From Bradyrhizobium sp. CIAT3101 (GTDB lineage: Bacteria; Pseudomonadota; Alphaproteobacteria; Rhizobiales; Xanthobacteraceae): 64,000 nucleotides of DNA. Location of the stretch: assembly GCF_029714945.1 (NCBI RefSeq), contig NZ_CP121634.1:4609001-4673000 (forward strand), read 5' to 3'. The translations under genes were made by a program, and so were the position numbers. Each line of letters begins with the position of its first letter. Position 1 is the first letter of the stretch. A model generated the notes under the pieces. The model was not told the DNA's origin. It was given only the letters and a program-made list of their open reading frames with translations, and made no database searches. Shown here in pieces: positions 1-64,000 of this stretch.

Positions 1-199
1 CGGCTTCGGTCCTGATGCCGATATCGGGCAGGAGGTGTTTCAAAACCTGAAGGCCGAGGATACGCCGAAGATCGTCGAGGGGCTTTTGAAGGCCTATCTC
101 GCCAATCGCGCCTCGCCCGAAGAGACGTTCCTCACCTTCTCACGTCGCCATGACGGTGAAGCCTTGCGCAAACTCGCCGAAGCGGAAGTAGCAGCATGA
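1..199 (+). CDS. C-terminal end of a nitrite/sulfite reductase hemoprotein (partial)
   Basis: An open frame entering from the left edge (first full codon at 2) encodes about 65 residues ending in TGA at 197-199. The residues seen include GFGPDADIG, LLKAYLANR and ETFLTFSRRH, a pattern I associate with the C-terminus of NirA/CysI-type siroheme reductases. The stop overlaps the ATG of the next gene (ATGA), so the two are translationally coupled. That gene is the reductase flavoprotein, which supports the assignment. The siroheme and 4Fe-4S ligands lie outside the window, so nitrite versus sulfite specificity cannot be judged. Confidence 0.6.
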   Translation, partial: GFGPDADIGQEVFQNLKAEDTPKIVEGLLKAYLANRASPEETFLTFSRRHDGEALRKLAEAEVAA

Positions 200-1809
200 C
201 CCAGATGTCCGTGCCTCCCAAGATCGAGATCATTCCGGCCAATGCACCGTTCAGCGAGGGCCAGCGGCTGTGGCTGAACGGATTTCTCGTCGGCATGCTC
301 GGCCTTGACGGCTCGACGGCTCTGTCGCCGATCGACAACGTGGCTTTGCTGGCGCCGCAGGGCGATGGCGATGACGGGGAGGCGCCCTGGCACGATCCCG
401 GGATGGCGATCGCCGACCGCATGAAGCTGGCGGAGGGACGTCCGCTCCGCCGCCGTATGATGGCGGCGATGGCGCAGCAGGATTGCGGTCAGTGCGGCTA
501 CAATTGCGCCGACTATTCGGACTCGATCGCCAACAAGAGCGAAGCGCGCCTCAACCTCTGCGCCCCCGGCGGCAAGGAGACGGCGCGGATGCTCAAGCAG
601 CTCTTCGAGGAGGTCGACAAGGCGCCGGCCGCGAAGCCTGCGGCAGGGGCGGCTGCAGCCGCGAGTGCACCGGCTGCACCGGAGGTGAAGGCCGAGCTCG
701 GCCGTGCCCGCGAAAATCCGGCCGACGCCACCTTCCTGTCGCGGCGCCTGCTCAACAAGGGAGCTTCCGAGAAGGAGACTTATCACGTCGAGTTCGATCT
801 CTCCGAGAGCAAGCTCGATTACGTTGTCGGCGACTCCTTTGGCGTGTTCGCGCGCAACGATCTCGGCCTCGTCGACCAGATCATCGCGCTGCTCGGGGCG
901 TCCCACACCACCAAAGTCAACAACAAGACGCTGCGCGAAGCGCTGGTCGAGGACGTCTCACTGTCACCGGCGCCGGACAAGCTGTTCGAGCTGCTCTCCT
1001 TTATCACCGGCGGTGCGCAGCGCGAGAAGGCGCGGGCGCTGGCGCAGGGCGAGGATCCCGATGGCGATGCGGCGACGCTCGACGTGATGGCGGCGCTGCA
1101 GAAGTTCTCGGGCACGCGGCCGCATCCGGAAGCCTTCGTCGAAGCGCTGGAGCCGCTGCAGCCGCGGCTCTACTCGATCTCCTCGTCGCACAATGCGACG
1201 CCTGGAAAGCTGTCGCTGACGGTCGATTCCGTGCGCTACGTCATCGGCAAGCGCAAGCGCCTCGGCGTTGCCTCGACTTTCCTCGGCGAGCGCATCAACG
1301 AGGGCGACAAGCTCAAGGTCTATGTGCAGAAGGCACACGGTTTCGGTCTGCCGGAGGATCCGAAGATTCCGGTCATCATGATCGGCCCCGGCACCGGCAT
1401 TGCGCCGTTCCGCGCCTTCCTGCTCGATCGCAAGGCGACCGGCGCGCAGGGCAAGAACTGGTTGTTCTTCGGCCATCAGCGCAGCGATTGCGATTTCTTC
1501 TACCGCGACGAGCTCAACGCGATGAAGACCTCGGGCCTTCTGACGCGTCTGTCGCTCGCCTGGTCGCGTGACGGCGAGAAGAAGTTTTACGTGCAGGACC
1601 GTATGCGCGAGCTCGGCCGCGAAGTCTGGACGTGGCTCGCCGAGGGCGCCCATCTCTACATCTGCGGCGATGCCAAGCGCATGGCCAAGGACGTCGAGCG
1701 TGCGCTGGTCGACATCGTCGCCCAGTTCGGTGCGCGCTCGACCGACGAGGCCGTCAGTTTCGTCGCCGACCTCAAGAAGAAGGGCCGCTTCCAGGCTGAC
1801 GTGTACTAA
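196..1809 (+). CDS. Sulfite reductase flavoprotein-like subunit with N-terminal Fe-S motif
   Basis: A 537-residue protein expected to pass electrons from NADPH through FAD to the hemoprotein encoded just upstream. Its C-terminal two thirds match the FAD/NADPH reductase module of CysJ: the FAD-binding RLYSISSS motif near residue 323, the nucleotide-binding MIGPGTGIAPFRAF near 395, and a terminal VY as in CysJ. The FMN-binding flavodoxin domain of enterobacterial CysJ is absent. Residues 97-122 instead hold Cys97, Cys100, Cys104 and Cys122 (C-x2-C-x3-C-x17-C), which looks like a 4Fe-4S binding motif, followed by an Ala/Pro-rich linker at about 144-165. The start is the ATG overlapping the upstream stop. 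Product class is secure; the Fe-S role is inferred from the cysteine spacing. Confidence 0.85.
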   Translation: MTQMSVPPKIEIIPANAPFSEGQRLWLNGFLVGMLGLDGSTALSPIDNVALLAPQGDGDDGEAPWHDPGMAIADRMKLAEGRPLRRRMMAAMAQQDCGQCGYNCADYSDSIANKSEARLNLCAPGGKETARMLKQLFEEVDKAPAAKPAAGAAAAASAPAAPEVKAELGRARENPADATFLSRRLLNKGASEKETYHVEFDLSESKLDYVVGDSFGVFARNDLGLVDQIIALLGASHTTKVNNKTLREALVEDVSLSPAPDKLFELLSFITGGAQREKARALAQGEDPDGDAATLDVMAALQKFSGTRPHPEAFVEALEPLQPRLYSISSSHNATPGKLSLTVDSVRYVIGKRKRLGVASTFLGERINEGDKLKVYVQKAHGFGLPEDPKIPVIMIGPGTGIAPFRAFLLDRKATGAQGKNWLFFGHQRSDCDFFYRDELNAMKTSGLLTRLSLAWSRDGEKKFYVQDRMRELGREVWTWLAEGAHLYICGDAKRMAKDVERALVDIVAQFGARSTDEAVSFVADLKKKGRFQADVY

Positions 1810-1832
1810 GCCTCGGTGGGAGTGTCCTGAAT

Positions 1833-1858
1833 CGCCGGCGCCGCGCAGGGCGCCGGCG
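1833..1858 (+). terminator. Hairpin after the reductase genes
   Basis: A 10-bp perfect stem, CGCCGGCGCC (1833-1842) and GGCGCCGGCG (1849-1858), with a 6-nt loop lies 23 bp after the stop codon. No clear T-run follows, so it may be a processing or pausing element rather than a strong intrinsic terminator. Confidence 0.5.
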
Positions 1859-1866
1859 GCCACGCT

Positions 1867-1890
1867 CTACTGTGCATGGGGTTGTTTTCG
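1867..1890. repeat. 24-bp dispersed repeat, copy 1
   Basis: This 24-bp stretch (begins CTACTGTGCATGG, ends TTGTTTTCG) recurs exactly at 54673-54696, also in a non-coding region. Exact sharing over 24 bp by two intergenic regions 53 kb apart points to a dispersed repeat family. Confidence 0.7.
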
Positions 1891-2115
1891 CGATTCACGT
1901 TGGACGGGACGACGCGCTGTCATCTAGCTGTCATCCAGCGGGTTCCATCTGGCTTGGATCTTAACGAATAAGATTCTCGGAACCCGGGCCTGAAGAGAAT
2001 TTGCACCTGGGATGGGCCATCTTCAGAGAAGGCTCATCGCTATTTCCGCGGCCGTCTTGCCCGCCACCCCGGTCGATCCCTCATAATCCCGCAAATGGGG
2101 CGTTGGAGATCGACC

Positions 2116-2268
2116 ATGCGCGAACTATCGGCGGAAGCCAGACTGCACTTCTACGCGCGCTCGCTCTCGCGTCGGACCGCGGCGAACGCCCATCACATCG
2201 GGCTCTACAGCGCCTTTGCCGTCATTGCCGCGATCGTGTTCGGGACGCTCTCGGTGCACCCGTTCTAG
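2116..2268 (+). CDS. Small membrane protein (50 aa)
   Basis: ATG at 2116, TAG at 2266-2268. The predicted protein begins MRELSAEARL, has a basic segment (RSLSRR), then one hydrophobic helix (about residues 31-46) and ends VHPF. This matches a short single-pass inner-membrane protein with a cytoplasmic basic N-terminus. Codon use is GC-rich at third positions like its neighbours. There is no recognisable family and no strong Shine-Dalgarno. It sits alone between the reductase genes and the convergent pxpA. Function unknown. Confidence 0.55.
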   Translation: MRELSAEARLHFYARSLSRRTAANAHHIGLYSAFAVIAAIVFGTLSVHPF

Positions 2269-2294
2269 CGAGATTCAGCGGCACCTGATGTGCC

Positions 2295-3065
2295 TCACGC
2301 CCCGCGCTTGAACGGCGCGACCTCGATGCCCGCATCCTTCAACGCCTGACGCAACGTGCGTGCGATCTCGACGGCGCCATGCGTGTCGCCGTGGATGCAG
2401 ACCGTATCGGTGCGCATCTTGATGACCTTGCCCGTGACCGACACCACCGCGCCGTCCTGGACCATGCGCACCACGCGATCGGCAATGGCTTTGGCATCGT
2501 GCAGCACCGCGCCGGGCTTCTTGCGCGAGACCAAATTGCCGTCGTCCTCATAGGCGCGATCGGCGAACACCTCGTGCACCATCGGCAGGTTCGCGTCCTC
2601 GCCGGCCTTCACCAGTTTCGAGTTGGCGAGCACGACGAAGATCAGGCTGGGGTCGACCGCCCTGATGCCGGCAGCGATCGCCTTCGCGGTCATGTCGTCC
2701 TCGCAGGCGACGTTGGAGAGCGCGCCATGCGCCTTCACATGCGTCACCTTGTGGCCGGCCGCGGTGGCGATCGCCTGCAGCGCGCCGATCTGGTAGGCGA
2801 CGAGGTTCTCGATCTCGGATGATTTCAGGCCCGCGATCGGGTGCCGGCCAAAGCCGTGCAGGTCGCGATATCCAGGGTGCGCGCCGACCGAGACGCCGCG
2901 CGCTTTCGCCAGCTCCACCGTCCGCCGCATGATGTCGGGGTCGCCGGCATGGAAGCCGCAGGCGACATTGACCGAGCTTGCGAGGTCGATCATGGCGGCG
3001 TCGTTGCCCATCTCCCACGCGCCAAAACCTTCGCCGAGGTCGCAATTGAGATCGATCGTCTTCAT
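2295..3065 (-). CDS. pxpA: 5-oxoprolinase subunit A (LamB/YcsF family)
   Basis: A 256-residue protein of the LamB/YcsF family. It begins with the family signature [12 protein letters not shown] and has [25 protein letters not shown] and CIHGDTHGA further on, covering the likely metal/active-site histidines and acids. With PxpB and PxpC it forms the ATP-dependent prokaryotic 5-oxoprolinase, which opens pyroglutamate to glutamate in the cytoplasm. It is the last gene of a minus-strand operon pxpB-pxpC-pxpA, 28 bp after pxpC. Length is normal for the family. Confidence 0.93.
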
Positions 3066-3093
3066 GGCTGCTCTCCGCCTTTGGTCTTGTCGT

Positions 3094-4131
3094 TTACGGC
3101 TCGGCCGTCACCTGCCAGGTCCCGGCATCCACCGCGCTCACCGCATAGCCCGCGACGTTGGCATCGCTCAGCGCCTCGATGTTGAGCTCGACCGTGTCGG
3201 ACGAACGCAGGCGATCGGGCAGGGTGCGGATCAGCTGTTGGAATTTGCGCGCCTCGTCTTGCGCCTCGGCCATGGTGACGGCCTTGAAGCGGAACGCCGT
3301 GCCGGCCGAGGTTTGGGCCAGTCGGCCGACATCGGCCGTGATCACGGTTGCGATCTTGGGATAGCCGCCGGAGGTGCCGCGATCCATCATCAGCGCGATC
3401 GGCGAACCATTGCCGGGCACCTGGATGCTGCCGTTGACGGTGCCGTCGGAGACGATGTTGTGGCCGTGCAGATGCTTGATCGCCGGGCCCTCGAGCCGGT
3501 AGCCCATGCGGTCGGAGGTCGCCGAGATCTTCCACTCGCTGTCGAGGAACAGCGCCTTGTTGGCGTCGTCGAACTCGTCATCCTGCGGCCCCAGCACGAC
3601 GCGGATCGGGCCGCTCACCGGCTTCGGCAATTCGATCCGCAGTTCGGGTGCACCGCTCGCGGCATCGACCGTAAATTCGTCGCCGGCCTGGAGCGGGCGC
3701 GGGTAGGGGCTGCCGAGACCGGCGCGGGCATTCACCGCGAGGCTGCCGAACACCAGCTCGCCCGTGATGGCGCCTTCGATCGCCAGATACGTGAATGCGC
3801 CCCCGCGGGCGAAGCCCAGCGTTAGCGTCTCGCCGTCTTTCAGCGTGACGGACGTGTCCATCGCGACGGGTTTCCCGGCGACGTCGGCGTTGCGCGGCGC
3901 GCCCGCGACGGCGACGCGCACGGCGCCGTCCTTGGCCGTGAACGTGGCACCAAATGGGCCGATCTCGACCGCGGCTGCGAACGGCTCGTTGCCGACCAGC
4001 GTGTTCGCCGCGGCCAGCGCCAGCCGGTCCATTGCGCCGCTGACCGTCAGGCCGTAGCGCTGCGCGCCGTGACGCCCGCCGTCCTGGACAGAGCTTGCGG
4101 GACCGATGCTGGCGACGACGAGCCTGCTCAT
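3094..4131 (-). CDS. pxpC: 5-oxoprolinase subunit C (biotin-dependent carboxyltransferase / KipA family)
   Basis: A 345-residue member of the carboxyltransferase domain subfamily that includes KipA and the C-terminal half of urea amidolyase. Visible family features are [15 protein letters not shown] near the N-terminus, [17 protein letters not shown], and [11 protein letters not shown] mid-protein. Its ATG overlaps the pxpB stop by 4 bp, so B and C are translationally coupled, as expected for subunits of one complex. It acts with PxpA and PxpB in pyroglutamate hydrolysis. Confidence 0.9.
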
Positions 4132-4859
4132 GCGTCCACCCGCTCCGCAATGATCTCGCCGGCTTCCGCAGCGCGGTCCTGCTCCTCGAATGACTTGTGG
4201 TCGATCGCGAAAAACGTCACGCGATCACCGGGTTCGGTGAGGAAGGTCGGATTCCGGTGGAGCTGATAGGTTCTAACAGGCGTGCGGCCCAGCAGATGCC
4301 AGCCGCTCGGCGCGGCCAGGCACTGGATGCCGGCCTGGATTCCGCCGATCGAGATTGTGCCCGCAGGCGTGAACAGCCGCGGGCTCTCCCGCCGCGACAT
4401 GTGCAGGGATTTGTCGAGGCCGCTGAGATAGGACCAGCCCGGCGTGAAGCCGATCATGGCGACGCGATAATCGCCGCCGGCGTGGCGGGCCACGATATCG
4501 TCGGGCGTGGTGTTCAGCGCTTTCGCGACGTCCTCGAGGTCGATGCCGTGCTCGCCGCCATAGGCGACGGGAATGCGCCAGCGCCGCGCTTTCGTCGTGG
4601 GCGGCAGCGGCTGGCTGGCGATCGCGAGCAGCTTTTCGCCGAGCGCGTCGAACCCGATCCTGCCGGGATCGTAATGCACCAGCAGCGAGCGGTAGGTCGG
4701 GATCGTCTCGGATATGCCCTCGATGGGCGCAGCTGCAAGGGCCTTGTCGAGCGCCAGCACGCGCTCATTGGCGGCGTCGTCGATGGTGCGGCTGAACTCG
4801 ACCGTGACGGCGCTGTCGCCACTGGGCAAAAGGCGGGGCGGGGGGAGCGTCGCGGCCAT
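4128..4859 (-). CDS. pxpB: 5-oxoprolinase subunit B (KipI family)
   Basis: A 243-residue KipI/allophanate-hydrolase subunit 1 homologue, first gene of the pxpBCA operon. Family marks include LLPSGDSAVTVEF near the N-terminus, IPVAYGGEHGIDLEDVA, GFTPGWSYLSGLD and RRESPRLFTPAGTISIGG. In Bacillus the homologue KipI also inhibits KinA, but the intact three-gene operon here favours the 5-oxoprolinase role. The 247-bp region upstream (4860-5106) separates it from the divergent RraA-like gene and should hold both promoters; I saw no clear operator there. Confidence 0.9.
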   Translation of the reverse strand: MAATLPPPRLLPSGDSAVTVEFSRTIDDAANERVLALDKALAAAPIEGISETIPTYRSLLVHYDPGRIGFDALGEKLLAIASQPLPPTTKARRWRIPVAYGGEHGIDLEDVAKALNTTPDDIVARHAGGDYRVAMIGFTPGWSYLSGLDKSLHMSRRESPRLFTPAGTISIGGIQAGIQCLAAPSGWHLLGRTPVRTYQLHRNPTFLTEPGDRVTFFAIDHKSFEEQDRAAEAGEIIAERVDA

Positions 4860-5106
4860 GAGATTTCGAAATCGGGCCTTTGGAAAAGCGCGGGCTCGGC
4901 CTTGAGTTCCGCGTCACCTTGCTTCGCGTAAATGCGCCCGCAAGTCCAATAAATTAATGCAAGGGGTGGCGATAAAGCCTTGTTATCGCGTCGCATAACA
5001 GCCCGGCTGGGCCGCGTTCTCGTCAGAGCTTTGGGCCTTGACGGCAAGCGTCCGGCTCGCAAGATGCGCGCGTTCTTTCCCGCCCATCCGGAGCTCGTCT
5101 GTTTCC

Positions 5107-5805
5107 ATGTCGCTGTCCCCTGAAGCCCGCAAGACCCTCGCCGGCATCACCACTGCCACCATCACCACGGTCCTGCTGAAGAAGGGCCTGCGTAACGTGT
5201 GGATGCGCGGCGCGCGCCCGCTGCGCCCGGGCCTGCCGCGCCTGGTGGGCCCTGCCTTCACGCTGCGCTTCGTGCCGGCGCGCGAGGATCTGGCGACGCC
5301 GGAATCCTGGTCGTCGCCGATCTCGACCCGCACTGCGATCGAGGCGATGCCGGAAGGCTGCATCGCGGTGGTCGATGCCATGGGCATCACCGACGCCGGC
5401 ATCTTCGGTGACATCCTCTGCGCCCGCATGATGAAGCGCGGCGTCACCGCGCTCGTCACCGACGGCGTAGTGCGTGACGTGGAGGGCGTGCTCGGTACCA
5501 ACCTTCCTGTGTGGTGCGACGGTTATGCCGCGCCGCCGTCTGTCGCGGGCCTGACCTTCGTCGGCTGGGGCGAGCCGATCGGTTGCGGCGGTGTTGCCGT
5601 GTTCCCGAACGACATCGTGGTCGCCGACCAGGACGGCTGCGTGTTGATCCCGCAGGCGATGCTCGAGCACGTGCTCAATGAGGGCGTCGAGCAGGAGCGG
5701 ATGGAAGCCTGGATCGTCAACGAGGTGAACAACGGCGCGGTGCTGCCGGGCCTCTATCCCATGAACGCAGAGACCAAGGCGCGCTACGCCGCCAGCAAGA
5801 AGTAA
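5107..5805 (+). CDS. RraA-family protein (ribonuclease activity regulator / HMG-aldolase fold)
   Basis: A 232-residue protein of the RraA/4-hydroxy-4-methyl-2-oxoglutarate aldolase fold. The core signature is GDILCARMMKRGVTALVTDGVVRD, with VVDAMGITDAG before it and FPNDIVVADQDGCVLIP after it. The open frame extends to 5038, but homology begins with MSLSPEARKTLAGI at 5107, chosen as start. Members are either RNase E regulators or metal-dependent aldolases/decarboxylases. The downstream cupin, 18 bp away, and lack of an RNA context make a small-molecule role as likely as RNase E control. Confidence 0.75.
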   Translation: MSLSPEARKTLAGITTATITTVLLKKGLRNVWMRGARPLRPGLPRLVGPAFTLRFVPAREDLATPESWSSPISTRTAIEAMPEGCIAVVDAMGITDAGIFGDILCARMMKRGVTALVTDGVVRDVEGVLGTNLPVWCDGYAAPPSVAGLTFVGWGEPIGCGGVAVFPNDIVVADQDGCVLIPQAMLEHVLNEGVEQERMEAWIVNEVNNGAVLPGLYPMNAETKARYAASKK

Positions 5806-5823
5806 CAGGAAACGAGGTATCCC

Positions 5824-6228
5824 ATGGACATCACGCTCGCAGGCACGCGGCCGACCCGCCGCGCGCCCAAGGAAAACTTTACCGGCACCGTGCTGCAGGA
5901 CCCCATCAACATGGCGCCGGCACCGGCGCGGCTGAACGTCTCGCGCGTCTCGTTCGAGCCGGGCGCCCGCACCAACTGGCACCATCATCCGCTTGGACAG
6001 ACGCTCTACGTGATTTCGGGCGTCGGCCGCGTCCAGACCAAGGGCGGCGCGGTCAAGGAAATCCGTCCCGGCGACACCGTCTGGATCCCGCCGAATGAAG
6101 TGCACTGGCACGGCGCCTCGCCGGGCAACAGCATGTGCCACATCGCCATGCAGGAAGCGCTCGACGGCGTGTTCTCGACCTGGCTCGAGCCGGTGACGGA
6201 CGCCGAATACGGCGCGCCGCTCGGCTAG
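5824..6228 (+). CDS. Single-domain cupin
   Basis: A 134-residue one-domain cupin. Motif 1 is visible as TNWHHHPLGQTLYVISGVGRV (histidines at about 58-60, Q64, and the conserved glycines) and motif 2 as PGDTVWIPPNEVHWHGA (metal His near 99). The fold binds a divalent metal; relatives include carboxymuconolactone-decarboxylase-linked cupins and hydroxynitrile-lyase-like proteins, so substrate cannot be named. It follows the RraA-like gene by 18 bp and is probably co-transcribed with it. Confidence 0.8.
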   Translation: MDITLAGTRPTRRAPKENFTGTVLQDPINMAPAPARLNVSRVSFEPGARTNWHHHPLGQTLYVISGVGRVQTKGGAVKEIRPGDTVWIPPNEVHWHGASPGNSMCHIAMQEALDGVFSTWLEPVTDAEYGAPLG

Positions 6229-6244
6229 CGCCATTTTCCGACAA

Positions 6245-6270
6245 GACGCATCGCCCTGGGGCGATGCGTC
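6245..6270. terminator. Bidirectional hairpin between convergent genes
   Basis: Perfect 11-bp stem GACGCATCGCC / GGCGATGCGTC with a 4-nt loop, placed between the stops of the cupin gene (plus) and the 6290-6646 gene (minus). The position suits a shared terminator; no long T-run is present on either side. Confidence 0.55.
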
Positions 6271-6289
6271 ACCCATCCTCGGCCTGGAC

Positions 6290-6646
6290 CTACATCCGCT
6301 CCGCCGTCCACGTGCCCGAGCACAGGGCGCCGCGCCAGGTGCCGGAGCCTGAGGTGCCGCTGAGCCGGCCGTAGCCGACGGCGTGCTTGATGCCGGTGCT
6401 CAGGCTGACGTTGATGGCACCGGCATCCGCGACGCGGCCCGACGCTGTCACCGCAGCGCTGCTCGACGCGATCTGACCGTTGCTGATGCCGATCGCGACA
6501 GTCGCGCCGTTGCCGCAGGTCTCGCTCGATGACGAGATGCGGACATTCCATGTGCCGTCGAAAGTCGAGCCCGCGGCATCCGCTTGCGTGAGCGGGAAGG
6601 CGATGGCGATGATGGTGGCGAAGAGTCCTTTGCGAAATCCGTTCAT
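6290..6646 (-). CDS. Small exported protein, unknown function
   Basis: 118 residues from the ATG at 6646. MNGFRKGLFATIIAIAFPL plus TQADAA is a clear Sec signal peptide (cleavage near residue 25). The mature part is Ser/Thr/Gly-rich with two cysteines (ETCGNG and GALCSG) and repeats of GTW (DGTWNV, SGTWRG, SGTWTA), suggesting a small beta-rich periplasmic domain stabilised by one disulfide. An 8-residue longer frame exists upstream but would bury the signal peptide. No family recognised. Confidence 0.65.
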   Translation of the reverse strand: MNGFRKGLFATIIAIAFPLTQADAAGSTFDGTWNVRISSSSETCGNGATVAIGISNGQIASSSAAVTASGRVADAGAINVSLSTGIKHAVGYGRLSGTSGSGTWRGALCSGTWTAERM

Positions 6647-6777
6647 GACGCGCCCCTTGGGGTTGACCATGCGAGGATCGTGTCACGGGCGCGGAACCGG
6701 CGATGTGAGGGCTGTCACGCGCGAAGGGTTCTCTGTGAGGTGACGCACATCGCAACGACATTGCCGGCAAAAGCAAA

Positions 6778-6796
6778 GGGCCCGGATCACGGGCCC
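6778..6796 (-). terminator. Intrinsic terminator of the DUF2147-like gene
   Basis: Stem GGGCCCG / CGGGCCC with a 5-nt loop lies 31 bp beyond the stop of the minus-strand gene at 6828. Read on the minus strand the stem is followed by TTTGCTTTTGCC, a T-rich tail, so it is a good intrinsic terminator. Confidence 0.75.
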
Positions 6797-6827
6797 CTTG
6801 TCTCTCGAAGAAAATGGGGGTGCGGAT

Positions 6828-7733
6828 CTAGTTCACGCGCGTCCAGGTCTGGCCGCCGCAGAACATGCCGCCGAAGGCGCAGCCTTGCACACGCAGGCGG
6901 TCGCCTGCCTTCAGCGAGATCGTCGAGTCGTAGGTCGAGCCGGTGTTGGGATCGAGGATGCGGCCGGACCATTTCTGGTCCTTGCCGGGCTTCATGTTGA
7001 TCAGGACCTGTTCGCCGTTCTGGTTCGATTTGCTGTCGACCGAATAGCCGCAGAGGTTATTGCCGCACTGCTCGATGCGGACCTTGCCTTCCTTCTCCTC
7101 GGTGAGCCAGACGCCGAGTGGTGAATTGAGATCGCGCGCGGGCGCTGCCGCCGGAACTGGCGGTGCGACGGCGGCGGACTGAACGGGCGCGGGGGCAGGC
7201 GACGGCGCCGGAGCCGGGGAAGCTGGCGCGGGCGGCGCCGGAGGCGCGGCTGCGACGGCGGGAGCCAGCGGCGGAGGTGCCGGCGGTACCGCGGCCACCG
7301 TCGGGACGGCGCTCGGAGCCGGTTGAGGCGGCGGCACCATCGCATCTTCAGCCGGCGCGTTGTTGGCGGTGGTGGCCGGAGAAGCTGGCGGGGCGGCAGG
7401 CGCTGCTGTCGCTGGCGCCGGCGTCTGGGCAGGAGCCTGTTCGGCCGCCGGGGGCGCGGCGACAGGAGCAGGAGCCGGCGCCGGCGGGGGAGCGGCCGGC
7501 GTTTGCGGATCGACCTTGGCCTGCTGCGGGGCCTGCTGGTCCGGCTTGGTGTCGTTCTTCTTGGCCTTCTTGGCCTTGCCCTGGCCGGTGTTGTCGTAGA
7601 CGCCGGGAATCTGCACCGTGCCGCGATCCGGATCGATGCGGATGGTGCGTCCGCCATATTCGAAGGTGTACTGCGCCTGCGCAGCGGTGCTCGCCAGCAA
7701 AAGGAATGCGGCCGTGGCCAACCATTTCCTCAT
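6828..7733 (-). CDS. Exported protein with long Pro/Ala-rich linker and DUF2147-like C-terminus
   Basis: 301 residues starting MRKWLATAAFLLLASTAAQAQ, a typical signal peptide. Mature N-terminal part YTFEYGGRTIRIDPDRG, then a Pro/Ala-rich low-complexity stretch of roughly 145 residues (about 55-200), then a folded C-terminal domain (SPLGVWLTEEKEGKVRIEQCGNNLCGY onward) resembling DUF2147. Likely a periplasmic or envelope protein whose domain is held off by a flexible spacer. ATG at 7733 is preferred over 7739 or 7763 because of the signal peptide and the upstream GGGAG. A CRP-like palindrome lies 62 bp upstream. Confidence 0.75.
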   Translation of the reverse strand: MRKWLATAAFLLLASTAAQAQYTFEYGGRTIRIDPDRGTVQIPGVYDNTGQGKAKKAKKNDTKPDQQAPQQAKVDPQTPAAPPPAPAPAPVAAPPAAEQAPAQTPAPATAAPAAPPASPATTANNAPAEDAMVPPPQPAPSAVPTVAAVPPAPPPLAPAVAAAPPAPPAPASPAPAPSPAPAPVQSAAVAPPVPAAAPARDLNSPLGVWLTEEKEGKVRIEQCGNNLCGYSVDSKSNQNGEQVLINMKPGKDQKWSGRILDPNTGSTYDSTISLKAGDRLRVQGCAFGGMFCGGQTWTRVN

Positions 7734-7794
7734 TTCCATCTCCCGAACAGGTGGTCCCCACACCGACGCTTACGCCCCGGTTCGATCGCGAAAA

Positions 7795-7808
7795 GTGATC
7801 TAGATCAC
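7795..7808. promoter_or_regulatory. CRP/FNR-like palindrome
   Basis: GTGATCTAGATCAC is a perfect 14-bp palindrome that fits the GTGA-N6-TCAC spacing of CRP-family sites. It lies 62 bp upstream of the DUF2147-like gene start. Which regulator binds, if any, is not known; half-sites are CRP-type (GTGA) rather than FixK-type (TTGA). Confidence 0.45.
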
Positions 7809-7904
7809 TGTCACGGTATGAGTCGTCCTCCAGCGGTTCCGGGTTCAATAGCCCTGGAGCCGGTCCAAAGTTTGGCGAGTGGCTAGCGACAGGAGGCCGC
7901 GGGT

Positions 7905-7931
7905 TAAAGTCCCGTCCGGGACGGGACTTTA
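7905..7931. terminator. Perfect 12-bp hairpin
   Basis: TAAAGTCCCGTC / GACGGGACTTTA with a 3-nt loop. On the minus strand it lies beyond the stop of the PheC-like gene side only if transcripts were read leftward; a T-rich stretch (ATTTTAGTTTTG) follows on the plus strand. Could be a terminator or part of the adjacent repeat. Confidence 0.5.
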
Positions 7932-7947
7932 GATTTTAGTTTTGACG

Positions 7948-7989
7948 CGTTTTCTTTGCGCGAACCGGTACCCACTTCGCTGGAAAACG
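7948..7989. repeat. Palindromic intergenic repeat-like element
   Basis: CGTTTTC (7948-7954) and GAAAACG (7983-7989) flank a GC-rich core (GCGCGAACCGGTACC). The arrangement resembles short palindromic repeats that I recall as widespread in Bradyrhizobium intergenic DNA. No second copy was noticed in this window, so the assignment rests on memory of the family. Confidence 0.4.
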
Positions 7990-7993
7990 AGCT

Positions 7994-8788
7994 CTAATCG
8001 AACCAGGCGGCGTAGATCTTCTTGTAGCTGCCGTCCTCCATCGAGATATGCAGCCACTGGTCGACGAAAGCCTTCAGCGCCATGTCGCGCTGGAGCCAAT
8101 AGGCCTTCTCCGAGAAGTCGAACGGCTTGTCTGGATGCACCGCGCAGAGCACGCCGGAATGCTGCTTCTGCTGATAGCGGGTCTCGGAAGCATCCGTCAT
8201 CATCAGGTCGGCGTTGCCCTTGGCGATCTCGTCGAAGATCGCGGTATTGTCGGGGAAGACCGTGATGTCGGCGTCCTTGACGTTGGCGCGCGCGAAACGC
8301 TCGTTGGTCCCGCCGGGGTTGACGATGACGCGGGTGCCCTTCTTGTCGATATCGGCGATGCTCTGATACTTGCCGACGTCGGCGCAGCGCGCGATCGGCG
8401 TCTTGCCCTCGCGCATGATCGGCATCGTGAAGTAGCCCTTCTTCTGGCGGTCGAGCGTGACCGAGACGCCGCCCATCGCGATGTCGAACTGGTCGGCCTC
8501 GAAATCCTTCATCAGCTTGGGCCAGGCGGTGGCGACGTACTCGACCCTGACGCCGAGCGCCTTGCCCAGCGCCTCCGCCATGTCGACGTCAAATCCGCTG
8601 AATTGCTGCGTGGCCTTGTCCAGATAGGTGAAAGGCTTGTAGTCGCCGGTCATGCCGACGCGCAACGTGCCGCGCTTGATGATCTCGTCGAGGCGCGAAG
8701 GTGCTGGCTGCTGCGCCTGCGCCGAGAGGCCTGCCAGCAACATCGCGGCCAAAGCCGCCAGGATTCGGACGGTTATTCGAACGGTCAT
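7994..8788 (-). CDS. Cyclohexadienyl dehydratase-like periplasmic protein (PheC / SBP type-3 fold)
   Basis: 264 residues from ATG at 8788 with a signal peptide (RILAALAAMLLAGLSAQAQ). It has the extracellular solute-binding protein family 3 fold: GTLRVGMTGDYKPFTY, SGFDVDMAEALGKALG, QFDIAMGGVSVTLDR. The C-terminal half (NPGGTNERFARANV, ADLMMTDASETRYQ, LCAVHPDKPFDFSEKAYWL) closely follows periplasmic PheC cyclohexadienyl/arogenate dehydratases, which make phenylpyruvate or phenylalanine. No permease or ATPase gene is adjacent, which supports an enzyme rather than a transporter subunit. The alternative is an orphan amino-acid-binding protein. Confidence 0.75.
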   Translation of the reverse strand: MTVRITVRILAALAAMLLAGLSAQAQQPAPSRLDEIIKRGTLRVGMTGDYKPFTYLDKATQQFSGFDVDMAEALGKALGVRVEYVATAWPKLMKDFEADQFDIAMGGVSVTLDRQKKGYFTMPIMREGKTPIARCADVGKYQSIADIDKKGTRVIVNPGGTNERFARANVKDADITVFPDNTAIFDEIAKGNADLMMTDASETRYQQKQHSGVLCAVHPDKPFDFSEKAYWLQRDMALKAFVDQWLHISMEDGSYKKIYAAWFD

Positions 8789-8905
8789 CTCTTTTCCACC
8801 CAAGTCTTTTCCACCCAAGCCCAAGCTGTCATTGTGCAGCCCTTGAACGTGGATTTAGACCAGATGCCAGTTTCTGGCGAGACGGAAATTGAAGGGAATC
8901 TTGAA

Positions 8906-9415
8906 GTGACGATCTCGATGTACGAGGCCTCGGTCGGCCTGTTCGTGCCTTACCTGCGCAACCTGTCGGTGCTGCTCGACAAGGGCGTTGCCTATGCCGA
9001 GACCCGCAAGTTCAATCCGGCGGTCCTGCTCGGGATGCGCATGGCGCCGAACATGTACGATCTGGCGCAGCAGATTGGTGAGGCCTGCCGCCATGCCACC
9101 ATCGCGCCGGCCTTGCTGGCGCAGTGCGAACCGGTCGTGCTGCCTCCGCTCGAGCACGACATGGCCGGGCTGCAGGCGCGGATCGCCACCTCAATCGAAT
9201 TCATTGAAAGCCTGCCGCGTGCCGAGATCGATGCGGCGGCGGAGCTGAAGGTGTTCTTCAGGCTGAAGAACGGGACCGAGCTGCCCTTCACCGGGCGGAC
9301 GCTGCTGCTCACCAACAGCGTCCCGCAATTCTTCTTTCACGTCACGACCGCGTACGACCTGTTGCGGCACGCGGGCGTCGAACTCGTGAAGAAGGACTTT
9401 TTGGGAAGGAAGTAG
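8906..9415 (+). CDS. DUF1993 family protein
   Basis: 169 residues starting at GTG 8906 (VTISMYEASVGLFVPYL), where the DUF1993 homology begins; a GAAGGGA Shine-Dalgarno at 8891-8897 is well spaced. The frame is open far upstream, but that part overlaps the divergent PheC-like gene antisense and is not credible. DUF1993 proteins are all-helical, DinB-like folds of unknown role; here ARKFNPAVLLGMRMAPNMYDL and FFFHVTTAYDLLRHAGV are typical. Monocistronic, ending at a hairpin shared with the convergent gene. Confidence 0.8.
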   Translation: MTISMYEASVGLFVPYLRNLSVLLDKGVAYAETRKFNPAVLLGMRMAPNMYDLAQQIGEACRHATIAPALLAQCEPVVLPPLEHDMAGLQARIATSIEFIESLPRAEIDAAAELKVFFRLKNGTELPFTGRTLLLTNSVPQFFFHVTTAYDLLRHAGVELVKKDFLGRK

Positions 9416-9431
9416 TAGGCGGCGCAATTTC

Positions 9432-9456
9432 CACCTCTCCCCAGTGGGGAGAGGTG
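9432..9456. terminator. Bidirectional hairpin between convergent genes
   Basis: Perfect 11-bp inverted repeat CACCTCTCCCC / GGGGAGAGGTG with a 3-nt loop, 16 bp after the DUF1993 stop and 25 bp from the stop of the minus-strand gene at 9482. Confidence 0.6.
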
Positions 9457-9481
9457 CACGGAGAGATAGGGCCGGAAGTCG

Positions 9482-9991
9482 TTACGCTTCGCCCTTGCGC
9501 TCGTAGTCGGCGAGCGAGCTGCGGCCGGCGATCTCGCTGCGCAACAGCTCGAAGCGCCGATGCGCCTCGCTCTCGTGTTCGTCGACGAAATGCACGGCGG
9601 CCTCGCTCGTCATGGGGCCGCTGACCACGGGAGCGGACTGCTCGCCGATGGTTTCGTGCACGTAGTACTGGTCGTCGTCGCCGCGATGGACGGTCCATTT
9701 CAGGCGGATCGCGACCATCGGCCCGGGCCCGACCTTGCTGTAGCCATCGGCATCGGTGTGGTCGGGTACCAGCGGCTGCTCCTCGACCATCGGATGCTCG
9801 TCGGAGGCTTGATGATCGTCGGAGGTGTGATGCTCGTCTGCGACCTCATACTCGTCTGCGATCGCATACTCGTCGGCAGCCTCCGTTTCCGTCTCGGTCT
9901 CAGTGTCGCGGACGACGAGAACGGGCTCGGGGCGCTCGAAAATGCTGGCGATGGTCGCCAGCGCTTGGTCGGTCGGGTCGATCTCTGACAA
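9482..9991 (-). CDS. Acidic protein with hexapeptide repeats, unknown function
   Basis: 169 residues. Residues about 31-68 are very acidic: alternating Glu/Thr followed by five hexapeptide-like units of the form (A/S)D(E/D)(Y/H)xx, encoded by imperfect 18-bp tandem repeats at about 9788-9877. The C-terminal half is ordinary in composition (VAIRLKWTVHRGDDDQYYVHE, AVHFVDEHESEAHRRFELL) and looks like a folded domain. No signal peptide. ATG at 9991 lies close to the end of the upstream intergenic region. No family recognised. Confidence 0.65.
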   Translation of the reverse strand: MSEIDPTDQALATIASIFERPEPVLVVRDTETETETEAADEYAIADEYEVADEHHTSDDHQASDEHPMVEEQPLVPDHTDADGYSKVGPGPMVAIRLKWTVHRGDDDQYYVHETIGEQSAPVVSGPMTSEAAVHFVDEHESEAHRRFELLRSEIAGRSSLADYERKGEA

Positions 9992-10140
9992 GTGTCCATC
10001 CTCCAGCTCGACGCGGCCGGCAAGTCTGTCCCACTGCCGCCGCGGCCGGATACATTACGCGGGTTTGATTAAGGCTGAGTTGGGGCCCGATCTGCACCAA
10101 AATGGGACGCATTCTGGCCATCCGAAGGCGGGCGGACGAA

Positions 10141-10199
10141 GCATGATCCGGAAAAGTGTGTAGCGGTTTTCCGAAAAGATCATGTTCAAACAATAACCT
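10141..10199. repeat. Dispersed palindromic repeat, copy 1
   Basis: Starts AGCATGATCCGGAAAAGTGT, ends AACAATAACC; these ends recur at 62544-62601 with a nearly identical middle. Nested inverted repeats CATGATC/GATCATG and CGGAAAA/TTTTCCG allow a long stem. It matches a repeat family that I recall as common between genes in Rhizobiales. Confidence 0.8.
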
Positions 10200-10200
10200 A

Positions 10201-10228
10201 AAGCGCGATGATAGTTCATCGCGCTTTA
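10201..10228 (-). terminator. Terminator of the ABC transporter / dehydrogenase operon
   Basis: Perfect 12-bp stem AAAGCGCGATGA / TCATCGCGCTTT with a TAGT loop, 22 bp beyond the dehydrogenase stop. The A/T ends of the stem give a short T tail in either direction. Confidence 0.65.
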
Positions 10229-10250
10229 GTCGTCCGCCTTCGGATTTGCC

Positions 10251-11240
10251 TCAGCCCAGCACGTCCTGATTGATGATGTTCTGCCGGATCGGATCGCCGT
10301 CCAGCACACTCAGGATGTTGCGCGCGGTCTGCTCGCTCATGCGGCTCACGGCCTCGACGGTCACGCCCGCCACGTGCGGCGCCATGATGACGTTGGGCAG
10401 CGCGAACAGCGCATTGCTGACCGGCGGCGGTTCGACTTCGAACACGTCGATGCCGGCGCCGGCGAGCGCTCCCGAAGTCAGCGCGTCGTACAGCGCGGCC
10501 TCCTTCACGATGCCGCCGCGCGCGGTGTTGATGAGATAGGATCTTGGCTTCATCCGGCCGATCCGCGCCGCATCGAACAGACCGACCGTCTCCGGCGTCT
10601 TCGGGCAGTGGATGGTGACGAAGTCGGCGTTGGGCAGCGCCGCGTCGAGGTCAGAGACCGGTTCGCAGCCGGCGGCCTTGATGTCGGCGGCGGGCTTGTA
10701 GGGATCGTAGACCTGCACCTTCATTTCCATCGCCTGGCAGCGCTTGGCGGTGCGGGTGCCGATGCGGCCGAAGCCGATGATCAGCACGGTCTTGCCGTAG
10801 AGGTCAAACGGCAGCATGCCGAGCCGGTTGGCCCACTGGCCATCCTTGACGCAGGCGTGCATTTCATTCGCGCGTTTTGCCAGAGTGAGCATCATGAACA
10901 GGGCCTGCTCGGCGACCGAGGGCGAGTTGGCGCTGCCCGCGACCATCAGCGGCACCTTGCGGCGGGAGAGGGCCGGCACGTCGACGGCGTCGTAACCGAC
11001 GCCGATGCGGGTCACCACCTTCATGTCCTTGGACGCCTCGAGCTCGGTCTCGCCGAAGGCGGTGGCACCGAGCGCCACGCCGTGAACCGGCGCATGGTTC
11101 TTCAGCAGAGCTTCAAAGTCCTTCGCGGAGATCAGGTTTGGAAACTCGACGAGCTCGATATCGTCCCGCTGGGTGAGGAGGGCTCGTGCCCCCTGCGACA
11201 AAGTTTGTGTAACGAAAATCTTCTTCTTGTTGGTCGCCAT
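10251..11240 (-). CDS. D-isomer specific 2-hydroxyacid dehydrogenase
   Basis: 329 residues of the D-2-hydroxyacid dehydrogenase family. The NAD-binding motif is LIIGFGRIGTRTAKR; catalytic surroundings NTARGGIVKEAAL (Arg), DVFEVEPPP (Glu) and MAPHVAGVT (His) are present, and the N-terminal half has the flavodoxin-like substrate lobe. Overall it resembles phosphoglycerate/hydroxypyruvate dehydrogenases, but it lacks the C-terminal ACT domain of long SerA. It is the last gene of the CUT1 transporter operon (33 bp after the ATPase gene), suggesting it oxidises or reduces an acid derived from the imported compound. Confidence 0.85.
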   Translation of the reverse strand: MATNKKKIFVTQTLSQGARALLTQRDDIELVEFPNLISAKDFEALLKNHAPVHGVALGATAFGETELEASKDMKVVTRIGVGYDAVDVPALSRRKVPLMVAGSANSPSVAEQALFMMLTLAKRANEMHACVKDGQWANRLGMLPFDLYGKTVLIIGFGRIGTRTAKRCQAMEMKVQVYDPYKPAADIKAAGCEPVSDLDAALPNADFVTIHCPKTPETVGLFDAARIGRMKPRSYLINTARGGIVKEAALYDALTSGALAGAGIDVFEVEPPPVSNALFALPNVIMAPHVAGVTVEAVSRMSEQTARNILSVLDGDPIRQNIINQDVLG

Positions 11241-11273
11241 CGCTCCCCGCCTGCTTGCGTTTCTTGGCCGGCG

Positions 11274-12374
11274 TCACAGCACGACCCCGGTCTCCTCGTT
11301 TAGCAGGTGCATGTTGTTGAGGTCCATCGCCAAACGCATGGGAGCCCCGTCCTTGGCGCCGGCATTGGGATTGACACGGCCGCAGACCGGCGTGCCGTCG
11401 AGCCCGAAATAAACCAGGGTCTCCATCCCCATCGGCTCGGTGACGTCGAGCACGGTGTCGAACGTCTCGACGCCGGGCTCCAGATGCGCGTTCGATTCCG
11501 TGAGGTGTTCAGGACGGATGCCGAGCAGCAGCCTGTCGGTGCGCGGCAGCGCGTTGTAGCGCGCGGCGCGGGCCGGCGGCAGCGCAAAGGCGATACGGTC
11601 GGTCAGGCGGAGCTGCAGCGTGCCGGCGGCATCCTCCAGCCGGCACGGGATGAAATTCATTGCGGGCGAGCCGATGAAGCCTGCGACAAAGCGTGTCGCC
11701 GGCTTGTGGTAGAGCTCGTTCGGCGTGCCGATCTGCTCGATGCGCCCCTTGTTCATCACCACCACGCGGTCGGCCAGCGTCATCGCCTCGACCTGGTCGT
11801 GGGTGACGTAGACGGTGGTGGTGCGCACCTTCTGGTGCACCTTCTTGATCTCGATGCGCATCTGCACCCGCAGCTTGGCGTCGAGATTGGACAGCGGCTC
11901 GTCGAACAGGAAGACCTTTGGATTGCGCACGATGGCGCGCCCCATGGCGACGCGCTGGCGCTGGCCGCCGGAGAGCTGCTTCGGCTTGCGGTCGATCAGA
12001 TCGGTGATGTCCAGCAGGCGTGCGGCCTCCGTCACCCGCGCCTTGATCTCGGCCTTGGGGTAGTGCTTCAGCCGCAGCCCAAACGACATGTTTTCCGCGA
12101 CCGTCATGTGCGGGTAGAGCGCGTAGTTCTGGAACACCATGGCGATGTCGCGATCCTTCGGCGGCACGTCGTTGACGACGTCGCCTCCGATCATGATGTC
12201 GCCGTCGCTGATGTCCTCGAGCCCCGCGATCATGCGCAGCGTGGTCGACTTGCCGCAGCCGGACGGCCCGACGAGGACGATGAACTCATGGTCGGCGATA
12301 TCGAGGTCGATGCCGCGCACCGCTTCGACATCGTCGTAGCGTTTGACCACCTTCCGCAATGCAACGTCAGCCAT
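11274..12374 (-). CDS. Carbohydrate ABC transporter ATP-binding protein (MalK/UgpC type)
   Basis: 366 residues. Walker [15 protein letters not shown]-loop [14 protein letters not shown], signature [14 protein letters not shown], Walker [14 protein letters not shown] and H-loop [14 protein letters not shown] are all intact. The C-terminal MalK/UgpC-type TOBE regulatory domain (LLGIRPEHL onward) marks the CUT1 class, where a homodimer powers two different permeases. Its gene follows the two permease genes in the operon; spacing to the upstream permease stop is 21 bp. Confidence 0.93.
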
Positions 12375-12395
12375 GAAAACCTCAACCTTTCGACA

Positions 12396-13307
12396 TCAGC
12401 CCTTTGTCGCGCCGGCGGTCAGGCCGGCAATGTAGTAGTCCATCAGGAAGGCGTAGATGATCAGCGGTGGTGCTGCGCCGAGCAGCGCACCCGTCATGAT
12501 CTGCCCCCAGTTGAAGACGTCGCCCTTGATCAGCGTCGTGGTGATACCGACCGGCAGCACGAGCTGGTCCACGGACGTGGTGAACACCAGGGGATAGAGG
12601 AACTGGGCCCAGGATACCGTGAAGGCGAAGATCGTCGCGGCGATCAGCCCGGGCAGCGCCACCGGAATGAAGATCCGCAGCAGGGTCTGCAGCCACGAGG
12701 CGCCATCGATGATCGCGGCCTCGTCGAGCTCCTTCGGGATCGAGGCGAAATAGCCGATCATGATCCAGGTGCAGAACGGCACGGTCAGCGTCGGATAGAC
12801 GAAGATCAGCACATACCAACGGTTCAGCAGCGTGATGCCGGTGAAGTCCTGGATCACGGTGAGCATCTTGAACAGCGGAATGAACAGCAGGCTGTCGGGA
12901 ATGAGATAGGTGAGGAAGACGCCGGTCGCGAGCGTCGCCGAGCCCCAGAACTTCATCCGCGCCAGCGCGAACGCGGCGGGGATGCTGATCAGCATCGTCA
13001 CGATCACGACCACGATCGAGATGATCGCCGAATTCCAGAAGAAGCGCAGGAACTGGTTCGAGGTCAGCAGCTCGACATAGTTCGACAGCGTCGGATGAAA
13101 CACCCACCACGGATTGGTCGCCGCCGAGATCTCCGCGCTGCTCTTGAGCGAGGTGATCAGCATGTAGATCGGCGGCGTCAGGAAGAAGATCGCAAACAAC
13201 ACGAGGAAGAAATAAGACCAGCGCAGTGCCCAGGCCCGGTCCCGGCTCATGCTGCCGTATTTGAGCTTGCGGGACGGTCCGGCCTTGTCGATCGTGAGTG
13301 TGCTCAT
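12396..13307 (-). CDS. Carbohydrate ABC transporter permease (MalG type)
   Basis: 303 residues, six predicted membrane helices, with the EAA loop visible as YFASIPKELDEAAIIDGASW. This is the MalG/UgpE-type second permease of CUT1 systems. The start at 13307 shares one base with the upstream permease stop (TGATG), and MSTLTIDKAG precedes the first helix region; a longer open frame upstream runs antisense-like through the other permease and is rejected. Confidence 0.93.
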   Translation of the reverse strand: MSTLTIDKAGPSRKLKYGSMSRDRAWALRWSYFFLVLFAIFFLTPPIYMLITSLKSSAEISAATNPWWVFHPTLSNYVELLTSNQFLRFFWNSAIISIVVVIVTMLISIPAAFALARMKFWGSATLATGVFLTYLIPDSLLFIPLFKMLTVIQDFTGITLLNRWYVLIFVYPTLTVPFCTWIMIGYFASIPKELDEAAIIDGASWLQTLLRIFIPVALPGLIAATIFAFTVSWAQFLYPLVFTTSVDQLVLPVGITTTLIKGDVFNWGQIMTGALLGAAPPLIIYAFLMDYYIAGLTAGATKG

Positions 13308-14245
13308 CAGGCTTCGTTTCCGCGTTTGTTGACGTCGCGCAGGATGAAGACCGCCGCGATCGCGAGGATCGGCACCATGAACAGCGAGACGCAGGCGCCG
13401 AGCGGAATGTCGGTCGATTGGATACCGACCTGGAACGCCCAGGTGGCGAACAGATGGGTCGTATCCAGCGGCCCGCCCGCGGTCAGGATGCGCACGATGT
13501 CGAAATTGGCGAAGGTCACGATCAGCGAGAACAGCGTGGTGATGGCGATGATGTTGCGCATCATCGGCAAGGTGATGTGCCAGATCTTCTGCCACCAATT
13601 GGCGCCGTCGATCGACGCCGCCTCGTAGAGCTGGTCGGGGACCGACTTCAGCGCCGCCAGATACATGATCAGGAAGAACGGCGCGCCGTACCAGACGTTG
13701 ACGAGGATCACGGAGAAGCGCGCCCAGAAGGTGTCACCGAGCCAGGGGATCGGGCCGACGCCGAAGAAGGAGAGCGTGTAGTTGAAGGCGCTGTAGGAGG
13801 GATCGAACAGCCAGAGCCAGGCCAGCGTGCTCATCGCCGGAGGGATCACCCAGGGCACCAGCAGCATGCCGCGCCATTTGCGTTGCTTCTTGCCCGGGAT
13901 GTTGTGGACGAAATGCGCGACGATGAAGCCGATCAGCGCCTTGAAGATCACCGCGGTGACCGCGAAGATGCAGGACTGCTTGACCACCATCCAGAACGTT
14001 TCGCGCTTGAACAGGAAGGTGAAGTTGCCGAAGCCGACGAACTTCGTCATCGCCTTGTTCAGCGTCGCCAGGTAAACCGAGTAGAATGCGGGGTAGAGCA
14101 CGAGCAGCAGGATCAGCAAGATCAGCGGCAGCGTCAGCAGGAATGCCACGGTCGATTTGCGCCCGAGCACATTGCGGAGACTGGCCCCCTTGCGCGGGCT
14201 CGCAGCGCGGGCGAGACGACCTTGCTGAACGACGACATCGGCCAT
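13307..14245 (-). CDS. Carbohydrate ABC transporter permease (MalF type)
   Basis: 312 residues with six to seven predicted transmembrane helices (first at LTLPLILLILLLVLYPAF). The EAA motif appears as ALKSVPDQLYEAASIDGANW. It pairs with the following MalG-type permease. It is separated from the solute-binding protein gene by 130 bp containing a UUCG-type hairpin, which may let the binding protein be made in excess. Confidence 0.93.
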   Translation of the reverse strand: MADVVVQQGRLARAASPRKGASLRNVLGRKSTVAFLLTLPLILLILLLVLYPAFYSVYLATLNKAMTKFVGFGNFTFLFKRETFWMVVKQSCIFAVTAVIFKALIGFIVAHFVHNIPGKKQRKWRGMLLVPWVIPPAMSTLAWLWLFDPSYSAFNYTLSFFGVGPIPWLGDTFWARFSVILVNVWYGAPFFLIMYLAALKSVPDQLYEAASIDGANWWQKIWHITLPMMRNIIAITTLFSLIVTFANFDIVRILTAGGPLDTTHLFATWAFQVGIQSTDIPLGACVSLFMVPILAIAAVFILRDVNKRGNEA

Positions 14246-14335
14246 GACACGAGCCTCTTCGTAAGACGTAGGGCGCCGAAGGCCAGCGCGGCGAGCGGCA
14301 TCGACGGGCGGGTTTCGCGAGGCGGCCTCGGCGGC

Positions 14336-14353
14336 TCACGCCCGAAGGCGTGA
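14336..14353 (-). promoter_or_regulatory. Intercistronic UUCG-tetraloop hairpin
   Basis: On the minus strand the sequence reads TCACGCC-TTCG-GGCGTGA: a 7-bp stem closed by the very stable C(UUCG)G tetraloop. It lies between the binding-protein gene and the permease genes. Such hairpins commonly protect the upstream message or partially terminate, raising binding protein over permease. Confidence 0.55.
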
Positions 14354-14375
14354 ACCACCGCGGCACACACCCGGC

Positions 14376-15719
14376 TCAGCTCCGCATGAAGCCCTCGCAC
14401 TCGCCCTCGGCCCAGGCGAGCGCGTCTTCCATCTTCTCGCCTTTGGCGTAACGAAGCGCCAACTTGGTCAGCGTCGCCTGATTATAGATCTGCTCCGCGA
14501 TCTTTGGTGGCGCCGGCGCGGCTGCAATCGACAATATCTGATGATTGTAGGGGTTCGGATAGTGATAGAGCGTGCCCTTCGGAGGCCCTTCCTCGGCCCA
14601 GGTCTTCAGCGTCGTCATGCTTGCGTATGCCGGCAGATCGTAGCCGCCGCTCACCTGAACGAACTTTTCGATCGACGACGGCTGGGACAGGTGGGTAAGC
14701 AGGCTCTTGGCCGCGTCCTTGTTCTTGGAGAATTTCCAGATGCTCCAGAAGAACGGCTGGAAAGGTGCAAAACGTCCCTTCGGCCCGGCCGGGAAGCCGT
14801 GCGTCCAGCATTGCTCCGCGACCTGCGGCGCGTCGCGCTTGGCGACCGCCCACGCGCTCGGCGGGTTCATGATCAGCGCGCCCTTGCCAGCAATCAGCCA
14901 TTTGTTGTTCGAGGCGTCGTCCCAGGAGGGGGCGTCCGGCGGCAACACCGCGATCAGCTTCTTGTAGAATTCCAGCGCCTGCCGGACCTGGTCGGTCTTG
15001 ACGGTGATGTCGCCCTTGGCGTTGACGAGTTCGGCACCGAACGACTGGAAGATCGCGCCCGCGGTGTCGATGTTGTCCGGGGTCGTGCCAAGGCCGATGC
15101 CGAAGGCGAAGCCGCCCTTCTGGCAGGCTTCGGCCGCCTTGAGGAACGTCTCCATCGTCCAGTTGTCGGCCTTGGGCGGTGAACCGGCCGGATACATTTC
15201 CTGGACATCGATGCCGGCGTATTTCTTCATCAGGTCGATACGCGAGCAGGGGCCCTTGATCTGACTGCCGGCGGTCGCCGGCACGGCGAGCCATTTGCCG
15301 CCGGCCTGGCCGAGATACTTGACCGTGCCGTTCACCTCGCCGTTCTGCTTGACGATCGGCTCCATGACGTCGTTGACCGGTTCAAGCAAGTCGTCATAGG
15401 CGTGCGGCTGCCAGCCGATTTGAGACGACAGGATATCGTGCCCGGACTTGGCCTGCGCCTCGGCGGCCATCGTCAAAAGCAGCTTGTTGCCTTGGCTGGT
15501 GATGTAGTCGATTGAAACCTCGACCTTCTCCTTCGCCGCCCATTCGTTGATCAAGTCGGTGGAGGCAGCGTTGGCGCCGGGTACCCAGTGGTCCCACAGG
15601 CCGATCGAGAGCTTGCCGGCGGCGTAGGCGCCTCGGACATAGGGCGCTGCGATGAGCGCCGCGGAGGACATTGCAGTGGCTGCTACAAATTGACGTCGCG
15701 TCAGTCTATTGCGTGACAT
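14376..15719 (-). CDS. Extracellular solute-binding protein (CUT1, Tat-type signal)
   Basis: 447 residues. The N-terminus MSRNRLTRRQFVAATAMSS has a twin-arginine signal and cleavage would fall near VRGAYA (about residue 33). The mature protein has the family 1 solute-binding fold (SIGLWDHWVPGANAASTDL, LLTMAAEAQAKSGHDIL). It delivers substrate to the two permeases encoded downstream. The family takes sugars, polyols and glycerol-phosphate-like compounds; the co-transcribed hydroxyacid dehydrogenase hints at an acid or polyol, but nothing in the sequence fixes the ligand. Confidence 0.9.
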   Translation of the reverse strand: MSRNRLTRRQFVAATAMSSAALIAAPYVRGAYAAGKLSIGLWDHWVPGANAASTDLINEWAAKEKVEVSIDYITSQGNKLLLTMAAEAQAKSGHDILSSQIGWQPHAYDDLLEPVNDVMEPIVKQNGEVNGTVKYLGQAGGKWLAVPATAGSQIKGPCSRIDLMKKYAGIDVQEMYPAGSPPKADNWTMETFLKAAEACQKGGFAFGIGLGTTPDNIDTAGAIFQSFGAELVNAKGDITVKTDQVRQALEFYKKLIAVLPPDAPSWDDASNNKWLIAGKGALIMNPPSAWAVAKRDAPQVAEQCWTHGFPAGPKGRFAPFQPFFWSIWKFSKNKDAAKSLLTHLSQPSSIEKFVQVSGGYDLPAYASMTTLKTWAEEGPPKGTLYHYPNPYNHQILSIAAAPAPPKIAEQIYNQATLTKLALRYAKGEKMEDALAWAEGECEGFMRS

Positions 15720-16192
15720 CTCGTTTCCTCGCCTTGGTGTGTTTTATCGTTCTGTCATTTCCTCTGAATTTCCCGAGTTTGTTTTGCGTTTGTTGGTTGG
15801 CGTTTCTTGTTCGCGCCGTCGTTTCCGGGCGGTCAATCGCGCCGGAAACGCGGCCAGATTGGTAGCGCCATCACATCATGATTGATTGCGTCTGTCGAGA
15901 AAGCCGGAAGCCTCGCGCTCTAGAACTAACGTTGCGTACGGAATGCCCGTCGCTTCTGTCGGCGATGAGCTGCGTCTACTCTTATTGCGACGCACACTTC
16001 CGCGTGCGACGGCTCGAGACGATCCCGTGCGCAATTACGCCGCAGTTCCGAATGAGCCTGCATCACCGCTTCGCGCCACAGGGCCTTCAAACGGGGACAG
16101 CGATGGTCCGCGCCTAGACCTCGGCGTCGCGAAAACGGTAGAGTTGCAACCGGCAGGAGGCCTGCCGTTTCCTGGAAGGCAAGCAGATCGAC
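15720..16192. other. Intergenic region, 473 bp
   Basis: Divergent promoter region between the CUT1 operon and the Spy-like gene. The first 100 bp next to the operon are T-rich and relatively AT-rich (for example TTTGTTTTGCGTTTGTTGG), consistent with a leader and promoter for the minus strand. No convincing gene, repeat or operator was seen; the open frame at 15886-16350 overlaps the Spy-like gene out of frame and lacks a ribosome-binding site. Confidence 0.5.
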
Positions 16193-17026
16193 ATGAAGAC
16201 CCAAATCATCCCCCCCGCGCCGCCTGTGCGGCTTGGCCTGCGGCATTGGCTCGCACTCGGCTCCGTGCTGACGATGCTGATCGGCGCGGCCGCGGTTGCG
16301 AATGCACAAGGTTTGGTCAAGGGCGTTCAGGACGGGGCCGCGGCCGGTAACAAGGCGGCAGGTCCCGTCGGTGGCGTTCTCGGCGGCGCCATCGGCGGCG
16401 TGGTCGGCGTCTTCACCGGCGTGCTCGGCGTCAACAACAACAGTGGCCAGGCGCCGGCTGCCAAGGACGCGAGCAAGGACGCATCCAAGGATGCCGCCAA
16501 GGACTCCAAGCAGCCCGGCGGCGCCAAGGACAAGGACGCCAAGACCGCCAAAGGCGGCAAGGGTGCCAAGGCGACCAAGGAAGCCAAGAACGCGCCCTCG
16601 GACACCAAGGAGAATGAGAATAAGGACAACAAGGACGTTACCGTCCTGACCCAGCCCGGCACGCCGCAGCTGACCGCCGACCAGATCGTCGCCAACAGCG
16701 ATTCCTATATCGAGCGTATCAAGACCGAGCTGAACCTCACGCCCGATCAGGAGAAGCACTGGTTCGGCTTCTCCAGCGCAATGCACTATCTCGGGCACAA
16801 TGGCGCGGAGCGGCTGAACCTGCGCATCGCGCGGGCCAAGCGCGATCCGCCGGACGACATCATCGAGCAAATGCGCAACGAGTCGCAATTCCTGATCGAC
16901 CGCGCTGCCGACCAGCGCAATGTCGCCGATGCCGCCGAGCCGTTGTTCTCAAGCCTCGATGACAAGCAGAAGGAGGTGTTCATCCAGGAGATGGTTCGCC
17001 TCAGCCACGAGCGCGGCCTGGATTGA
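16193..17026 (+). CDS. Exported Spy/CpxP-like protein with Lys/Asp/Ala-rich region
   Basis: 277 residues. A hydrophobic signal segment (HWLALGSVLTMLIGAAAVANAQ) is followed by a glycine-rich stretch (GGVLGGAIGGVVGVFTGVLG), then about 70 residues dominated by Lys, Asp, Ala (repeats of ASKDA/AAKDS). The C-terminal part has LTPDQEKHWFGF and SLDDKQKEVF, the two LTxxQ-type helices of Spy/CpxP periplasmic chaperones. The glycine-zipper and chaperone-like domain suggest an envelope-stress protein. Function inferred only from the C-terminal motif. Confidence 0.7.
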   Translation: MKTQIIPPAPPVRLGLRHWLALGSVLTMLIGAAAVANAQGLVKGVQDGAAAGNKAAGPVGGVLGGAIGGVVGVFTGVLGVNNNSGQAPAAKDASKDASKDAAKDSKQPGGAKDKDAKTAKGGKGAKATKEAKNAPSDTKENENKDNKDVTVLTQPGTPQLTADQIVANSDSYIERIKTELNLTPDQEKHWFGFSSAMHYLGHNGAERLNLRIARAKRDPPDDIIEQMRNESQFLIDRAADQRNVADAAEPLFSSLDDKQKEVFIQEMVRLSHERGLD

Positions 17027-17137
17027 TCGAGCTTGAATCGGATTGCATGTATTCGTGGAATTTGGAGGCCACGAATTCGTGAATCTTTCTTGCAAATCGG
17101 GTATGCTTAACTCCGCTTGATTGGCTGCGGGGTTGAT

Positions 17138-17515
17138 ATGGCGGACGGACTCTCCGTTTTCCTGGTTGAAGACGAGGCGTTGATCCGGATGATGATCGCC
17201 GACATGGTGGAGGAGCTTGGCCACCATGTCGTTGCGGAAGCGGACAACGTGCGCGATGCGAGCGCCTTTGCGATGACGGCGCAGTACGACTTCGCGATCC
17301 TCGATATCAACCTGATGGGCGTCTACGTCGATCCCGTCGCCGATTTGATCGAGCGCCGCGGCAAGCCGTTCCTGTTCGCGACGGGCTATGGGCCTGAATT
17401 GCTGCCGTCCTTGCTCCGGCGCCGGCCGATCCTGCGCAAGCCGATTGCGATGGAGCAGCTCAAGATCATGATCGACTCGCTGTTTCCGGATGCACCGGCC
17501 AAGGCTTCGCACTGA
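17138..17515 (+). CDS. Stand-alone response regulator receiver
   Basis: 125 residues, a single receiver domain without output domain. Acidic pocket E11-D12, phosphoacceptor D56 in FAILDINLM, conserved T82 in FATGYG and K101 in LRKPI are all in place. Start ATG at 17138 matches the beginning of the domain. No histidine kinase is adjacent, so its partner is elsewhere. The subtype (ILDINL, FATGYG) is common among rhizobial CpdR-like or general-stress receivers. Confidence 0.88.
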   Translation: MADGLSVFLVEDEALIRMMIADMVEELGHHVVAEADNVRDASAFAMTAQYDFAILDINLMGVYVDPVADLIERRGKPFLFATGYGPELLPSLLRRRPILRKPIAMEQLKIMIDSLFPDAPAKASH

Positions 17516-17603
17516 TCCAAGGCACTGATCCAGGGCGCTGATCTCAGGCGCAGATCCAGGGCGGCACACTGACATTGTCATCGATCGAGACGTCGTCAAA
17601 CGA

Positions 17604-17632
17604 AAATGGCCGCCCGACAGGGGCGGCCATTT
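17604..17632. terminator. Bidirectional terminator between convergent genes
   Basis: Perfect 12-bp stem AAATGGCCGCCC / GGGCGGCCATTT with a 5-nt loop between the response regulator and the convergent 51-residue gene. The A/T outer pairs provide short U-tracts in both directions. Confidence 0.7.
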
Positions 17633-17656
17633 GGCGACGGAAGGTCCGTCAGTGTC

Positions 17657-17812
17657 TCACATCAGGCCGGCGCTGAGGTCCACGCCGTTCGCCATCAGGC
17701 TGAACGAGGCGAGAAGTCCGAGGCCGCAGAAGATGATAATGGCTTTAAAAGAATAGTCGATCGACCGGGTCTGGACGGCAGCCGGCATTTCGGCGAGCGA
17801 AATCATGCTCAT
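17657..17812 (-). CDS. Small membrane protein (51 aa)
   Basis: MSMISLAEMPAAVQTRSIDY is followed by one hydrophobic helix (AIIIFCGLGLLASFSLMA) and a short tail. The start at 17812 is chosen over 17818 because the AGGGGG ribosome-binding site is 7 nt upstream of it and almost abuts the other. Its own terminator lies at 17604-17632. Single-pass inner-membrane protein of unknown function. Confidence 0.65.
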   Translation of the reverse strand: MSMISLAEMPAAVQTRSIDYSFKAIIIFCGLGLLASFSLMANGVDLSAGLM

Positions 17813-17955
17813 GTTCATTCCCCCTGTTTGATCCTGAATTGCATCAGGTGGGGGAACCGTAGCGCACAAAGTTTGATACAGGATTGCCAGAGATCCTTAA
17901 TCGAATCGCAATTGATCGCAGACTCGTCGCTGCGCGGCAGCCGATCATGCAAGCG

Positions 17956-18159
17956 CTAGTTGCGGCCGGCCCTCAGCACCGTGGCGATCGTGTGGGCCGT
18001 CATCGCGGCGCGGTCCGAGGCGCGCTGGGCCGCCAACCGGTCCCGGGCCTTCTCCTCGATCAACAGCTCGATCAGCGCCATGCGCTTGTCGTCATCGTCT
18101 GCCTCCGTCAGCAGCCGGTGATAACGGTGATAGTCGAAGCCCACATCCTGCTTACGCAT
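17956..18159 (-). CDS. Small hydrophilic protein (67 aa)
   Basis: 67 residues, charged and helical (RKQDVGFDYHRYHRLLTEAD, MALIELLIEEKARDRLAAQR). ATG at 18159 follows a GGGGG-type ribosome-binding site at good spacing. No membrane segment or signal peptide. Looks like a short conserved cytoplasmic protein of rhizobia; no function recognised. Confidence 0.6.
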   Translation of the reverse strand: MRKQDVGFDYHRYHRLLTEADDDDKRMALIELLIEEKARDRLAAQRASDRAAMTAHTIATVLRAGRN

Positions 18160-18303
18160 GTCACGCCCCCGTACCTACGCCACACACAGGCGCGAATTGT
18201 TTCCCATCGGAAACAAGGGGGCAAGCACGATCCTACGTGGAACCGCACGTACGATGCAATCAGCTGTGAATTGCTTAACGGAAGATGCGCGAACGGGTGC
18301 GTT

Positions 18304-19272
18304 TCAATCCAGATTGTGGTCGGCGAACGTCTTCAGGCCGACGAAGCTTGCATCGGGCTTCATGACGAGGCGGGTCGGGATGTTGCGCAAATAGTCCTGG
18401 AAGCGCCCCTTGGCTTCGAAACGCGCGCGGAACGCTGAAGCCGAAAGGAAGTCCGGAAAGCGCGGCACGATTCCGCCGGCAATGTAGACGCCGCCTCTGG
18501 CGCCGAAGGTTACAGCGAGGTTGCCGGCCACCGAGCCGAGGATGGCGCAAAACATCTCCAGCGTCGCGCGGCTGAGCTCGCAGGTCCCGTCCAGCGCCGC
18601 CTTGGTGATACCGGCCGCATCGCGTTGCGGCACCTGGGCTTCATCGACCTCGGCCATCGCCTCATAGAGGGATTGGAGCCCGGAGCCGGAGAGGGCGCCG
18701 CGCTCGATGGAGACGTGGCCGAAGCGCCGGCGCATGGCGGCGATCACGCGTTCCTCGCGCTCGTTCTCGGCAGGTAGCGTCGCGTGACCGGCCTCAGTGA
18801 CCACAGCCAGCCGGGAGCCGTGGCGCTCGACCAGGCAGGAGACGCCAAAACCGGTCCCGGGTCCGACCACCAGAAGCGGCTCGCCGGATATGCCGTCCTG
18901 GCCGCCGAGCGGAATCAGGTCGGCCGGCTGCAAGGCGGGCAGGGACCAGGCCACCACCTCGAAATCGTTGAGCACGTGGACGCTCTCGAAGCCGAGCGCC
19001 GGCTGGAGCTCGTTGCCGTCGATCACCCAGGGGCTGTTGGTCATGACGCAGCGGTTGTTGGTGACGGGACCGGCGACGGCGAGCACGGCCCTGACCGGCT
19101 TCTCGCTATCGGCCCGCCGCAGCACGTCGGCGATCGCTTCGCGGACCGTCGGATGGTCCGCGACCTTCACATAGTCGATGGTGCCGATCTGCTCGCCGTT
19201 GCTCAGCGCGAACCGCGCGTTGGTGCCGCCGATATCGGCGAGAAGAATGTTGCCTGTCCTGCCGATACTCAT
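18304..19272 (-). CDS. glk: Glucokinase
   Basis: 322 residues, the usual length of bacterial GlkA-type glucokinases. The phosphate-binding motif NILLADIGGTNARFAL is at the N-terminus, followed by NSPWVIDG (sugar binding), the GPGTGFGVSCLV phosphate-2 region, and a late GGVYIAGGIVPRF adenosine motif. It phosphorylates glucose to glucose-6-phosphate in the cytoplasm. The frame is open to 19323, but family alignment supports the ATG at 19272 (MSIGRTGN). It appears monocistronic. Confidence 0.92.
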   Translation of the reverse strand: MSIGRTGNILLADIGGTNARFALSNGEQIGTIDYVKVADHPTVREAIADVLRRADSEKPVRAVLAVAGPVTNNRCVMTNSPWVIDGNELQPALGFESVHVLNDFEVVAWSLPALQPADLIPLGGQDGISGEPLLVVGPGTGFGVSCLVERHGSRLAVVTEAGHATLPAENEREERVIAAMRRRFGHVSIERGALSGSGLQSLYEAMAEVDEAQVPQRDAAGITKAALDGTCELSRATLEMFCAILGSVAGNLAVTFGARGGVYIAGGIVPRFPDFLSASAFRARFEAKGRFQDYLRNIPTRLVMKPDASFVGLKTFADHNLD

Positions 19273-19552
19273 GACCATCCGGCTCCCGTAGCCTTGCAGG
19301 CTTCGGGAACCCTTTTCCTCCACGCCTTCGCCGCGATCCGCACGTCGCGGATATCAGAGATTCCGCCCTCGGGTACAGCTAGTCAACACGGACGAGGCCA
19401 AAGCGTCGCATCCAGGTGGAGATCGGCGCGGGGATCAGCCGGCCGTTTGCGCGACATTGTTGCGCGTGTCGGAGGTTGCGAAGCCGCGTGGGAAGATCGA
19501 CATTGATGACGGCTGGCGCCGATTGCGCCGGACGGACGACATGGGGCTTGCG

Positions 19553-20179
19553 ATGAAGATAACCGACCGCGACGCGCTGCTGGTGATCGATGTGCAGAAC
19601 GATTTCTGCACGGGCGGGGCGCTCGCCGTTCCCGGGGGCGAGAAGGTCGTCCCGGCCATCAACCGGATCGCCCAAAAATTCGCCAATGTGGTGCTGACGC
19701 AGGACTGGCATCCGGGCGACCACGTCTCCTTCGCGCCGAACCATGCGGGCAAGCAGCCGTTCCAGACCATCGAGCTCGACTACGGCACCCAGGTGCTCTG
19801 GCCGACGCATTGCGTCCAGGGCACCGCCGGCGCCGAATTCCACCGGGAGCTCGCGGTCACACGCGCGAACCTTGTGGTGCGCAAGGGCTTCCGCCGCGGC
19901 ATCGATTCCTATTCGGCGCTGTTCGAGAACGACCACAAGACGCCGACCGGACTGCTCGGCTATCTGCGCGAGCGCGAGCTGAGGACGGTTTTCGTCGCCG
20001 GCCTGGCGCTCGATTTCTGCGTCCGCTTTTCCGCGGAGGATGCGCGCAAGGCGGGCTTCGAGGTCGTCGTGATCGAGGACGCCTGCCGCGGCATCGACCT
20101 CGACGGCTCGGTGGCAGCGACCCATCACAGCTTCAGGGAGCGGGGCATCTCCGTCGTCAGCCTGGAGGCATTCTTGTGA
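19553..20179 (+). CDS. pncA: Nicotinamidase
   Basis: 208 residues of the isochorismatase-like fold. VIDVQNDFC carries catalytic Asp13; TQDWHPGDHVSF gives the metal-binding Asp/His; VVRKGF the catalytic Lys; and VAGLALDFCVRFSA the nucleophilic Cys. It converts nicotinamide to nicotinate in NAD salvage, fitting with nadE 1.3 kb downstream. The ATG at 19553 is preferred because GGGG lies 6-9 nt upstream; the open frame continues to 19457 without homology. Confidence 0.92.
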   Translation: MKITDRDALLVIDVQNDFCTGGALAVPGGEKVVPAINRIAQKFANVVLTQDWHPGDHVSFAPNHAGKQPFQTIELDYGTQVLWPTHCVQGTAGAEFHRELAVTRANLVVRKGFRRGIDSYSALFENDHKTPTGLLGYLRERELRTVFVAGLALDFCVRFSAEDARKAGFEVVVIEDACRGIDLDGSVAATHHSFRERGISVVSLEAFL

Positions 20180-20189
20180 GGATCATGCG

Positions 20190-21311
20190 GTGATGGTGGC
20201 GAGGACGAGCGGTCCACAGCCCGGCGACGCTGGGCGCGGCCCCGATGACCCCGTGTTTTGGCCGTTCGCGGCGGCACGGCTTGCCATGGACGCCTGCTTC
20301 TGGTGGCTGGAGCGCGGCCCGGCGGAGCAGGGCGAGGGCGAACTCCCCTGGACCACGCCCGGCACTGCAGCGCTGGAGCTCGCCACCATGCGGCTGCGCG
20401 ATTGTTCGCGCACGCGATCCGGTCAGCCGGCCTTGGTCTGCGCGCCTTATGCGCTGCACCGGGCCCTGATTGCCGATTTTGCGCCCGGCCACAGCGTGGT
20501 GCAGTCGTTGCAGCAGGGCGGCATCGATCGGATCTATCTCACCGACTGGCGCTCGGCCACGTCGGACATGCGCTATCTCTCGATCGACAGTTATCTCGGC
20601 GATCTCAACGTCGCTGTCGACGAGATCGGCTCGCCGGTCGATCTGGTCGGCCTGTGCCAGGGCGGCTGGTTGTCGCTGCTCTATGCGGCGCGGTTTCCGG
20701 CCAAGGTGCGGCGGCTGGTGCTGGCAGGTGCGCCGGTCGACCTCTCGGTCGAGTCCAGGCTGTCGCAACTCGCCCGCAACGCGCCCGAGATCGTCTACGA
20801 CCAGATCGTCGCACGTGGCGGTGGCAATGTCAGCGGCGAGGAGATGCTGCGGGTCTGGTCGAAGGCGCCTGACCGTGACGACATCGCGGCGGCGTTGCAG
20901 AAAGACCTCTCGGACGAGGAGGGCGCGGCCCTGCTCGCGCGCTTCGACCGCTGGAACACCGAGACGCTCAACCTGCCGGGCACCTACTATCTCCAGGTCG
21001 TCAACTGGATCTTTCGAGAGAACCGCATCGCCGGCGGAAATTTCACGGCTTTCGGTCGCGCCATCGATCTGAAGAACGTCAAATCTCCGGTCTTCCTGCT
21101 GGCCGGGCTCGACGACGATGTCGTGCCGGCCACACAGGCGCTCGCGACCGCCAGCCTCGTCGGCACGCCGCCGGCTTTCGTTGCCGCGGCCTCCGAACCG
21201 AGCAACCATCTCGGCCTGTTCATGGGCGCGCGGACCCACGCCCATGCCTGGCCCCGGATCGCGGAATGGCTGCGCAACGACCTCTCCGGCGTGCTTGCGC
21301 GCAGCGCCTGA
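20190..21311 (+). CDS. PHA synthase-like alpha/beta hydrolase
   Basis: 373 residues. The nucleophile elbow is GLCQGGW with Cys156, the G-x-C-x-G-G box of polyhydroxyalkanoate synthases rather than the serine of lipases. Candidate acid and base are in LLAGLDDDVVP and EPSNHLGLFMG. YLTDWRSA and VDLVGLCQGGWLSLLYAARFP also recall PhaC. It is shorter than class I PhaC (about 600 residues) and lacks the N-terminal region, so it may be a PhaC-like hydrolase or depolymerase. It starts 10 bp after pncA, probably co-transcribed. Confidence 0.75.
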   Translation: MMVARTSGPQPGDAGRGPDDPVFWPFAAARLAMDACFWWLERGPAEQGEGELPWTTPGTAALELATMRLRDCSRTRSGQPALVCAPYALHRALIADFAPGHSVVQSLQQGGIDRIYLTDWRSATSDMRYLSIDSYLGDLNVAVDEIGSPVDLVGLCQGGWLSLLYAARFPAKVRRLVLAGAPVDLSVESRLSQLARNAPEIVYDQIVARGGGNVSGEEMLRVWSKAPDRDDIAAALQKDLSDEEGAALLARFDRWNTETLNLPGTYYLQVVNWIFRENRIAGGNFTAFGRAIDLKNVKSPVFLLAGLDDDVVPATQALATASLVGTPPAFVAAASEPSNHLGLFMGARTHAHAWPRIAEWLRNDLSGVLARSA

Positions 21312-21480
21312 CGGCACCTGAAGCCAAGCCTGCAAGCAAAGGCCTGCAAGCCAAGGCCGGCGCAGCCGCAATTCCGTTATGCATGATGGCGGATGGCCTG
21401 CACGGGGCCCGGTCGATGGGCTAAATAGAGAGCAGAGCCGGCGACGGCCGGTCCGACAAGATTTAAAGGTGCTGTGCTCG

Positions 21481-23514
<2,034 letters not shown>

Positions 23515-23538
23515 GCGAAGAGGGCAATCCAGAACGAC

Positions 23539-23574
23539 TTCGCGCCGCACGGCTGATCAAGCCGGCGGCGCGAA
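23539..23574 (+). terminator. Terminator hairpin after nadE
   Basis: TTCGCGCCGC (23539-23548) pairs with GCGGCGCGAA (23565-23574), and an inner CGGCT/AGCCG extends the stem. It lies 25 bp after the nadE stop. No T-run follows. Confidence 0.55.
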
Positions 23575-23596
23575 ATCACGTTCAACCTCAGAAAGC

Positions 23597-23631
23597 ACGA
23601 GGTCCGGAGTGCCTAGGAGTCCGGACCTCGT
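23597..23631. other. Second hairpin in the nadE downstream region
   Basis: Perfect 12-bp stem ACGAGGTCCGGA / TCCGGACCTCGT with an 11-nt loop. The rest of the 449-bp gap (23515-23963) holds no gene I can support; it ends with the promoter region of the isomerase gene. Confidence 0.45.
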
Positions 23632-23963
23632 AACCTTGCCCCAGCCTTTGATGCCCCCGCCCCAAGTGGTCCCCCAACCCCGTGGTGCGCGATCAGAGGG
23701 TGATGCCCCGTGAAGGCCGCCGATCGATGTCCGCGATGTACGTGAGATCGGCATAGGATACCATTCCGGATCACTACGGACTTAATCGCGCTTGATTTCG
23801 CGCGCGCATGCATGCGCCTGCACGCGGTGCGCTCGGTGCTCCCCGAAATCGATGCAAGCGCGCGACGCGATGTCCACATCTCCCGAATCCGCATTTCACC
23901 GGCCTGTCATTGAACTGGTCTAGCGCTGCTCCCCGTCATCGCTGACGGCCAAGGGAGCAAGCC

Positions 23964-24779
23964 ATGTCGAAGCCGGTGTTGGGCGCCGCACTATCCATCA
24001 AATCGATCCCCGCTCACCGCGACTGGCTTCTGGAGCGACAACGCGATCTCGAAATTCAGGATTTCTTCCGTGCCGATCTGCTCGACGGCGACTGGCGTAG
24101 TGCCGCCACCGAGATCAAGCAGATGCTCTCAGGCCACACCGGCCGTCTCGGCATCCACGGCCCGTTCTGGGGCTTCAAGATCGACAGCCACGATCCCCTG
24201 ATCCGCCAGGCTGTGACCAGGCGGCTGCTGCAGGGCCTTGATGCCGCTGAATTCCTCGGCGCGACGCAGATGGTGATGCATTCGCCGTTCACGACCTGGG
24301 ACCACAACAATCTCGATCTCTATCCGGACAGCCGCGCCAACATCGTCGAGCGCGTCAAGGCGACGCTGGCGGAGGTGATCGCCCGCGCCGAGACCATCGG
24401 CTGCGAGATCGTCATCGAGAACATCGAGGACAAGGACCCGCGCGACCGCGTGCGTCTCGCCAAGGCGCTCGAAAGCAGCAAGGTGCGCGTCTCGCTCGAC
24501 ACCGGCCACGCCAACTACGCCCACATCTCCACCGGCGCGCCGCCGGTCGATTATTACGTCGAAACCGCCGGTGACATGTTGACGCATGTGCACTTGCAGG
24601 ACACCGACGGCTTTGCCGACCGGCATTGGGCGCCGGGCGAAGGCAACATCCCCTGGGTCGCATTGTTCCGCGCGCTGGGCCGGCTGACATCCAATCCGCG
24701 GCTGATCCTCGAGCTGCGCAACCACGACGACGTCCGCAAGGGCGCCGCGCATCTCACCGCGCTCGGTCTCGCCGAATAA
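23964..24779 (+). CDS. Sugar phosphate isomerase/epimerase family protein (TIM barrel)
   Basis: 271 residues of the AP-endonuclease-2-like TIM barrel. Metal-ligand regions are visible: QMVMHSPFTTWDHN, EIVIENIEDKDP, VSLDTGHANYAH, MLTHVHLQDTDG and LILELRNHDD. Such proteins isomerise or epimerise sugars and related compounds, or act as endonuclease IV relatives. A GGGAG ribosome-binding site precedes ATG 23964. It heads a plus-strand operon with a five-gene Dpp/Opp-type transporter, suggesting it processes the imported compound. Confidence 0.8.
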   Translation: MSKPVLGAALSIKSIPAHRDWLLERQRDLEIQDFFRADLLDGDWRSAATEIKQMLSGHTGRLGIHGPFWGFKIDSHDPLIRQAVTRRLLQGLDAAEFLGATQMVMHSPFTTWDHNNLDLYPDSRANIVERVKATLAEVIARAETIGCEIVIENIEDKDPRDRVRLAKALESSKVRVSLDTGHANYAHISTGAPPVDYYVETAGDMLTHVHLQDTDGFADRHWAPGEGNIPWVALFRALGRLTSNPRLILELRNHDDVRKGAAHLTALGLAE

Positions 24780-24808
24780 CCAGATCGCAGAGGGCAGGGG
24801 TCATCGTC

Positions 24809-26446
24809 ATGAGCAAGCTTACCCGTCGTACCATCCTGAAATCCGGTGGCGCTGCCGCCGGCACGCTGCTGCTGCCGCGCTTTGCGATCGGGCAGGGTGA
24901 CAATCGTCCGTCGGTGACGATCGCCGTGCAGAAGGTGACGAATGCGAACGTGCTCGACGTGCTGCGCGAGCAGTCCAATGTCGGCGAGCGCGTGTTCTTC
25001 TCCTCGATCTGGGAAGGCCTCATCTCGAAGAATTTCCGCGGCAATCTCGAGGCCGTGCCGGGGCTCGCCACCGAATGGCGCCGCATCGACGATCAGACAG
25101 TCGAGGTGAAGCTGCGCCAGGGCGTGAAATTCCACAATGGCGACGAGCTGACCGCCGAAGACGTCGTCTTCACCTTCAGCCGCGAGCGCATGTTCGGTGA
25201 GACCGAAGCCAAGAGCCGCTCCACCATCCAGGCTTTCGAAAAAATCCCGATGCCGAAGCCCGGCAAGGAGCTGCCGCCGGACGTGCCCGCGGTTGCGCGC
25301 CGCATCTGGCCGGACCTCGTCCGCGTCGATGCCGTCGACAAGTACACGGTGCGCTTCTACAACGCGACGCCCGACGTCACCATCGAAGGCCGCCTGTCGC
25401 GCTACGGCTCCGACATCGCCAACCGTCGCGCCTGGGATGAATCCGCAAGCTATCTCGACTGGGCGCGCAAGCCGATCACTACCGGCCCCTACAAGGTCGT
25501 CGAGCTCAAGCCCGACGTCTCGCTGACGCTGGAAGCGCACGACGAATATTGGGGCGGCCGTCCGCCGCTCAAGCGGATCCGCTTCCTGGAAGTGCCTGAG
25601 GTCGCGAGCCGCATCAATGGGCTGTTGTCCGGCGAATACCAGTTCGCCTGCGACATCCCGCCGGACCAGATCGCCGGGATCGAGAAGAATGCCGCGTTCG
25701 AAGTGCAGGGCGGCACCATCCTCAATCATCGCCTGACCGTGTTCGACAAGAACCACGCCGTGCTTGCCAATCCGCTGGTCCGCCGCGCCTTCACCCACGC
25801 GATCGACCGCCAGGCCATCGTCGACAGCCTGTGGGCCGGCCGCACCCGCGTGCCGAAGGGCCTGCAGTGGGAATTCTATGGCGACATGTTCAACGCCGAT
25901 TGGAGCGTGCCGGCTTACGATCCGAAGCTCGCGCAGGATCTGTTGAAGCAGGCCAATTACAAGGGCGATCCGATTCCCTATCGCCTGCTCAACAACTACT
26001 ACACCAACCAGGTCGCGACCGCGCAGGTGCTGGTCGAGATGTGGAAGTCGGTCGGCCTCAACGTAGAGATCGAGACCAAGGAGAACTGGTCGCAGATCAT
26101 GGAACGCGCGCCGACCCGCGCCGTGCGCGACTGGTCGAACTCCGCGGCCTTCAACGATCCGGTGTCGTCGATCGTTGCCCAGCACGGTCCGAACGGCCAG
26201 CAGCAGCAGATCGGCGAATGGACCAATGTCGAGCTGAACAAGCTCTCGGAGTTCCTGGAGACCTCGACCGACCGCGCCGCGCGCAAGAAGGCGTTCCACC
26301 GCATGCTGGAGATCGCCGAGCGCGAGGACCCCGCCTACACCGTGCTGCACCAGAACGCGACCTTCACGGCCAAGCCGAAGTCGATCAAGTGGAAGGCCTC
26401 GCCCGCTTTCGCGATGGATTTCCGCGCTGGCAATTTCGAGGCTTGA
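24809..26446 (+). CDS. ABC transporter substrate-binding protein (family 5)
   Basis: 545 residues, starting MSKLTRRTILKSGGAAAGTL with a twin-arginine-type signal and cleavage near FAIGQ. Mature protein has the family 5 (DppA/OppA) layout: VNPGL-type start, GVKFHNGDELTAEDVVFTFSRER, KPITTGPYKVVELKPDVSL, and ending FRAGNFEA. It captures peptides, opines or glycosides in the periplasm for the permeases encoded downstream. Start ATG at 24809 is 29 bp after the isomerase stop; AGGGG lies at about 24796. Confidence 0.9.
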   Translation: MSKLTRRTILKSGGAAAGTLLLPRFAIGQGDNRPSVTIAVQKVTNANVLDVLREQSNVGERVFFSSIWEGLISKNFRGNLEAVPGLATEWRRIDDQTVEVKLRQGVKFHNGDELTAEDVVFTFSRERMFGETEAKSRSTIQAFEKIPMPKPGKELPPDVPAVARRIWPDLVRVDAVDKYTVRFYNATPDVTIEGRLSRYGSDIANRRAWDESASYLDWARKPITTGPYKVVELKPDVSLTLEAHDEYWGGRPPLKRIRFLEVPEVASRINGLLSGEYQFACDIPPDQIAGIEKNAAFEVQGGTILNHRLTVFDKNHAVLANPLVRRAFTHAIDRQAIVDSLWAGRTRVPKGLQWEFYGDMFNADWSVPAYDPKLAQDLLKQANYKGDPIPYRLLNNYYTNQVATAQVLVEMWKSVGLNVEIETKENWSQIMERAPTRAVRDWSNSAAFNDPVSSIVAQHGPNGQQQQIGEWTNVELNKLSEFLETSTDRAARKKAFHRMLEIAEREDPAYTVLHQNATFTAKPKSIKWKASPAFAMDFRAGNFEA

Positions 26447-26450
26447 GGCC

Positions 26451-27434
26451 GTGGCGCCGCTCGTCAGCATTCAGGGGCTCGGCGTTGCCTTCAACGGCGT
26501 GCCGGTCCTGCGCGGCGTCGATCTGACCTTGGAAAAGGGCGAGGCCCTGGGCCTCGTCGGCGAGTCCGGCTCCGGCAAGTCCGTAACCTGGCTCGCTGCG
26601 CTTGGCCTGCTGCCGCGGCACGCAAAAGTCTCGGGCTCTGTCCGTCTCGATGGACGCGAGATCCTCGGTGCGCCGTCGTCGGAACTCGACCAGGTGCGGG
26701 GCGGGCGTGTCGCCATGATCTTCCAGGATCCGGCGAGCGCGCTCAACCCGGTGCTGACCATCCGCAGGCAGCTCTGCGAGGCGCTGGCCTTGCATCGCGA
26801 TCTCTCGGGCGAGGCCGTGAAGGCCGAGGCACTGCGGCTGCTCAATCTCGTTGGCATTCCCGACGCAGGCCGGCGGCTGTCCGCCTATCCGCATGAATTC
26901 TCCGGCGGGCAGGTCCAGCGCATCATGATCGCGATGGCGCTGGCCGGAAATCCCGATCTGCTGATCGCGGACGAGCCGACCACGGCGCTGGATGCGACCA
27001 TCCAGGCGCAGATCCTGGAGCTGCTCTCCACGATCCGCCGCGAGATGAGCATGGCGATGGTCCTGATCAGCCACGACCTCGGCGTCGTCGCGGAGAATTG
27101 CGACCGCGTCGCGGTGATGTATGCCGGCCGCATCATCGAGCAGGCACCTAGCAACCAGCTCTTTGCCGATCCCGTGCACCCCTATGCGCAGGGACTGATC
27201 GGCGCGCTGCCGCCGCTCGATGGGCCGCGCCGGCGTCTCACCGCCATTCCCGGCACCGTCCCCGATCCCGCGCACATGCCTGATGGATGCGCCTTCGCGC
27301 CACGCTGTGCACTGGCAGCCGAGCCCTGTGCGGTTGCGGCGCCGACGCTTGCGCCCATCGCAAACGATCGCGCGGTCGCCTGCATCCGCGCCGAAGCCTC
27401 GCGCCGTGCGCTGCTCGGGATCGCCGCCGAATGA
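26451..27434 (+). CDS. Dpp/Opp-type ABC transporter ATP-binding protein (DppD type)
   Basis: 327 residues, GTG start 4 bp after the binding-protein stop. Walker [14 protein letters not shown]-loop [13 protein letters not shown], signature [15 protein letters not shown], Walker [14 protein letters not shown]. The C-terminal oligopeptide-transporter extension has the conserved cysteine motif ([14 protein letters not shown]) that binds an Fe-S cluster in this family. It pairs with the next ATPase as a heterodimer. Its stop overlaps the next start (ATGA). Confidence 0.92.
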
Positions 27435-28423
27435 GCGCGCCGCTCGTCGAGGTGTCCTCGATCTCGCGCAGCTATGCGATGCGCTCCGGGATGTTCGGCC
27501 GGGCTACGGCCGTGCACGCCGTCGATGGTGTGTCGCTCAGCATCCTCAAGGGCGAAACGCTCGGTCTCGTCGGCGAGTCCGGCTCGGGCAAATCCACGAC
27601 GGGGCGCATCGTGCTCGGCCTGGAGCCGCCCGATCGCGGCGAGGTGCGGTTCGACGGCAAGGCGATGGCCGCACCGGGGACGCCGGCGTGGCGTGCACAG
27701 CGCGCCCACATGCAGATGATCTTCCAGGACCCGCTCGGCGCGCTGGATCGGCGTTTGCCGGTGGCGACCCAGATCCGCGAGCCCCTCGACATTCATGGCC
27801 TCGGCACGGCCTCCGAGCGCGAGGACCGCGTTCGCGAATTGCTGCGCGCCGTCGAGCTGACGCCCGCGCATGGCGCGCGCTATCCGGGCGCGCTCTCCGG
27901 CGGCCAGCGCCAGCGCATCGTGCTGGCGCGGGCGCTGGCGACAAAACCCGATTTCCTCGTCTGCGACGAGCCGGTCAGCGCGCTCGACGTCTCGATCCAG
28001 GCGCAAGTGGTGAATTTGCTCGCCGATCTCCAGGTGCGGCTTGGGCTGACAATGCTGTTCATCAGCCACGATCTGCGGGTCGTCCGCCAGATCAGCAACA
28101 CCGTCGCCGTGATGTATCTCGGCCGCATCGTCGAGATCGGCAGCGCCGACGATCTCTTTGCCCGGCCCGAGCACCCATACACGCAGGCGCTGGTGTCTGC
28201 CTCGCCCGCACCCGGCCGCCGCAGCGCCGGCCGCATCGTGTTGGCGGGCGATCCGCCGAACCCGGCCGCTCGTCCGAACGGCTGCGCGTTCCATCCGCGC
28301 TGCCCGCGCGCCATGGCGCGTTGCGCGAGTGAGGTGCCGGCGCTTTCGGCGGTCGGCGGCGACCGCCAGGTGGCCTGCCATCTCGTCACCGGGCCGCAGG
28401 CCGAGACGCGGGACGCGGCGTGA
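27431..28423 (+). CDS. Dpp/Opp-type ABC transporter ATP-binding protein (DppF type)
   Basis: 330 residues. Walker [16 protein letters not shown]-loop IFQDPLGALDRRL, signature [15 protein letters not shown], Walker B FLVCDEPVSALDV, H-loop ISHDLRVVRQI, and the C-terminal cysteine motif CAFHPRCPRAMARC. Start at 27431 overlaps the previous gene by 4 bp; the upstream in-frame extension from 27287 runs inside the previous gene and is rejected. The stop is at 28421-28423 and shares a base with the next ATG. Confidence 0.92.
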   Translation: MSAPLVEVSSISRSYAMRSGMFGRATAVHAVDGVSLSILKGETLGLVGESGSGKSTTGRIVLGLEPPDRGEVRFDGKAMAAPGTPAWRAQRAHMQMIFQDPLGALDRRLPVATQIREPLDIHGLGTASEREDRVRELLRAVELTPAHGARYPGALSGGQRQRIVLARALATKPDFLVCDEPVSALDVSIQAQVVNLLADLQVRLGLTMLFISHDLRVVRQISNTVAVMYLGRIVEIGSADDLFARPEHPYTQALVSASPAPGRRSAGRIVLAGDPPNPAARPNGCAFHPRCPRAMARCASEVPALSAVGGDRQVACHLVTGPQAETRDAA

Positions 28424-29352
28424 TGGGGCGCTATTTCGCCATTCGGATCGGTCGTGCTGCACTGACGATCGTGCTCGTCGTCACCTTCGCCTTCGTGGTG
28501 CTGCGGCTATCCGGCGATCCCGCGCTGATGATCCTGGGACCGGAAGCGCCGCCGGAAGTCCTCGCGGCCTTCCGCAAGGCGTGGGGCCTCGATGATCCCA
28601 TCTGGTTTCAGTATCTCGATTACTTCGGGGCCATCGCCAAGGGCGAACTCGGCCGTTCCATGCGTGACGGGCGGCCCGCTATCCAGCTCGTGCTGGAGCG
28701 CATCCCGGCAACGCTGGCGCTGACGCTGCCGGCCTTTGTCTTCAAGGTTGCACTGGGCATTCCCGCCGGCATCTACGCCGCGCTGCATCGGGGCTCGGCA
28801 ATCGACCGCGCCGTGATGATGACGGCGGTCGCCGGCTTCACCGTGCCGAGCTTCGTGCTCGCGCTGCTGCTGGTGCTGGTCTTCGCCGTGCAGCTCGGCT
28901 GGCTGCCATCGGGCGGGCAGGACAGCTGGCGTCACGCCATCCTGCCGATCGCGACACTCAGCTTGGGCGGCGCCGCCGTGCTGGCGCGCTTCACCCGCAG
29001 TGCCATGCTGGAGGTGCTGGGCCAGCCCTATATCCGCACGGCGTCGGCCAAGGGCGTACCGTGGCGCAAGGTGGTGACGTCGCATGCGTTGCCGAACGCG
29101 GCGATCCCGACTGTGACCATTTTGGGCTTCATGGTGGGCTCGCTGATCGCGGGCGCGGTGGTGGTCGAGAGCGTGTTCTCGTGGCCGGGAGTAGGGCGCC
29201 TCCTCGTCGTCGCCGTCGCCAACCGCGACCTCGCCGTCGTGCAATGCATCCTGCTGCTGGTGGCGCTGACCATGGTCACGTCGAACCTGATCGTCGATTT
29301 CCTCTACGGCTTCCTCGATCCGCGTCTGCGCGCCAAAGGGGCCCACGCATGA
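28423..29352 (+). CDS. Dpp/Opp-type ABC transporter permease (DppB type)
   Basis: 309 residues with six predicted helices. The N-terminal MGRYFAIRIGRAALTIVLVV and the EAA-like loop AKGVPWRKVVTSHALPNAAIP are characteristic of the DppB/OppB permease. ATG 28423 overlaps the upstream stop (TGATG); a GTG 3 bp earlier would add one residue. It forms the channel with the DppC-type permease that follows with a 4-bp overlap. Confidence 0.92.
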   Translation: MGRYFAIRIGRAALTIVLVVTFAFVVLRLSGDPALMILGPEAPPEVLAAFRKAWGLDDPIWFQYLDYFGAIAKGELGRSMRDGRPAIQLVLERIPATLALTLPAFVFKVALGIPAGIYAALHRGSAIDRAVMMTAVAGFTVPSFVLALLLVLVFAVQLGWLPSGGQDSWRHAILPIATLSLGGAAVLARFTRSAMLEVLGQPYIRTASAKGVPWRKVVTSHALPNAAIPTVTILGFMVGSLIAGAVVVESVFSWPGVGRLLVVAVANRDLAVVQCILLLVALTMVTSNLIVDFLYGFLDPRLRAKGAHA

Positions 29353-30209
29353 CCGACGCGACGCTGAAGGACGCGACCATCCGCCGCCGCATCGGCCTGC
29401 CGGCGATCCCGGTCTCCGTTGCGCTTGCGGTCACCTGGATCGTCGCCATGCTGGTGATCGCCGCGTTGGCCGAGAAGATCGCGCCCTATGGTTACACCCA
29501 ATTCGATCTGCGCAACCGCCTCTCGGCGCCCGGCAATGTCGCGCACTGGCTCGGCACCGACGAGCTCGGCCGCGACGTGCTGTCGCGCCTTCTCGTCTCG
29601 ATCCGGATCTCGCTGCTGATCGCCTTCGGCGCGACCGCGATCTCGGCCGTGGTCGGGACCACGCTCGGCTTTCTGGCCGCGCATTTTCGCGGGGTTGTCG
29701 AGCAATTCGTGCTGATGCTGACCGATTTCCAGGCCAGCATGCCGTTCCTGATCATGGCACTCGCCGTGCTCGCCTTCTTCGGCAATTCGCTGCCGCTCTT
29801 GATCGGCCTGATGGGCCTGTTCGGCTGGGAGCGCTATGCCCGCATCGCCCGCGGCCTCGCCATTTCCGCCAATGCGCAGGGCTACGCGGCCGCGGTCCGG
29901 CAGCTGGGGGCGACGCCGACGCGGATCTACCTGCGGCATATCCTGCCCAACATCGCCTCGACCCTGATCGTCTCGACCACGCTGGTGTTTCCCGAGGTGA
30001 TCCTGATGGAATCAGGGCTGTCCTTCCTCGGCCTCGGCGTGCAGCCGCCGATGACCAGCCTCGGCAACATGGTCGGCTACGGCCGCGAGTACCTGACCCG
30101 GGCGCCCTGGATCATGCTGGCGCCGGCGACCACGATCGTGGTGACCACGCTCGCCGTCTCCGTGATCGGCGACTGGCTGCGCGACAAGCTCGATCCAACC
30201 CTGCAATAG
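29349..30209 (+). CDS. Dpp/Opp-type ABC transporter permease (DppC type)
   Basis: 286 residues, with the DppC hallmarks: HWLGTDELGRDVLSRLLVSIRISL after the first helix, and the EAA-like AAAVRQLGATPTRIYLRHILPN. The start overlaps the dppB-type stop (ATGA). It closes a six-gene operon (isomerase, binding protein, two ATPases, two permeases), with ATPases before the permeases, unlike the E. coli dpp order. A 161-bp gap then leads to ilvD. Confidence 0.92.
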   Translation: MTDATLKDATIRRRIGLPAIPVSVALAVTWIVAMLVIAALAEKIAPYGYTQFDLRNRLSAPGNVAHWLGTDELGRDVLSRLLVSIRISLLIAFGATAISAVVGTTLGFLAAHFRGVVEQFVLMLTDFQASMPFLIMALAVLAFFGNSLPLLIGLMGLFGWERYARIARGLAISANAQGYAAAVRQLGATPTRIYLRHILPNIASTLIVSTTLVFPEVILMESGLSFLGLGVQPPMTSLGNMVGYGREYLTRAPWIMLAPATTIVVTTLAVSVIGDWLRDKLDPTLQ

Positions 30210-30370
30210 CCCGCGCCGGGAGCAGGGGAGGCCTGCGATAGGCCGATCCGGCCCCCTCCAGGCCAAGTTCCCGTTGCGCCGGCCCACCCCGTGCGCTATC
30301 CGGCCGGAAAGGCCTGAGGCGGCTCCATATTTTCCCGCCCGGCCGGTCAAACCCGAGGACGGAAACCGCC

Positions 30371-32221
30371 ATGCCAGCCTATCGCTCCCGCACCACCACC
30401 CACGGCCGTAACATGGCGGGCGCCCGCGGCCTCTGGCGCGCGACGGGCATGAAGGACGGCGATTTCGGCAAGCCGATCATCGCGGTCGTCAACTCCTTCA
30501 CCCAGTTCGTCCCCGGCCACGTCCATCTCAAGGACCTCGGCCAGCTCGTCGCCCGCGAGATCGAGCAGGCCGGCGGCGTCGCCAAGGAATTCAACACCAT
30601 CGCAGTCGATGACGGCATCGCCATGGGCCATGACGGCATGCTCTACAGCCTGCCGTCGCGTGAGCTGATCGCCGACAGCGTCGAGTACATGGCCAACGCG
30701 CACTGCGCCGACGGCCTCGTCTGCATCTCCAACTGCGACAAGATCACGCCCGGCATGCTGATGGCCGCGCTGCGGCTCAACATCCCCGCCGTGTTCGTTT
30801 CGGGCGGCCCGATGGAAGCTGGCAAGGTCAAGCTGCAGGGCAAGACCAAGGCCGTCGACCTCATCGACGCCATGGTGGCGGCGGCCGATTCCAAGGTCAG
30901 CGACGAGGACGTCAAGGTGATCGAGCGCTCGGCGTGCCCGACCTGCGGCTCCTGCTCGGGCATGTTCACCGCCAACTCCATGAACTGCCTGACCGAGGCG
31001 CTCGGCCTGGCGCTGCCCGGCAACGGCACGGTGGTCGCGACCCATGCCGACCGCAAGCGCCTGTTCGTCGAGGCCGGCCACACCATCGTCGATCTCGTTC
31101 GTCGTTATTACGAGCAGGACGATGCCTCCGTGCTCCCGCGCAACGTTGCGAACTTCAAGGCGTTCGAGAACGCGATGACGCTCGACATCGCGATGGGCGG
31201 CTCGACCAACACTGTGCTGCATCTCCTGGCCGCCGCCCATGAAGGCGAGGTGAAGTTCACCATGCAGGACATCGACCGGCTGTCGCGCCGCGTGCCCGTG
31301 CTCTGCAAGGTCGCCCCGTCGGTCGCCGACGTGCACGTCGAGGACGTGCATCGTGCCGGCGGCATCATGGGCATTCTGGGTGAGCTCGACCGCGCCGGCC
31401 TGATCGACACGTCGGTCTCGACCGTGCACGCGCCGACCATGAACGAGGCGCTGGAGCGCTGGGACATCAAGCGCTCCAAGAGCGAGGCTATCAGAACCTT
31501 CTATCGCGCCTCGCCCGGCGGCATCCCCACACAAGTCGCCTTCAGCCAGGAGCGCCGCTACGACGAGCTCGATGCCGATCGCGAGAAGGGCGTGGTGCGT
31601 AATCTCGAGAATGCCTTCAGCAAGGACGGTGGCCTCGCCGTGCTCTACGGCAATCTCGCGCAGGACGGCTGCATCGTGAAGACCGCGGGCGTCGATTCCT
31701 CGATCCTGAAATTCTCCGGTCCCGCGCGCGTGTTCGAGAGCCAGGACGCGGCCGTCGAAGGCATTCTGGGCGGCAAGGTCGTGGCCGGCGAGATCGTGGT
31801 CATCATCTATGAAGGCCCGCGCGGCGGTCCCGGCATGCAGGAAATGCTGTATCCGACGAGCTATCTGAAATCGATGGGCTTAGGTAAGGCTTGCGCGCTC
31901 GTCACCGACGGACGCTTCTCCGGTGGTTCGTCCGGCCTGTCGATCGGCCATCTCTCGCCGGAAGCGGCCGAAGGCGGCAACATCGGTCTTGTGCGCACCG
32001 GCGATCGTATCGCGATCGACATTCCGAACCGCAGCATCAACCTCGAAATCTCCGACGAGGAGCTTTCCAATCGCCGTGCCGCGGAAGAGGCCAAGGGCGA
32101 CGCCGCCTGGCAGCCCGCCGCGCGCAAGCGCAACGTCTCGACCGCGCTGCAGGCCTACGCTGCGCTCACCACCAGCGCTGCGCGCGGCGCGGTGCGCGAA
32201 GTGAAGCGTCGCACAAAGTAA
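30371..32221 (+). CDS. ilvD: Dihydroxy-acid dehydratase
   Basis: 616 residues, exactly the usual IlvD length. It dehydrates 2,3-dihydroxy-isovalerate and -methylvalerate to the keto acids of valine and isoleucine synthesis. Fe-S ligands are in [10 protein letters not shown] and [55 protein letters not shown] and [15 protein letters not shown] are all present. Monocistronic, with its own upstream gap of 161 bp in which no operator was recognised. Confidence 0.97.
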
Positions 32222-32407
32222 GCACACCCAGCGTAGACGCGATCGCAAACGTTGCGGTCGTGCATGGTCAACAAGTTCTGAACGGCCGGTGAAAACCGGC
32301 CGTTCGCATTAAGGATGCCTCAACGAACTTCGGCAGCTCAGGATTTTGCGGCGTATACTGCGATCGACCTTCGCAAATCCATTTTGGGCAACTGGGGCAC
32401 CAACCTA

Positions 32408-32785
32408 ATGTCTCGTACTCTTGCTGTCGTTTTCTCCACGGCCGTCGCTGCACTTGCCATGACGACCGCGGCCTCCGCCGGCTGCTACAATTGCTACGCA
32501 CCGCCGCAGCCGTGCACGACCTGCTATCAGCAGCAATACGTCGCGCCGCAATACCGCACGGTCGACGAAACCGTGATGGTGTCGCCCGGTTCGACCGTCG
32601 CGCATCGCACGCCGGCGCAGTACCGCACCGTGATGGTTCCGCAGACCGTGATGGTGGCGCCGCCGAGCGTCCAGTACGAGCGCATCCCGCCGCAATACGC
32701 CACGCGCCAGCGCGTCGAGATGGTGTCGCCGGGCTATTCCTATTACGCACCGGTGCAGCCTGCTTGCGGCAATTGCGGCTACTGA
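32408..32785 (+). CDS. Small exported protein with QYRTV repeats and paired cysteines
   Basis: 125 residues from ATG 32408. The signal peptide is MSRTLAVVFSTAVAALAMTT followed by AASA. The mature protein is rich in Tyr, Gln, Pro and Val with repeats of (P)QYRTV and (E/Q)TVMVxP, and has CYNCY and CTTCY near the start plus CGNCGY at the end. The cysteine pairs and tyrosine/glutamine repeats suggest an envelope or adhesive structural protein. In-frame sequence upstream to 32315 is probably leader. A strong terminator follows. No family recognised. Confidence 0.7.
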   Translation: MSRTLAVVFSTAVAALAMTTAASAGCYNCYAPPQPCTTCYQQQYVAPQYRTVDETVMVSPGSTVAHRTPAQYRTVMVPQTVMVAPPSVQYERIPPQYATRQRVEMVSPGYSYYAPVQPACGNCGY

Positions 32786-32827
32786 GCCGACGCAACAACA
32801 ACCATCATCGCAACAAACAAGATTTCA

Positions 32828-32860
32828 CGCGGTGCCCCAAAAGGGCGCCGCGTTTTGTTT
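32828..32860 (+). terminator. Intrinsic terminator of the QYRTV-repeat gene
   Basis: Stem CGCGGTGCCC / GGGCGCCGCG (one G-T wobble) with a CAAAA loop, directly followed by TTTTGTTTT. A textbook intrinsic terminator 43 bp after the stop codon. Confidence 0.9.
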
Positions 32861-32876
32861 TGCCGGCGAAGCCAAA

Positions 32877-32914
32877 CGAGGCCCGGAAATGGAGGCGAAT
32901 CCAACCGGGCCTCG
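32877..32914. other. Perfect 10-bp inverted repeat in intergenic DNA
   Basis: CGAGGCCCGG and CCGGGCCTCG separated by 18 nt, just after the terminator at 32828. The surrounding gap 32786-33124 holds no supported gene; its distal part is the promoter region of the beta-helix gene. Confidence 0.5.
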
Positions 32915-33060
32915 CGACCGGCGACGCCCTGGGTGGCATCGCCAGTCCCGACCGAGGCTAAAGCACCAAACTGACGGGCGCCTGACAGATCCCGTTCCGA
33001 CGAAAAGGCGGGGCAGGCGGCGGCAGCCGTTTTGTAAGAAACGCGGCTGAGACGATCGAT

Positions 33061-33078
33061 CTCAACCGTGCGGTTGAG
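33061..33078. promoter_or_regulatory. Palindrome upstream of the beta-helix gene
   Basis: CTCAACCG-TG-CGGTTGAG, an 8-bp perfect inverted repeat with a 2-bp centre, ends 46 bp before the ATG at 33125. Spacing too tight for a stable RNA hairpin, so an operator for a dimeric regulator is plausible. Confidence 0.4.
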
Positions 33079-33124
33079 GCAGACGACGAACGGCTGGCTT
33101 ATCCTTGGATTTTTGGAGAAAGCC

Positions 33125-34009
33125 ATGCGCCGAATAATTGGATGGGCCTTATTTGTTGGTCTTACCTGTCTGTCAGTCTCGTCAGTCCCTGCCCAGGCTC
33201 AGGCGACGCGAACCTGGGTATCAGGTGTGGGCGACGACGTGAATGCGTGCAGCCGCGCCGCACCTTGCAAGACCTTTGCCGGGGCGATTGCCCAGACGGC
33301 AGATGGCGGCGAAATCGATTGCGTCGATGCGGGCGGATTTGGAACGGTAACAATTCTCAAAAGCATCACAATCGACTGCGGTGGAACATTTGGTTCCATC
33401 CTTGCCTCCGGTACCAACGGCATCAACGTCAACTCTCCCGGGAGCAATGTCGTCTTGCGCAACCTCAGCATCGACGGTGCGGGGACAACTCTCGGACTCA
33501 GGGCGATCAATATTCTCGCCGCGAACTCCGTTTCAATCGAAAACGTGACGATGTCGAACTTCTCGCAGCAGGCGATTGCGGATGTTCGTCCGACTGCCGG
33601 GACCCTCACGATCATCGATTCCGTCGCACGGAACGTTGCCGGGGCCGGATTGGGAGCCGCAACAGGTGGCGCCCTGAAATTGCAGATCAACAACTTCAGG
33701 TCATTCAACAACGGGTTCGGAATTTCCCTCGGCGCGAGCATCAATGCCACCATCGCCAATAGCGAACTGTCCGGCAATACCACCGCCGGGATTGACAACG
33801 AAGGTGCCAACATTGCTGCAACCAACAATGCGATCTCAAACAACGTAACAGGTATTTTGAATCAAGGTGGTACGACGCGGCTGTCGAATAATGACCTTTT
33901 CAACAACACCACCGGTATCAAAAACGTCTCCGGAAACGTGATCAGCTATGGCAACAACCGAAACAACAGCGGCATATCCGGACCGATTTTGTCTTCAAGT
34001 CAGTTCTAG
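33125..34009 (+). CDS. Exported right-handed parallel beta-helix protein
   Basis: 294 residues. Signal peptide RIIGWALFVGLTCLSVSSVPAQAQ. The mature part is built of short Asn/Gly/Ile-rich repeats (NGINVNSPGSNVVLRNLSIDG, NNFRSFNNGFGISLG, NNAISNNVTGILNQGG, NNDLFNNTTGIKNVSG) typical of pectate-lyase-like parallel beta-helices. Such proteins bind or cleave polysaccharides or serve as surface proteins; no catalytic set can be assigned. The DNA is visibly less GC-rich at third positions than its neighbours, which may mean it was acquired by transfer. Start 33125 chosen by the signal peptide. Confidence 0.8.
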   Translation: MRRIIGWALFVGLTCLSVSSVPAQAQATRTWVSGVGDDVNACSRAAPCKTFAGAIAQTADGGEIDCVDAGGFGTVTILKSITIDCGGTFGSILASGTNGINVNSPGSNVVLRNLSIDGAGTTLGLRAINILAANSVSIENVTMSNFSQQAIADVRPTAGTLTIIDSVARNVAGAGLGAATGGALKLQINNFRSFNNGFGISLGASINATIANSELSGNTTAGIDNEGANIAATNNAISNNVTGILNQGGTTRLSNNDLFNNTTGIKNVSGNVISYGNNRNNSGISGPILSSSQF

Positions 34010-34035
34010 CGCTGCCTGAACGGCACACATGCTGA

Positions 34036-34063
34036 AGGCCCGCCAGCGAGAGCCGGCGGGCCT
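34036..34063 (+). terminator. Terminator of the beta-helix gene
   Basis: AGGCCCGCC / GGCGGGCCT, 9-bp perfect stem, 10-nt loop, followed by AATTGTC, 26 bp after the stop. Confidence 0.75.
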
Positions 34064-34312
34064 AATTGTCATCGCATCAGTCGAAGGCGGCGTCACGAGC
34101 CGCCGTTGGTCGCGCTTCCTGTCAATCGCGATCACGATGGACATTTAAAGCCGTCTGATGCCGAACATGCAGGGCGAAGCGGTCGCAGCGGTTGACGACG
34201 CCATGCGAGCCGCCATAAAGAAGCGAACCGACGACGTTGGGTAGCAAAGCGGTAGCATAGTCCTCGAAATGGTCTCTGCGACGTGGCGAAAAGCTAAACA
34301 ATTTCAAGGCTT

Positions 34313-34402
34313 GGAAGGGTGGCCGAGTGGTTTAAGGCACCGGTCTTGAAAACCGGCGTGCCCGCAAGGGTACCGTGGGTTCGAATCCCACCCCTTCCGC
34401 CA
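34313..34402 (+). tRNA. tRNA-Ser (anticodon TGA)
   Basis: 90-nt class II tRNA. Acceptor GGAAGGG pairs with CCCTTCC; anticodon stem CCGGT/ACCGG encloses the loop CTTGAAA, giving anticodon TGA (UCA/UCN codons). A long variable arm (CGTGCCCGCAAGGGTACC), TPsiC loop GGTTCGAATCC and an encoded CCA end are present. Its 3' end is duplicated at 35641-35654, indicating use as a chromosomal integration site. Confidence 0.97.
34389..34402 (+). repeat. att-like direct repeat, left copy (tRNA 3' end)
   Basis: CACCCCTTCCGCCA, the last 14 bases of the tRNA-Ser gene, occurs again exactly at 35641-35654 in the same orientation. The interval holds an integrase remnant. This is the expected layout of attL for a tRNA-targeting element. 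Confidence 0.75.
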
Positions 34403-34565
34403 GTATATTGTTCTCCACTATTCGCACCTATTCGGAATTCACAGCAAAATCAAAGGTCTGCTCGAAGACGCTATACTTGCATGTTCGCAAGTGTTCTCCT
34501 CAATTCGAGCTGTGACCGCAGATTTTGACCGTGGGTTCGGAGGATGGTTTTACGGAGGGGAACGC

Positions 34566-34860
34566 ATGTCAGGAAGATTGAAGGCGCTCGACGTCGAGCG
34601 GGAGACCAAGCCCGGGAAGTATGCCGACGGTGGCGGCCTCTATCTGATCGTCACCGGTCCGACGTCAAGGAGCTGGGCGTATCGCTACTGGAAAGACGGC
34701 AAGGAGCGCTGGCACGGCCTCGACTCGTTCAAGGATGTCTCGCTCAAGGATGCTCGGATTGGTTCGGGACGCTGCGCGGCTAAAGGTGAAGGGCGATCGC
34801 GGCACCCCCGGCGTCGATATCGTTCGGGAGCGGCGCACGGCGCGGGATGTGGAGAAGCGG
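34566..34860 (+). pseudogene. Tyrosine integrase remnant (N-terminal arm-binding domain, frameshifted)
   Basis: From ATG 34566 the frame gives the DUF4102-type integrase N-terminus (MSGRLKALDVERETKPGKYA, GGGLYLIVT, SRSWAYRYWKDGKERWHGL, DVSLKDAR). Homology then continues in the +1 frame from about 34767 (RDAARLKVKGDRGTPGVDIV, RERRTARDVEK). A small indel near 34757-34770 explains the shift. No core-binding or catalytic domain (R-H-R-Y) follows; integrases of this type are about 400 residues. Non-functional. End coordinate is approximate. Confidence 0.75.
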
Positions 34861-34869
34861 GCAGTTCGC

Positions 34870-35187
34870 TCAGTGCTTCGCCGCTCTCTCAAGGAATTCC
34901 AGCATGGAGGGCGACACCTCCTCGAATTCAACAAAGCGACGGCGCAGCTCATCCGCGATTTCCGCGGTCACATCGCGCGACCATCCCTCCGTCGTGTTAA
35001 AGGCGACGATGCGAGCTGGACGAATGTAATGGCCTTCGATCAGGTGCCGCAGCAAAGTCGCACGATTGCTGTCCTCTTCTGCCGTTTCGGACCAGGCCCG
35101 TCCCAAACGGCCGCCGAAGTCCTCAAGCACAATATAGACATCGCGGTTGCCCGCACTCAGCGGCACGATGGATGGAGACTGAGCCAT
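34870..35187 (-). CDS. Small conserved hypothetical protein (105 aa)
   Basis: 105 residues beginning MAQSPSIVPLSAGNRDVYIV, soluble, with a VEFEEV-type acidic end and WSRDVTAEIADELRRRF helix. It looks like a small protein I recall in rhizobia that is found near integration sites. It starts 18 bp before 35205 and points toward the integrase remnant, ending about where integrase homology stops, so the deletion junction of the element probably lies near 34860. Function unknown. Confidence 0.65.
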   Translation of the reverse strand: MAQSPSIVPLSAGNRDVYIVLEDFGGRLGRAWSETAEEDSNRATLLRHLIEGHYIRPARIVAFNTTEGWSRDVTAEIADELRRRFVEFEEVSPSMLEFLERAAKH

Positions 35188-35640
35188 GAGAACGCGCTTG
35201 ACTAGAGTTCCGTTCAGAACTGGAACCTGATCTCAAACGGCCGGAAAGGCCACGGCTAAAAAGGGGTAGGCTGTAACGGGTTGAAGGTACTGGCCGGAGC
35301 TAAAACAACGCATGGGATGGCAGCGGCCCGATATCAACTGGATGGAGCGCCTGTGCGTTTGAATGTCCCGCCCAATTAACGCTAACTTGCCCGCTCAATA
35401 CTCGGCGTCGACGTCGCGTGTGATGTGCCTAAACCACAAGACGAGCAGGGCGAGCACGACCGCCACTGCCAACAGGATCTAGCAAACCGTGTCCGCCCGC
35501 CTTGTGCTGAGGGCAGGATAAGAATCTCGCATTCGGTGGTTTGTCCAAGCTACGGCTTCAGGTGACCACCGTGGCTAAGACCGTAGATCGCTCGCCCCGC
35601 CGGCGAAAAAGTGTTGGCAATTTCAGCAGGATTGACCGGA

Positions 35641-35654
35641 CACCCCTTCCGCCA
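35641..35654 (+). repeat. att-like direct repeat, right copy
   Basis: Exact 14-bp copy of the tRNA-Ser 3' end (CACCCCTTCCGCCA) without the rest of a tRNA around it. Marks the right boundary of the island remnant. The region 35188-35734 otherwise shows no supported gene. Confidence 0.75.
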
Positions 35655-35734
35655 ATGACCCAACTCACGCTCGGCTGCATTGCTACCGCAATCGGCGCGG
35701 TGTTATGTTCGTCGCAGAACGGGGGAGTTTCTCG

Positions 35735-36028
35735 ATGCACAAAATTGCCGTCGCCGTCTTGCTTGCCCTGATGGTCGCCCCAGCTCTGGCGGAGGAGCAT
35801 GTTCTAGGGCCTGGCGAAGAGCCCAAGGCGAAGACGGCGACGCAGAAGGAAGACGATGCTCGGGCGGTGCGCGCCTATCAACGCTCCCTCAACAGTGTTC
35901 CGGACCAGAAGCCGGTCGACCCGTGGGGAACTGCCCGTGGCGATGATGCGTCGAAGAAGTCTGCAGCGACGGCCAAGCCGGTTGTGAAGCAGTCGTCCAA
36001 GGCCAAGAGCGGCAGCACCGCCAATTAG
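35735..36028 (+). CDS. Small exported protein (97 aa)
   Basis: 97 residues from ATG 35735, with GGGGGAG 8 nt upstream as ribosome-binding site. Signal peptide MHKIAVAVLLALMVAPALA is followed by a hydrophilic, Lys/Ala/Asp/Ser-rich mature part (EEHVLGPGEEPKAKTATQKE, SAATAKPVVKQSSKAKSGS), probably disordered. It starts 80 bp past the right att copy. No family recognised. The next 357 bp (36029-36385) show no supported gene. Confidence 0.7.
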   Translation: MHKIAVAVLLALMVAPALAEEHVLGPGEEPKAKTATQKEDDARAVRAYQRSLNSVPDQKPVDPWGTARGDDASKKSAATAKPVVKQSSKAKSGSTAN

Positions 36029-36385
36029 CAAAGATGCGTGAAACGGCGGGCTCCCTTCCTCCGCACCGAGTACTTACTCCGGCAGGCCCGCCAACCGTCT
36101 ATATCGGTTCTCCGGGCGCGCGGTCTAGCGGCGGGTGTGGCCTCGCAAGTCCGACCGTTCCGGGTGGTGCGTCGTCGCTGGCCGCCGGAATATTGACGGG
36201 CTCCAACGTGAGCTCGTGGTGCGTTTGAAGGCCTGGCTGGTGTTTGGGGTAAGTCTCCCTGCCAGATAACGCGCTGGTGGCGATCTGTTGCGAAGGCAAC
36301 GAAACCATTTTCCACCCCTCACGAAGTTACGCGGAAGCATCCTGAGCAGATCGTGTTGTGCAGTTTCCACTAGGAGGCTGGTCCC

Positions 36386-36604
36386 ATGGATGACTTCCAG
36401 CAGGATTGCGCTCATGTCGCGAGCCAGTTCTTGGCAGAGCCTGCGAACGGTACGTCTGAAGACACGGTCACTCGGAAGCATTGGGCGCGCGGCATTGTCG
36501 TATTTTACGCCTGCGTTCTTCTGGCAGGCGCGACCGCAATTGTGGTCACACAGCACATAAGTTCGCCAGAGCAGCACGCGTCGATTCAGGCTAGCGCGAG
36601 GTAA
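36386..36604 (+). CDS. Small membrane protein (72 aa)
   Basis: 72 residues with a perfect AGGAGG at 36372-36377 ahead of ATG 36386. N-terminal 30 residues are hydrophilic (MDDFQQDCAHVASQFLAEPA), then a helix GIVVFYACVLLAGATAIVV and a short tail. A single-pass inner-membrane protein. The 3' end overlaps the convergent gene at 36591 by 14 bp. Unknown function. Confidence 0.7.
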   Translation: MDDFQQDCAHVASQFLAEPANGTSEDTVTRKHWARGIVVFYACVLLAGATAIVVTQHISSPEQHASIQASAR

Positions 36605-36839
36605 CGGACGCCAACGGCCGGCTGGCAGCCTTCAGTTCATCGCGAAGGCGCTGGACGTCAGCTTCGTGGATGGTCAGCGCATCTGCCAGAGTGTCGAGCA
36701 CTTTGCAGGCATCGGTGGTGTCGTGACCATGCATATGTAGGTCCGCTACTAGTCTCTCTTGGCGCGCAACAATCTGCCTGCCTTTGGCGACGTGCCCTTC
36801 GGCTTGGGCAAGGTGTTGTTGGATCATATCTGAGTCCAT
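36591..36839 (-). CDS. Small helical protein (82 aa)
   Basis: 82 residues from ATG 36839 (MDSDMIQQHLAQAEGHVAKG); a further 13 codons are open to 36878. It is all charged helix (QIVARQERLVADLHMHGHD, DACKVLDTLADALTIHEAD) ending LRDELKAAS, with coiled-coil character. I recall short proteins of this pattern in many Bradyrhizobium copies. No signal or membrane helix. Function unknown. Confidence 0.65.
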   Translation of the reverse strand: MDSDMIQQHLAQAEGHVAKGRQIVARQERLVADLHMHGHDTTDACKVLDTLADALTIHEADVQRLRDELKAASRPLASVTSR

Positions 36840-36916
36840 TGCGGGTAACGCTATGGACGGAAGCTGGTTCGGCTGCATGGCAGGAACTGCAGGCTAGCTG
36901 CCGCATTTAGTGAGAC

Positions 36917-37057
36917 ATGCGAAGGCTCTATTTTGGCCTTGCGGCTGCAGTCTGCGCTTATGTGTTTCTAGTGCTGTGGCTCGGAGAACATCAGCGACAG
37001 GCAGGCGTTGAGCGCCTTGAGAGATATGAAATCCCCCACGACTCACGCGTACGGTAG
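36917..37057 (+). CDS. Possible small membrane protein (46 aa)
   Basis: ATG 36917 to TAG 37057. MRRLYFGLAAAVCAYVFLVL is a basic N-terminus plus one hydrophobic helix; the tail (GEHQRQAGVERLERYEIPHD) is hydrophilic. The ribosome-binding site is weak (GTGAG). The topology is credible but the call rests on composition only. Confidence 0.4.
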   Translation: MRRLYFGLAAAVCAYVFLVLWLGEHQRQAGVERLERYEIPHDSRVR

Positions 37058-37077
37058 CGTTGTGTCTAGTGCTGCTG

Positions 37078-37203
37078 TCAGGGAACATTCACCGCAGGCA
37101 TCGCCACGGTCGCTAGCGGCTTGAACGGTCCGTCGTACATGGCAGTCACCGCGACTAACGCGACGGCAACAACGATCAGGGCTCGTATGACGAGGCTCCA
37201 CAT
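37078..37203 (-). CDS. Possible small membrane protein (41 aa)
   Basis: Begins MWSLVIRALIVVAVALVAVT, one hydrophobic helix, then a short Pro/Val tail ending AVNVP. In-frame sequence continues upstream to 37275 but is basic and unlike a protein start. No strong ribosome-binding site. Convergent to the 46-residue ORF at 36917. Confidence 0.45.
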   Translation of the reverse strand: MWSLVIRALIVVAVALVAVTAMYDGPFKPLATVAMPAVNVP

Positions 37204-37529
37204 GGGGCCAAGTCTAGGCAGAGCCGTACGTCGTGGCTGTGAACTATGCCACAGGCGAATTTGTTGTTTTTGCAACTGCGAAGAAGTGGGGGCGTCGCGC
37301 CCGCCATGCCGACTTCTTTCCTGTCACTCGAAATGCCGGAACGCCGAGTCTACAGGTAAGGAGCTCAAGCTGCCGGGCGGGACTGAGAGGCTTTGGCGAT
37401 TGGTCGTTACCCTGGCGTCGGCCTCTCCGCTACTGTCCGAATTCGGACACCCGCAAATCCGAATTGGGACATTTTGATCTGAGACAATGGTGTTGCGATG
37501 AGACGCGCGGCGTATTGCCGTGTGCTCGC

Positions 37530-37657
37530 AAAGGCCTCAGCCGGCCGGCCCCGGGCTGGGGCCTTTCGTTTTTCGCGAATAAAAACGCCGCCCGCTTAAA
37601 TGATCGCGGGCGGCGGCTTTCCAGCCCCGGGTGGGTTTGCAAAAACCCGGTCCGGGA
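37530..37657 (+). other. Run of three strong hairpins in a 0.7-kb non-coding region
   Basis: Within 37204-37899, where no gene can be supported, three inverted repeats follow one another: AAAGGCC...GGCCTTT (37530-37566) with TTTTT at 37568; CGCCGCCCGC/GCGGGCGGCG (37586-37615); and CCCGGGTGGGTTT/AAAACCCGG (about 37626-37651). The first has the form of an intrinsic terminator, which would need a transcript from upstream, possibly a small RNA. Confidence 0.45.
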
Positions 37658-37873
37658 TAGTCAGCACAGATCGTGCCAACGTTTTGTGTCGCGTAATGAC
37701 ACACGTGACGTCAGGTTAGGACAGTGAAGCCGACCTAGTCGACGCTTCGCGCGCTCACTCGCGACGTGAACAGCGATCGCGCGTGGGACGCTTGGCGATA
37801 GGATTTCGGTCCGCGACAAGCCTGCCTCGGAGCGGCTCAACGGTTAGTGTTCGGTCGAACGATGAATTGAGAT

Positions 37874-37900
37874 GGGCCGCCCATCGAGGCGGTCTTTTTT
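37874..37900 (+). terminator. Intrinsic terminator with T6 tail, no gene upstream
   Basis: GGCCGCC (37875-37881) pairs with GGCGGTC (37888-37894, one wobble), loop CATCGA, then TTTTTT. It reads on the plus strand, yet no plus-strand gene lies in the preceding 800 bp, so it may end an unannotated small RNA starting in 37660-37870. Confidence 0.7.
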
Positions 37901-37989
37901 CAAAAGCTTTGAATCAGTGAATAAACAAGAGCCGTCGAAAAAACACTCAATCCAACGATAGCGACTTTGAAAACGAGGACTGCAGTCAT
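37900..37989 (-). CDS. Very small membrane protein (29 aa)
   Basis: MTAVLVFKVAIVGLSVFSTA then LVYSLIQSF: almost entirely one hydrophobic helix. The start is supported by a GGAGG at 8-12 nt upstream on the minus strand (from CCTCC at 37998-38002). Size and topology match the tiny membrane proteins seen elsewhere in the window. Confidence 0.5.
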   Translation of the reverse strand: MTAVLVFKVAIVGLSVFSTALVYSLIQSF

Positions 37990-38240
37990 GCGGTGCCTCC
38001 GTGTTTGCAAATCAGTTGAAGCGTACGCCTTTGAGCGGAATCGGCAAGCAACCGCAGATTCCATTATTCGATGCCGTTCAACCGGTAACGACGGGCTAGC
38101 TTGTGTGAAGCTGGCGTCGCGATTATCGGAAATCGGCAAACATCAATGTGGCCGTTTGAGCACGCATCGCAATACTCTACACCGCGCCATTGTCTCGCAT
38201 TCTCGACTCAGGTCTCTTCGTTGAAGCCGGAATTGCTTCT

Positions 38241-38519
38241 ATGGGGACTAGCGTGCACGGCGAAGCTGGATGCATAGTTTGCTGCCAACCCAGAGTGCTC
38301 AAGGCACTTTTTCCGGTGGCTGAAGGCTTCGAGCTAAAACTCTACGAATGCGCCAGCTGTGCTAGTCGCTTGTGGTTAATCACAAGAGCATCGAAATTGT
38401 TCGCGCCCAAGGCGGCACCGCTTCCTCGAACGAGCTTCACGACAATCGATGCTGCGTTGGAGGCCACTGCCTTTCGTGCTGACAGGTCAAAGCTCAGGAG
38501 TCCGCCCACGGCCCGCTGA
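38241..38519 (+). CDS. Possible small zinc-ribbon-like protein (92 aa)
   Basis: ATG 38241. Two Cys pairs, CIVCC near residue 12 and YECASC near residue 36, spaced as in a zinc ribbon, with a polar C-terminal part. The frame is open upstream to 38190. No strong ribosome-binding site and an antisense frame overlaps the 3' half, so this remains uncertain. Confidence 0.4.
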   Translation: MGTSVHGEAGCIVCCQPRVLKALFPVAEGFELKLYECASCASRLWLITRASKLFAPKAAPLPRTSFTTIDAALEATAFRADRSKLRSPPTAR

Positions 38520-38729
38520 TCGTCCGCATACTCCTTGGCGACCTCGTGGGCCTCGTTGTCTCGCGGCGATGGATCGGGGAGCGCTGGCACTCCCGGCGCT
38601 CAAATCCGCAATTGGATCGGCTGCCGGGAGCTTGGGGGCTGGCAAACGAGCCGTGCCATGTTCGCGCTTGAGGTGCAATCCTGGGAATGGCGGACTCCGG
38701 TAGTTTTACGGAATCCATTTTCGGAACGG

Positions 38730-38830
38730 GGTGTTCTACTGTGAGAACACCGGCGAGATTTGAGTACTAAGCAATTTCGAGTTGCCCGGGATGGCCGCAG
38801 GAGGGGCTGGAACCACTCTGCGGCCTTTCC
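38730..38830 (+). other. Hairpin followed by terminator-like stem in non-coding DNA
   Basis: GGTGTTCT/AGAACACC (38730-38751) is followed by GGCCGCAG (38793-38800) pairing with CTGCGGCC (38818-38825) and then TTTCCCTTTCT. No gene is supported in 38520-38899. A small RNA ending here is possible. Confidence 0.4.
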
Positions 38831-38899
38831 CTTTCTAAAGGCAGGCCGAACATCGGCGCCGCGACCGCCGCAGCTCTGCCAGACAACCGCGATAAGCGC

Positions 38900-39310
38900 T
38901 CATTGCCATGTCAGCGAATAGGTTCGCCCGTTGGTGTTGGGGTCGCTGTTGTCGCTGGTCGAGAAGATGATGCCGCTGCCGCGCCGATGCGAATAGCTGC
39001 CGTCGGCGATTGTCTTGAGACTATGCGCCGGACCGAGCTGCCGTCCGTTTTCGAATACCGTGACTGTCGACCGGGTCGGCGCGCTATCAAAATCTGCGAG
39101 CCCGTCGAGTCCCGGGATCAGGGCTTGATAAGCTTTGTTATCGAGCTTGCGGAACGGGCCGGCCAGCGTCGCGGCCTTCGGCGGGTCGGGTTTCGGGACG
39201 TAGCTGTAGTGCAGATATACCGCGACCGGGAAATAGATCGCGAGCAAGACCAAGACCGTCTTGGAAGCCTGTGAGAATGTCCAAGACTGATGGTTGGATA
39301 ACGACGGCAT
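38900..39310 (-). CDS. Membrane-anchored protein of unknown function (136 aa)
   Basis: 136 residues from ATG 39310 (MPSLSNHQSWTFSQASKTVL). One N-terminal helix (VLVLLAIYFPVAVYLHY), then a periplasmic domain: AGPFRKLDNKAYQALIPGL, STVTVFENGRQLGPAHSLK, GSYSHRRGSGIIFSTSDNSD, ending NTNGRTYSLTW. The last motif is familiar from short extracytoplasmic domains in rhizobia, but I cannot name the family. It follows the GNAT gene on the same strand after 123 bp. Confidence 0.65.
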   Translation of the reverse strand: MPSLSNHQSWTFSQASKTVLVLLAIYFPVAVYLHYSYVPKPDPPKAATLAGPFRKLDNKAYQALIPGLDGLADFDSAPTRSTVTVFENGRQLGPAHSLKTIADGSYSHRRGSGIIFSTSDNSDPNTNGRTYSLTWQ

Positions 39311-39432
39311 GGCTGGACAACGCAACAATAAGACAACACCTCACAACTGGATCGGTAGCGTCCTGGTTCCAGCCACCAGCGAATGAATCACAGGACACCC
39401 CGTCGGCCACCAGCTCGTTTCTCGCCGACACA

Positions 39433-39954
39433 CTAGGTCAGCTTCAATGTCATGTGAATGACGCCGGGCTCGCAGGTCGTTGCTGGCGTGAATCCAAATT
39501 TTTTGAAGACGCGGAGCATCGCCGCGTTGTCTGACAGCACCTCCGCGGTCAACTCCGTCAATCCAGCCTCGCGGGCGATTGCGATCAGGTGGCCCGTCAG
39601 CAGCCCGCCAATACCGCACCCTTGCCAGGCATCGATCACGACGAAAGCCGTCTCGGCCCGTCCAGGCTCGGACATGACATAGCGGCCACCGCCGATGATC
39701 GTGCTGCGGCCCGCGTCGTCCGTGCACGCGACGAGTGCCACGTGGCTCCTGAAGTCGGGTTCCATGAAGAAAGCGCGCTCCCGTTCGGAAAAATGGCGTT
39801 TCGTCACAAAGAAGCGGCGCTGGAGCGATTGTGCGCTGGTTTCTTCGAGCGCAGCGAGCATGTCGAGCTCGTCGTCGGGGCGAAGTGCCCTGATTTCGAT
39901 CAATCGTCCGTCGCGCAGCGTCTCGCGCCGGATGAAATTTGCGGCATCGGACAT
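39433..39954 (-). CDS. GNAT family N-acetyltransferase
   Basis: 173 residues. GNAT motif A is IDAWQGCGIGGLLTGHLIAIAREAG (acetyl-CoA pyrophosphate loop Q-G-x-G-x-G), with motif B at LTAEVLSDNAAMLRVFKKFGF. The N-terminal LRDGRLIEIRALRPDDELDM resembles the GNAT domain of protein acetyltransferases of the Pat type, but no CoA-binding domain is fused. The start at 39954 (MSDAANFIRRET) fits the domain. It is divergent from the DUF3141 operon; the FixK-like box lies 93 bp upstream of it. Substrate unknown. Confidence 0.85.
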   Translation of the reverse strand: MSDAANFIRRETLRDGRLIEIRALRPDDELDMLAALEETSAQSLQRRFFVTKRHFSERERAFFMEPDFRSHVALVACTDDAGRSTIIGGGRYVMSEPGRAETAFVVIDAWQGCGIGGLLTGHLIAIAREAGLTELTAEVLSDNAAMLRVFKKFGFTPATTCEPGVIHMTLKLT

Positions 39955-40046
39955 TTGGCTCTCGCGTCGCTCTCTTGTCGCTCTCTTGCGCGGTCGAGGA
40001 ATCGGGCGATGTTGATCTCGATTGACGCGCACGCCGTCGCCGACCG

Positions 40047-40060
40047 TTGACCTATATCAA
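40047..40060. promoter_or_regulatory. FixK/FNR-type box upstream of the DUF3141-pta-ackA-fabI operon
   Basis: TTGACCTATATCAA: perfect TTGA-N6-TCAA dyad, matching the FNR/FixK consensus TTGAY-N4-RTCAA. Its right end is 53 bp from the ATG at 40114. If centred at -41.5, transcription would start near 40095, leaving a leader of about 19 nt. Confidence 0.75.
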
Positions 40061-40113
40061 CGACGGCAACAGCCGGCCCTCTTGAATGACCTCGCGAGAC
40101 GACGAGGTCGAAC

Positions 40114-42336
40114 ATGGCGACGGAAATTCCAAAGCTGCCTGATGGTCCGATGTCGGGGCTGGTCGCCTCGGCCGTTGAATACATGGTCGATGCGGGACAG
40201 CGCAGCGTCCTGTTTCTCGACATCATGCGCCAGCGCGGCGACCAGTATCGCGAGCACGTCGCGCAGACTGCACCGCATGTGCTGCAATATGCTGCCGAAT
40301 TGATCACGGATGGCCGCTCGCTGGAGGAACCGGTCAACTACGCGCTGGTGCGCATCATTCCGCCGAAGGATGTCGAGATCGACATGAGCCGACGGCCGTT
40401 TGTCGTGGTCGACCCGCGGGCCGGTCATGGTCCGGGCATCGGCGGCTTCAAGGCGGACAGCGAGATCGGCGTCGCGATGAAGGCTGGCCATCCCTGCTAT
40501 TTCATCGGGTTCCTGCCCGAGCCGGTACCGGGCCAGACCATCGAGCGCATCGCGCGCGCGGAGGCGAAATTCATCGAGACGGTCATCAGCCGCCATCCTG
40601 ACGCCGACGGCAAGCCCTGCGTGATCGGCAACTGCCAGGCCGGATGGGCCGTCATGATCCTGGCGTCGCTGCGGCCGGAACTGTTCGGGCCTTTGATCAT
40701 CGCCGGCGCACCGCTTGCCTATTGGGCCGGCGTGCACGGCAAAAATCCGATGCGCTATTCCGGCGGTCTGCTGGGCGGCAGCTGGCTCACGGCGATGACG
40801 AGCGATCTCGGCGCCGGCAAGTTCGACGGCGCCTGGCTGGTGCAGAACTTCGAGAACCAGAATCCGTCGAACACGCTCTGGACCAAGCAGTACAACGTCT
40901 ATTCCAAGGTCGACACCGAGGCTGAGCGCTATCTCGATTTCGAGCGCTGGTGGGGCGGACACGTCAATCTCAATGCCGAAGAAATCCAGTTCATCGTCGA
41001 CGAGTTGTTCATCGGCAACAACCTCGCCGCCGGCCGGATCGAGATGTCCGACGGTCAAAAAGTCGACCTTCGCAACATCCGCTCGCCGATCGTGGTGTTC
41101 TGCTCCAAGGGCGACAACGTCACCCCGCCGCAGCAGGCGCTGGACTGGATCCTCGATTGTTACGCCGATGTCGACGAGATCAGGGCCTATGGCCAGACCA
41201 TCGTCTACACCGTTCACGAGAGCATCGGCCATCTCGGCATCTTCGTCTCCGGGGGCGTAGCGAAGAAGGAGCATGCGGAGTTTTCCAGCAATATCGACCT
41301 GATCGACGTGCTGCCGCCCGGGCTGTACGAAGCCACATTCCAGGCGAGGGGCTCCGACACCCGCAATGCCGATCTGGCTGCCGGGCAGTGGGTGATGCGT
41401 TGCGAGGCGCGGACGCTGGATGATATTCGCGCGATGGGAGGAAATTCGCCCGAAGACGAGCGGCGGTTCGCGGCGGCGAAGCGCGTCTCGGAGCTCAATC
41501 TCGCGGCCTATCAAAAGTTCGTGCAGCCATGGCTCAAGAAGATGGTCACGCCCCAGGTGGCGGACTGGGCGCGCAACATGCATCCGCTCCGGATGCAATA
41601 CGAAGCCTTCAGCACCAAGAACCCCTGGATGGCCGCCATCAAGTCGGCGGCTGATCGCGTCGAGGACAATCGCAGGCCGGTCTCGAAGGACAATCCGTTC
41701 CTGGCATTCCAGGAGCAGTTCTCGAAGCAGATCGTCCATGCGCTGGATAGCTGGCGTGATGCGCAGGAAGCGCTGAGCGAGACGATCTTCCTCAACGTCT
41801 ACGGATCGCCGGCGCTGCAGGCCGCGGTCGGCGTGGATCCGAATTCCGCGCCGTCGCGCCTGCGCGAGATGTCGGCGGAGCACCGCGCCATGCTCGACAA
41901 GCGGATCGCCGAGTTGAAGTCCCGGATGGGAGAGGGCGGCCTTCGCGAGGCGGCCATCCGCGCACTGCTCTATGTCGGCTCGGCTCGCGGCATGGTGGAC
42001 GAACGCAGCATCGAGGCGCTGCGCCAGATCCGGCGCGATCATCCCGGCGAACGGATGACGCTGCAGGCGTTCAAGACGCTGGTGCGTGAGCAATTCTTCA
42101 TGCTGCTGCTGGACCGGGACGCGGCGCTTGGCGCTATTCCCAATATGCTGCCGAACGATCTCAATCAGAAGCGCGCGGCTTTCGCTGCGATGCGCGAGGT
42201 GCTGTCGGCGAGCGAGGACATCAGCGGCGAGCGTGCGAACCGTCTGCGGCGGGTCGCCGGGCTGTTCGGACTGGACGGGGAAGGAGAGTGGACGTCGAAC
42301 GTCGCCCCTTTCGACCCCAAAGCAAAAGCGTCGTAA
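40114..42336 (+). CDS. DUF3141 domain protein (PHA-synthase-like alpha/beta hydrolase)
   Basis: 740 residues. The N-terminal half has an alpha/beta-hydrolase core resembling PhaC: FVVVDPRAGHGPGIGGFK, and a nucleophile elbow VIGNCQAGWAVMIL with Cys174 in place of serine. Later SPIVVFCSKGDNVTPPQQAL and VHESIGHLGIFVSG hold the likely Asp and His. The C-terminal 300 residues are helical and specific to the DUF3141 family. It leads an operon with phosphate acetyltransferase, acetate kinase and enoyl-ACP reductase, which suggests acyl-CoA or polyester chemistry. The exact reaction is unknown. Confidence 0.85.
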   Translation: MATEIPKLPDGPMSGLVASAVEYMVDAGQRSVLFLDIMRQRGDQYREHVAQTAPHVLQYAAELITDGRSLEEPVNYALVRIIPPKDVEIDMSRRPFVVVDPRAGHGPGIGGFKADSEIGVAMKAGHPCYFIGFLPEPVPGQTIERIARAEAKFIETVISRHPDADGKPCVIGNCQAGWAVMILASLRPELFGPLIIAGAPLAYWAGVHGKNPMRYSGGLLGGSWLTAMTSDLGAGKFDGAWLVQNFENQNPSNTLWTKQYNVYSKVDTEAERYLDFERWWGGHVNLNAEEIQFIVDELFIGNNLAAGRIEMSDGQKVDLRNIRSPIVVFCSKGDNVTPPQQALDWILDCYADVDEIRAYGQTIVYTVHESIGHLGIFVSGGVAKKEHAEFSSNIDLIDVLPPGLYEATFQARGSDTRNADLAAGQWVMRCEARTLDDIRAMGGNSPEDERRFAAAKRVSELNLAAYQKFVQPWLKKMVTPQVADWARNMHPLRMQYEAFSTKNPWMAAIKSAADRVEDNRRPVSKDNPFLAFQEQFSKQIVHALDSWRDAQEALSETIFLNVYGSPALQAAVGVDPNSAPSRLREMSAEHRAMLDKRIAELKSRMGEGGLREAAIRALLYVGSARGMVDERSIEALRQIRRDHPGERMTLQAFKTLVREQFFMLLLDRDAALGAIPNMLPNDLNQKRAAFAAMREVLSASEDISGERANRLRRVAGLFGLDGEGEWTSNVAPFDPKAKAS

Positions 42337-42365
42337 CGCGCATTGGCGCAAGCGGGAGTGACAGG

Positions 42366-43328
42366 ATGTCGGCCGATACGACGCAAGCCCAGTCCGGCAG
42401 CAAATATGACCGCCTGATCGCCGCGGCCCGGGCCGCGCCACCCACGCCGACCGTCGTCGTCCACCCCTGCGACGAGACCTCGCTGCGCGGGGCCGTCGAC
42501 AGCGCGAGCGCGGGCATCATCCGGCCGATCCTGGTCGGCCCCGCAAAGAGGATCAGGGACACCGCGGCGAAATTCGATCTGGACGTGTCCGGATTCGAGA
42601 TCGTCGATGCCGCGCATAGCGACGACGCTGCCGCCAAGGGCGTCGAGCTGATTCATTCCGCCAGGGGCGAGCTGTTGATGAAGGGCAGCCTCCACACCGA
42701 CGAACTGATGCGGGCCGTCACGGCCAAGACCGGCGGCCTGCGCACCGACCGCCGCATCAGCCATGTCTTCGTGATGGACGTGCCGGCCTATGCCGAGACC
42801 ATCTTCGTGACGGATGCCGCGATCAACATCTTTCCCGATCTCGACGCCAAGCGCGACATCATCCAGAACGCGATCGATCTCTACAACCAGGCTGGCTTCG
42901 GCACGAAGCCGCGGGTGGCGATCCTGTCGGCGGTCGAAACGGTCACCTCGAAGATTCCCTCCACCATCGAAGCGGCCGCTCTCTGCAAGATGGCCGACCG
43001 CGGCCAGATCACCGGCGGCGTGCTCGACGGTCCGCTGGCCTTCGACAACGCCATTGATCCCGAAGCGGCGCGGATCAAGGGCATCACATCCGAGGTCGCC
43101 GGGCGCGCCCAGATCCTGATGGTTCCGGATCTCGAGTCCGGCAACATGCTGGCCAAGAACCTCGCCTATTTTGCCAAGGCCGACGGCGCCGGCATCGTGC
43201 TCGGCGCCCGGGTACCCGTCGTTCTGACCTCGCGGGCGGATTCGCCGCGGGCGCGGATGGCCTCATGCGCGGTCGCCGCGCTCTACGCTCACGCCCGGCG
43301 CCAGCAGGCGCCGACAGTCGCGGCGTGA
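42366..43328 (+). CDS. Phosphate acyltransferase (phosphotransacetylase family)
   Basis: 320 residues of the PTA/PTB family, with [18 protein letters not shown] at the N-terminus, [26 protein letters not shown], and [21 protein letters not shown] plus [20 protein letters not shown] at the C-terminus. It swaps CoA for phosphate on an acyl group (acetyl- or short-chain acyl-CoA to acyl phosphate). It is a single-domain form without the MaoC-like hydratase domain found in the fused versions. 29 bp after the DUF3141 gene and 5 bp before ackA. Acetyl versus butyryl specificity is open. Confidence 0.9.
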
Positions 43329-43333
43329 CCGCC

Positions 43334-44548
43334 ATGGATACGATCCTGGTCGTCAATGCCGGCTCGTCCAGTGTCAAGTTCCAGGTCTATTCGGTCGAAG
43401 GCGACGGTGCGCTTCGCCGCCAGATCAAGGGACAGATGGACGGCATCGGCAGCCGGCCGCGCCTGCGGGCCAGCGGCGCGAGCGGTGATCCGCTGGCCGA
43501 TCGCGCCTATCCCATCGAGGCTGTGCCCGATGTCCCGACCGCAATGGCCGTCGCCGGCAACTGGCTGCGGGACGAGCTCCATGTCACACCGATCGCAGTC
43601 GGCCATCGTGTCGTCCATGGTGGCCCGGACTTTTCGCGGCCGGTCCTGATCGACCACGGCGTCGTGTCCCGCCTCGAACGTTTCGCGACGCTGGCGCCAC
43701 TGCATCAGCCGCACAATCTCGCGCCGATCCGCTCGCTGCTGGCGAACTTCCCGGCGCTGCCGCAGGTGGCATGTTTCGATACCGCCTTTCACCGCACGCA
43801 TGATGTGGTCGCCGATCACTATGCCATCCCGTATCAGCTTCATGCCGAGGGGGTGCGGCGCTACGGTTTTCACGGGCTGTCGTACGAATACATCGCACGG
43901 ACCCTGCCGACCGTCGCCCCCGATATCGCCAGGCGACGCGTGATCGTTGCCCATCTCGGCAGCGGCGCCTCGATGTGCGCGATCAAGGATGGGCGCAGCA
44001 TCGAGAGCACGATGGGCTTTACCGCGCTCGACGGCCTGCCGATGGGCACCCGTCCCGGACAAATCGATCCGGGCGTGGTGCTCTATCTGATGTCCGAGAA
44101 GGGCATGACGCCCGCGAAGGCCCAGGATTTCCTCTATCGCGAATGCGGCTTGAAAGGCCTGTCCGGCGTCAGCAACGACATGCGGGAGCTGGAAGCCAGC
44201 GCAAATCCGCAGGCGAGGTTGGCGATCGACTATTTCGTCTATCGGATCGGCCTCAACGCCGGCATGCTGGCGGCGGCCCTGCAGGGGCTCGACGCCTTCG
44301 TCTTCACCGCCGGGATTGGCGAGAATTCCGCATCGATCCGCGCGCGCATCGCCGAACAGCTCGGATGGCTCGGTGTCACGCTCGATGCGGGCGAGAACGC
44401 CCGCCATTCCCGGCGGATCTCGCGGGCCAACAGCCTGATTCCCGTCTATGTCGTTCCGACCGACGAGGAGTTGATGATCGCGCAGCACACATTGTCGATG
44501 CTGATGAACGGTCGATCCCACAACACACGACCTGAGAGGGTGTCATGA
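43334..44548 (+). CDS. ackA: Acetate (propionate/butyrate) kinase
   Basis: 404 residues of the ASKHA kinase family. [48 protein letters not shown] and [20 protein letters not shown] are the standard acetate kinase motifs. It makes ATP and acetate from acetyl phosphate supplied by the preceding gene product, or the reverse. ATG 43334 chosen; a GTG nine bases earlier would add three residues. Stop overlaps fabI start (ATGA). Confidence 0.93.
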
Positions 44549-45333
44549 TCCCCGTATTTCCGGACAGCAAGGTGGCCCTCAAGGGCAAGAAGGGCCTGGT
44601 TGTCGGCATCGCCAACGATCAGTCGATCGCCTGGGGTTGCGCGCGCGCGTTTCGCGCGCTCGGTGCCGATCTCGCGGTGACCTATCTGAACGACCGCGCC
44701 AGGAAGCACGTCGAGCCGCTGGCGCAGGCGCTGGAGGCGCCGATCTTCATGCCGCTGGACGTGATGGTCGAAGGCCAGACCGAGGCGGTCTTCGAGCGCA
44801 TCGCGAAGGAATGGGGGCAGCTCGATTTCCTGCTGCACTCGATCGCGTTCTCGCCCAAGGAGGCGCTGCACGGCCGTGTCGTGGACGTCGGCCGCGACGG
44901 CTTCCTCAAGACCATGGACGTGTCGTGCTGGTCGTTCCTGCGGATGGCTCATCTGGCCGAGCCCTTGATGAAGAACGGCGGCACGATGTTCACCATGACC
45001 TATTACGGCAGCCAGATGGTGGTGGACAATTACAACATCATGGGCGTCGCAAAGGCGGCGCTCGAGGCGGCCGTCCGCTATGCCGCCGCCGAGCTTGGAC
45101 CGAAGGGGATCCGCGTGCACGCGATTTCGCCGGGGCCGCTGGCGACGCGCGCGGCGTCAGGCATTCCGGAGTTCGACGAGCTCATGGACAAGGCGCAATC
45201 GAAGGCGCCGGCGCGCAGCCTCGTCAGTATCGACGATGTCGGCAATGCGACCGCGTTCCTGGCGCTCGATGGCGCCAAGCTGATCACCGGCAGCGTGCTC
45301 TATATCGACGGCGGATATCACATCATCGATTGA
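44545..45333 (+). CDS. fabI: Enoyl-ACP reductase, FabI type
   Basis: 262 residues of the divergent SDR type. [19 protein letters not shown] is the FabI-specific cofactor motif, [16 protein letters not shown] follows, and the catalytic Tyr-x6-Lys is in [19 protein letters not shown]. It reduces trans-2-enoyl thioesters with NAD(P)H. Housekeeping fabI is usually elsewhere; placement last in an acetate/PTA operon suggests a second copy used with acyl-CoA or ACP under special conditions. Convergent with the maoC-like gene 12 bp away. Confidence 0.9.
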
Positions 45334-45345
45334 GCGTCGCGTCCC

Positions 45346-45804
45346 TCAGCGATAGTGCAGGGCGATCAGCTCGGCGACGCAGGCGGGCTTCTTGCCGCCT
45401 TCGATCTCGATCACGAGATGGTAGTTCACGCGCAGGCCGTCCGGCGGCACGTCCTCGGCTTCCGCGACGGTGACGCGGCCGCGCAGCCTGGAGCCCGACG
45501 GCACGGGTGCGAGATACCTGATCCGGTCAGCGCCATAGTTGAGCGTGTTGCGCAGACCCTTCAAGCCGATCACGGAGCGGATGAAGAGCGGGGCGAGCGC
45601 GAGTGAGAGCAAGCCATGGGCGATCGTCTTGCCGCCTGGCATCTCCGCAGCTGCGCGCGCCTGGTCGACATGGATCCATTGCTCGTCGCAGGTCGCCTCG
45701 GCAAACTGGTTGATGCGATCCTGTGATACCTCGACCCAGTCGCTGACACCGATCTCCGTACCGACCGCGGATTTGATCTCGTTGAGGTCGCTGAATATCC
45801 GCAT
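45346..45804 (-). CDS. MaoC-family enoyl-CoA hydratase
   Basis: 152 residues of the hot-dog fold MaoC/NodN class. The hydratase motif is INQFAEATCDEQWIHVDQARA, with the catalytic Asp and His, and GKTIAHGLLSLAL follows. It hydrates (R)-specifically short enoyl-CoAs, producing (R)-3-hydroxyacyl-CoA, the PHA monomer type. Last gene of scoA-scoB-maoC, 13 bp after scoB. Confidence 0.88.
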   Translation of the reverse strand: MRIFSDLNEIKSAVGTEIGVSDWVEVSQDRINQFAEATCDEQWIHVDQARAAAEMPGGKTIAHGLLSLALAPLFIRSVIGLKGLRNTLNYGADRIRYLAPVPSGSRLRGRVTVAEAEDVPPDGLRVNYHLVIEIEGGKKPACVAELIALHYR

Positions 45805-45817
45805 GACTGTCCCCTTG

Positions 45818-46468
45818 TCAGAGTTTCATTTCCGGGACGTTGTCTGGCACGGTGAGCTCGGCCTCCGTGACCGCCATGACCTCGCCGACGCTGACACCGG
45901 GTGCGGTTTCCAGCAGCGTCGCCTTTCCATCGGGGAAGCCGATCACGGCCATGTCGGTGACGACCAGGCTCACCGGCCGCGCCGAGGTCAGGGGCAGGGT
46001 GCATTTGGCGACGATCTTCGACTTGCCCTTGGCGGCGTGCTGCATGGCGACGATGACGCGCTTGGCGCCGCTGACGAGGTCCATCGCGCCGCCCATACCC
46101 GGGACCATCTTGCCGGGGATCATCCAGTTGGCGAGCAGGCCGTGTGCATCGACCTGGAGACCGCCAAGTACGGTGACGTCGACATGACCGCCGCGGATCA
46201 GTCCGAACGACATCGCGCTGTCGAAGGTCGCCGCACCGGGCAGTGCGCTGATCGGACGGCCGCCGGCGTCGGTGAGCAGGGGGTGGGCCATGCCCTGCTC
46301 CGGAATGGGGCCGGTGCCGATCAGCCCGTTCTCCGACTGGAAGAACACCTTGAGATCGGCCGGGACGTAGTTGGCGACAAGGGTCGGAATGCCGATGCCG
46401 AGATTGACGAGATTGCCGCTCTTCAGCTCCCGGGCGACGCGACGGGCGATGATGATCTGCGGATCCAT
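45818..46468 (-). CDS. scoB: 3-oxoacid CoA-transferase subunit B
   Basis: 216 residues, beta subunit of succinyl-CoA:3-ketoacid or acetate-CoA transferase. The catalytic glutamate is in VFFQSENGLIGTGPI; NLGIGIPTLVANYVP and QVDAHGLLANWMIPGKMVPGMGGAMDLVSG are typical. With ScoA it moves CoA between acetoacetate (or acetate) and succinate-type donors. Starts 4 bp after scoA. Confidence 0.92.
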   Translation of the reverse strand: MDPQIIIARRVARELKSGNLVNLGIGIPTLVANYVPADLKVFFQSENGLIGTGPIPEQGMAHPLLTDAGGRPISALPGAATFDSAMSFGLIRGGHVDVTVLGGLQVDAHGLLANWMIPGKMVPGMGGAMDLVSGAKRVIVAMQHAAKGKSKIVAKCTLPLTSARPVSLVVTDMAVIGFPDGKATLLETAPGVSVGEVMAVTEAELTVPDNVPEMKL

Positions 46469-46472
46469 GATC

Positions 46473-47120
46473 TCACCCGTTCGTAATGAGGTAGTCGACG
46501 AGCGGCGCCGGCGTGACGACGTGATCAGGCGCGATCACGCCGACCGGGACGATATGCTCGGCCGTGACGATCACGGTGTCTGCCGCCATCGCCATGATCG
46601 GATTGAAATTGCGCGCCGTCAGCACGTAGGTGAGGTTGCCGAGATAGTCGGCGAGGAAGGCGTGGACCAGCGCGTACTGGGCGCGGATGGCGGTCTCCAG
46701 CAGGAACGGCTTGCCGTCGACCTCGATCTGGCGCTTGCCTTCCGCAACGAGCGTACCGACGCCGGTCGGCGTGAGGACGCCGCCGAGGCCGCAGCCGCCG
46801 GCCCGGATGCGCTCGACGAAGGTGCCTTGCGGCACGAGCTCCACGGCGATCTGGTTTCCCAGCATCTGCTGCTGCGCCTTTGGATTGAGCCCGATATGGG
46901 TGGCCGTCAGCTTCGAGACCTGCCCGGCGTCGAACAGCTTGCCGACGCCCTTGCCCGGCGTGGCGGCGTCGTTGCAGATCAGCGACAAGTCGGTCTTGTT
47001 CTGCCGCACGAGCTCGTTGAGCAGCCGCTCCGGCGTGCCGACGCCCATGAAGCCGCCGACCATGACGCTCGCGCCGGCCGGGATCATCGCGACGGCTTCT
47101 TCGACGGACACGGCCTTCAT
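46473..47120 (-). CDS. scoA: 3-oxoacid CoA-transferase subunit A
   Basis: 215 residues, alpha subunit. ASVMVGGFMGVGTPERLLNEL is the nucleotide-like CoA-binding region at the N-terminus and LTPTGVGTLVAEGK the later motif. First gene of scoA-scoB-maoC. A FixK-type box ends 63 bp upstream of its start at 47120. Likely role is acetoacetate activation or acetyl-CoA/acetate exchange in ketone-body or PHB breakdown. Confidence 0.92.
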   Translation of the reverse strand: MKAVSVEEAVAMIPAGASVMVGGFMGVGTPERLLNELVRQNKTDLSLICNDAATPGKGVGKLFDAGQVSKLTATHIGLNPKAQQQMLGNQIAVELVPQGTFVERIRAGGCGLGGVLTPTGVGTLVAEGKRQIEVDGKPFLLETAIRAQYALVHAFLADYLGNLTYVLTARNFNPIMAMAADTVIVTAEHIVPVGVIAPDHVVTPAPLVDYLITNG

Positions 47121-47183
47121 GGTCGGAACTCCGGTCGGCGGAGGTGAGAGGATGGGATGTTGGCGATGGGGGAATGCGCAGCC

Positions 47184-47197
47184 TTGATCTGCGTCAA
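47184..47197. promoter_or_regulatory. FixK/FNR-type box upstream of scoA-scoB-maoC
   Basis: TTGATCTGCGTCAA: perfect TTGA-N6-TCAA dyad embedded in a longer palindrome (GCCTTGATCTGCGTCAAGGC). It lies 63 bp upstream of scoA and 10 bp past the stop of the unrelated upstream gene, so it gives scoAB its own promoter. Confidence 0.75.
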
Positions 47198-47207
47198 GGC
47201 TGCACGC

Positions 47208-47801
47208 TCATTCGCGCGGCACCACGCCGATGCCTTGTAGCGTTTCGTTCCAGAGCCGGCGCACATCGGCGTGCCGCCGTTCGAGCGCCGCGCTGATCAC
47301 GTCCCTGACAGGAACGAGATCGGGTCCTTTCAGGTACAGGATCTGCGCCTGCAGCAGCCGGCTGCTTTCGAACTCGATCCGGCGCAGCGCCGTCACGAAT
47401 GGATCGTCCGCGTTTGCTTCCGTCGGCAGGAGGGCCGCCGGGCGGATGCCGGCGTGAACGGCGTGGGCGAGCGTCGCAAGGTGGATGGCCTGCGCGCGGG
47501 CGTGATCGGCAATGCCGTCGATCGGGGCGGGCAGCCAGGCCATTTCCCAGGACGCAGCCATAGGGGCTAGCGCGAAATCGGGGACCCACGTCGTCGCGCG
47601 CATGAGCAGGGAGACGATCTCGCTTTCGCGATAGAACTGCGCGTTCAGCTCGGTCTGCCAGGCAGCTTCGAATTTCGCGGGGAGGGCGAGGGCGAATTGC
47701 CGCGCCAGCGCGCCGTGGGCGGAGATCAGGAACGCGGCCACCCGCGTCTGCTGGCGCGGCGGCACGCGGCCATCCTCCAGCGGTCCGAAGAACGCGCTCA
47801 T
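47208..47801 (-). CDS. Unknown protein coupled to an alpha/beta hydrolase (197 aa)
   Basis: 197 residues from ATG 47801, overlapping the hydrolase stop by 4 bp. Helical, Trp-containing soluble protein (FETAWQ-type AAWQTELNAQFY, LMRATTWVPDFALAPMAASWEMAWLPAP, then AIHLATLAHAVHAGIRPA). No signal peptide or recognised domain. Placement between a FixK-controlled hydrolase and scoAB suggests a partner in the same acyl metabolism. No function assigned. Confidence 0.75.
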   Translation of the reverse strand: MSAFFGPLEDGRVPPRQQTRVAAFLISAHGALARQFALALPAKFEAAWQTELNAQFYRESEIVSLLMRATTWVPDFALAPMAASWEMAWLPAPIDGIADHARAQAIHLATLAHAVHAGIRPAALLPTEANADDPFVTALRRIEFESSRLLQAQILYLKGPDLVPVRDVISAALERRHADVRRLWNETLQGIGVVPRE

Positions 47802-48724
47802 GGCGCCGTCCTCCGCACCGGGATCGCGCGCAGATGGTCGTAACCGTCGGGAAAGGGCGCAAACGCGCCGCCGGGATCTTCCGGCGCGATCAGGACCTGC
47901 TTGTCGCCGTGCCAGCGGCCGGCCATCACGTCCTCGGCAAAGCGCGCCAGCAGGTCGGCCGTCAGCGCGGCCTTCTCGAGCGTGAAGGCGTGATAGGCCC
48001 GGGGGATGATGACGAGGGCGCTGTCGGGAATCTCGACACGCAGGGTCTCGTGCAGCGCCCGCGGCGTGAGGAAGTCGAACTCGCCGTTCAGGATCATGGT
48101 CGGCAGAGCGATGGAGGAGAGAAGCGGTGTCAGCGGCTTGAAGTCGAGGAAGGACTCCATCAGGTTCTGGAGCGCATAGACGTCGTTGACCAGCCAGCCC
48201 TGCCGCTTGACGCTGTCGAGCTTGTCCAGCAGCGGTTGCAGCCACTGGTCGGACAGGTTCATCGGCAGCAGCAGGTCCTGGAGATAACCGGTGCCGCCGA
48301 GGATCAGCCCGGTGCGCAAGGCATTGCCGATCAGCAGCAGTTGCGGCGACAGCTCGGCGAAGCAGCTCATCGGCACGAGCCCCGACAGCCGCTCGCCGTG
48401 CTCGATGGCATAGCGTAGCGCGATCAGGCCGCCGAAGCTGATGCCGCTGAGAAAGATCGGGCCGTCACCGAGCTCGCCGATCAGGCGATGCAGCACGGCG
48501 ACGTGGTCGTCCTGGCTGATGAACAGCGCGGGCTTGTCGGAGACGCCCTGGCCGAGCAGGTCGAAGGTCGCGACCCGGAAGTGCCGCGCGATGAGCGCGT
48601 CGCGATAGGCCCCCCATAGCTCCGAATATTGCGTGAGCCCGTTAACCAGCACATAAGCCGGCGCATCCGCCGGCCCGTCGAGCTCATAGCGGATCCGGTA
48701 TGAGCCATGACTGAGGAAAGGCAT
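47798..48724 (-). CDS. Alpha/beta hydrolase
   Basis: 308 residues from ATG 48724 (MPFLSHGSYRIRYELDG). VLVNGLTQYSELWG replaces the usual HG oxyanion motif; the nucleophile elbow is LSGISFGGLIALRYA (Ser), with NGEFDFLTPRALHETL (Asp) and PRAYHAFTLEKAAL (His). An esterase/lipase-type enzyme; substrate unknown. Frame open to 48832 but that region holds the divergent promoter. Divergent from the 835-residue hydrolase with a shared FixK box. Confidence 0.82.
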   Translation of the reverse strand: MPFLSHGSYRIRYELDGPADAPAYVLVNGLTQYSELWGAYRDALIARHFRVATFDLLGQGVSDKPALFISQDDHVAVLHRLIGELGDGPIFLSGISFGGLIALRYAIEHGERLSGLVPMSCFAELSPQLLLIGNALRTGLILGGTGYLQDLLLPMNLSDQWLQPLLDKLDSVKRQGWLVNDVYALQNLMESFLDFKPLTPLLSSIALPTMILNGEFDFLTPRALHETLRVEIPDSALVIIPRAYHAFTLEKAALTADLLARFAEDVMAGRWHGDKQVLIAPEDPGGAFAPFPDGYDHLRAIPVRRTAP

Positions 48725-48778
48725 CGCGAGACCCGCGTGATGATGGCCGCAATCCTCTACGTCGGCGTGAGCAATCCA

Positions 48779-48792
48779 TTGAGCTAAATCAA
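48779..48792. promoter_or_regulatory. FixK/FNR-type box in divergent promoter
   Basis: TTGAGCTAAATCAA: perfect TTGA-N6-TCAA dyad. It is 54 bp upstream of the minus-strand hydrolase start (48724) and 60 bp upstream of the plus-strand double hydrolase (48853). Centred at -41.5 in both directions it would give leaders of about 20 and 26 nt. Confidence 0.75.
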
Positions 48793-48852
48793 ACCCCGCC
48801 TTGATGCCCCGCCTAGCGTTCGCGCAAAACACCGCTCAGGAGGGAGTTCGTC

Positions 48853-51360
48853 ATGACCGGGAGTAGTGCACTCAAGCGTTGCTTCGTCAGCCTGGTTGTG
48901 TTGCTGGTCGGCACCGCGCTTGCGGTGGCGCAGCCGTTCACGCGGCGCTCGTCCCAGATGCAGCATGACGGTCTCAAGAAGTCCTATGAGATCGCGAACT
49001 TCCGCCTCGGCGGCAAGTACGACCTGACCGATCCTTCGAAATGGGAGAATGGCGGCGAGGGCGGCGTGACGCTGGAGTCGCTGGGCGGAGGCAAGCTACG
49101 GACCGCCTACATTGCGATCGGCAATGCCCGGCGCAACGCCGCCGGCGAGATCACCAATGCGATCGTGATCAATTCCTATTATTCCGGCGACTCCACCGAC
49201 ATGTATGAGCAGTGGGTCAAAGGCGCCGCCCTGTCGGGCGGCGTGCCCATCATCGGCCCGGGCCGGCCGATCGACACCGACCGCTACTACGTCATCATGG
49301 TCGATCCGCTCGGGACCTGGGGCGCCAGCAAGCCGTCGGACGGTCTCGGCATCAAGTTTCCGCAGTACAGCTACTACGACATGGTGCAGGCGAATTACCG
49401 CCTGCTGCGCGACGAGCTGAAGGTCGCGCGCGTCGCGCTGGTTTCGGGCGTCTCCATGGGCGGCACGCAGACCTATGTCTGGGGCGTGATGCATCCGGAA
49501 TATATCAACGCGCTGATGCCGATCGGCGGCACGACGCAGTCCGATGGTGAAGATCCCGTCGGCAATTGGACCTTCCAGATGATGACAGCTGCGATCGAAT
49601 CCGATCCGGTCTGGCAGGCAACCGAAGGTGATTATTACAAGTTGCCCAAGGAAAAGCATCCGATGCCCGGCGTGGCATTTGGCTGGTCGATCCTTGGCAT
49701 GACCGGCTATGACTTCGCCTTCCGCACGACCCAGAACTGGAAAGCCGTCCAGCCCGAAATCTTCTATTGGGATCCGCCGAACGAGAAGGCGGCCTTGAAC
49801 GTCATCAACCGCGCCAAGCTTTATGACGCGGTCGACCTCGTCTGGCGTAACCGGGTCGGCGAGACCCACAATATCAATCCTTATCTCGGCCGCATCCGGG
49901 CGCGCACGCTGGTGATGCACATCACCAACGACCTCTGGCTCAACTTCAAGCTGGCCCAACAGGCCGTCGATCGCGTGCCCGGTGCGGATCTCATTGCGCA
50001 GGAAAGCCCGGTCGCCCACTACGGCGTGTTCCCAATCATCAACCAGCGTAAGAACGATCCGAAATTCGTCGCTTTCATGGACGACGTCGCTGCGCTTGAT
50101 CGCGCGAACAAATTCGTCGACAAGAACTTCCGCGTGCCTGGCGTCGCCGAGGATATCGATCCCAAGAAGTCCTTCTGGAAAGACTTTGTGACCTATCCCT
50201 ATCCGGTCAAGTTCGCCAACGCCAAGGACAAGAGCGGCAACACCTGGCAGATAGGCTACATGGATGAATATAACGGCACCGACAAGGATCCGAAGGTGCT
50301 CGTCATCATCCACGGCAAGGGTGCGTTCGGAGGGCATTACGGCAATATCATGCAGCAAGCGCTGCGCAGCGGCATACGCGTGATCGTGCCGGACCTACCG
50401 CATTACGGCATGTCCGGCCCCGGCAATCTCGACAAGAGCCCCGCGCGCACCATGCAGGACATGCGCGAGGTGATCTACGATCTCGTCGTCAACCAGCTCG
50501 GCGTGAAGAAGGCCTATTATCTCGGCCATTCGCTCGGCGGCCAGTTCGTGATGGGCTATGCGCTGACCTGGCCGGATGCGGTGCAGGGACTTGCGCTGGA
50601 GGCACCTTCAGGCCTCGAAGAATATCCTCGCGAGATCACGATCGCCAAGGACAAGAAGGCAAAACTGTTCGACCCGGCCTTCGACCATGACTTCGACAAG
50701 TGGAGGGCGACTTGGGACCAGACCGGAATCCTCGCCGCCGAGAAAGCGCGCGATGAGCAGAGCGTCCGCGATTTCTTCTTCTTCAAGAAGCGTGATCCCG
50801 TCACAGGAGCCGTCTCGGCATCGAAGAGCGGTTACTTCTTCAGCGACAGCGAATATGCCCGCTTCCATACCGAGCAGCGTGTCGGATTGATCAGGGGCAA
50901 TCCGAAAGAGCTAGAACAATGGTGCAACGTCTTCATCTACGACATCTATACGATCGGAGCCGAGCTTCAGCAGGATGACCCGAAGAACCTCTTTGAGCGG
51001 GTCACGCAGATCAAGGCGCCGATCTTCCTCGCGTTCGGCGACAAGGAGCCGTTCATTCCGACGCCCGCGTTCAACGGGCTGACGGATCTCGGTCGCGACG
51101 TCATCACGCCCTTCATGTCGCGCATGACCAATGCCGGCAACCGGCCGATGCTCAAGATCTATCTGGAGACCGGGCACTTCATCCACACGGACAACCCGGT
51201 CGAGTATTCCGCCGACGTCGTGGATTTCGTGACCAAGGGCACGGTCGATACGTCGTCGCCGCTAGGGATCGACCGCATGATCAGGGGAGCTGTGGTCTCG
51301 GCTCTGCCGGTGGCGCCGACTCCGCCGGGGGCAGCCCCCACGGCCGGCCTCAACAAATAG
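48853..51360 (+). CDS. Exported double alpha/beta hydrolase (835 aa)
   Basis: 835 residues with an N-terminal signal segment (CFVSLVVLLVGTALAVAQ). Two alpha/beta-hydrolase domains in tandem. The first (about 75-410) resembles homoserine O-acetyltransferase-type enzymes, with nucleophile VSGVSMGGTQTY near residue 200. The second (about 465-800) is a separate hydrolase with LGHSLGGQFVMG. Linkers carry no known motif. AGGAGGGAGTT precedes ATG 48853 by a few bases. Tandem hydrolases of this size are unusual. First gene of a three-gene operon with another hydrolase and a phasin. Confidence 0.8.
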   Translation: MTGSSALKRCFVSLVVLLVGTALAVAQPFTRRSSQMQHDGLKKSYEIANFRLGGKYDLTDPSKWENGGEGGVTLESLGGGKLRTAYIAIGNARRNAAGEITNAIVINSYYSGDSTDMYEQWVKGAALSGGVPIIGPGRPIDTDRYYVIMVDPLGTWGASKPSDGLGIKFPQYSYYDMVQANYRLLRDELKVARVALVSGVSMGGTQTYVWGVMHPEYINALMPIGGTTQSDGEDPVGNWTFQMMTAAIESDPVWQATEGDYYKLPKEKHPMPGVAFGWSILGMTGYDFAFRTTQNWKAVQPEIFYWDPPNEKAALNVINRAKLYDAVDLVWRNRVGETHNINPYLGRIRARTLVMHITNDLWLNFKLAQQAVDRVPGADLIAQESPVAHYGVFPIINQRKNDPKFVAFMDDVAALDRANKFVDKNFRVPGVAEDIDPKKSFWKDFVTYPYPVKFANAKDKSGNTWQIGYMDEYNGTDKDPKVLVIIHGKGAFGGHYGNIMQQALRSGIRVIVPDLPHYGMSGPGNLDKSPARTMQDMREVIYDLVVNQLGVKKAYYLGHSLGGQFVMGYALTWPDAVQGLALEAPSGLEEYPREITIAKDKKAKLFDPAFDHDFDKWRATWDQTGILAAEKARDEQSVRDFFFFKKRDPVTGAVSASKSGYFFSDSEYARFHTEQRVGLIRGNPKELEQWCNVFIYDIYTIGAELQQDDPKNLFERVTQIKAPIFLAFGDKEPFIPTPAFNGLTDLGRDVITPFMSRMTNAGNRPMLKIYLETGHFIHTDNPVEYSADVVDFVTKGTVDTSSPLGIDRMIRGAVVSALPVAPTPPGAAPTAGLNK

Positions 51361-51368
51361 GGCTGCTC

Positions 51369-52232
51369 ATGGCCAGGGTGCAGGCGGGTGAGGTCCAGCT
51401 GGGCTGGCGGAGTTGGGGCGAGGGCGATGTCACCATCGTCTTCATCCACGGCAATCTTGCCAGCAAGGATTGGATCGAACTCGCAGCGCCCTTGTTTCCG
51501 TCGGGCCTCCGCGTCATCGGCATCGACTGGCGCGGCTGCGGCGACAGCGAGCGGCCGAAGCCCACCGCGGACTATGCAAACTACTCCATGCAGCAGCATG
51601 CCGACGACATGCTCGCGGCGCTCGATACGCTCGGCATCGGCTACTGCCACCTCGCCACGCATTCGACCGGCGGCATCATCGCCGCGCGCATGCTGCTGGC
51701 ACAGCCGCAGCGCTTCGGCCGGGTCCTCGCGCTCGACCCGGTGACGCCGCTCGGCATGGCCTTCAATGCCGACCAGATCGGCCTGTTCCGAGCGATGATG
51801 GCGAGCAAGGAGCTGACGCGGACGATCATGGCGACGGCCGCATCCTCGTTGTTCGTGCCGGAGAGCATGGCGCCGAACGCCGTTCCGCGGTTTCGCGACG
51901 GGCTGGGGGATATCCAGGCCCTGTTCGACCGCATCATCGATCAGACCTTCGGCGTCTCGGAGGGAATCTGGATTGGGACGCCAGTCAATCTGACGCGGGA
52001 AAGAGAGAGCCGCGAGCTGGAGCGCCGTATGAAGGAGCTCCGGCATCCGCATCTGGTGCTGTGGGGCGAATGGGATGGCTGGATCCCGCCGACCGATCTC
52101 CGCGCCATGGCCGAGGCGATGCCGGATTGCCGCCTCGTCGTCGTGCCCCGCATCGGACACTCGATGAACCTGGAAATGCCGGCGCTTTACGCCGGCTATT
52201 TCGGCGCATGGTTCGGAGGACTTGCCGCGTAA
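51369..52232 (+). CDS. Alpha/beta hydrolase
   Basis: 287 residues, cytoplasmic. TIVFIHGNLASKDWI (oxyanion HG), GIDWRGCGDSERP, nucleophile in HLATHSTGGIIAARML (Ser), LWGEWDGWIPPTDL (Asp) and RIGHSMNLEMP (His). Complete catalytic set. Starts 9 bp after the double hydrolase. With the phasin downstream a role in polyester or ester turnover is reasonable but unproved. Confidence 0.85.
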   Translation: MARVQAGEVQLGWRSWGEGDVTIVFIHGNLASKDWIELAAPLFPSGLRVIGIDWRGCGDSERPKPTADYANYSMQQHADDMLAALDTLGIGYCHLATHSTGGIIAARMLLAQPQRFGRVLALDPVTPLGMAFNADQIGLFRAMMASKELTRTIMATAASSLFVPESMAPNAVPRFRDGLGDIQALFDRIIDQTFGVSEGIWIGTPVNLTRERESRELERRMKELRHPHLVLWGEWDGWIPPTDLRAMAEAMPDCRLVVVPRIGHSMNLEMPALYAGYFGAWFGGLAA

Positions 52233-52259
52233 CCACGAACTCCTGAGAGGAGAGGCGTC

Positions 52260-52610
52260 ATGGCTGAGATCAACGTATCCGTAGAAGGCGTGCGTGCGAC
52301 AATGACCGACGCACTCGATCGCGTGCGCAAGGCCAACTCGAATTATTTCGAGCTGCTGGAGAAAGCCCTGAGCTCTTCACCGCTGCCGATTGCGAGCCAG
52401 GCGAAGGAGTTTTGCAGCGTCATGCAACGCAACGTCAACGCGACCTTCGATCTCGGCGACAAGCTGATCCATGCCAAGGATGTGCCGGACGCGCTCAAGC
52501 TCCAGGCCGACTTCTTCCAGGACCAGATGCGCGCGCTCACCGAGCAGACCCGGACCATGGGCGAGTCGGCGATGAAGGCCGCCGGCGGTCTGTTCGGTCC
52601 GAAGGGCTGA
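52260..52610 (+). CDS. Phasin family protein
   Basis: 116 residues, all helix, starting MAEINVSVEGVRATMTDAL, with NYFELLEKALSSSPLPI, SQAKEFCSVMQRNVNATFDL and ALTEQTRTMGESAMKAAGG. This is the phasin_2 type that coats polyhydroxyalkanoate granules. AGGAGAGG precedes the ATG. Its place at the end of a FixK-box operon ties this operon to PHA granules. Confidence 0.85.
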   Translation: MAEINVSVEGVRATMTDALDRVRKANSNYFELLEKALSSSPLPIASQAKEFCSVMQRNVNATFDLGDKLIHAKDVPDALKLQADFFQDQMRALTEQTRTMGESAMKAAGGLFGPKG

Positions 52611-52680
52611 AGCAGCGGGTACGGCTGGGCGAGGTCAAGCAAAAGGCCCAGGTCCGGATAAGTCCCGGGCAGGCGGGACT

Positions 52681-52727
52681 GGGCCTGCGGAGGCCCAAAA
52701 GAAGGGGGCCGCGCAATGGCGGCCCCC
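52681..52727 (+). terminator. Tandem hairpins after the phasin gene
   Basis: GGGCCTGCGGAGGCCC (52681-52696) followed by GGGGGCCGC/GCGGCCCCC (52704-52727). Probable operon terminator region. No T-run. The following sequence to 53059 has only mutually overlapping open frames and no supported gene. Confidence 0.55.
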
Positions 52728-53059
52728 CTGCCGGTTGCAATGATTGTTCGGAATTGAAATGCCAGCCCCGGCATCCGCTATGCTAATCGCCCGTGCTTTC
52801 GACGCAACGTAAATCGTTGGTTTCACTTGGGGAACCGGGAGAACTGTTGCAGATTCGCTGGCAGTGCATCTGACAGGGACAGCATGTGTGACCTTTATTG
52901 GAGGCCGCCTGTTGCCGATCCGACGCTGGTCGATCGACGCCGAGCCGACCGGGAACATTGCCGCACCGGCGGCAACGAGGCGGCTCCATACCCCCTACGA
53001 AAGGACCAGCATCGACAGTTCGGACGATCCCGGGTTCGTTCGCGACCGGTTCGCGCTCC

Positions 53060-53173
53060 CTACGAGAGGCAAGCGACGATGGCGAGAACGACATCCGAGC
53101 CGAGGTCACCCGAATAGATCGACAAAGCAATCCCGAGCCCAAGCGCCAGAGCAATAACTTTGAGAGCAATCAT
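53060..53173 (-). CDS. Small membrane protein (37 aa)
   Basis: MIALKVIALALGLGIALSIY then a short acidic turn and a second hydrophobic segment VVLAIVACLS. AGGGGAA lies 5-6 nt upstream of the ATG at 53173. Typical of tiny membrane proteins; no function known. 53174-53672 holds nothing further that I can support. Confidence 0.55.
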   Translation of the reverse strand: MIALKVIALALGLGIALSIYSGDLGSDVVLAIVACLS

Positions 53174-53672
53174 CTGAATTCCCCTCGTTCTAATGCGGAC
53201 AGGCTGAGCCCTGATTGTTTCCAGGCTGCTTCGAGGGGAGCGATAAATGGCTTCGTTCACCGAGCCGTTATCCTCGGGGGCTCAAGACGAAGGCCGCAGC
53301 GATGATCCGCCGCGGCCCACGCCGTGTGAAAAATGCCGGGTGAAAAGATCCAAGTGAAATATGCTGCCAGCCCCGGTACCAAAAATTCTACCGGGAAAAT
53401 TAGGCAATCTTCAAATTAATTCCGCCGGGCCGCGAGAGAATCTCTGAATTGCTTAACCTTTGTGGGAGGTCATGAGGGAGAGCTCCGCCCTTTGGCTGGC
53501 TATCGGGCGGGCCCTCGACCCCAAGCGCAAGCCGCATACATCCCCGCGGCCCGGCCCGAGGGAACCTTGAGCCCAATTGCTCATTGAATTCCATGAGAAT
53601 TCCGGACCTTTAGGGGTGCCTCGGACGGATTAGGATACAACTCATTTTAGAATTTTGATTTGGAGCTACCCG

Positions 53673-53885
53673 TTGGCCGCAAGTCTAAAAATGATCGTTT
53701 CTGCTTACGTGCGCTCGAATAACCGGCAAGCTCTCGAGAATATGCGAGAGCTTCGGCGCCAGTTGCTCGAACCGCTCCAGACGACATCCAGCATCAACGC
53801 GGCGAAGTCTCGCGAGTCCATACTCGAGGACCTTCGCGTGATCGAGGAGGGATTGGAGCAGCTGCGTCTATCAGGGCGCGGCTGA
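53673..53885 (+). CDS. Small helical protein (70 aa)
   Basis: TTG start at 53673 with GGAG 7 nt upstream; an ATG at 53691 is the alternative. Charged helix: ALENMRELRRQLLEPLQTTS and SILEDLRVIEEGLEQLRLSG. Soluble coiled-coil-like protein. Function unknown. The 256-bp gap after it shows no gene. Confidence 0.5.
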   Translation: MAASLKMIVSAYVRSNNRQALENMRELRRQLLEPLQTTSSINAAKSRESILEDLRVIEEGLEQLRLSGRG

Positions 53886-54141
53886 GACAACGACAGCGAG
53901 CTTCTCGCTTGCTCGAAATCCTGATGTGCTGAGCTCGTCCCTATCTCTCGCAGCCACGAGCTGGCTTTTGCCACGTCGTGATCCCGCTCGACGGCCGGGG
54001 GCGCAGCAGACGAAGTGTCGGGAAAAACGAGTATCCGGGGGCAAGAGGGATTAGAGCGCGCGGCCCTCGGGACTTCCGCGAGCATTCGCCTGCGGCCAGG
54101 TTCGGCGTGTTGACGCCGTACCGCCCGAGCAGTCGCGACGA

Positions 54142-54390
54142 TCAGCGCCGCTCCTGCAACTTCTTTGTCCCGGGCTGGGCCTGCTGCTTGAACCTCACGC
54201 GCGGATTGATGTCGCAAGTCGTGTCCCATCGGCCGGATGCTGAAGCCATGCATTGCTCCCGGGTCTCGTACATGCACTCGCCGGGCCAGCCGAGATCGTC
54301 GCCAACGACACACCAGGGATAATCACGCTCTGCGTGCGCAGCAGGAAGGGATCCCAGAAGGATCAACAGGGCCAGGACTGTGGTGCGCAT
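54142..54390 (-). CDS. DUF3551 family exported protein
   Basis: 82 residues from ATG 54390. Signal peptide MRTTVLALLILLGSLPAAHA, then RDYPWCVVGDD, GECMYETREQCMAS and TTCDINPRV: the Trp-Cys and spaced cysteines of the DUF3551 family, small secreted proteins abundant in Bradyrhizobium. A longer frame to 54504 would bury the signal peptide. Function unknown. Confidence 0.8.
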   Translation of the reverse strand: MRTTVLALLILLGSLPAAHAERDYPWCVVGDDLGWPGECMYETREQCMASASGRWDTTCDINPRVRFKQQAQPGTKKLQERR

Positions 54391-54672
54391 CTCGGTTCTC
54401 CAGGTATGACGCCCTCGACGAGAGAGCTTTGAGCGGGCCGAAGCCAATGGCAGTCTGCGTCTTGGTTGCTGTGGAGGCCATAGCTCACCCGGGCGGCGTG
54501 GCACGTCAGATCACGCGCTGTCGCTGCTCATTTCGAATCGCTAAAGCGGGCTGGGGTCCACGATCGGATTTCGGAATAATAGTATTATCTCACTGTTTTG
54601 CCCGACGCGTCAAACGGCTTTTGCGGGGATGCGCAAGGTGGGCGCGGACATCGTCGATTCGCGATGCGCGGG

Positions 54673-54696
54673 CTACTGTGCATGGGGTTGTTTTCG
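54673..54696. repeat. 24-bp dispersed repeat, copy 2
   Basis: Identical over 24 bp to 1867-1890, in the same orientation. The 394-bp gap around it (54391-54784) has no supported gene. Confidence 0.7.
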
Positions 54697-54784
54697 ATGT
54701 TTTTGGCAGAGGTCGGTAGCCGGGGCGCCGGATGGGACGGGAACCTCTCGCGGAACCTTTTCCTCACCGCCGCGTTACCTCGCC

Positions 54785-54976
54785 ATGACAGAAGATCTTT
54801 CCTTCCGACGCAAACCCTTGACCCCTGAACAGCGCCAGGCGCGCGATGCGGCGCGCCGCGTCGAAGCGGAGAAGGCCATGCGCGACCATGAGGCCGCGCA
54901 GAAGGCATTCTATGAGAATCGCGAACGGCTGAAAGCCGAGCGGCTGGCTCGTGAGGCGGCCGCCGCCAAGGCCTAA
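54785..54976 (+). CDS. Small highly charged helical protein (63 aa)
   Basis: MTEDLSFRRKPLTPEQRQAR then Arg/Glu/Ala-rich helix (DAARRVEAEKAMRDHEAAQK, RERLKAERLAREAAAAKA). Probably a single long charged helix or coiled coil. Start at 54785 chosen because the upstream in-frame sequence includes the dispersed repeat. I recall similar short proteins in Bradyrhizobiaceae. Function unknown. Confidence 0.7.
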   Translation: MTEDLSFRRKPLTPEQRQARDAARRVEAEKAMRDHEAAQKAFYENRERLKAERLAREAAAAKA

Positions 54977-55229
54977 CGACAAGGCCTGACGACAAGGCCT
55001 GACGGCAAGCAAGGCCGCATCGGTCAGGCATCTCACAAATCACAAATCTGTTCGCCGTGCGCCTCCGGTTCAGGACCCGGGGGCGCGCGGCCGCTTGCGC
55101 CTGGGCCGACCAGTGGCTTGACGGCGTGCGCCTTCGGTCGGATGATTCAAATCATCCTCAATTGACGAGAACGACGGAGACATCCGCTCCCAGTCCAGAT
55201 CCCATCAGCGCAACGCAATGGAGCTGACC

Positions 55230-55562
55230 ATGACCACGTTCGACAAGCGCGAGCAGGGCTTCGAGGCGAAATTCGCCCACGACGAGGAGCTCATGTTCAA
55301 GGCCGCGGCCCGGTCCAACAAGCTGCTCGGGCTCTGGGCCGCGGGCGAGCTCGGGCTCAGCGGCGATGCCGCAGCCGCCTACGCGACGGCGCTGGTCACG
55401 GACAATCTGGGCAACCAGACCATCAACGAGACCCTGCGCAAGGTGTCGAGCGATCTCGCGGCAAAGGGGATTTCGCGGGAGCAGGTTGCGCAGAAGTGCC
55501 AGGAATGCCTGCACCAGGCCTTGGCGCAGCTCGAGGCCGCATCGCGCCAGGCTGGCGGATAG
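55230..55562 (+). CDS. F1F0-ATPase inhibitor zeta subunit (DUF1476)
   Basis: 110 residues beginning MTTFDKREQGFEAKFAHDEEL, the signature of DUF1476, identified in Paracoccus as the zeta inhibitor that blocks ATP hydrolysis by F1. ARSNKLLGLWAAGELGLSGD and REQVAQKCQECLHQALAQL are as expected. ATG 55230 is used because homology begins there; four more codons are open upstream. Soluble protein acting on the F1 head. Confidence 0.92.
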   Translation: MTTFDKREQGFEAKFAHDEELMFKAAARSNKLLGLWAAGELGLSGDAAAAYATALVTDNLGNQTINETLRKVSSDLAAKGISREQVAQKCQECLHQALAQLEAASRQAGG

Positions 55563-55567
55563 TCAAT

Positions 55568-56146
55568 TCACTCGGCGTCCTTGCGCGCGGCCGTGTTGCT
55601 GAACCTGTCGACGAAGGCGATGCCGATCGCCGAGACCACGAAGGTGATGTGGATCAGGACCTGCCACATCACACCGTTCTCGGTGAGACTGGCGCGGTTG
55701 GAGCCGAGATTGCCAGCCTCGATGAAGGTGCGCAGCAGCGCGATCGAGGAGATGCCGATGATCGCCATCGCCAGCTTGATCTTGAGCACGCTGGCGTTGA
55801 CATGGCCGAGCCATTCCGGCTCGTCGGGATGGCCCTGCAGGTCGAGCCGCGACACAAAGGTCTCGTAGCCGCCGACGATGATCATCACCAGCAGGTTGGA
55901 GATCATCACGACGTCGATCAGCGCCAGCACGCTCATCACGATCTCCTGCTCGGTGAGCTCGAAGGCATGCGAGGAGAGGTGCCAGAGCTCCTTCAGGAAC
56001 AGCACGATATAGACGCATTGTGCGACGATCAGCCCGAGATAGAGCGGCAGCTGCAGCCAGCGCGAACCGAAGATGATCATCGGCAACAGGCCGAGCCGCG
56101 GCGAGGGCGGGCGGGGCCGGGTCGTGGTGTCTGGTTCAGTTGACAT
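55568..56146 (-). CDS. UPF0114 / YqhA family membrane protein
   Basis: 192 residues, start ATG 56146. Four predicted helices, with GSRWLQLPLYLGLIVAQCVY, MSVLALIDVVMISNLLVMIIVGGYETFVSRLD, and MAIIGISSIALLRTFIEA, the TIGR00645/YqhA hallmarks. Inner-membrane protein of unknown function. Convergent with the zeta subunit gene, 5 bp between stops. Confidence 0.92.
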   Translation of the reverse strand: MSTEPDTTTRPRPPSPRLGLLPMIIFGSRWLQLPLYLGLIVAQCVYIVLFLKELWHLSSHAFELTEQEIVMSVLALIDVVMISNLLVMIIVGGYETFVSRLDLQGHPDEPEWLGHVNASVLKIKLAMAIIGISSIALLRTFIEAGNLGSNRASLTENGVMWQVLIHITFVVSAIGIAFVDRFSNTAARKDAE

Positions 56147-56255
56147 GCAGGTCGCATCCACGCATCGAGATTGTCTCGCTCACCTGTAACCCGCCCAGAT
56201 GGCCGGCGGAAGACGCGGCCGTGCTATCATGCGGTCTGGATCGGGAGGCTGGCAG

Positions 56256-56543
56256 ATGTCTCGCAGCTTTGGCTGGGCGCTCGGGAAGATATTGATCGCG
56301 GCCGCACTGATGCTGGACGCCGGCGCGGCCCCGGTATCGGCGACACCGCTGACGCCATTTCGCTTCGAGGATCAGGCCCAGCGCCATTGCCCCGACGACA
56401 AGGTGGTGTGGCTGGATTTCAGGAAGGGCGTCTACTACCGCAAGGGCCAGAAGCTCTATGGCCAGGGGTTCGACGGCAGCTTTGTCTGTCTGACCGAAGC
56501 GCGCGGCGGCCTCTATCGCAGATCGCCGCTGGGCTTGCGCTGA
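56256..56543 (+). CDS. Small exported protein (95 aa)
   Basis: ATG 56256 with GGGAGG at 56243-56248. Signal peptide MSRSFGWALGKILIAAALML to about SATP. Mature part has one Cys pair candidate (HCPDDKVVWLDFRKG and FVCLTEARGG). Frame open to 56199 but no ribosome-binding site there. Function unknown. Confidence 0.7.
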   Translation: MSRSFGWALGKILIAAALMLDAGAAPVSATPLTPFRFEDQAQRHCPDDKVVWLDFRKGVYYRKGQKLYGQGFDGSFVCLTEARGGLYRRSPLGLR

Positions 56544-56559
56544 CGGTTGCGGGCGTGAG

Positions 56560-56688
56560 CTAGTTCTGGCTCGGCAGCTTCACCGGGACGTGCGGGGAGG
56601 TGCTGATGACCCGGGGGCTTCCGTCGGGATAGGTCCGGCCGCCGCGGATCAGCGATTCCAGGACCAGGAAAAATTTCTCGGCTAGCAT
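56560..56688 (-). CDS. Small protein (42 aa)
   Basis: MLAEKFFLVLESLIRGGRTY then PDGSPRVISTSPHVPVKLPSQ. Amphipathic N-terminal helix, then a Pro/Ser/Val tail. I recall very similar short proteins in other Bradyrhizobium loci (ending STSPHVPVKLP). AGGGTG lies just upstream on the minus strand. Function unknown. Confidence 0.6.
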   Translation of the reverse strand: MLAEKFFLVLESLIRGGRTYPDGSPRVISTSPHVPVKLPSQN

Positions 56689-56845
56689 GTGCGTCACCCT
56701 CATTGGTGATGGCCTCGTGAAAATGAGTCGAGGCGCCGACGCGAAAATTCAATCAACTAAACGGGAGCGTCGCAATCCCGGATCAATACGCATGCTGCGT
56801 CGCAATGGTGCAGCGGTCGGAAAATTCGAAAACGCTGGTTGAGGA

Positions 56846-56944
56846 TTAGCCGAAGGCCAGGGCGACGAGGCTCGAGCAGAGCAGGACCAGACCGCCTGCG
56901 GTCAGTGCCAGAAAGCCATCGGATACGAGGTCATGTTTGCGCAT
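56846..56944 (-). CDS. Very small membrane protein (32 aa)
   Basis: MRKHDLVSDGFLALTAGGLV followed by LLCSSLVALAFG: basic start, one hydrophobic helix. CAGGTG 5 nt before the ATG. Same size class as its neighbour at 57048. Confidence 0.5.
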   Translation of the reverse strand: MRKHDLVSDGFLALTAGGLVLLCSSLVALAFG

Positions 56945-57047
56945 GGGACACCTGCTGCTCTCATCCTCGATGCTCAATCGGATTGATTAAAATTGTCCGA
57001 ACGAGCCGCTGTGAAGAAGTGATGCAATGTCGACCGCGCGAGTGCCG

Positions 57048-57137
57048 TCAGGCCCTCGTGCGGTAGCCTTCAAACGCGTGGGCCAGGAAGATACCTGCGC
57101 TTACCAGACCCATCAGTGCCGAAACCGTCTCGATCAT
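57048..57137 (-). CDS. Very small membrane protein (29 aa)
   Basis: MIETVSALMGLVSAGIFLAH then AFEGYRTRA: single helix with a positively charged tail. I recall near-identical peptides in other Bradyrhizobium genomes. In-frame sequence continues upstream but is unlike protein. 57138-57502 has no other supported gene. Confidence 0.6.
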   Translation of the reverse strand: MIETVSALMGLVSAGIFLAHAFEGYRTRA

Positions 57138-57502
57138 CGTTAAATTCCAATCCCGCCCCTGCAGCCGAGAAAACGCGGGCGGCCTTGCACAGTCAAAAGA
57201 ATTCCGGTGAAGCCGGCGACAATGGGGGTGGAGTGAGCTTTTGGCGCAACAGCTTGTGCAGGACTGGCACATCAGAGGTGGCGCCGAGGGCCGCGTGCAC
57301 CGTAGATCAACGGAGAATGCCGAACGTCCTGTTTACCATCCCGACGCGAACGCTGTGGGCTCCCCATTTCCGCCGTGTTCGGGTTGCGTTATCGTTACCG
57401 TCTCGGAGACGGTGGTGGGCCGCCTCGGAGCTTAGGGTCCGGAAGGCGCCCCCGCAGGCAAGCGGGTTGGGTCCGCCTCCGGCGAAATGGTATTTGGGGC
57501 GA

Positions 57503-58429
57503 ATGGGGATCCGACGGTCAGATTCGGTGGTGCGGGCCGCGCGCAGTGTTGCGGTGGTTGCCAGCTGCCTAGCGCTCGCCAATTGCGCCTCGTCCAACAA
57601 GTTCGCCAGCCGGGTCGATCCCAAATACGGCGTGTCCTCGAGCCCGCGAGTCGTGGCCTGGGGCGATCCCGTCCCCAAGGGCGGCGGCACCTATCGCGTC
57701 GGCAAACCCTATGTGGTCGCGGGCCGGACCTACGTGCCGGAGGAGGACGTCAACTACCGCGCCGAGGGCATGGCGTCCTGGTACGGCGACGATTTCCATG
57801 GCCGCCAGACCGCCAATGGCGAAGTGTTCGACATGGGCTCGCTGACGGCGGCGCATCCGACCCTGCCGATGCCGTCCTATGCGCGGGTGACCAATCTCTC
57901 GAACGGCAAGTCGCTGATCGTCCGCGTCAATGACCGCGGGCCCTATCACGGCAACCGCCTCATCGACGTTTCGAACAAGGCTGCCGAACTGCTTGAATTC
58001 AAAGGTAATGGCGTCGCCAGGGTTCGCGTCGAATATGTCGGCCGGGCGCCGCTCGAAGGCTCCGACGACCGCCAGCTGATGGCGACCTTGCGCACCGGCG
58101 TTCCGGCGCCGTCGCCCTCGATGGTCCGGGTCGCCTCGGCCCGGCCGTTCGTTCCGGAGCTGACGTCGAGCCGCGGCGCCATCCGTGGCGACGTCCCGAT
58201 GCCGGAGGGGCGGCCCTATAGCCTCGGCAACACCTCGGCCGACGTCGCCTCGATCAACGCGACTTCGGAGATGTCGGCCTCGAGCCGCAGCCGGGGCCGG
58301 GCGCTACAGAATGCGCGGCAGGTGTCCTACGACGAGGACGGCCGCTATGCCGCCGGGAGCGGTCCGGCCGCCGCCGATGACGGGGCATCCGAAGCCCGCA
58401 GCATCCTGACCGGCCGCGGCCTTTACTGA
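57503..58429 (+). CDS. rlpA: RlpA-like lipoprotein (septal ring / lytic transglycosylase)
   Basis: 308 residues. Lipoprotein signal SVAVVASCLALANCAS (lipobox LANC). The double-psi beta-barrel domain is GMASWYGDDFHGRQTANGEVFD, then LPMPSYARVTNLSNGKSLIV and RVNDRGPYHGNRLIDVS with the catalytic Asp and His surroundings. The usual SPOR domain is not seen; the C-terminal 100 residues are low-complexity. Outer-membrane lipoprotein acting on septal peptidoglycan. Start 57503 is supported by GGGGCGA upstream; longer frame rejected. Confidence 0.85.
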   Translation: MGIRRSDSVVRAARSVAVVASCLALANCASSNKFASRVDPKYGVSSSPRVVAWGDPVPKGGGTYRVGKPYVVAGRTYVPEEDVNYRAEGMASWYGDDFHGRQTANGEVFDMGSLTAAHPTLPMPSYARVTNLSNGKSLIVRVNDRGPYHGNRLIDVSNKAAELLEFKGNGVARVRVEYVGRAPLEGSDDRQLMATLRTGVPAPSPSMVRVASARPFVPELTSSRGAIRGDVPMPEGRPYSLGNTSADVASINATSEMSASSRSRGRALQNARQVSYDEDGRYAAGSGPAAADDGASEARSILTGRGLY

Positions 58430-58439
58430 CGGCCGCGCA

Positions 58440-59396
58440 TTAGCGCGAAGTCGCCTCACGCAGGAATCTGATCAGCGCGGCGTTGACGTCGTCCGGCCGC
58501 TCCTGCTGCACCCAGTGGCCGGCACCGTCGATGATCAGCTTTCGCGTGAGATTGGGCAGCACGCGCTCCAGTTCGTTGACGCGCTTGGCGCCGATCAGGC
58601 CGGTGATCACGGCGTCCTGCGCGCCGGCGATGAAGAGGGAGGGCTGGTGGATCTGCGCGTTCTGCCAGGGCGCGGTCAGCTCCCAATTGCGGTCGAGATT
58701 GCGATACCAGTTCAGCCCGCCGCGGAATCCCGACTTGCGGAAGCTCTCCGTGAACTGGGCGAGATCGTCCTCGCTCAGCCACGCCGGCAGTGGCTCCTCG
58801 GCGCTGGCACGACCGAGAAAGCCCTCGCCCTCCTGCACGAACATCGCGGCGTTCGGATCGGCAAGCCCGCGGCCGCCGAGCACGATGCGCATGGTGCGGG
58901 CGACGTCATGCTCGAACTCGGCCTCCGCGACACCAGGCGCCTGGAAGTACTGCCAATAGAAATTGGTAATGCCGCCCTGACGCAAGAGCTCCAGCGGCTT
59001 GCCGCGTCCGCGGAACGGCGGTGGCACGCTCAGGCCTGCGACGGCCGTGAAGATATCCGGACGAAACAGAGCCGCGTGCCAGGCGACCGGCGCGCCCCAG
59101 TCATGGCCGACCACCATCGCCTTGGTGGCACCAAGCGCCTGGACCAGGCCGACCACATCGCCGACGAGCTCGAAGATCGAATAGGCGGTCACATCAGGCG
59201 GCGCCGCGCTCTCGCCGTAACCACGCATGTCGGGGGCCACGACGTGGAAGCCGGCATCGGCGAGCGCCGGGATCTGGTGTCGCCAGGAATAGGATAATTC
59301 CGGCCAGCCATGGCACAGCACGACCAGCGGCCCCTGGCCGGCCTCACGGATGAAGAGGTCGATCCCGTTGGCCTTGATCACCCGGGTGGTGGACAT
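58440..59396 (-). CDS. Epoxide hydrolase-like alpha/beta hydrolase
   Basis: 318 residues. VLCHGWPELSYSWRHQIPAL holds the HGxP oxyanion motif, the nucleophile is Asp in VVGHDWGAPVAWHAA, the acid lies in AGAQDAVI and the base His in DGAGHWVQQERP. The pattern fits epoxide hydrolases and haloacid dehalogenase-like alpha/beta hydrolases with Asp nucleophile. Convergent to rlpA, 10 bp between stops. Substrate unknown. Confidence 0.88.
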   Translation of the reverse strand: MSTTRVIKANGIDLFIREAGQGPLVVLCHGWPELSYSWRHQIPALADAGFHVVAPDMRGYGESAAPPDVTAYSIFELVGDVVGLVQALGATKAMVVGHDWGAPVAWHAALFRPDIFTAVAGLSVPPPFRGRGKPLELLRQGGITNFYWQYFQAPGVAEAEFEHDVARTMRIVLGGRGLADPNAAMFVQEGEGFLGRASAEEPLPAWLSEDDLAQFTESFRKSGFRGGLNWYRNLDRNWELTAPWQNAQIHQPSLFIAGAQDAVITGLIGAKRVNELERVLPNLTRKLIIDGAGHWVQQERPDDVNAALIRFLREATSR

Positions 59397-59548
59397 CGCT
59401 TTTCCGCCTTGTTTCAGGGGTTTGGTCAGGAAATATCAGGTGCCACGATAGGGATGCGACGAGAATCGTGCAATCTCGGGGCACGCGCCGATCCTCGTGT
59501 TGTTCGCACCGGTTCCAGCTGTTAGAACGCCGCTCTCAGGGCTTCGCC

Positions 59549-60811
59549 ATGGCATTTCGTCTCATCTCGCTCCGTCATACCGGATTCACGGCCGGAGCAC
59601 TGGCGCGCGGGCTGGTCGCGGCGACTATTGCGGTGAGCCTCAGCTGGGGCGGCGTGATCTACGCCGCCAACCAGAGCGTCCAGGGCGCCAAGAAGACCGA
59701 AGATACCGGCTTCGATGGTGATGCCCCCACCGCGATCCTGATCGAGGCCTCCAGCGGCAGCGTGCTGTTCGAGAAGAACGCCGATGAGCTCCGTGCCCCC
59801 TCCAGCATGATGAAGCTCGTGACCGCGGAAGTCGTCTTCAACGCGATCAAGAAGGGCGACGTCAAGCTGACCGACGAATACCGGATCAGCGAGAACGCCT
59901 GGCGCAGGGGCGGCGCGCCATCAGGCGGCTCGACCATGTTCGCGGCCATCAACAGCAAGGTCTCGGTCGACGACCTCCTGCATGGCGCGATCATCCAGAG
60001 TGGCAACGACGCCTGCATCGCCCTCGCCGAAGGCATCGCGGGCAACGAGCGGATCTTCGCCTCCGATTTCATGACCAAGCGCGCCCGCGAGCTCGGCATG
60101 ACCAAGTCGACCTTCGCCAACTCCAACGGTTTGCCCGACCCCGGCAACAAGATGACGGTGCGCGAGCTCGGCATGCTCGCCCGGCACATCATTCTGGACT
60201 TCCCCGAGTTCTACAAACTGTTCGGCGAGAAGGAGTTCACCTGGAACAAGATCCGCCAACCCAACCGCAATCCGCTGCTCAATTCGATGGAGGGCGCCGA
60301 CGGCCTGAAGACCGGCTACACCAAGGAAGGCGGTTACGGCATGGTCGGCTCGGCCGTGCAGAACGGCACGCGGCTGATCGTCGTCGTCAACGGGCTCGAG
60401 GACATCGAAGATCGCGCCACCGAAGCCAAGAAGATGCTGGAATGGGGCTTTCGTAATTTCGAGACCCGCACGCTGATCGCGGCCGACCAGCAGGTCGGCT
60501 ACGCCAAGGTGTTCGGTGGCGAGAGCCGCTCGGTGAAGCTGGTCGCGAAAGAGCCGGTGAAGGTGATGGTGCACAAGAGCGGCGGCGACAAGCTGATCGC
60601 GCGCGTGGTCTATAACGGCCCGGTGCGCGCGCCGGTCCAGGCCGGCCAGCAGGTTGGCGTGGTCAAGGTCTGGCGCAGCGGCAATATCGCGGTGGAGACG
60701 CCGGTCTATGCGGCCGAGGCGATCGGTACCGGCTCGACCATGCGGCGCGCGATCGATGGTGCCAGCGAGCTCGTGATCGGCATGTTCCGCGCGGGCGCCG
60801 AGAAGCTCTGA
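59549..60811 (+). CDS. D-alanyl-D-alanine carboxypeptidase (DacC/DacF type)
   Basis: 420 residues, S11 peptidase. After a signal segment (ATIAVSLSWGGVIYAANQ) come the three penicillin-binding motifs: SxxK in PSSMMKLVTAE, SGN in QSGNDACIALAE and KTG in LKTGYTKEGG. The C-terminal PBP5-type domain follows. It trims the fifth D-Ala from peptidoglycan stem peptides in the periplasm. Start at 59549 by signal peptide. Only 2 bp separate its stop from tmk. Confidence 0.92.
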   Translation: MAFRLISLRHTGFTAGALARGLVAATIAVSLSWGGVIYAANQSVQGAKKTEDTGFDGDAPTAILIEASSGSVLFEKNADELRAPSSMMKLVTAEVVFNAIKKGDVKLTDEYRISENAWRRGGAPSGGSTMFAAINSKVSVDDLLHGAIIQSGNDACIALAEGIAGNERIFASDFMTKRARELGMTKSTFANSNGLPDPGNKMTVRELGMLARHIILDFPEFYKLFGEKEFTWNKIRQPNRNPLLNSMEGADGLKTGYTKEGGYGMVGSAVQNGTRLIVVVNGLEDIEDRATEAKKMLEWGFRNFETRTLIAADQQVGYAKVFGGESRSVKLVAKEPVKVMVHKSGGDKLIARVVYNGPVRAPVQAGQQVGVVKVWRSGNIAVETPVYAAEAIGTGSTMRRAIDGASELVIGMFRAGAEKL

Positions 60812-60813
60812 TC

Positions 60814-61500
60814 ATGAGTGAGAGCACGGGACAGCGTCCGTCCGGACGCGGACGCTTCATCACCTTTGAAGGCGGCGAGGGGACCGGCAAGTCGACCCAG
60901 ATCAAGAAGCTCGCCGACCGCCTCGGTGCGGCGAGGCTCCGGACCATCGTCACGCGGGAGCCTGGTGGCTCGCCGGGTGCCGAGATCATGCGCCATCTGG
61001 TGCTGTCAGGCATGGGCAAGCTGCTTGGCCCCGAAGCCGAGACGCTGCTATTCGCGGCCGCTCGCGACGACCATGTCCGTACCGTGATCGAACCCGCGCT
61101 CAAGCAGGGCGTTTGGGTCCTCTGCGACCGCTTCGCCGACTCGACACGGGCCTATCAGGGCAGCCTCGGCAGCGTGCCCGCCGGGTTGATCAATGCCATG
61201 CAGCGGGTCACGATTGGCGATCTCAAGCCGGATCTCACCATCATCCTCGACTTGCCGGTCGAGATCGGTTTGGCCCGCGCGGCGGCGCGGCGCGGCAGCG
61301 GCACGCCCGACAGGTTCGAGGGCGAGAAGCTCGCCTTCCACCAGGGTCTGCGCGAGGCCTATCGCAAGATCGCCGCGGACGAGCCTGCGCGCTGCGTGCT
61401 GATCGACGCCAATTCCGATCCTGACACGGTAGCCGGACGGGTCTGGACCGCGCTACGCGACCGTCTCCTGCCGACGCCTGCATCGGTGGTCTCAGCATGA
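60814..61500 (+). CDS. tmk: Thymidylate kinase
   Basis: 228 residues. P-loop FITFEGGEGTGKSTQI, REPGGSPGAEIMR, LLFAAARDDHV, and the DRFADSTRAYQG motif with the dTMP-binding Asp-Arg. Phosphorylates dTMP to dTDP. ATG 60814 follows the dacC-like stop by 2 bp; its stop overlaps holB by 4 bp (ATGA). Confidence 0.95.
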   Translation: MSESTGQRPSGRGRFITFEGGEGTGKSTQIKKLADRLGAARLRTIVTREPGGSPGAEIMRHLVLSGMGKLLGPEAETLLFAAARDDHVRTVIEPALKQGVWVLCDRFADSTRAYQGSLGSVPAGLINAMQRVTIGDLKPDLTIILDLPVEIGLARAAARRGSGTPDRFEGEKLAFHQGLREAYRKIAADEPARCVLIDANSDPDTVAGRVWTALRDRLLPTPASVVSA

Positions 61501-62543
61501 GCCCGCGTCAGGTCGAGCGTGAATCCGCCATTCCGCATCCGCGCGAGACAAGCCTTCTGTTCGGCCATCGCGAGGCCGAGATCGCGCTGCTGACCGCCTA
61601 CCGCAGCGGGCGGATCCCGCATGCCTGGTTGATCGGCGGACCGCAAGGAATCGGCAAGGCAACGCTGGCCTATCGCATGGCGCGCTTCGTGCTCGCCCAC
61701 GGCCAGCCGCTGTCGCCTGCCGTGCATAGCGCCGAGGACCTCGCGATCGATGCAGATGACACTGTGGCGCGGCAGGTGGCGGCAAGCTCGCATGGCGGCT
61801 TGCTGACGCTGGAGCGGACCGCGAATGACCGCGGCGTGATGCGCACTGTCATTACCGTGGACGAGACACGTGAGACGATCTCGTTCTTCGGCTCGACGGC
61901 GGCGGCAGAAGGCTGGCGCGTCTGCATCGTCGATACGGTCGACGAGCTCAATCCCAACGCGGCGAACGCGCTGCTGAAAATCCTCGAGGAACCGCCGCAG
62001 CGATCGCTGTTCCTGCTTGTCAGCCACGCGCCCGCGCGCGTGCTCGCCACGATCCAGTCGCGTTGCCGCAAGCTGCGTTTGCGGTCGCTGACGACCGACG
62101 AGGTCATTCGCGCAGCCGCCACGGCCGCCGATCTCGCTCCGACCGATCTGGCTTTGCGCGAGGCCGCGGAGGCCTCCGAAGGCAGCGTCGCACGGGCACT
62201 GACCCTGCTCGGCGGTGATGCGCTGAAGCTCCAGCAGCGCACGGCGGCACTGCTTTCACGTCTGCCGCAAGTGGATCCGCGCGAATTGCATACGCTCGGC
62301 GAATCCCTTGGCACCAGCGACCGCGTCGCGCTTGCGGCCTTCATCGACGGCATCGATCGCTGGATCGCCGAACGCCTCCATTCCGACGAGGCCAATGCCA
62401 ACCAGAACCTGCCGCGCCTTGCGCGCCTAGCTGAGGTATGGGAAAAGATCGTCCGCGCCGCGCGCGACACCGAAACCTATAATCTGGAGCGAAAGCCCTT
62501 GGTTTTCTCGGTGTTCGGCTGGCTGGCGGACGCAACGCGCTAG
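61497..62543 (+). CDS. holB: DNA polymerase III subunit delta-prime
   Basis: 348 residues, AAA+ clamp-loader subunit. Walker A-like LIGGPQGIGKATLAYRMARF (GKA, as expected for the non-hydrolysing delta-prime), the RFC-box-like LNPNAANALLKILEEPPQRSLFLLVSHAP, and SRCRKLRLRSLTTDEV. Part of the clamp loader with HolA and DnaX. Overlaps tmk by 4 bp. Stop TAG at 62541-62543 directly abuts the dispersed repeat. Confidence 0.93.
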   Translation: MSPRQVERESAIPHPRETSLLFGHREAEIALLTAYRSGRIPHAWLIGGPQGIGKATLAYRMARFVLAHGQPLSPAVHSAEDLAIDADDTVARQVAASSHGGLLTLERTANDRGVMRTVITVDETRETISFFGSTAAAEGWRVCIVDTVDELNPNAANALLKILEEPPQRSLFLLVSHAPARVLATIQSRCRKLRLRSLTTDEVIRAAATAADLAPTDLALREAAEASEGSVARALTLLGGDALKLQQRTAALLSRLPQVDPRELHTLGESLGTSDRVALAAFIDGIDRWIAERLHSDEANANQNLPRLARLAEVWEKIVRAARDTETYNLERKPLVFSVFGWLADATR

Positions 62544-62601
62544 AGCATGATCCGGAAAAGTGTGCAGGTTTTCCGAGAAGACCATGCTCAGAACAATAAC
62601 C
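62544..62601. repeat. Dispersed palindromic repeat, copy 2
   Basis: Starts AGCATGATCCGGAAAAGTGT, ends AACAATAACC; the same ends and a nearly identical middle are found at 10141-10199. It begins on the base after the holB stop. Nested inverted repeats CGGAAAA/TTTTCCG allow hairpin formation. Confidence 0.8.
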
Positions 62602-62650
62602 GAACCCAAATTCGTTTCCAAATTTCGAGAAGCCGGTAAAGGAATTCGTC

Positions 62651-64000
62651 GTGGCAACACGAGCTAAGAAAACCGCCAAGGGCAAGAGCAGCAAGAAGAA
62701 GGCTTCCAAGAAGGCCGCGAAGAAGGCTGTGAAGGCGCTCGCGCGCAAAGCTGCCAAGAAGGTCAAGAAGACCAAGAAGGCGGCCGCCAAGAAGGGCGTG
62801 AAGAAGGGCGCGACGAAGACGGCAAAGAAGGTCGGCAAGAAGGCTTCGAAGAAGCAGGTCGTCGCCAAGAAAGCCGTGACAAAGAAGGCTGCCAAGAAGC
62901 CCGCCAAGGCTCCGGCGAAGAAGGTGGCCAAGAAGGCGAGGGTGAGCGCGCCCGCCGTGATGTCCGCTCCGGTCGCCGCGCCGGCGCCTGTCGGCACACC
63001 GCCGAAGACTGTGAAGCCCAAAGTGTCGAAACCGAAGGCGCCGCCTGCGCCGAAGCCGTTGGCTGCGCCGAAGGCGGCCGCGCCCGTAGCGGCGCCCGCG
63101 CGCGACAACGTTTTCTACATCACCACCGCCATCGCCTATCCCAACGGCGTTCCGCATATCGGTCACGCCTATGAGGCGATCGCCACCGACGTGCTGGCGC
63201 GCTTTGCGCGGCTCGACGGCAAGGACGTGTTCTTCCTGACCGGCACCGACGAGCACGGTCTCAAGATGGTCCAGACCGCACAGAACGAGGGCCTGACGCC
63301 CGCCGCGCTCGCGACCCGCAACGCCGCCCGCTTCAAGGAGATGGACGAGCGGCTCAACGTGTCGTTCGACCGTTTCATCCGTACCACCGAAGAGCAGCAC
63401 CATCGCTCGACCCAGGAGATCTGGCGTCGCATGGAGGCGAACGGCGACATCTATGCCGATACCTATTCCGGCTGGTACTCCGTGCGCGACGAAGCCTATT
63501 ACGCCGAGGACGAGACGCGCCTGAACGACGACGGCGTGCGGCTGGGACCGCAGGGCACGCCGGTCGAATGGGTCGAGGAGAAGAGCTATTTCTTCCGCCT
63601 CTCGGCCTATCAGGACAAGCTGCTCAGGCTCTACACGGATCGCCCTGATTTCATCGGACCGGACTCCCGCAAGAACGAGGTGGTGAGCTTCGTCAAGGGT
63701 GGCCTGCGCGATCTCTCGATCTCGCGCACGACGTTCGACTGGGGCGTCAAGGTGCCTGGCGACGAAGAGCACGTGATGTATGTCTGGGTCGATGCGCTGA
63801 CCAACTACATCACGGGCGTCGGCTTCCCCGACGAGAGCGACCAGAACTGGCGCTACTGGCCGGCCGACGTGCACATCATCGGCAAGGACATCATCCGCTT
63901 CCACGCTGTGTACTGGCCCGCATTCCTGATGTCGGCCGGTATTCCCGTGCAGAAGCGGGTCTATGCTCACGGCTTCCTGTTCAACAGGGGCGAGAAGATG
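62651..64000 (+). CDS. metG: Methionyl-tRNA synthetase with long lysine-rich N-terminal extension (partial at right edge)
   Basis: GTG at 62651, AAAGGA 8 nt upstream; open to the window end (450 codons seen). Residues 1-151 are Lys/Ala/Pro-rich with many KKA/AKK steps ([17 protein letters not shown] onward) and a Pro/Ala hinge near 100-150, histone-H1-like. The catalytic domain starts at [21 protein letters not shown] (residue 152), with HIGH at 169-172, [22 protein letters not shown], and ends at the window edge in NRGEKM, the start of KMSKS. The knuckle region [17 protein letters not shown] lacks zinc cysteines. It charges tRNA-Met; the extension probably binds RNA or DNA. Confidence 0.9.

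What the first reader, a model, noticed from the sequence alone, without database searches (positions are those of the whole stretch)
40047..52610. Candidate oxygen-responsive acyl-CoA / acyl-phosphate / PHA module under three FixK-type boxes
Sequence shows: eleven genes in four operons (DUF3141-pta-ackA-fabI; scoA-scoB-maoC; hydrolase-unknown; double hydrolase-hydrolase-phasin) and three perfect TTGA-N6-TCAA dyads at 40047, 47184 and 48779, each 53-64 bp before the first ATG of every one of the four operons. I saw no other such box elsewhere in the 64 kb by eye; at about 65 percent GC well under one is expected by chance. Known: this dyad is the FNR/FixK consensus, and pta/ackA make ATP from acyl-CoA, MaoC and phasin belong to PHA metabolism. 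Inference: low oxygen switches on a pathway that disposes of acyl-CoA, gains ATP and remodels PHA, with DUF3141 and the double hydrolase as uncharacterised members. FixK control of the whole set as a unit is, to my knowledge, not described.
Basis: partly seen in the sequence, partly recalled or inferred. Interest (0 to 1): 0.85.

Follow-up and report, generated by a model that had tools for sequence, protein, structure and literature searches.

The report
FixK-box energy gene island in Bradyrhizobium
In soil and nodule bacteria of the genus Bradyrhizobium, a block of genes likely to make ATP from acyl-CoA and to handle storage polymer sits behind strongly conserved DNA sites of the type used by the low-oxygen regulator FixK, and it belongs to a larger island that looks like a kit for living with too little oxygen.

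Summary
Three perfect TTGA-N6-TCAA dyads lie 53-63 bp before the first ATG of four operons. The genes number twelve, not eleven, and a fourth dyad lies inside a gene. A -10-like hexamer sits at one fixed offset in most copies of all four promoters. FixK-type control is well supported; binding, oxygen response and the acting FixK were not tested. The unit is larger: the divergent GNAT gene shares the first box, a FixK paralogue gene is linked in 42 of 74 loci, and seven loci add a box-headed pflB-pflA-focA operon. DUF3141 is predicted to have a PHA-synthase-like fold with an invariant Cys-Asp-His set. Best reading: a FixK-controlled fermentation and survival island, a new variant of a known kind.

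The parts
40047..40060 (.). FixK-type box 1 (TTGACCTATATCAA), between the divergent GNAT and DUF3141 genes
   Evidence: perfect box upstream of DUF3141 in 72 of 72 scorable Bradyrhizobium loci and 79 of 80 named loci, the last with a consensus variant
40082..40087 (+). -10-like hexamer TTGAAT, 35 bases from box start
   Evidence: read; A/T at position 2 and T at position 6 at this offset in 54 of 72 loci
39433..39954 (-). GNAT acetyltransferase, divergent from DUF3141; shares box 1 (92 bases away).
   Evidence: Pfam PF00583; start read; perfect box within 170 bp in 50 of 51 scorable loci: 25 of 25 adjacent (sharing box 1) and 25 of 26 lying apart
40114..42336 (+). DUF3141 protein, 740 aa; predicted PhaC-like alpha/beta-hydrolase with Cys174, Asp334, His373
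42366..43328 (+). pta/ptb-type phosphotransacylase, only copy found in the genome
   Evidence: PF01515, NF008852; single hit in own genome
43334..44548 (+). ackA-type acetate/propionate kinase
   Evidence: PF00871, TIGR00016; one paralogue elsewhere in the genome
44545..45333 (+). fabI-type enoyl reductase; two other FabI-like proteins (46 and 44 percent) are in the genome
   Evidence: NF005717 over cut-off
45346..45804 (-). MaoC-type dehydratase/hydratase
   Evidence: PF01575
45818..46468 (-). scoB, 3-oxoacid CoA-transferase subunit B
   Evidence: TIGR02428 over cut-off
46473..47120 (-). scoA, CoA-transferase subunit A
   Evidence: TIGR02429 over cut-off
47157..47162 (-). -10-like hexamer CAACAT of the scoA promoter
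   Evidence: read; same test as above met in 56 of 71 loci
47184..47197 (.). FixK-type box 2 (TTGATCTGCGTCAA) for scoA-scoB-maoC; inside a 10-bp perfect inverted repeat in this genome
   Evidence: 71 of 71 scorable loci
47208..47801 (-). unknown protein, 197 aa; predicted all-helical, perhaps ferritin-like
47798..48724 (-). alpha/beta hydrolase (hyd1)
   Evidence: PF00561
48752..48757 (-). -10-like hexamer GAGGAT of the hyd1 promoter
   Evidence: read; test met in 38 of 42 loci
48779..48792 (.). FixK-type box 3 (TTGAGCTAAATCAA), shared by two divergent operons
   Evidence: for hyd1 37 perfect plus 5 consensus variants of 42; for double hydrolase 37 plus 4 of 41
48814..48819 (+). -10-like hexamer TAGCGT of the double-hydrolase promoter
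   Evidence: read; test met in 36 of 41 loci
48853..51360 (+). double hydrolase: signal-peptide-like start (by eye), MetX/E22-like domain, alpha/beta hydrolase domain
49795..49808 (.). fourth perfect dyad, inside the double-hydrolase gene; probably incidental
51369..52232 (+). alpha/beta hydrolase (hyd2)
   Evidence: PF00561
52260..52610 (+). phasin (phaP6-like by position)
   Evidence: PF09361, TIGR01985 over cut-off

Best explanation
The boxes are working class II-type promoter sites for a FixK protein (FixK2 and/or a FixK paralogue often encoded next to the block). When oxygen falls, the FixLJ-FixK cascade switches on the block together with other box-headed genes of the same island. Proposed work of the block: acyl-CoA from pyruvate, amino acids or PHA is turned by the Pta/Ptb-type enzyme into acyl-phosphate and by the AckA-type kinase into acid plus ATP. 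The CoA-transferase and hydrolases move or release CoA, MaoC and the FabI-type reductase act on 3-hydroxyacyl or enoyl intermediates (an electron sink), and DUF3141 (PhaC-like) with phasin acts at the PHA granule. The other genes of the island (an Orn/Lys/Arg-type decarboxylase, aspartate decarboxylase with its antiporter; in some species pyruvate formate-lyase with a formate channel) fit survival on little or no oxygen by fermentation and proton-consuming decarboxylation. Shown here: the sites, their conservation, promoter geometry, gene content. From papers: FixK2 box definition, induction in a phaR mutant at 0.5 percent oxygen, activation of bll3466 by FixK2. Inferred: binding, oxygen response, the metabolic route.
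For: Box core invariant while spacer letters vary, and before operon heads only: DUF3141 72 of 72, scoA 71 of 71, hyd1 42 of 42 with variants, against 0 of 77, 77, 70, 65, 45, 41 and 20 perfect boxes before ackA, fabI, scoB, maoC, unknown, hyd2 and phasin (second set). The seven loci with a box before pta are the seven where a pfl operon separates pta from DUF3141. The variants fit the published FixK2 box TTG(A/C)-N6-(T/G)CAA (PMC5582078, passages). A hexamer with A/T at position 2 and T at position 6 lies 35 bases from box start in 54 of 72, 56 of 71, 38 of 42 and 36 of 41 loci; at shifts of 1 to 6 bases the counts are at most 21, 25, 13 and 23. That fits the start site at 40.5 from the axis reported for nosR. 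FixK proteins with the LETVSR helix are encoded in this genome. A FixK paralogue is linked to the block in 42 of 74 loci; bll3466, in the matching place in USDA110 by locus number (its sequence was not compared), is activated by FixK2 (PMC9104804, passages). In USDA110 blr3456-blr3459 is up in a phaR mutant at 0.5 percent oxygen (transcript 7.2-fold, protein log2 7.2 for blr3456), in which fixK2 is up 3-fold and 41 of 51 putative FixK2 targets rise (PMC10888616, passages). PFL, AspD and AspT equivalogs. DUF3141.
Against: No expression or binding data were seen for these promoters. Searching the main text of the microoxic proteome paper PMC6515984 by locus tag found none of the USDA110 block genes, and no passage seen in the held papers places them under FixK2. 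Induction in the phaR mutant could be direct PhaR derepression. Other CRP/FNR proteins (NnrR, FnrN-like) may read similar sites. Outside the genus the box is nearly absent before DUF3141 (1 of 36 genomes), so the enzyme set does not need this control. The linked FixK gene itself has a consensus box within 400 bp in only 1 of 42 loci. AspT and AspD were seen in none of the stretches fetched round the block in other genomes (0 of 74 and 0 of 80; the stretches may end too early), so their place in the island rests on this genome. NCBIfam names the pta as phosphate acetyltransferase, but its substrate was not tested. A secreted double hydrolase fits an intracellular PHA route poorly.
Confidence: 0.72

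Rival explanations
1. The block is primarily a PHA module repressed by PhaR; the boxes play a minor part or serve another CRP/FNR protein such as NnrR (nitric oxide) rather than an oxygen signal.
For: In USDA110, blr3456-blr3459 and phaP6 (blr3464) are derepressed in a phaR mutant, and PhaR-type motifs are listed at -97 and -92 of blr3456 (PMC10888616). The genome has 32 matches to the HTH_Crp_2 model, 23 over its cut-off (150 of 207 candidates scored).
Against: The same mutant raises fixK2 and most putative FixK2 targets, so the effect may pass through FixK2. The PhaR motif NGCN3GC[GA]N3 is loose, and the authors call it presumably abundant, whereas the FixK core is invariant. blr3456 is not among the promoters named as tested for PhaR binding.
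Confidence: 0.15
2. The dyad at 47184 is only the stem of a terminator hairpin after the unknown gene, not a regulatory site.
For: In this genome it lies in a 10-bp perfect inverted repeat directly after the stop codon of the unknown gene.
Against: Across 71 loci the TTGA-N6-TCAA core is invariant while the outer arms vary. It persists where the unknown gene was not found (L097 and L123), and a -10-like hexamer lies at the same offset as in the other promoters.
Confidence: 0.04
3. The regulator is the block-linked FixK paralogue (bll3466 type) alone, responding to something other than oxygen, for example redox through RegSR.
For: Linked in 42 of 74 loci; phosphorylated RegR binds the bll3466 promoter and bll3466 is RegR-dependent under anoxic denitrifying conditions (PMC4064962, passages).
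Against: bll3466 is also activated by FixK2. In this genome the paralogue lies outside the block, about 107 kb away, and the protein taken as FixK2 has the same LETVSR helix.
Confidence: 0.2

Closest known systems
FixLJ-FixK2 regulon of Bradyrhizobium diazoefficiens
   Same: Box sequence and variants, distance to start, microoxic setting, a FixK paralogue (bll3466) numbered next to phaP6 (blr3464)
   Different: Targets named in the passages read are respiratory, denitrification, heme and PHA synthase genes among others; the DUF3141-pta-ackA-fabI, sco-maoC and hydrolase operons are not named there. The full regulon list (Mesa 2008) could not be read
Low-oxygen-activated (lxa) locus of Burkholderia cenocepacia
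   Same: A large gene island switched on by low oxygen (listing and mentions seen; content recalled)
   Different: Different genus; its genes and regulator were not compared here
Fnr regulons of Herbaspirillum seropedicae
   Same: Fnr1 directly regulates a dksA-phaC2-fabI operon and other PHB genes, and Fnr3 a phasin gene (PMC5934665, passages)
   Different: Different operon make-up; whether that phaC2 is a DUF3141 protein was not tested
PHA synthase PhaC
   Different: About 14 percent identity, scores far below the PhaC family cut-offs, an extra, mostly helical C-terminal region
PhoB-controlled pta-ackA operon of Sinorhizobium meliloti (recalled; only a search listing seen)
   Same: Pta-AckA operon in a rhizobium
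   Different: Controlled by phosphate stress, not by FixK, as recalled

Membership tests
FixK2-type box-controlled operons | TTG(A/C)-N6-(T/G)CAA dyad in the promoter | tested here: met
FixK2-type box-controlled operons | Dyad placed for class II activation (axis about 40 bases before the start site) | tested here: inconclusive
   -10-like hexamer at the right offset in most loci for all four promoters; start sites not mapped
FixK2-type box-controlled operons | Conservation of the box at orthologous operons | tested here: met
   within Bradyrhizobium; rare outside the genus
FixK2-type box-controlled operons | FixK-type regulator encoded in the same genome | tested here: met
FixK2-type box-controlled operons | Expression depends on fixK2 and low oxygen; protein binds | not testable with these tools
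   needs experiment; indirect data in PMC10888616
PHA synthase (PhaC) family, for DUF3141 | Score over the curated PhaC models | tested here: not met
   TIGR01836 25.5 bits against a cut-off of 365.3; TIGR01838 22.3 against 622.65
PHA synthase (PhaC) family, for DUF3141 | PhaC-like fold | tested here: met
   predicted model; the seven best rows are PhaC, then lipases
PHA synthase (PhaC) family, for DUF3141 | Catalytic Cys-Asp-His | tested here: met
   C174, D334, H373 invariant in 25 of 25; their arrangement in space was not inspected
Phasin | Score over the phasin_2 model | tested here: met
   TIGR01985 105.4 bits against 99.7; PF09361
Di-iron ferritin-like oxygenase (ADO type), for the unknown protein | Ferritin-like fold | tested here: inconclusive
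Di-iron ferritin-like oxygenase (ADO type), for the unknown protein | Two conserved ExxH motifs (recalled as typical of the class) | tested here: not met
   no invariant ExxH pair in the 21-sequence alignment A2 (by eye)

The most novel reading that the evidence does not exclude
The block is a FixK-switched PHB fermentation route: (R)-3-hydroxybutyryl-CoA from the granule is dehydrated by MaoC, reduced by the dedicated FabI-type reductase (disposing of NADH), and the butyryl-CoA is cashed in for ATP by the phosphotransacylase and the kinase, with the PhaC-like DUF3141 and phasin acting at the granule. The storage polymer would then serve as both electron sink and ATP source when respiration stops. 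For it, gene content only: the pta scores 305 bits on the phosphate butyryltransferase model against 68 on the classic Pta model, and over the cut-off of a MaoC-Pta fusion family (NF006045). Against it: its best model is named phosphate acetyltransferase (NF008852, 516 bits, over cut-off), the butyryltransferase score is below that model's cut-off (410.5), and the kinase matches AckA, hardly the butyrate kinase model (350 against 48 bits) (all).
Probability: 0.12. Interest if true: 0.8.

Novelty: new variant of a known kind. Interest (0 to 1): 0.55.

Why it matters
Bradyrhizobium is usually thought of as living by oxygen or nitrate respiration (general knowledge). A conserved FixK-box island holding the genome's only phosphotransacylase of this family, a PhaC-like DUF3141 protein, decarboxylases and, in some species, pyruvate formate-lyase points to a fermentative survival programme that may matter in nodules, waterlogged soil and ageing bacteroids. 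It gives context to DUF3141 and to an uncharacterised helical protein, and makes a clear set of promoter tests possible.

Tried and rejected
Chance origin of the boxes: rejected. Terminator reading of box 2 as its sole role: rejected. A CRP/FNR gene inside the window: none among the 32 matches to HTH_Crp_2 (150 of 207 candidates scored). The fourth dyad as a promoter element: unlikely. A sequence relative of DUF3141 among solved structures: none believable (the top rows are short repeats of designed proteins), so a fold comparison was used. FixK boxes before DUF3141 outside the genus: 1 of 36 genomes (starts are extrapolated from alignments, some stretches are short and operon heads may differ, so this may undercount). 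Self-regulation of the linked FixK gene: box within 400 bp in 1 of 42 loci. Some USDA110 tags were guessed from neighbouring numbers. Rows dropped: loci without the gene, with an alignment start beyond residue 12, or with too little upstream DNA were not scored (DUF3141 73 of 80 loci scored, 72 of them Bradyrhizobium; the one other had no box). In one search GNAT was found in 52 of 74 loci and scored in 51; the single miss (L165) is a 28 percent match 15 kb away. In one search hyd1 had one miss (L238) and GNAT one (L263). Sets L092-L165 (74 loci of 71 genomes) and L202-L281 share genomes and are not independent. Not all matching genomes were fetched: one search found a DUF3141 match in 136 of 146 genus genomes (many of them weak), and one search kept the best 80 of 354.
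Full report
WHAT IS THERE. The window lies in a single 9.37 Mb contig. Its DUF3141 protein is identical over 740 residues to that of Bradyrhizobium sp. CCGUVB4N. There are twelve, in four operons with gaps of at most 29 bases or short overlaps. The three intergenic ones lie 53, 63, 54 and 60 bases before the four first ATGs.

IS IT MORE THAN CHANCE. Shuffles of the window give 0.37 such dyads on average and never four in 100. The genome holds 168 against 34 of the same pattern read backwards. In 74 related loci (1.343 Mb) there are 333 with a spacer of six, against 6, 7, 7 and 11 with spacers of 4, 5, 7 and 8, and 0 to 14 of five other patterns.

CONSERVATION. Within 150 bases upstream a perfect dyad was found for DUF3141 in 72 of 73 scorable loci (the one miss is outside the genus), scoA in 71 of 71, hyd1 in 37 of 42 and the double hydrolase in 37 of 41. 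The remaining 5 and 4 are TTGA-N6-GCAA or, on the other strand, TTGC-N6-TCAA, inside the published FixK2 box. The genes inside operons had no perfect dyad: ackA 0 of 77, fabI 0 of 77, scoB 0 of 70, maoC 0 of 65, unknown 0 of 45, hyd2 0 of 41, phasin 0 of 20; pta is the exception treated next. The named set agrees: DUF3141 79 perfect plus 1 variant of 80, scoA 66 of 66, hyd1 42 plus 5 of 48 with one miss, double hydrolase 40 plus 5 of 45, GNAT 59 of 60. The two sets share genomes.

A NATURAL EXPERIMENT. For pta, 7 of 77 loci have a perfect upstream box. These are the seven in which other genes lie between DUF3141 and pta, making pta an operon head. The inserted genes form a box-headed run divergent from pta. 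In L146 they encode a formate C-acetyltransferase (TIGR01255 over cut-off), a radical-SAM protein (the activating enzyme by context), an aspartate-alanine-exchanger-type protein and a formate/nitrite transporter; relatives of all four are in all seven loci. Pyruvate formate-lyase makes acetyl-CoA, the substrate that Pta and AckA can turn into ATP (general knowledge).

PROMOTER GEOMETRY. Aligned on the box, all four promoters show a conserved hexamer at the same place, 28.5-33.5 bases from the axis (counted on the printed consensus). In the window these are TTGAAT 40082-40087, CAACAT 47162-47157, GAGGAT 48757-48752 and TAGCGT 48814-48819. Tested as A/T at position 2 and T at position 6, it is met in 54 of 72 (DUF3141), 56 of 71 (scoA), 38 of 42 (hyd1) and 36 of 41 (double hydrolase); at shifts of one to six bases the counts are lower, at most 21, 25, 13 and 23. 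With the axis at -40.5, as mapped for nosR (PMC5582078, passages), the hexamers fall at the -10 position. Start sites were not mapped here.

A LARGER UNIT. The GNAT gene divergent from DUF3141 shares box 1 in the window. It has a perfect box in 50 of 51 scorable loci: 25 of 25 where it is adjacent and shares the box, and 25 of 26 where it lies apart and has its own. In the window I saw no clear -10 on its side. In relatives the same stretches also hold an AI-2E-type transporter gene (41 of 74), a FixK paralogue (42 of 74 as best match; 43 at a looser threshold), a hydrolase (16), a sulfate-permease-type transporter (10) and an Orn/Lys/Arg-type decarboxylase (2); many stretches end before these (L097 has all five). 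In this genome those genes lie at 4.536-4.556 Mb, about 100 kb from the block, together with an aspartate-alanine antiporter and aspartate 4-decarboxylase (TIGR03802 and TIGR03801 over cut-off); the box-headed ones there are the AI-2E gene, the divergent hydrolase and permease, the decarboxylase and the divergent AspT/AspD pair. AspT and AspD were in none of the stretches from other genomes. The block thus seems to have moved as one piece relative to its neighbours; the direction of the move was not determined.

WHICH REGULATOR. FixK-type proteins with the LETVSR helix are encoded at 6655190 (taken as FixK2 because of a Cys before the helix; recalled sequence feature), 4541532 and 2593202, and a Cys-rich one with IETVSR at 2994284. 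Relatives of the 4541532 protein are linked to the block in 42 of 74 loci. In USDA110 the FixK-like gene bll3466 has a number close to phaP6, blr3464; its sequence was not compared. It is activated by FixK2 (PMC9104804, passages), and RegR binds its promoter (PMC4064962, passages). A cascade FixLJ-FixK2-paralogue is likely; the division of labour is unknown.

PUBLISHED DATA. PMC10888616 (passages and two sections seen) lists blr3456-blr3459 as an operon raised in a phaR mutant at 0.5 percent oxygen, transcript 7.2-fold and protein log2 7.2 for blr3456, with blr3457 pta and blr3458 ackA strongly induced and phaP6 repressed by PhaR. The same mutant shows fixK2 up 3-fold and 41 of 51 putative direct FixK2 targets raised. 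Against the reading: searching the main text of the microoxic proteome paper PMC6515984 by tag found only bll3466 of this region, and searches for eleven tags of the block and its neighbours besides bll3466 (some guessed) gave two papers, neither of which, in the passages seen, places the block under FixK2. The regulon paper of 2008 is not held, so it may already list these genes, and novelty of FixK control cannot be claimed outright. blr3464, blr3474 and blr3477 are among genes that change over soybean nodule development (PMC8632152, passages; direction not seen).

VERDICT. A real, genus-wide conserved set of FixK-type promoters on an acyl-phosphate, CoA-transferase and PHA-related block that belongs to a larger island. 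Kin of known FNR/FixK-controlled low-oxygen genes, with an unusual gene set. Regulation is likely; the exact metabolism is a hypothesis.

Noticed in passing
G000 contig 1, 1.566-1.654 Mb (L282-L285): A second cluster of TTGA-N6-TCAA dyads (14 in the four stretches read), many of the form TTGAC-N4-GTCAA, in lower-GC DNA (about 0.60), before genes for a TPP enzyme, an AI-2E transporter, G6PD and an aldehyde dehydrogenase, with CRP/FNR-family genes at 1568712 and 1634485. It may be a separate regulon.
   Followed up: partly
G000 contig 1, 4.536-4.556 Mb (L287): Box-headed AI-2E transporter, hydrolase, sulfate-permease-type, Orn/Lys/Arg-type decarboxylase and AspT/AspD genes with a FixK paralogue and a FixJ-like regulator (the last by eye): the other part of the island in this genome.
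   Followed up: yes
L144, L146, L151, L153, L154, L155, L156: Pyruvate formate-lyase operon with FixK-type box inserted between DUF3141 and pta in seven Bradyrhizobium loci.
   Followed up: yes
window 47178-47203: Box 2 lies in a 10-bp perfect inverted repeat in this genome; the outer arms vary in relatives.
   Followed up: yes
window 47208-47801: Unknown helical protein with invariant His and Glu residues on several helices, possibly a metal site; no canonical di-iron motif.
   Followed up: partly
window 42366-43328: The phosphotransacylase scores over the cut-off of a MaoC-Pta fusion family (NF006045), and a separate maoC lies in the same block.
   Followed up: no
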